From Blautia sp. (GTDB taxonomy: Bacteria > Bacillota > Clostridia > Lachnospirales > Lachnospiraceae), in the NCBI GenBank assembly GCA_017515945.1, contig JAFWDX010000181.1:1-14526 (forward strand): 14,526 nt of DNA, written 5' to 3'. A program made the translations under genes and the position numbers. This document shows positions 1-14,526 of the stretch, piece after piece; position 1 is the stretch's first letter; the number at the start of each line of letters is the position of its first letter. The notes under the pieces are model-generated. The model saw only the letters and a list, made by a program, of their open reading frames with translations. It made no database searches and was not told where the DNA came from.

Positions 1-1367
1 TACCTGCCCAGCAACTCAGGCGTTCCAGGGAAGTGCACCAGCAGATTGTACTGCGTACGGCCGGTAAAGATCCCTTTTTCCTTGCTTTCCGTCTCCACCA
101 GTACCTCCTGGACCGTTCCTTCAAAACGGGAGGAGGCGATCCGTCCCTTTTCCTGTACGAGGGCGAGGAGGCGATCGAAACGATCTTTGACAACCTCGGG
201 CGGAACCTGGTCGTCTCTTTTGGCTGCGGGGGTGCCGCTTCTTTTTGAATATATAAAAGTAAAGGCTGTGTCAAATTCCGCTTTTTCCACGACATCCAGC
301 GTCTCGAGGAAATCCTCCTCCGTTTCACCCGGATAACCGACGATAATGTCCGTCGTCAGGGATATGTCGGGAACAGCGTCGCGGATCTTTTTCACCAGAG
401 CCAGATAGTGTTCCTTGTCATAATGCCGGTTCATATCCTTCAGGATCCTGGAGCTGCCGGACTGCATGGGCAGATGGAGGTGATGGCAGACCTTGCGGCT
501 TTTTGCCATCACTTCTATGAGCTCATCGGAGAGATCCTTCGGATGGGAAGTCATGAAACGGATGCGCTTCAGGCCTTCGATCTCCTCCACCATCTCCAGA
601 AGCCGGGCAAAGGTGACAGGCTCAGGGAGGTTTTTGCCATAGGAGTTGACATTCTGCCCCAGGAGCATGACCTCTGTGACACCCTCCGAAACCAGGCGTC
701 GGATCTCCGTCAGGATGGCTTCAGGCGTCCGGCTTCTCTCCCGCCCTCTGACATAAGGCACGATACAATAGGCGCAGAAATTGTTACAGCCGTACATGAT
801 ATTGACACCTGATTTAAAGGAATAATTCCGCTCAGTCGGCAATTCCTCCACGATGGGACCCGGTTCCTGCCAGATCTCGATTTGACGCTCCTGTCCGGTC
901 AGGACGGACCAGAGGAGCTCGGCGAAGCGGTAATTGTTGTGGGTGCCGAAGACGAGATCCACGAAGGGGAAGTCGGTGTGGATTTTTTCGACGACCTGGG
1001 GTTCCTGCATCATGCAGCCGAAGAGGCCGATGCGCAGACCTGGGCGGCTGTCCTTTATATGGTGGAGTTTGCCGAGGCGGCCGTATACCTTGAGATTGGC
1101 GTTTTCCCGGACGGTGCAGGTATTGTAGAGAACCAGGTCAGCCTGCTCTTCGGAGTCGGTCCGTTCAAAGCCGATCTCCTCCAGGATACCGGCAACGACC
1201 TCGGACTGCTTTTCATTCATCTGACAGCCGAAAGTCTCCAGACAGGCCAGAGGGGCCCGGCCCTCGCGGCTTGTGAAATCGGCGATCAGGGATTTACACA
1301 GATCGATAAAGTAATACTGACGCTCTGGCTCCCTGATGGGGGGCTCCATGTTGAGTAAATCTTGCAT
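1..1367 (-). CDS. miaB: MiaB, tRNA (N6-isopentenyladenosine-37-C2) methylthiotransferase; partial, 3' end outside window
   Basis: A radical-SAM iron-sulfur enzyme that adds a methylthio group to i6A37 in tRNAs reading UNN codons. About 455 residues are visible. The N-terminal methylthiotransferase domain carries its cluster cysteines at C48 (FGCQMN), C84 (NTCTVR) and C118 (FGCMMQ). The radical-SAM CxxxCxxC motif is CNNFCAYC at 194-201. LLGQNVNSYG and TTDIIVGYPGETEEDF are also typical of MiaB, and a TRAM-type C-terminus begins near the window edge. The start at 1367 is preceded by a purine-rich GAGGAG site. MiaB rather than MtaB or RimO is favoured by the overall motif set and the N-terminal extension of about 40 residues common in clostridial MiaB. 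No convincing promoter is visible between the start and the repeat cluster behind it. Confidence 0.95.
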   Translation of the reverse strand, partial: MQDLLNMEPPIREPERQYYFIDLCKSLIADFTSREGRAPLACLETFGCQMNEKQSEVVAGILEEIGFERTDSEEQADLVLYNTCTVRENANLKVYGRLGKLHHIKDSRPGLRIGLFGCMMQEPQVVEKIHTDFPFVDLVFGTHNNYRFAELLWSVLTGQERQIEIWQEPGPIVEELPTERNYSFKSGVNIMYGCNNFCAYCIVPYVRGRERSRTPEAILTEIRRLVSEGVTEVMLLGQNVNSYGKNLPEPVTFARLLEMVEEIEGLKRIRFMTSHPKDLSDELIEVMAKSRKVCHHLHLPMQSGSSRILKDMNRHYDKEHYLALVKKIRDAVPDISLTTDIIVGYPGETEEDFLETLDVVEKAEFDTAFTFIYSKRSGTPAAKRDDQVPPEVVKDRFDRLLALVQEKGRIASSRFEGTVQEVLVETESKEKGIFTGRTQYNLLVHFPGTPELLGR

Positions 1368-1420
1368 GAGGGTCTCCTCTATAACTTAAAAAGTTGTTTC
1401 TGGTTTGGGTTTACGTCTTA

Positions 1421-1539
1421 TGGGGCCGGTGCCGTGAGGGTTTTCTCTTAGGGGGCCGGTGCCGTGAGGGTTTTCTCTTAGGAGGCCGGTGCCGTGAGGG
1501 TTTTCTCTTAGGGGCCGGTGCCGTGAGGGTTCTCTCCCG
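1421..1539. repeat. 30-bp tandem repeat, three full units plus one partial
   Basis: Units start at 1421, 1451, 1481 and 1511 and share the core GGCCGGTGCCGTGAGGGTTT followed by TCTCTTA. Differences are confined to the G-run at the unit start, and the last unit changes into TCTCTCCCGCAG, the left arm of the large palindrome that follows. There are no spacers, so this is not a CRISPR array. It looks like repeated duplication of the end of the adjoining palindrome. Confidence 0.9.
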
Positions 1540-1745
1540 CAGAGACGCTACGGGAATCAAGAGGCTCCAGGCGCCTTTCTGCTACGGGCCTATTTTCTCT
1601 CCGGACGGGCTCCTGCGAAATCCTGATGTGTTTCCTGCGTGAATATATCGCGTTCGCAGGAGCCCTGATTTGCCCTCGCAGAAATTCGCTAGGAGCCTCT
1701 AGATTCCCTCCGAACGCCTCTGCGGGAGAGAACCCTCACGGCACC
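1517..1745. repeat. Large imperfect palindromic element, about 229 bp
   Basis: The outer arms are a perfect 28-bp inverted repeat at 1517-1544 and 1718-1745. Further paired blocks lie inside: GAATC 1554-1558 with GATTC 1702-1706, GAGGCTCC 1561-1568 with 1692-1699, and a perfect 13-bp pair GGGCTCCTGCGAA 1607-1619 with 1653-1665. A 33-nt apical loop remains. No open reading frame with recognisable content lies inside. It could be a non-autonomous mobile palindrome (MITE- or REP-like) and would form a long cruciform or hairpin. Transcripts entering it from either side could be stalled or processed. Confidence 0.85.
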
Positions 1746-1977
1746 TGTTTTATCGAAGCCGGAAGGATAGCTGCCGTATAGTTTTTCCATTGACAGAGAT
1801 TAATATTCAGGGAATAAAGTACCGTCCCCGAAGGGGTCAGAACCCATTGAGAAGTTTTAATATTGGTAGAGTGTTCAAAATGGGGTCTGACCCCACCCAA
1901 CTTTCCGTGAATCAAGCAAGGATCCGTCCCCCCTCTGCCTTCCCAAATGAATCCGTTTCCTCCCCCATATCACAGCA
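1746..1977. other. Gene-free stretch with one inverted repeat
   Basis: No credible gene is seen. The block 1833-1848 (GGGGTCAGAACCCATT) is repeated inverted at 1879-1894 with one mismatch, and short CCGTCCCC motifs at about 1822 and 1926 resemble those at 6636-6866. A TTGACA hexamer at about 1793 on the plus strand lacks a good -10 partner and a gene downstream. Confidence 0.6.
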
Positions 1978-2020
1978 AAACTCCATGGAATCCCACCTGT
2001 CGGCGGATTCCATGGAGTTT
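1978..2020 (-). terminator. Perfect 16-bp stem-loop, candidate terminator of the surface-protein gene
   Basis: AAACTCCATGGAATCC at 1978-1993 pairs perfectly with 2005-2020 across an 11-nt loop. It lies about 137 bp beyond the stop codon of the surface-protein gene. Read on the minus strand the stem is followed by TTTT then GCTG, a short U-tract, so termination is plausible but not textbook. It could also act on transcripts from the other side, or be another palindromic repeat. Confidence 0.5.
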
Positions 2021-2156
2021 ATATCAGAAGTCCTGATTACATCCGGAATTTTCTGTCTCAGATATTCCTGTGATCCAAATTCTGAACTTCTGCGTATACT
2101 GCGGAAATAAAGCTATGTTTCATATCATTATCCCACAGGTGTATCACTTGCCTGGA

Positions 2157-5100
2157 TCAGTTCGCACCAGAGTTTTTCCGTCTGCGGATGATCACGAAAC
2201 CTCCGATGAGAGCAGACAGAGCTGCGAGCATCATCATCGTGCCAACGGGTGTTTCATCAGCCGTTCTGGCACCGCCGGAGGCAACGCCTGCAGTACCAGG
2301 TGCAGCGCCGGGAGTACCGGTCGTAGCCGCACGGGTAAGAGCAGCTGCGCTGGTCAGATAGTTGTAACCGTCGTCATCGCTGCTGGAGCTGCTACTGCTG
2401 CTGGAGGTTCCGTATGTGCCGTAGGAGCTTGATCCGGAACCTGAATTGGAAGCAGCCTTAGTGGTGCTGCCGGTAATGGAAGTACGTGCAGAAGGAGTAG
2501 GTGTAATGGCAATAGAGCTGAATGTCGTTGAAAAATGCTCTACTGTGTTTGTCTCTGCCCAATTTGCTCCATCCCATGTATACAGACGCATAAAGATATA
2601 CATGGTATAAGTATCTGCTTTATAGATACCACCCTTGCTGCCGATCTTCCAGCTGGTTTCCTGCGTACCGCCGTTCTCGGACATGGACCAGTAAATCGGA
2701 ACCCAACGTCCGTCGCCGACTACAGGTTCAGTATAGGTATCTGAAGCACTGGCACCGGTTACTGTGAACTCATAGAAGACATTAGCCGGGAATTCTTTAG
2801 CGGTCTCAAGGCCGGTTACCGTACTGTTGGTTACAGGAGGTATATACGGAGCCCTTGTAGAAGGAGTCGGTGTAGGTGTATCAGTCGGGGTTGGTGTCGG
2901 TGTAGGTGTATCGGTCGGGGTCGGAGTCGGTGTTGCTGTATGGAATGGATTGGTCGTCGGAGTCGGGGAAGGTGTATTGGTCGGAGTAGGCGTATTTGTC
3001 GGAGTCCATTCAGCGGATTCAAAAGTCGAGCCTACAACTTCACGAACCTTCTGCTCTGTACCATCTGGCAATTTTTCGGAAACATCTACCCATTCTTTCT
3101 TGTCGTCATCCCACTGCTGTTTCTGGAAATACAGATACAGATGATGCTCCTTGGCTGTTTTTATACCATTTTTACTGGAAATGTAATAAATCTTTCCATT
3201 CTCGATCACAGTATAATTTGCCGGGTCAGTACCCATAACTGCCCCCGTCTTTGAGGTCGCCCAACCACAGGGATTCCAGCGTACATCATCTTTCAACGGG
3301 TTTTTATTTTCCATACCGGCGCCGGTAACATGGAAAGGATATGTCTTTCCGGGGCTGAATACCAGAGGCTTTTCAAGTCCTGTCACACTGAAACCTGTAC
3401 CATCTGCAGCCAGGTCCTTGGCAGCAACTCGTTTTGCAGTATAGGAAACAGTCAGCGGATCGAGTACAGCATTTTCTTCGGATACCCAGACTTCGTTTTC
3501 GGCATCATAGGTTTCTTTCAGGAAGTAAACAGTTACGGTATGTGTACCTTCATCAACAGTCGGCGACTGGAGGATAATGCCCTTTGCTTCTTTTACAGAC
3601 TGATCTTTACGGATTTTATAATTCAGGTCAAGAATTTCCGTTCCGTCATCTTTCGTCCAGTGTTCCGGATACCAACGGATATCACCATTTGCCGGTGTTC
3701 TGTTTTCCATACCGGCACCATAAGCCTCAAATACAATGGAACTGCCCTGAGAAACTTCAATTTCCTCTCCGAGGCCCGTGATAGTGCTGTCAGCGAACAC
3801 TGTATTCTGGAAATCTTTATCGGTAGGAGTCGGTGTAGGCTCCTCTTCCTCTTCGGCAGGAGTCGGAGTCGGTGTTTCACCTACTTCTTCAAACTCATCA
3901 TCTTCAGATTCAGAGCCTTCGCCTTCAGAGCCTTCATTCGATGTATTGTCTTCAGTGGCGGTGCCTTCTTCCTGACCAACCGCAACACCATCCTGATTGA
4001 TTGAAACACCATCAGAGTCAGCCGTGATCTGGCTGACAGCCGTCTCCAGGATCGATCCATCAGGATCCTCACCTACAGGAGCGACTACCTGACTGCCGAC
4101 ACTCTCCTCGTCCAGAGAAAGGTGAATGTCAGATTCTGTCAGATAACCATATACGTTAACGGAAGGCGCAGCATCGGAAAAGACAATGTTGGCGTCTTCT
4201 TCGCCTTCTTTATTGTTGCTGATGACGATCGTGCTGCTCTCTCCGGGGTAGCCGAGAATAAGAGACTCAAAGCCTTCCTGTACATAGATGGCACCGCCAT
4301 TGGGATCGGAAGTGACATTGCCTGTGATCTTACCGCCGGTAAGCACCACCTTGGAAGCCCAGGAGCTGATCTGGATGGCACTGCCCTTTGCGGAGGTGTG
4401 GTTGTTGACCAGTTCAATGCCCTGCTGGATGCCCAGCTCGCCATAATCCTCAACCTTGATCAGAGTACCGGTCACACCCAAAGCATTCTTATTACCGTCG
4501 ATCACAAGTTTGTTCACCGCATAGCCGGACGAAGTCACACCGGAGCTCAGCTGCAGGCGGCCCTGTACATCAAAGATATCGCCCGTGTATCCCTCGGAAC
4601 GCAGGATCGTGATTTCCGGAGCGTTCGCGCCGATGATCACACTGACACCGGTCGGGATCTTAACCACTGCATCTATATACTGATTGGCTGTGAGGAGGAT
4701 CTGAATGCTCTCGGATGAGCCGAACTGCTCTGCAGCGGCGGCGGTCTCACCCTGAATCGCTTCATTCAGCGTCCTGTATGTACGTACAACAGATGAACCG
4801 CCCTGTGCGCCGGTACCGATGATCTGAACCGGCAGGCTCAGGTCCACAGTCTCCTCAGGCTCAGGTGTAGCGGTAGGAGCCTCTGTAACGGGTACGGCAG
4901 GAGCTTCGGTCACTGCCTCCGTGGCAGGCTCGACAGCCTCTGTAGGAGCCACTGTCACCGGCTCCACATACGGAGCCTCAGTCACCTGTGCCATAGTCTC
5001 CTCATAGACGGGCTCCTCTACGATCGGCTCCACGTCGATCGGTTCCTCATAAACCGGTTCCTCCTGGATCGGCTCCTCCTGAATCGGCTCTTCATAAACC

Positions 5101-5264
5101 GGTTCCTCATAAGCCGGCTCCACAGCCTCTCCTCCATCATCACTGCCAAAATCGCTCTCTCCGACTGCCTCTGTATCAATACTGTCCTCTGCAAAGAGAA
5201 CACTCGGCGCGGCAGTCATGACAAGTGCTCCTGCCATGATGAAGGCCAGAATCTTTTTTTTCAT
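2157..5264 (-). CDS. Cell-surface protein: signal peptide, beta-helix, three repeat domains, sorting-signal-like C-terminus
   Basis: 1035 residues, function unknown. The chosen start (MKKKILAFIM) has GGAGGAG a few bases upstream and gives a clean signal peptide, residues 1-25; an in-frame ATG at 5288 lies before this Shine-Dalgarno site. Residues 50-90 are acidic EEPVYEEP-type repeats and 91-140 are Thr/Pro/Glu-rich. Residues about 200-380 look like a right-handed parallel beta-helix (LVIDGNKNALG, GSAIQIS, GGAIYVQEG). After an acidic linker and Thr-Pro repeats come three related domains at about 492-610, 624-750 and 813-920. They share TGLE, GAGMEN, a D/GxRWxP core and W-containing ends, with a long TPTPT linker before the third. 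A Ser-rich stretch (954-962) precedes TADETPVG (1001-1008), a hydrophobic segment and RRRK (1027-1030), resembling a non-LPXTG sortase signal. It is probably wall-anchored; the ligand cannot be told. Confidence 0.88.
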   Translation of the reverse strand: MKKKILAFIMAGALVMTAAPSVLFAEDSIDTEAVGESDFGSDDGGEAVEPAYEEPVYEEPIQEEPIQEEPVYEEPIDVEPIVEEPVYEETMAQVTEAPYVEPVTVAPTEAVEPATEAVTEAPAVPVTEAPTATPEPEETVDLSLPVQIIGTGAQGGSSVVRTYRTLNEAIQGETAAAAEQFGSSESIQILLTANQYIDAVVKIPTGVSVIIGANAPEITILRSEGYTGDIFDVQGRLQLSSGVTSSGYAVNKLVIDGNKNALGVTGTLIKVEDYGELGIQQGIELVNNHTSAKGSAIQISSWASKVVLTGGKITGNVTSDPNGGAIYVQEGFESLILGYPGESSTIVISNNKEGEEDANIVFSDAAPSVNVYGYLTESDIHLSLDEESVGSQVVAPVGEDPDGSILETAVSQITADSDGVSINQDGVAVGQEEGTATEDNTSNEGSEGEGSESEDDEFEEVGETPTPTPAEEEEEPTPTPTDKDFQNTVFADSTITGLGEEIEVSQGSSIVFEAYGAGMENRTPANGDIRWYPEHWTKDDGTEILDLNYKIRKDQSVKEAKGIILQSPTVDEGTHTVTVYFLKETYDAENEVWVSEENAVLDPLTVSYTAKRVAAKDLAADGTGFSVTGLEKPLVFSPGKTYPFHVTGAGMENKNPLKDDVRWNPCGWATSKTGAVMGTDPANYTVIENGKIYYISSKNGIKTAKEHHLYLYFQKQQWDDDKKEWVDVSEKLPDGTEQKVREVVGSTFESAEWTPTNTPTPTNTPSPTPTTNPFHTATPTPTPTDTPTPTPTPTDTPTPTPSTRAPYIPPVTNSTVTGLETAKEFPANVFYEFTVTGASASDTYTEPVVGDGRWVPIYWSMSENGGTQETSWKIGSKGGIYKADTYTMYIFMRLYTWDGANWAETNTVEHFSTTFSSIAITPTPSARTSITGSTTKAASNSGSGSSSYGTYGTSSSSSSSSSDDDGYNYLTSAAALTRAATTGTPGAAPGTAGVASGGARTADETPVGTMMMLAALSALIGGFVIIRRRKNSGAN

Positions 5265-5270
5265 CTTTGT

Positions 5271-5277
5271 CTCCTCC
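5271..5277 (-). promoter_or_regulatory. Shine-Dalgarno site that fixes the surface-protein start
   Basis: GGAGGAG on the minus strand, 6-7 nt before the ATG at 5264. It supports that ATG rather than the in-frame ATG at 5288, which lies upstream of this site. Confidence 0.85.
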
Positions 5278-5280
5278 TTC

Positions 5281-5313
5281 AAGCGCAATGCTTAAGTACT
5301 AAACATTCCGCTT
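5281..5313. promoter_or_regulatory. Imperfect palindrome over the expected transcription start, operator candidate
   Basis: AAGCG-c-AATG-c-TTA at 5281-5294 pairs with TAA-a-CATT-c-CGCTT at 5300-5313 around a 5-nt centre: 12 matched pairs with two symmetrically placed mismatches. It starts right next to the -10 box and ends just before the Shine-Dalgarno site. That position suits an operator for a dimeric repressor of the surface-protein gene. A 5' UTR hairpin is less likely because transcription would start within the first arm. Confidence 0.45.
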
Positions 5314-5314
5314 T

Positions 5315-5343
5315 ACTATAACACACTCATGGGAAAAAATCAA
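5315..5343 (-). promoter_or_regulatory. Sigma-A-type promoter of the surface-protein gene
   Basis: On the minus strand TTGATT (5343-5338) is followed after exactly 17 bp by TATAGT (5320-5315). The start codon lies about 50 bp downstream. The gene therefore has its own promoter and is not simply the tail of the operon upstream. The spacer and upstream region are A/T-rich, which may act as an UP-like element. Confidence 0.75.
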
Positions 5344-5392
5344 AAAAATCACAGAAATTTTAATTTTTTTTTACGACCACAGACTGCCGATC

Positions 5393-6013
5393 TTATTCCC
5401 GGATCACCCTGGCTTCCGTGACAATGCCCTGCGGACAGATATCCGTCGGCTCCCACGGCAGCTCCTCAAAAATCTGGAACTCAAAACCCACCGCCAACGT
5501 TCTTACTCGCGGATACTTTTCCAGATACCGGTCATAATACCCTCCGCCATATCCGATCCGGTGTTTCATCCCATCAAAAGCTACCCCAGGCATGATCATA
5601 AGGCTTTCTTCGCCTTTATTATCCGGCACGATCTCCCGGGTACACTCCGGCCCGGGCTCCAATATTCCGAAAGGTCCAGACACCAGCCCCGAAAAGTCCC
5701 GGATCGGATAAAACCGCATCTCCTTCCCCTCACAACGGGGAACCGCCACGATCTTACCCTCACGCCAGGCTGCACGGATCAAAGCCCCGGTCTCCACCTC
5801 AGCTCCGAAGGACATATAAATAAGAATCCGCTGTGCGGCCTTCCACTCGTCCAGCTCCATCACCCTCGCAGAAACCAGTCCGCTCAGCTCCGATACCCGC
5901 TCAGGACTCAAACCTTTCCGCCGTTCTGCAACCTGCTTACGGATATTCCGCTTGGAAACCTGCAGCTTATTCACCGGATATCCGTCTGCCTCAGTGCTTC
6001 GTCTTATCTCCAT
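5393..6013 (-). CDS. 5-formyltetrahydrofolate cyclo-ligase (MTHFS/YgfA family)
   Basis: Catalyses the ATP-dependent conversion of 5-formyl-THF to 5,10-methenyl-THF, a cytoplasmic step that recovers stored folate for one-carbon metabolism. The 206 residues match the usual family length. Typical motifs are the N-terminal KRNIRK (21-26) with RRKGLSPE following, the central YMSFGAEVET (66-75), PGVAFD (142-147), the glycine-rich nucleotide and folate site GYGGGYYDRYL (154-164), and the end motif IVTEARV (197-203). The ATG at 6013 has GGAG about 8 nt upstream and overlaps the end of the DUF896 gene by 23 bp, indicating translational coupling. The first 20 residues precede the conserved core and may be unstructured. 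No clear terminator was found after its stop. Confidence 0.93.
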   Translation of the reverse strand: MEIRRSTEADGYPVNKLQVSKRNIRKQVAERRKGLSPERVSELSGLVSARVMELDEWKAAQRILIYMSFGAEVETGALIRAAWREGKIVAVPRCEGKEMRFYPIRDFSGLVSGPFGILEPGPECTREIVPDNKGEESLMIMPGVAFDGMKHRIGYGGGYYDRYLEKYPRVRTLAVGFEFQIFEELPWEPTDICPQGIVTEARVIRE

Positions 6014-6212
6014 ACTTATCTCCGAGATTCGTAATACTCCCGTCCGGCTCCTTTATATCTATGCTGTCCAGCTGAGCCCGCAGATTCATCCGGATGGTGG
6101 CGATATACTCTCTGCGCAGCTGCGCCTGCTCCTCTTTCTCCTCCGGGGTCAGACCTACACTCTTTGCCTTGTGAGCCAGGGTGTTGATCCGGTCGATCAT
6201 AATATTATCCAT
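5991..6212 (-). CDS. YnzC/DUF896 family small protein
   Basis: 73 residues with the family signature: IDRINTLAHKAKSVGLT, then EEKEEQAQLRREYI, and a C-terminal DPxG-like EPDGSITNLG. Members are small helical-hairpin cytoplasmic proteins of Firmicutes whose molecular function is not established. An AAGGAG site lies 12 nt before the ATG, which is long. The next in-frame ATG (residue 5) has no better site. It is the first gene of an operon with the folate cyclo-ligase. Confidence 0.9.
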   Translation of the reverse strand: MDNIMIDRINTLAHKAKSVGLTPEEKEEQAQLRREYIATIRMNLRAQLDSIDIKEPDGSITNLGDKYGDKTKH

Positions 6213-6271
6213 ACTGTATAATTACTCCTTAAAAATCTCATAACATTCCACTTTGAATATACCAGAGCATC

Positions 6272-6300
6272 ATAATAAATGAGTAACTGTTCAGTCACAA
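6272..6300 (-). promoter_or_regulatory. Candidate promoter of the DUF896/folate cyclo-ligase operon
   Basis: On the minus strand TTGTGA (6300-6295) and TATTAT (6277-6272) are separated by 17 bp, about 60 bp before the start codon. The -35 hexamer lies inside the 34-bp palindromic element at 6283-6316, so the repeat would supply half of this promoter. Confidence 0.5.
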
Positions 6301-6316
6301 GCTCCTTCACAGTTAC
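6283..6316 (-). repeat. 34-bp palindromic element, copy D (intergenic)
   Basis: Read on the minus strand it begins GTAACTGT and ends ACAGTTAC (8-bp perfect inverted ends) around an 18-nt centre. It differs from copy C (13340-13373) at a single position. It is the left end of the composite palindrome 6283-6448. Translated in the frame used by the genic copies it would read VTVKELVTEQL. Confidence 0.85.
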
Positions 6317-6448
6317 AAGGCCAGGCGCAGGCTCCTTTCGTCGTATTGGAAGTGCGCCTCCCAAGGGACGACTTCGGTGTGGCCTTGGCTGTTGATCTTT
6401 TGTTCCACGCACCCCGCAGTAAATGCGAGGTGCTGACTGAACAGTTAC
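6283..6448. repeat. Composite palindromic element, about 166 bp
   Basis: GTAACTGTTCAGTC at 6283-6296 is perfectly inverted at 6435-6448. Inside are nested pairs: AAGGCCA 6317-6323 with 6380-6386, GGCGCA 6324-6329 with 6353-6358, and a hairpin formed by GCACC plus CGCA (6409-6418) with TGCG plus GGTGC (6424-6433). The layout resembles a small mobile or structured element, with the 34-bp element forming its left end. A minus-strand reading frame crossing it shows no protein-like features. Confidence 0.75.
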
Positions 6449-6635
6449 ATAAATGATACATTACTCATCAATAAACAATATATTTTGACGTTTATGACTG
6501 TTGCACCGGGGAGTCTGCAAGTCAAATGGGCCAGCCAGAAGGTATAACCGAAAGTGCTATTGCATAACCGGACGGTCTGCAGGCACTGCCCCACATTTCG
6601 TTGCATGAGTGAAGAGGAATCTCTCCCCGTTATTC
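6449..6635. other. Gene-free stretch without clear structure
   Basis: No gene seen. An A/T-rich part (6449-6500) contains a TTGACG hexamer without a good -10 partner. Further right, two weakly similar blocks of the form TTGCA...GTCTGCA occur at about 6504-6519 and 6559-6578. Nothing else can be supported. Confidence 0.5.
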
Positions 6636-6866
6636 ACACAAATGGGCCGTCCCCTTGTGCTCACATATAATAATACAAAAAGACCGTCCCCCTGTGTTCA
6701 GCAAGGCTTCTATTCCCTTCACGACGGGCTGCGCCGGATGTATCCCCCGGCGTGACCATCGGCAAAAAAATGCACGAGACCAGGACGCGTGGCTCCCTTG
6801 GACGCTGGTGATGAGTCAAGGGACCTGTCCCCCTGACTCACACAAAAGGACCGTCCCCTTGTGTTC
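6636..6866. repeat. Three copies of a CCGTCCCC direct repeat plus a hairpin
   Basis: Units at 6636-6662, 6674-6699 and 6840-6866 share the form ACAAAnnGnCCGTCCCCnTGTGnTC. The first and third have complementary ends, ACACAA with TTGTG(T). Next to the third, GAGTCAAGGGAC (6813-6824) pairs with GTCCCCCTGACTC (6827-6839). Motifs of this kind recur in clostridial intergenic regions; a link to REP-type transposases is possible but no transposase gene is present here. Confidence 0.75.
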
Positions 6867-6887
6867 TGTGTAAAATCCGTATATTAT
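6859..6887 (+). promoter_or_regulatory. Candidate promoter of the type VII secretion operon
   Basis: TATTAT (6882-6887) is a good -10 about 35 bp before the essC-like start. A weak -35, TTGTGT (6859-6864), lies 17 bp upstream and is the right end of the third CCGTCCCC repeat. The weak -35 suggests activation by a regulator or low basal activity. Confidence 0.45.
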
Positions 6888-6922
6888 AGAAAGAGAAGAA
6901 AAATCGGGAAGGATGAGCAGGC

Positions 6923-9900
6923 ATGGGCATGATATTGTCATTTTATACCACCAGGCATTATAAAGAATATATACTCCCGCTGATCAACAATACCGATCAT
7001 ACCCTGTATATTCAAGGCCATATACTCGGTCTGCGCAATGACCTCCAGGTGTTCCTGGAGGTCGTGGATCAGGTGTGGAGGCTGCGCCGGAGCCGCTCGT
7101 ACATCACTTTTTCCGGCTCGGAGGCTGTGCCGGATCAGTATCCACTGTTTGACGGGGAGAGCCTGCAGATGGTGACGGCAGACAGGCAGCAGATCTTTAT
7201 CCTTGTCCAGGAGAGGCCGGAGCTTTTTTTTCCTTATGAGAAATACAGTCTGCAGGGTCATGACAGGCTGACCATAGGCCGGCGTGAGGGAAATGACATT
7301 CTGTACAGCCGCCGGGCGGCCGCGACGGGCGGTCATCTGGTCTCCTCTCACCATGCGGTGCTGGAGCGGGTGAACGACAGCTGGCAGGTCGTGAACCAGG
7401 GGGTGAACGGCTTATATGTCAACGGCAGCTTTGTGAAGGAAAGAAGGGATCTGCATTTCGGGGATTATATCAATATCGTCGGTCTGCACATGGTTTTTCT
7501 CGGTGAAGTGCTGGCTGTAGATCTGGAAACCGAGGATGCGTTCCTGATGAAACAGGATCTGGAGATGTGGCATCAGACAGCAGTTGATGAGCATGACTGC
7601 GCGGAGGCAGAGAGGATCCGTCAGGCGGATGCGGACGGGCAGGAACCGGATCTGGATCGGTCCATGAAAGAGATCGTCAATGCCTATTTCAGGGAGATGG
7701 CGGAAAGGGAGGATGAAGGCGGTCTGAGGATCGTGCACCGTTCTCCAAGGGTCATGGAAAGGATCGTGCTGCCGGTGATCGATCTGCAGGAGCTCTCAGG
7801 GGAAAACGCAGAAGGACGGAAGGAGAGCGGTTTCGGCAACAGAAGACCGGAGGAAGACCGGGGAGGGAAATACAGCGGCATATCCGGGGAAAGCCTGGAC
7901 AAAGTACAATGCAGACTGGACCTGACAAGAGACAGTATGATCAGAATGTATCCGGATGCGGCCGAATGCGCCGGCTATGAAGCGGCTGCACCTGCGCTTT
8001 GGAGCAGGAACGCACGCCATCCTGATTTCCTGAGCTTTCGTCTGGGCTTCGGGGAGATGAGTGTTCCGATTCGCGGACAGCTCCCGGATCCCGAGGAATC
8101 GGATATAAGCCGCCGGGTCCGGGAAATGGCGATACTGAAAAACGTGCCGATCCTGGTGGATCTGCTGAAATATCCGCTGATCGGCGTCGTAGGCGATGCC
8201 GGCCGGAGCATGGAAGTGATCCGCAGCCTGGTGATACAGCTGGCAGCCCATGTGTCTTACACGGACGTCAAGCTCGTACTGATCTGTGACGAGCAGGACT
8301 GTATGGAACCGAATCCATGGAACTTTGTGCGCTGGCTTCCGCATACATGGTCAGAGGATCGGAAACGCCGTTACATCGCCCAGACAAAGGAGGAAGCAGA
8401 GGATCTGTTTTTTGAACTGTCCCGCATTTTCAGACGCAGGGAAGAAAATGCGCAGAATGATGAGAGACAGGCGGACATGCCGCTGCCCAGACCTTATTAT
8501 GTAGTACTGGCATCCAGGACTTCGCTGCTCAGATCGGAGCTGATCGAGAAGTATATCTTCCGCAACAGACCCTGCTATGGGCTGACGACGCTGATCATTG
8601 AAAACCATCTGGACGACCTGCCGAACACCTGTGATTACATCATTGAGAACAGTATACACAGTCAGCAGCTATACAGCCTGGCTGACGCCAGGGAAAAGCG
8701 CCGGCTGGTCTTTGACTATGTTTCCGAAGAAGCTGCAGAGCGGTTTTGCAGAAGGCTTTCGGCATATCGTGTGACTGAAACCGAGACAGGGTCAGAACTG
8801 CCGGCAGGTCTGTCCCTGTTTGACATGCTGGGGATCGCCGTGCCTGAGGACAGCAACATACTCGAACGATGGCTGAAGAACAGGACCTATGAGCATATCC
8901 GGGGACTGCTTGGAGAGACGGCAGGCGGGATCCTGTGTGAACTGGATGTACACGAAAAATATCATGGGCCCCATGGGCTGATCGCCGGCACGACCGGATC
9001 CGGAAAGAGCGAGCTGCTGCTGACCTGGCTGCTGACGCTGGCGATGAACTACAGCCCGGAGGATTTGAATTTCTTTATCATTGATTTCAAGGGAGGGGAT
9101 CTGGCAAAAAGACTGGAAGGCCTGCCGCATCTGATCGGCTCTCTTTCCAACCTTTCCGGGAGCCGGATCCATCGGGCGCTGGTCTCGGTCAAAAGCGAGA
9201 ACCGACGCCGGCAAAGGCTGCTGGCCCGGACCGGGACGAGCCATATCGATGCGTATACCCGCCTGTACAAACAGGGCAGGATCTCCACAGGCCTGCCGCA
9301 TCTGCTGGTGGTGGTGGATGAATTCGCTGAGCTTAAGCGTGAACAGCCTGATTTTATGCAGGAGCTGATCAGCGTGTCACAGGTCGGGAGAAGCCTGGGG
9401 ATCCACCTGATCCTTTCCACACAAAAGCCGGCAGGGGTAGTCGATGACAATATCCGAAGCAATTCCCGGTTCAGGATATGCATGCGCGTACAGGACCGCC
9501 GGGACAGCCAGGACCTGATCGGAAAGCCGGATGCGGCTTTTATCCTGGAACCGGGACGCGGATATCTCCAGGCGGGAAATGATGAAGTCTTTGAATGTGT
9601 GCAGGCAGCTTTCAGCTCCGCACCATTTCAGGAGCGCGCTGCGCTCTCCCATAAGGAGAACATTTCGGTCCGGCTGATCCGGACCGACGGCAGCCGGATC
9701 CTTCCGCAAAGGATGGACGAAGAGAAAACTGACAGCGAACCGGATACGACACAGCTGGAGGCGATGAAGCAATATCTGCGCAGATGCTGTGACGAAGTTT
9801 ATCCGGATGGGCTCCGGTACCGCAGCCTGTGGCTTCCTCCGCTTCCGGAAAGGCTTTATCTGGATGAAACAGATCAGTCGGATGAGACACAGGGGGAGAC

Positions 9901-11587
9901 TGCTCCCGACCTGGTGCTGCTGAAGACAGCGCCCGGGCTCGTCGACGACCCGGCTGAACAGAAGCAGTTCGCCATGGAGCTGCAATGGCCGGCTGCAGGA
10001 AATGTCATGATCGCCGGCAGCGGGCGAAGCGGAAAAAGCACATTCCTGCAGACGCTCCTGTACAGCTTTATAACGAAAGAATCCCCTTCCCGGATCTGGA
10101 TCTATGGCCTGGATTATGGAGGCGGTGCCTTAAACGCGTTTGAAGATGCTCCGCATGTCGGAGGGATGATCGTAAAAGGACAGGAAGAAAAGATCGGCTA
10201 TCTGGTCAGGATGCTGGACGGAATGCTTTCTGAAAGAAGAAAACTCCTGAGAGGCGGGGATTTCAGTTATTATATTCGCAGCCACGGCTGGGTCATTCCG
10301 GCTGTGTTCCTGATCGTTGACAACTATGCAGGGCTGCGTGAAAGCACTGCTGGAGAATATGATGATGCCCTGCTGACCCTGGCCGGAGAAGGACCGGCAT
10401 ACGGGATCTGGATGATCATAACGGGGAACGGGGTGGGATGGAACCATATCCCGCAGCTGATGGCAGAGAACTTCCGTACGGTGCTGTGCCTGGAGCTGAA
10501 GGACAGATATGCATATGAAGAGATCCTGCGGGTTCCGCTGACGGGTATTCTGCCGGAGAAAAATATCCATGGCCGGGGCATTGCCGTGTGGGAAAACCGG
10601 ACACTGGAATTTCAGACGGCGTTGTGCGCACGGGCAGACGACGACTATATGAGGACAGAGCTGGTGCGTCAGCGGTGTTTGGAGAGAAAGGCGCAGTGCG
10701 GCGGGATCCGTGCGAAACGTGTGCCTGAGATCCCGGAGCATCCGGCCTGGGCGGATCTGATCCGCGGGGACGAGGCCGCAGCTGCGCCGGATAAAAAGGC
10801 CGTACTGCCTGTCGGTTATGACCTGTCGGATGCGCATGTTTACGGACTTGACCTGGAACAGTGTACCCCGATCCTGCTGACCGGGGCTGCCGGCTCAGGC
10901 AGGGAGAACGGACTGAATGTCCTGCTGGCATCTGCCTGTGCCAGGCAATATGAGATATACTGGCTCGAGGGGGAGCCTTCGGAGGAAATCCCGGCTGCAG
11001 TGAAAGCGGGAAAAGAGCTTGCGGCCGGATATACGGAGAAGGACGGATCCTCTCACAGGATCGCGGACGCCGCAAAAGCGGCTGAAGAGCATGCAGACGG
11101 GGATGCGGAGGAAACCGGGCGCTTCCACAGAATTCCGGAAACACACTGGCGCAGCTTTTTTGAAGAAACGCTGCGGGCGATGGCTGCAGAACGGAAGAAG
11201 GCAGAGACGGGACCGGCAGAACCCATTGTCATTTTTATACCCGATCTGGCGTGGCTCCTGGATTCTCTCTGCTATGAAGAAAAAAGGCTGGGAAGTCTGC
11301 TGGAATCTTTTTTTGCTGAAGGGAAAAGACTGCGTATTTACTTTATCGCCGCCATGGATCCGGATGCAAAGGGGATGGTGAACGGTTTTTCCGCCTATCA
11401 GGCATTCGTACATGGGCAGGAGGGACTTCACTTCGGCGGGAATGTCCTGAGAAATCCCATATTTGATTTCAGCGGAATGTCCTATGAGGAAAAAAGGGAA
11501 AGCCTGCCTGCGGATCAGTGTATCCGGGTATCTGCCGGAAGGGCGGTCTGCAGGATCAGGGTGCCTAGAATGGGAAAGAGTTGGTAA
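6923..11587 (+). CDS. essC: EssC/YukB-type FHA-FtsK/SpoIIIE ATPase of a type VII secretion system, no visible TM segments
   Basis: 1554 residues; the motor that exports WXG100-type substrates. An N-terminal FHA-like region (1-100) is followed by a clear FHA domain at about 108-200 (IGRREGND, SSHHAVLE, NGLYVNG). A degenerate ATPase-like D0 follows LWSR...PDFLSFRLGFG (359-377), with GVVGDAGRS at 421-429. D1 (about 650-900) is intact: Walker A GTTGSGKS 689-696, Walker B LLVVVDE 794-800, and STQKP 832-836. D2 (about 1020-1235) has GSGRSGKST 1032-1040 and VFLIVDN 1128-1134, with Asn in place of the usual acid. D3 (about 1300-1545) has a degenerate Walker A GAAGSGREN 1321-1329 and IVIFIPD 1435-1441. 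EssC normally has two membrane helices between the FHA region and D0; here residues 276-340 are hydrophilic. GGAAGGA 9 nt upstream supports the ATG. It heads the operon. Confidence 0.93.
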   Translation: MGMILSFYTTRHYKEYILPLINNTDHTLYIQGHILGLRNDLQVFLEVVDQVWRLRRSRSYITFSGSEAVPDQYPLFDGESLQMVTADRQQIFILVQERPELFFPYEKYSLQGHDRLTIGRREGNDILYSRRAAATGGHLVSSHHAVLERVNDSWQVVNQGVNGLYVNGSFVKERRDLHFGDYINIVGLHMVFLGEVLAVDLETEDAFLMKQDLEMWHQTAVDEHDCAEAERIRQADADGQEPDLDRSMKEIVNAYFREMAEREDEGGLRIVHRSPRVMERIVLPVIDLQELSGENAEGRKESGFGNRRPEEDRGGKYSGISGESLDKVQCRLDLTRDSMIRMYPDAAECAGYEAAAPALWSRNARHPDFLSFRLGFGEMSVPIRGQLPDPEESDISRRVREMAILKNVPILVDLLKYPLIGVVGDAGRSMEVIRSLVIQLAAHVSYTDVKLVLICDEQDCMEPNPWNFVRWLPHTWSEDRKRRYIAQTKEEAEDLFFELSRIFRRREENAQNDERQADMPLPRPYYVVLASRTSLLRSELIEKYIFRNRPCYGLTTLIIENHLDDLPNTCDYIIENSIHSQQLYSLADAREKRRLVFDYVSEEAAERFCRRLSAYRVTETETGSELPAGLSLFDMLGIAVPEDSNILERWLKNRTYEHIRGLLGETAGGILCELDVHEKYHGPHGLIAGTTGSGKSELLLTWLLTLAMNYSPEDLNFFIIDFKGGDLAKRLEGLPHLIGSLSNLSGSRIHRALVSVKSENRRRQRLLARTGTSHIDAYTRLYKQGRISTGLPHLLVVVDEFAELKREQPDFMQELISVSQVGRSLGIHLILSTQKPAGVVDDNIRSNSRFRICMRVQDRRDSQDLIGKPDAAFILEPGRGYLQAGNDEVFECVQAAFSSAPFQERAALSHKENISVRLIRTDGSRILPQRMDEEKTDSEPDTTQLEAMKQYLRRCCDEVYPDGLRYRSLWLPPLPERLYLDETDQSDETQGETAPDLVLLKTAPGLVDDPAEQKQFAMELQWPAAGNVMIAGSGRSGKSTFLQTLLYSFITKESPSRIWIYGLDYGGGALNAFEDAPHVGGMIVKGQEEKIGYLVRMLDGMLSERRKLLRGGDFSYYIRSHGWVIPAVFLIVDNYAGLRESTAGEYDDALLTLAGEGPAYGIWMIITGNGVGWNHIPQLMAENFRTVLCLELKDRYAYEEILRVPLTGILPEKNIHGRGIAVWENRTLEFQTALCARADDDYMRTELVRQRCLERKAQCGGIRAKRVPEIPEHPAWADLIRGDEAAAAPDKKAVLPVGYDLSDAHVYGLDLEQCTPILLTGAAGSGRENGLNVLLASACARQYEIYWLEGEPSEEIPAAVKAGKELAAGYTEKDGSSHRIADAAKAAEEHADGDAEETGRFHRIPETHWRSFFEETLRAMAAERKKAETGPAEPIVIFIPDLAWLLDSLCYEEKRLGSLLESFFAEGKRLRIYFIAAMDPDAKGMVNGFSAYQAFVHGQEGLHFGGNVLRNPIFDFSGMSYEEKRESLPADQCIRVSAGRAVCRIRVPRMGKSW

Positions 11588-11594
11588 AAGCTTC

Positions 11595-12323
11595 ATGATC
11601 AACATGTTGATTTCAGACACGGACAAAGAGGAAAAAAAGGTGATCGAAGCCTCCTGCAGGGAATGCACAGCCTTTAATTCCGAAGAAAAGCTGTGTATCT
11701 TTTACGTTGGAGATCCGGAGAAGCCGCAGCGGGATCTGGAAAAGGAGGACCTTTTTCATCTGGCGATCGTGGATGTCTGCGCAGGCGGAGGGCTCGCGCT
11801 GGCGGAAAAGCTCAGGGAGCTGTTTCCGCAGCTGCATCTTATGGTCATCGCGGAGGCACGCATTTCTCCGCTTGCGTATGTGAATCCCCGGATCCGTGCG
11901 ACCGGCCTTCTGCTGAGGCCCTTTGCGGATGAAGTGGTCCGCCGTACCTGCGCAGAATTTCTGACCGGTTCGGGTGTGTTCAGACAGGATGAGGATGAAC
12001 ACAGCTTCCTGGTTCAGAATTCGGAAGGGAAGACCCTGATTCCTTACCGGAAAATATATTATTTTGAGGCGCGGGAAAAAAAGATTTTTGTCAGGACAAA
12101 AAGCCGGGAATACGGGATCTATGAAGTCCTTGATCATCTGATGCAGGAGCTCCCTCCGGAATTCCTGCGCTGCCACAGAGGGTTTATCATCAACACGGAC
12201 ATGTTTGAAAGCGTCCGTTTTTCGGAGAATGCCATTTATCTGAATGGAGGGATCAGCGTGCCTCTGTCCAGAAGCTATAAAGCAGACGTCAAGGAGTATA
12301 TGAATGGAAGACAGAATAAGTGA
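11595..12323 (+). CDS. LytTR-type response regulator with degenerate receiver, inside the T7SS operon
   Basis: 242 residues. Residues 1-125 have the outline of a receiver: acidic N-terminal residues in LISDTDKEE, a candidate phospho-acceptor D60 in LAIVDVCAGG, and LLLRPF at 105-110 where an active receiver has Lys-Pro. The usual Ser/Thr after strand 4 is not apparent (MVIAEA, 83-88). Residues about 136-237 form a LytTR DNA-binding domain with YRKIYYFEA (151-159) and RCHRGFIINTDMF (192-204). The ATG at 11595, 7 nt after the essC-like stop, is preferred over an in-frame ATG at 11463 inside essC, although its ribosome site is weak; an ATG at 11604 is an alternative. No histidine kinase is in the window. 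It probably controls this operon or its substrates, perhaps without phosphorylation. Confidence 0.85.
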   Translation: MINMLISDTDKEEKKVIEASCRECTAFNSEEKLCIFYVGDPEKPQRDLEKEDLFHLAIVDVCAGGGLALAEKLRELFPQLHLMVIAEARISPLAYVNPRIRATGLLLRPFADEVVRRTCAEFLTGSGVFRQDEDEHSFLVQNSEGKTLIPYRKIYYFEAREKKIFVRTKSREYGIYEVLDHLMQELPPEFLRCHRGFIINTDMFESVRFSENAIYLNGGISVPLSRSYKADVKEYMNGRQNK

Positions 12324-13059
12324 AACGCCGATAACTATGGAAGAGCCTGCGTCTGAACAGCTGCAGACACTGACATATGCTCCGGTCATCCTCACGGGTC
12401 ATGAGCTGCTCATGCTGGCGGCCGCCGGCGGGCTGAAGGGCTTCCGATGCCTGCTGCGGGAAGAACTGTCTCTGCCGGATCCCGAACAGAGTATTTATAC
12501 CTGGATGGGGATGAAGCAGGAGGAGATCCTGGACGAAAAGGAAACGGTCAGAGAGCCTTATGCGTCACTGATCCGCGAGCTGAAAAGCGCGTCCTCGCTG
12601 CTGCTGCTTTATACCCGTTACAGTACCGACGCCAGACTCTGCGTCTATACCGGTGAAAACCGGCTGGTGCTGGCGGAGCCGTCTGAGCGGGATCAGAATT
12701 CGATCCGGCTGTGGACTCAGTCCAGGCAGGCCTTTTGCAGGGAGATGCTGCAGGAGGGATGGCTGGCTGACCTGACATATGAGCATGAGACCACGGCTGT
12801 CCCCCGGATCCTTCTGCGCCGATGCGGCAGACTGCCTGTGCTGACCGGGGAGGGAAGAATTAGCAAAGAGGTTTTTCCTGATGTGGTACGGCTGGTGATG
12901 GAACGATATGACATGCAGACGGCATCTGTTACGGAGCGCCTGATGACCATAGAATATGATTATAAAGAATTCCTGCTCCACGGCACGGATGACCTGCGGG
13001 TATGCCCGGCACAAAGGGAACATGCGGCTGCGGTCCTCAGGGAATTCTGCCGGAGATGA
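12304..13059 (+). CDS. T7SS-associated protein of unknown function, possibly EspG/DUF5081-like
   Basis: 251 residues, mixed alpha/beta, with no signal peptide or membrane segment. It overlaps the LytTR gene by 20 bp and has AAGGAG 7 nt before its ATG, so the two are probably translationally coupled. ILTGHELLMLAAAGG (29-43), followed by a Leu-rich helix, a central SASSLLLLYTR stretch (about 94-104) and LVLAEPSERD (about 120-129), recall EspG-type chaperones of ESX systems, which bind secreted substrates in the cytoplasm. This match comes from pattern and context only and is weak. Residues 10-21 are encoded by copy A of the 34-bp palindromic element, in a probably flexible N-terminus before the folded part. 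Confidence 0.75.
   Translation: MEDRISETPITMEEPASEQLQTLTYAPVILTGHELLMLAAAGGLKGFRCLLREELSLPDPEQSIYTWMGMKQEEILDEKETVREPYASLIRELKSASSLLLLYTRYSTDARLCVYTGENRLVLAEPSERDQNSIRLWTQSRQAFCREMLQEGWLADLTYEHETTAVPRILLRRCGRLPVLTGEGRISKEVFPDVVRLVMERYDMQTASVTERLMTIEYDYKEFLLHGTDDLRVCPAQREHAAAVLREFCRR
12331..12364 (+). repeat. 34-bp palindromic element, copy A (inside a coding region)
   Basis: 26 of 34 bases match copy C (13340-13373), and the right end is ACAGCTGC as in copy B. The left end, ATAACTAT, no longer pairs well, so the palindrome is degraded. It is read in frame as ITMEEPASEQL followed by Q, in the N-terminal region of the EspG-like protein. Confidence 0.75.
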
Positions 13060-13061
13060 AT

Positions 13062-13310
13062 ATGATCATGGTGGACATATACGTCGCATCCGTGGATGCG
13101 GCATATGATTTTGAGATGGATGAAGAGATCACAACAGGAGAGGCCCTGCGGCAGATCACGGGTATCCTTGGCATGCTTTATCACAGCGAGGAGGATCCGG
13201 AGCGCTGTCCTTTCCTCCTTTGCCTGAGCAGGGACAGCCGTATTCTGCCGGACGGAGTTTCACTGCGGGAGGCAGGGGTGGAAAACGGAGACAGGCTGCT
13301 GCTTGTATGA
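13062..13310 (+). CDS. YukD/EsaB-type ubiquitin-like T7SS protein
   Basis: 82 residues with a ubiquitin-like layout: an initial strand VDIYVASVD, helix TTGEALRQITGILGML, and the ending GVSLREAGVENGDRLLLV, which is characteristic of YukD/EsaB proteins. These are small cytoplasmic T7SS components required for or regulating secretion; they are not conjugated like ubiquitin. Three ATGs cluster at 13056, 13062 and 13068. The one at 13062 is chosen because GGAG (13052-13055) lies 6 nt upstream. The upstream stop is 2 nt away, so coupling is expected. Confidence 0.88.
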   Translation: MIMVDIYVASVDAAYDFEMDEEITTGEALRQITGILGMLYHSEEDPERCPFLLCLSRDSRILPDGVSLREAGVENGDRLLLV

Positions 13311-13339
13311 AGAACGGGTGAGACCGATCAGAAAGGAAA

Positions 13340-13373
13340 GTAACTGTGAAAGAGCTTGTGACTGAACAGTTAC
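13340..13373 (+). repeat. 34-bp palindromic element, copy C (between operon genes)
   Basis: GTAACTGT and ACAGTTAC form perfect 8-bp inverted ends around an 18-nt centre. It fills much of the 76-bp gap between the YukD-like gene and the next gene, and its right edge directly abuts the Shine-Dalgarno AAAGGA (13374-13379). A stem here could affect processing or translation of the distal half of the operon. Confidence 0.85.
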
Positions 13374-13386
13374 AAAGGAAAAAAAG

Positions 13387-13794
13387 ATGCTTACACTGGA
13401 TATAACGGGGCTCAGAGAGGCTGCCGCGGATATGGACAGGCTGACCCGTTCCCTGAGATCGGAGGCAGAAAAGCTGTATCAGATGGATGCGGATCTGAAA
13501 CGATGTGCATATATGACGGACCAGAAAGTGCCGGCTGACGCGGAATGTATACATGAGCTTGAGGAACTGGGTTACAGACTGGGACAGCTCAGAAAAGTAC
13601 TGGAGCTTGTCTGTGATGAAGGCAGCCGCACACAGAAGGATGTACTGGACTGCGTCCGGGCGGCGGCTGACAGAGGGGCCGGTTACTGGACAGAAATGGA
13701 CGGGACGATGCTGGAGAATATGCGCCGCCGGATGGATCTGACGGGGATCGTGATCCGGGTCGAAGGAGAGGAAAATGGACGGAGTGCAGGTTGA
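13387..13794 (+). CDS. Small helical T7SS-locus protein, unknown function
   Basis: 135 residues, almost entirely helical with heptad-like leucine spacing: ITGLREAAADMDRLTRSLRS, then LEELGYRLGQLRKVLELVC. Two long helices joined by a turn (about 43-52) would suit a WXG100- or LXG-chaperone-like hairpin, but no W-x-G motif is present; the nearest is GYWTEMDG (98-105). AAAGGA lies 7 nt before the ATG. It overlaps the next gene by 20 bp. It may be a secreted partner or a chaperone; no family is assigned. Confidence 0.75.
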   Translation: MLTLDITGLREAAADMDRLTRSLRSEAEKLYQMDADLKRCAYMTDQKVPADAECIHELEELGYRLGQLRKVLELVCDEGSRTQKDVLDCVRAAADRGAGYWTEMDGTMLENMRRRMDLTGIVIRVEGEENGRSAG

Positions 13795-14110
13795 CCGGGA
13801 AAGGCTGAAGCTGGTCCGGCGTCATCTGGAGAAAAATATCTCGCAGATGCAGGAGATCCTCAAGGCCGCAGAAATGTCCGCGGATACAGATATGACTGAT
13901 GCAGGTGAAACCGAGGAAGGTCCCGCAGCTGTGAAGAAGCCTGTGGCCGAACAGCTGCAGACGGAAGGATCCCAGAAACAGATGATACATACCCTGCAGC
14001 AGGAGATGGAAGCACTTGCACGCCTGATGCAGGCCGCGGATGAGGTTCAGATACGATACGATCATTTTGAGGAAGATACGCTGGGCCTGATCGCGGAAAA
14101 GATAAGGTAA
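13775..14110 (+). CDS. Small helical T7SS-locus protein carrying a palindrome-derived linker
   Basis: 111 residues. The helix LKLVRRHLEKNISQMQEILKAA (11-32) and the helix MIHTLQQEMEALARLMQAA (70-88) flank an acidic linker (about 33-69). The end, YDHFEEDTLGLIAEKIR, is charged and helical. Copy B of the 34-bp palindrome encodes residues 51-62 (AAVKKPVAEQLQ) in the middle of the linker. AAGGAG is 6 nt before the ATG, inside the end of the preceding gene. A helical-hairpin partner or chaperone of T7SS substrates is likely from context; the family is not recognised. Confidence 0.75.
   Translation: MDGVQVDRERLKLVRRHLEKNISQMQEILKAAEMSADTDMTDAGETEEGPAAVKKPVAEQLQTEGSQKQMIHTLQQEMEALARLMQAADEVQIRYDHFEEDTLGLIAEKIR
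13925..13958 (+). repeat. 34-bp palindromic element, copy B (inside a coding region)
   Basis: GCAGCTGT and ACAGCTGC form perfect 8-bp inverted ends around an 18-nt centre. 25 of 34 bases match copy C. The arm differences (positions 2 and 4) are mirrored by changes at positions 33 and 31, so pairing is kept. It is read in the same frame as copy A. Confidence 0.85.
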
Positions 14111-14139
14111 GGTTCTGCAGTGCTGCAGGACAGGAGTGG

Positions 14140-14343
14140 ATGGAGTTGATCAGCCGGGATATGAGTAAGGACATCGGGACATTGATGGAAGAATTTGACA
14201 GACTGCTGCGCGAAACATCCAGGGAGGTATCCGGAATGAGCGCGGTATGGAATGATGAAGCAGGCATCCTGTGGCGTGAGACCGTTCTGGAATGCCTGGA
14301 CAAAATGGAGGACATACGGAATTCATCTGGAGGTACTGCGTAA
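14140..14343 (+). CDS. WXG100-like small protein with a variant WND turn
   Basis: 67 residues, predicted helix-turn-helix. SAVWNDEAGILWRETV (34-49) aligns with the turn region of WXG100 proteins but has W-N-D where the family has W-x-G. It is somewhat shorter than a typical WXG100 (about 100). The ATG at 14140 is only 3 nt from AGGAG, so a TTG at 14146 with 9-nt spacing is a real alternative start. Its stop overlaps the next start by one base. It could be a secreted heterodimer partner of the following WXG100 protein. Confidence 0.75.
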   Translation: MELISRDMSKDIGTLMEEFDRLLRETSREVSGMSAVWNDEAGILWRETVLECLDKMEDIRNSSGGTA

Positions 14344-14526
14344 TGGGCCGGTCGGAAGATGCACTGCAGGCTGACATACAGCTGAACAGGATCACAGAAG
14401 AACTGAATGAGACGGCGTCACGGATCTATAAGCTGGCCGGAAACGATATGCAGGAGATCATGGATAAAATCGATCTGTGCTGGCGCGGGAGCAGTGCGGA
14501 TGCTTTCACGTTAAAGCTGGCCGAAA
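14343..14526 (+). CDS. WXG100 family protein; partial, 3' end outside window
   Basis: 61 codons are visible. A first helix (IQLNRITEELNETASRIYKL) leads to the diagnostic turn CWRGSSADAF, with W-R-G at 47-49, and the second helix begins at FTLKLAE. Proteins of this family are small secreted helical hairpins exported as dimers by the EssC motor. GGAGG is 9 nt before the ATG, which overlaps the preceding stop. This is the clearest predicted substrate in the operon. Confidence 0.88.
   Translation, partial: MGRSEDALQADIQLNRITEELNETASRIYKLAGNDMQEIMDKIDLCWRGSSADAFTLKLAE

Follow-up and report, generated by a model that had tools for sequence, protein, structure and literature searches.

The 14,526-nt stretch of Blautia sp. 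DNA analysed here (contig JAFWDX010000181.1, hereafter the window) carries a T7SS-like operon encoding an FHA/FtsK protein, a LytTR regulator and a YukD-like protein just below the cut-off, and contains copies of a 34-bp palindrome, designated A to D (Table 1). A single 34-bp pattern matched only copies A, C and D in the window and had no match in any of 200 shuffles; as this pattern had been drafted to fit these three copies, the independent test is the genome-wide count given below. Of the four equivalent copies in the original prediction, A, C and D stood as good copies, and B turned out to be a decayed relative. Copy A, formerly taken for a free 34-mer, is the right end of a 166-bp element, and the GCAGCTGT/ACAGCTGC ends ascribed to the copy at 12331 are actually those of D (13925), A and C having GTAACTGT/ACAGTTAC. 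Copy C lies in the gap that separates the YukD-like ORF from the one after it. Copy B reads ATAACTAT...ACAGCTGC and forms no stable hairpin; it departs from the consensus at nine positions, and 200 block shuffles of the window came no nearer than 10 (in a single shuffle), so that it is probably a decayed copy of the 34-mer. An intact 8-bp duplication is absent both at D (1/8 identical) and at B (5/8), as compared by eye.

Table 1. Features of the 34-bp family in the window, and Blautia sp. genes with in-frame copies
Feature	Position	Strand	Remarks
166-bp long form, 15-bp identical inverted ends	6283..6448	-	perfect 8-bp duplication
Target-site duplication of the 166-bp element (ATAAATGA)	6275..6282	.	
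Target-site duplication of the 166-bp element (ATAAATGA)	6449..6456	.	
Copy A, complete 34-mer, right end of the 166-bp element	6283..6316	-	
CTCGCATTTACTGCGAGG-like hairpin, left end of the 166-bp element	6412..6429	-	
Copy B, decayed 34-mer, in ORF 12304-13059	12331..12364	+	9 mismatches; arms Watson-Crick paired 4/8
Target-site duplication of C, left (AAAGGAAA)	13332..13339	.	
Copy C, solo 34-bp element	13340..13373	+	0 mismatches to degenerate pattern; perfect 8-bp duplication
Target-site duplication of C, right (AAAGGAAA)	13374..13381	.	directly ahead of ORF starting 13387
Copy D, diverged 34-mer, in ORF 13775-14110	13925..13958	+	8 mismatches; arms paired 8/8
Orn/Lys/Arg decarboxylase gene			two in-frame copies, between two Pfam domains
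RNase H gene			one in-frame copy, between Cauli_VI and RNase H domains
U32 peptidase gene			in-frame copy, after DUF3656 domain
Gene of a protein with a weak DUF2953 match			in-frame copy

An AGAC extension directly after the 34-mer was common to B (12331-12368) and D (13925-13962) and followed none of 172 other copies in the genome. Copy D is preceded by GGAAGGTCCC and followed by GGAAGGATCCC. B and D may be an older related pair.

The genome of this Blautia sp. (2.63 Mb in 518 contigs, 79% complete) contained 316 matches to the 34-mer with at most three mismatches (172 forward and 144 reverse in 2,625,352 bases), corresponding to a density of about one copy per 8 kb, and the reversed pattern used as control had none. 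Further copies in the genome, on which the original prediction had been made to depend, were thus found, but their spread over the whole genome removes the supposed tie of the element to the T7SS operon. Such an abundance of near-identical copies may be one reason why the assembly is fragmented. Flanks and lengths were analysed in a sample of 582,477 bases comprising the window and 80 contigs of the same genome, which, except for C266, had been chosen for listed 34-mer copies; the count of 316 refers to the whole genome and is unaffected by this choice.

By their flanks, the 34-mers occur in two settings. Some are solo between identical 8-bp sequences, and others are the complete 34-mer that closes, on the right, a longer element starting on the left like GTAACTGTTCAGTCAGCACCTCGCATTTACTGCG. 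The elements have the general form GTAAC...GTTAC, and the sequence shared by the two ends is 8 bp in the 34-mer versus 15 bp in the long forms. Among 354 end pairs less than 600 bp apart in the sample, 79 had 8-bp flanks identical at seven or more positions, 52 of them perfectly, and near-identical flanks of other sizes were rare (two of 6 bp, two of 7 bp, five of 9 bp and none of 10 bp). The 79 elements were 34 bp (n = 22), 145 bp (17), 166 bp (16), 187 bp (8) and 144 bp (3) in length, with thirteen other lengths represented once each; among the 22 solos, 12 had perfect duplications. Adding the 8-bp duplication to the length gave a multiple of three for 70 of the 79 elements and for 11 of the 18 distinct lengths. 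The CTCGCATTTACTGCGAGG-like hairpin was matched 146 times in the sample with at most three mismatches, and its reversed control not at all. A 25-bp variant (GTAACTGTGAAGACTGAACAGTTAC) with a 7/8 duplication was observed at L149:4732-4756, near the end of the decarboxylase gene with two in-frame copies.

When the element was left out and its flanks were joined, six long elements gave matches to other, uninterrupted places in the sample. These paralogous places were either dispersed repeats, present as empty copies in up to 24 sequences, or copies of the family itself that had been hit by a nested insertion. Joined-flank matches were obtained for eight elements in all, of which two were excluded because they aligned through a neighbouring repeat copy (a solo at L041:6075 and a 187-bp element at L057:5193); no convincing empty site was found in the sample for any solo. 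With 8-bp target-site duplications, hundreds of copies and empty paralogous sites for the long forms, the proposal of a small mobile palindrome is supported. Some family elements were inserted into copies of a second dispersed repeat with a CGCGCGATCAAATAAATGGAAAAT core (e.g. L184:1-180 and L189:3000-3160), which had 35 matches in the sample at up to four mismatches, none with the reversed control and none in the window.

The arms of the palindrome had been supposed to covary, the paired structure being what is conserved. In 172 genome copies with up to six mismatches, 98 arm substitutions were counted, and 88 arm pairs were changed on one side, as against four changed on both sides with pairing and one on both sides without; 2.26 double changes would be expected if the arms varied independently. 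With substitutions mostly unpaired in this larger set, the outcome named beforehand as refuting the original prediction, conserved arm pairing as the rule was rejected; two transposon ends describe the palindrome better than a conserved hairpin does. Copy D, in which two arm changes are paired, lies with its eight mismatches outside this set of copies. As RNA, the 166-bp element folded with a z-score of -6.8, and none of 200 shuffles folded equally well. An Rfam RNA family was rejected as a candidate, no match being obtained in the window at the gathering threshold and none up to an E-value of 1 in the region 6200-6520.

The palindrome had also been described as belonging to no named family, yet in its ends and in the size of its duplication it agrees with the ISBst12 group of IS66, as seen in the IS66 elements compared below and as given in PMC12898284. 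That paper places ISDge4 in this group, reports an 8-bp repeat and the ends GTGACTACTCAGCA/GTAACTGCTCAGCA for it, and terms it copy-and-paste. ISBst12, ISGst1 and ISDge4 resemble the present elements in GTAAC-type ends (GTAACTATTCAG, GTAACTGCTCAG) and 8-bp duplications, and differ in being ∼1.4-1.9 kb long and carrying a transposase gene, whereas the elements described here are 34-187 bp long and carry none. The GTAACTGTTCAGTCA ends have the GTAA start and GTAACTRYTCAG type found in ISGst1, a Deinococcus IS66, ISDge4 and two IS66 elements of the same genus, L074 (genome G011) and L077 (G021); 8-bp duplications accompany this end type in the end pairs counted above and at 8 of 16 sites in genome G204 (see below).

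L074 and L077 were found in a survey with PF03050 of 41 genus genomes including that of the Blautia sp., in which 30 loci from selected PF03050 matches were examined for ends; only these two had GTAACTATTCAG/GTAACAGTTCAG ends, given as GTAACTATTCAGAACC and GTAACAGTTCAGATA, together with perfect 8-bp duplications. The transposase of L077 is a single open frame of 515 aa, whose match to the NCBIfam IS66 model is below the cut-off (136.8 of 180 bits), and that of L074 is interrupted. Two of four plasmid IS66 regions (Geobacillus ISGst1 and Deinococcus) had the same end type and 8-bp duplications, and in the other two no ends were recognized by the script. The 79% complete Blautia sp. genome yielded no autonomous element with these ends: the PF03050 search revealed one IS66 gene, with no GTAAC-type end pair around it, and the L077 transposase as query gave a best E-value of 0.24. 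Judged by the ends alone, in a comparison of IS families that covered IS66, a transposase of the ISBst12 type would move the elements.

Outside this genome the exact 34-mer was found on one contig of the genome collection, from the uncultured Lachnospiraceae MAG RUG14852 (near-identical genomes are possibly absent from the collection). Four of 61 relatives, including the Blautia sp. genome itself, carried the 34-mer, the other carriers having one to three copies, and the 15-base end occurred in five of 397 family genomes, 363 times in the Blautia sp. genome and once or twice in the other four; its reversed control occurred once, in a different genome. A more general fused-end palindrome, defined as GTAACWRTTCAG, 0-24 bases and CTGAAYWGTTAC, was present in 40 of 397 family genomes and 37 of 334 genera, with at most 33 per genome and none for the reversed control; phylum-wide, it was found in two of 398 genomes, that of the Blautia sp. 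and G569. At 34 such loci, taken as one per genome plus a few more, 8-bp duplications of at least 7/8 identity were observed in 12, as compared with three, one, none and none at 6, 7, 9 and 10 bp, and 9 of 20 further stretches from six carriers had 8-bp duplications, four of these stretches (L208-L211) being counted also among the 16 sites in G204. The 12-base end alone occurred 9-448 times in ten carriers (control, 0-3). Elements of 136 bp in G317 and 137 bp in G278 follow the same plan, a GCATTTACTGC hairpin and a fused-end 30-mer forming their opposite ends, and GCATTTACTG hairpins, similar to the CTCGCATTTACTGCGAGG-like one, were seen in elements of G317, G278 and G339; another 30-mer of G317 (L088) has a perfect duplication. 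PF03050 was also searched in 12 carriers of fused-end palindromes; at the 18 new IS66 loci examined there, again from selected matches only, no paired GTAACWRTTCAG ends were found, L223 and L231 having one such end each. The 34-mer was on no viral contig of IMG/VR; fused-end palindromes were noted on two contigs of that collection, at L132:11554-11596 (duplication 1/8) and L133:11654-11683 (0/8).

We consider the 34-mer to be the smallest form of a non-autonomous IS66/ISBst12 MITE family, its two ends fused and the interior nearly absent, a reading to which we assign a probability of roughly 0.7. A DDE transposase acting in trans would recognize GTAACTGTTCAG-type ends and insert the unit into AT-rich targets, duplicating 8 bp; the same ends are found on the longer, modular versions of 145, 166 and 187 bp, with hairpins inside and a complete 34-mer at the end. 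We infer that the 34-bp unit itself transposes; against this stand the lack of a clean empty site for a solo, the small numbers and the shortness of the donor, for which no mode of synapsis is known.

The solo 34-mers might instead be remnants, left together with their duplication when a 145-187-bp insertion suffered a deletion between the left-end and the internal GTAACTGT. Nearly precise excision of Tn10 is an analogue of such a deletion, which would yield the observed solos because the long forms start with the same 8 bases as their terminal complete 34-mer, and deletion-like lengths (61, 64, 85 and 100 bp) do exist. We nevertheless regard this origin as unlikely, since the duplication sequences of solos and long forms differ: the duplication starts with GA in 6 of 22 solos versus 30 of 50 long forms (P = 0.02) and ends with TC in six versus one in the left copy (P = 0.003) and in five versus two in the right copy (P = 0.025), and over all positions a permutation test gave P = 0.0008. 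This comparison is post hoc, the GA and TC contrasts having been noticed in the data before testing, and leaves out 7 of the 79 elements, whose length or ends fitted neither class. Such a difference fits a near-symmetric solo inserting either way and an asymmetric long form, and misfits deletion in place. Moreover, G204, a genome of another genus, has 16 sites with an isolated 28-mer that agrees in its first 18 bases with the right end of the IS66 element L077; duplications of at least 7/8 identity were found at eight of them (five perfect) and none of other lengths, and the flanks are mutually unlike save for one stretch common to two sites. The 16 sites are those scored among 39 first-look candidates, so that G204 has at least 16 copies and may hold more; a search for an empty site in 41 genomes including G204 gave elsewhere only partial matches away from the element. 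In G027, with nine GTAAC-type ends in all, both 34-mers are solo, one with a perfect duplication and the other with 6/8. The solo 34-mers are thus probably mobile units and not deleted remnants.

A REP- or RPE-like palindrome moved by other machinery, e.g. a RAYT-type tyrosine transposase, would share the size and palindromy of REPs (available text of PMC3733652) and the in-frame gene copies of RPEs (available text of PMC10969869), but is very improbable in view of the GTAA ends, the 8-bp duplications and the IS66 elements sharing the ends. An immobile host site under selection, such as a protein-binding palindrome or a terminator, would agree with the palindromy and with the bias away from long ORFs described below. 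As a full account it is refuted by 8-bp duplications at many sites, and the unlike flanks, the unpaired arm changes and the missing Rfam match also speak against it, leaving it scarcely credible; a regulatory role may have been acquired later. A junction of IS circles was rejected by reasoning only, as its ends would abut as TTAC-GTAA, the opposite of what is observed.

On this reading, the family is of a known kind, the IS66/ISBst12-type MITE, but unusually small, consisting of ends only and with in-frame copies that resemble RPEs. Like prokaryotic MITEs, which are presumably moved in trans, the elements are short, lack a transposase gene and have inverted ends and direct repeats. Prokaryotic MITEs are 50-500 bp long according to the available text of PMC10969869, a range that includes the 145-187-bp forms and lies above the 28- and 34-bp ones; decayed QMITE1 copies of down to 39 bp are described there, whereas 28-34 bp is here a recurrent standard length with duplications. 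The smallness is therefore striking and has a parallel; what is unusual is that 28-34 bp is a standard length and has duplications of its own. RPEs likewise are palindromic repeats lying in frame within unrelated genes, but are ∼150 bp long and frequent in genes (same text), in contrast to the IS66-type ends, 8-bp duplications and location mostly outside long ORFs found here, where in-frame insertion in genes concerns a minority, namely four genes of the genome and copies B and D. REP elements of the GTAG type are also 20-40-bp palindromes of high copy number but have GTAG at one end, in place of the GTAAC/GTTAC ends seen here, and are associated with tyrosine transposases, and the word 'duplication' is absent from the main text of PMC3733652.

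Whether the Lachnospiraceae host a class of ends-only transposons of 28-34 bp, made of two fused IS66/ISBst12 ends, which transpose as such, reach hundreds of copies, serve as ends of long forms and in part spread as in-frame peptides owing to their length plus the 8-bp duplication, appears to us evenly balanced. If true, such a DDE transposon, at 28-34 bp, would be shorter than MITEs usually are and would be hard to square with both ends being held in one synaptic complex; it would test how IS66-type transposases handle ends, and, as with RPEs, could give rise to new protein segments whose mobile origin is recognizable. Among the matches listed in the open-licence literature (titles and beginnings of abstracts), there was no report of IS66-type elements this small or of this repeat in Lachnospiraceae, and the string GTAACTGTTCAG appeared in seven papers with unrelated titles.

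Most insertions are outside long ORFs. An ORF of at least 200 codons was present at the restored site of 5 of 22 solos and 11 of 51 long forms, as compared with 82.5% of random points, which is an upper figure as random points include chance ORFs. Together, the 34-mer and its duplication add 42 bp, a whole number of codons (14), with one open sense frame (VTVKELVTEQL), so that an insertion within a gene can be tolerated. This sense-frame peptide is internal to the four Blautia sp. genes listed in Table 1. Within the T7SS-like operon, copies D and B lie in the same frame as the sense peptide in their ORFs, reading AAVKKPVAEQL and ITMEEPASEQL, respectively, and to judge from the open frames these and the other in-frame copies would be translated as parts of proteins. 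In total, 58 entries of ORFs spanning elements were obtained, 24 in sense frame 0, one in sense frame 1 and 33 antisense; as the element is open in several frames, most of these are probably chance ORFs or upstream extensions. The peptide was in none of 20 other loci aligned as RNase H orthologs, a weak result given that the linker is hypervariable, L281 seemingly represents the wrong ORF and L280 is blank at this position.

Other repeats were also observed in the window. Four tandem 30-bp units (GGCCGGTGCCGTGAGGGTTTTCTCTTA) at 1416-1745 lie beside a 31-bp inverted repeat (1517-1547/1715-1745), whose arm was found, within the 582-kb sample, in the window only. Short repeats at 6638-6866 and 1833-1894 consist of ACCGTCCCC-type units, with seven matches in the sample, three of them in the window, and a GGGGTCAGACCCCATT palindrome, with 13 matches, two of them in the window; neither control had any match.
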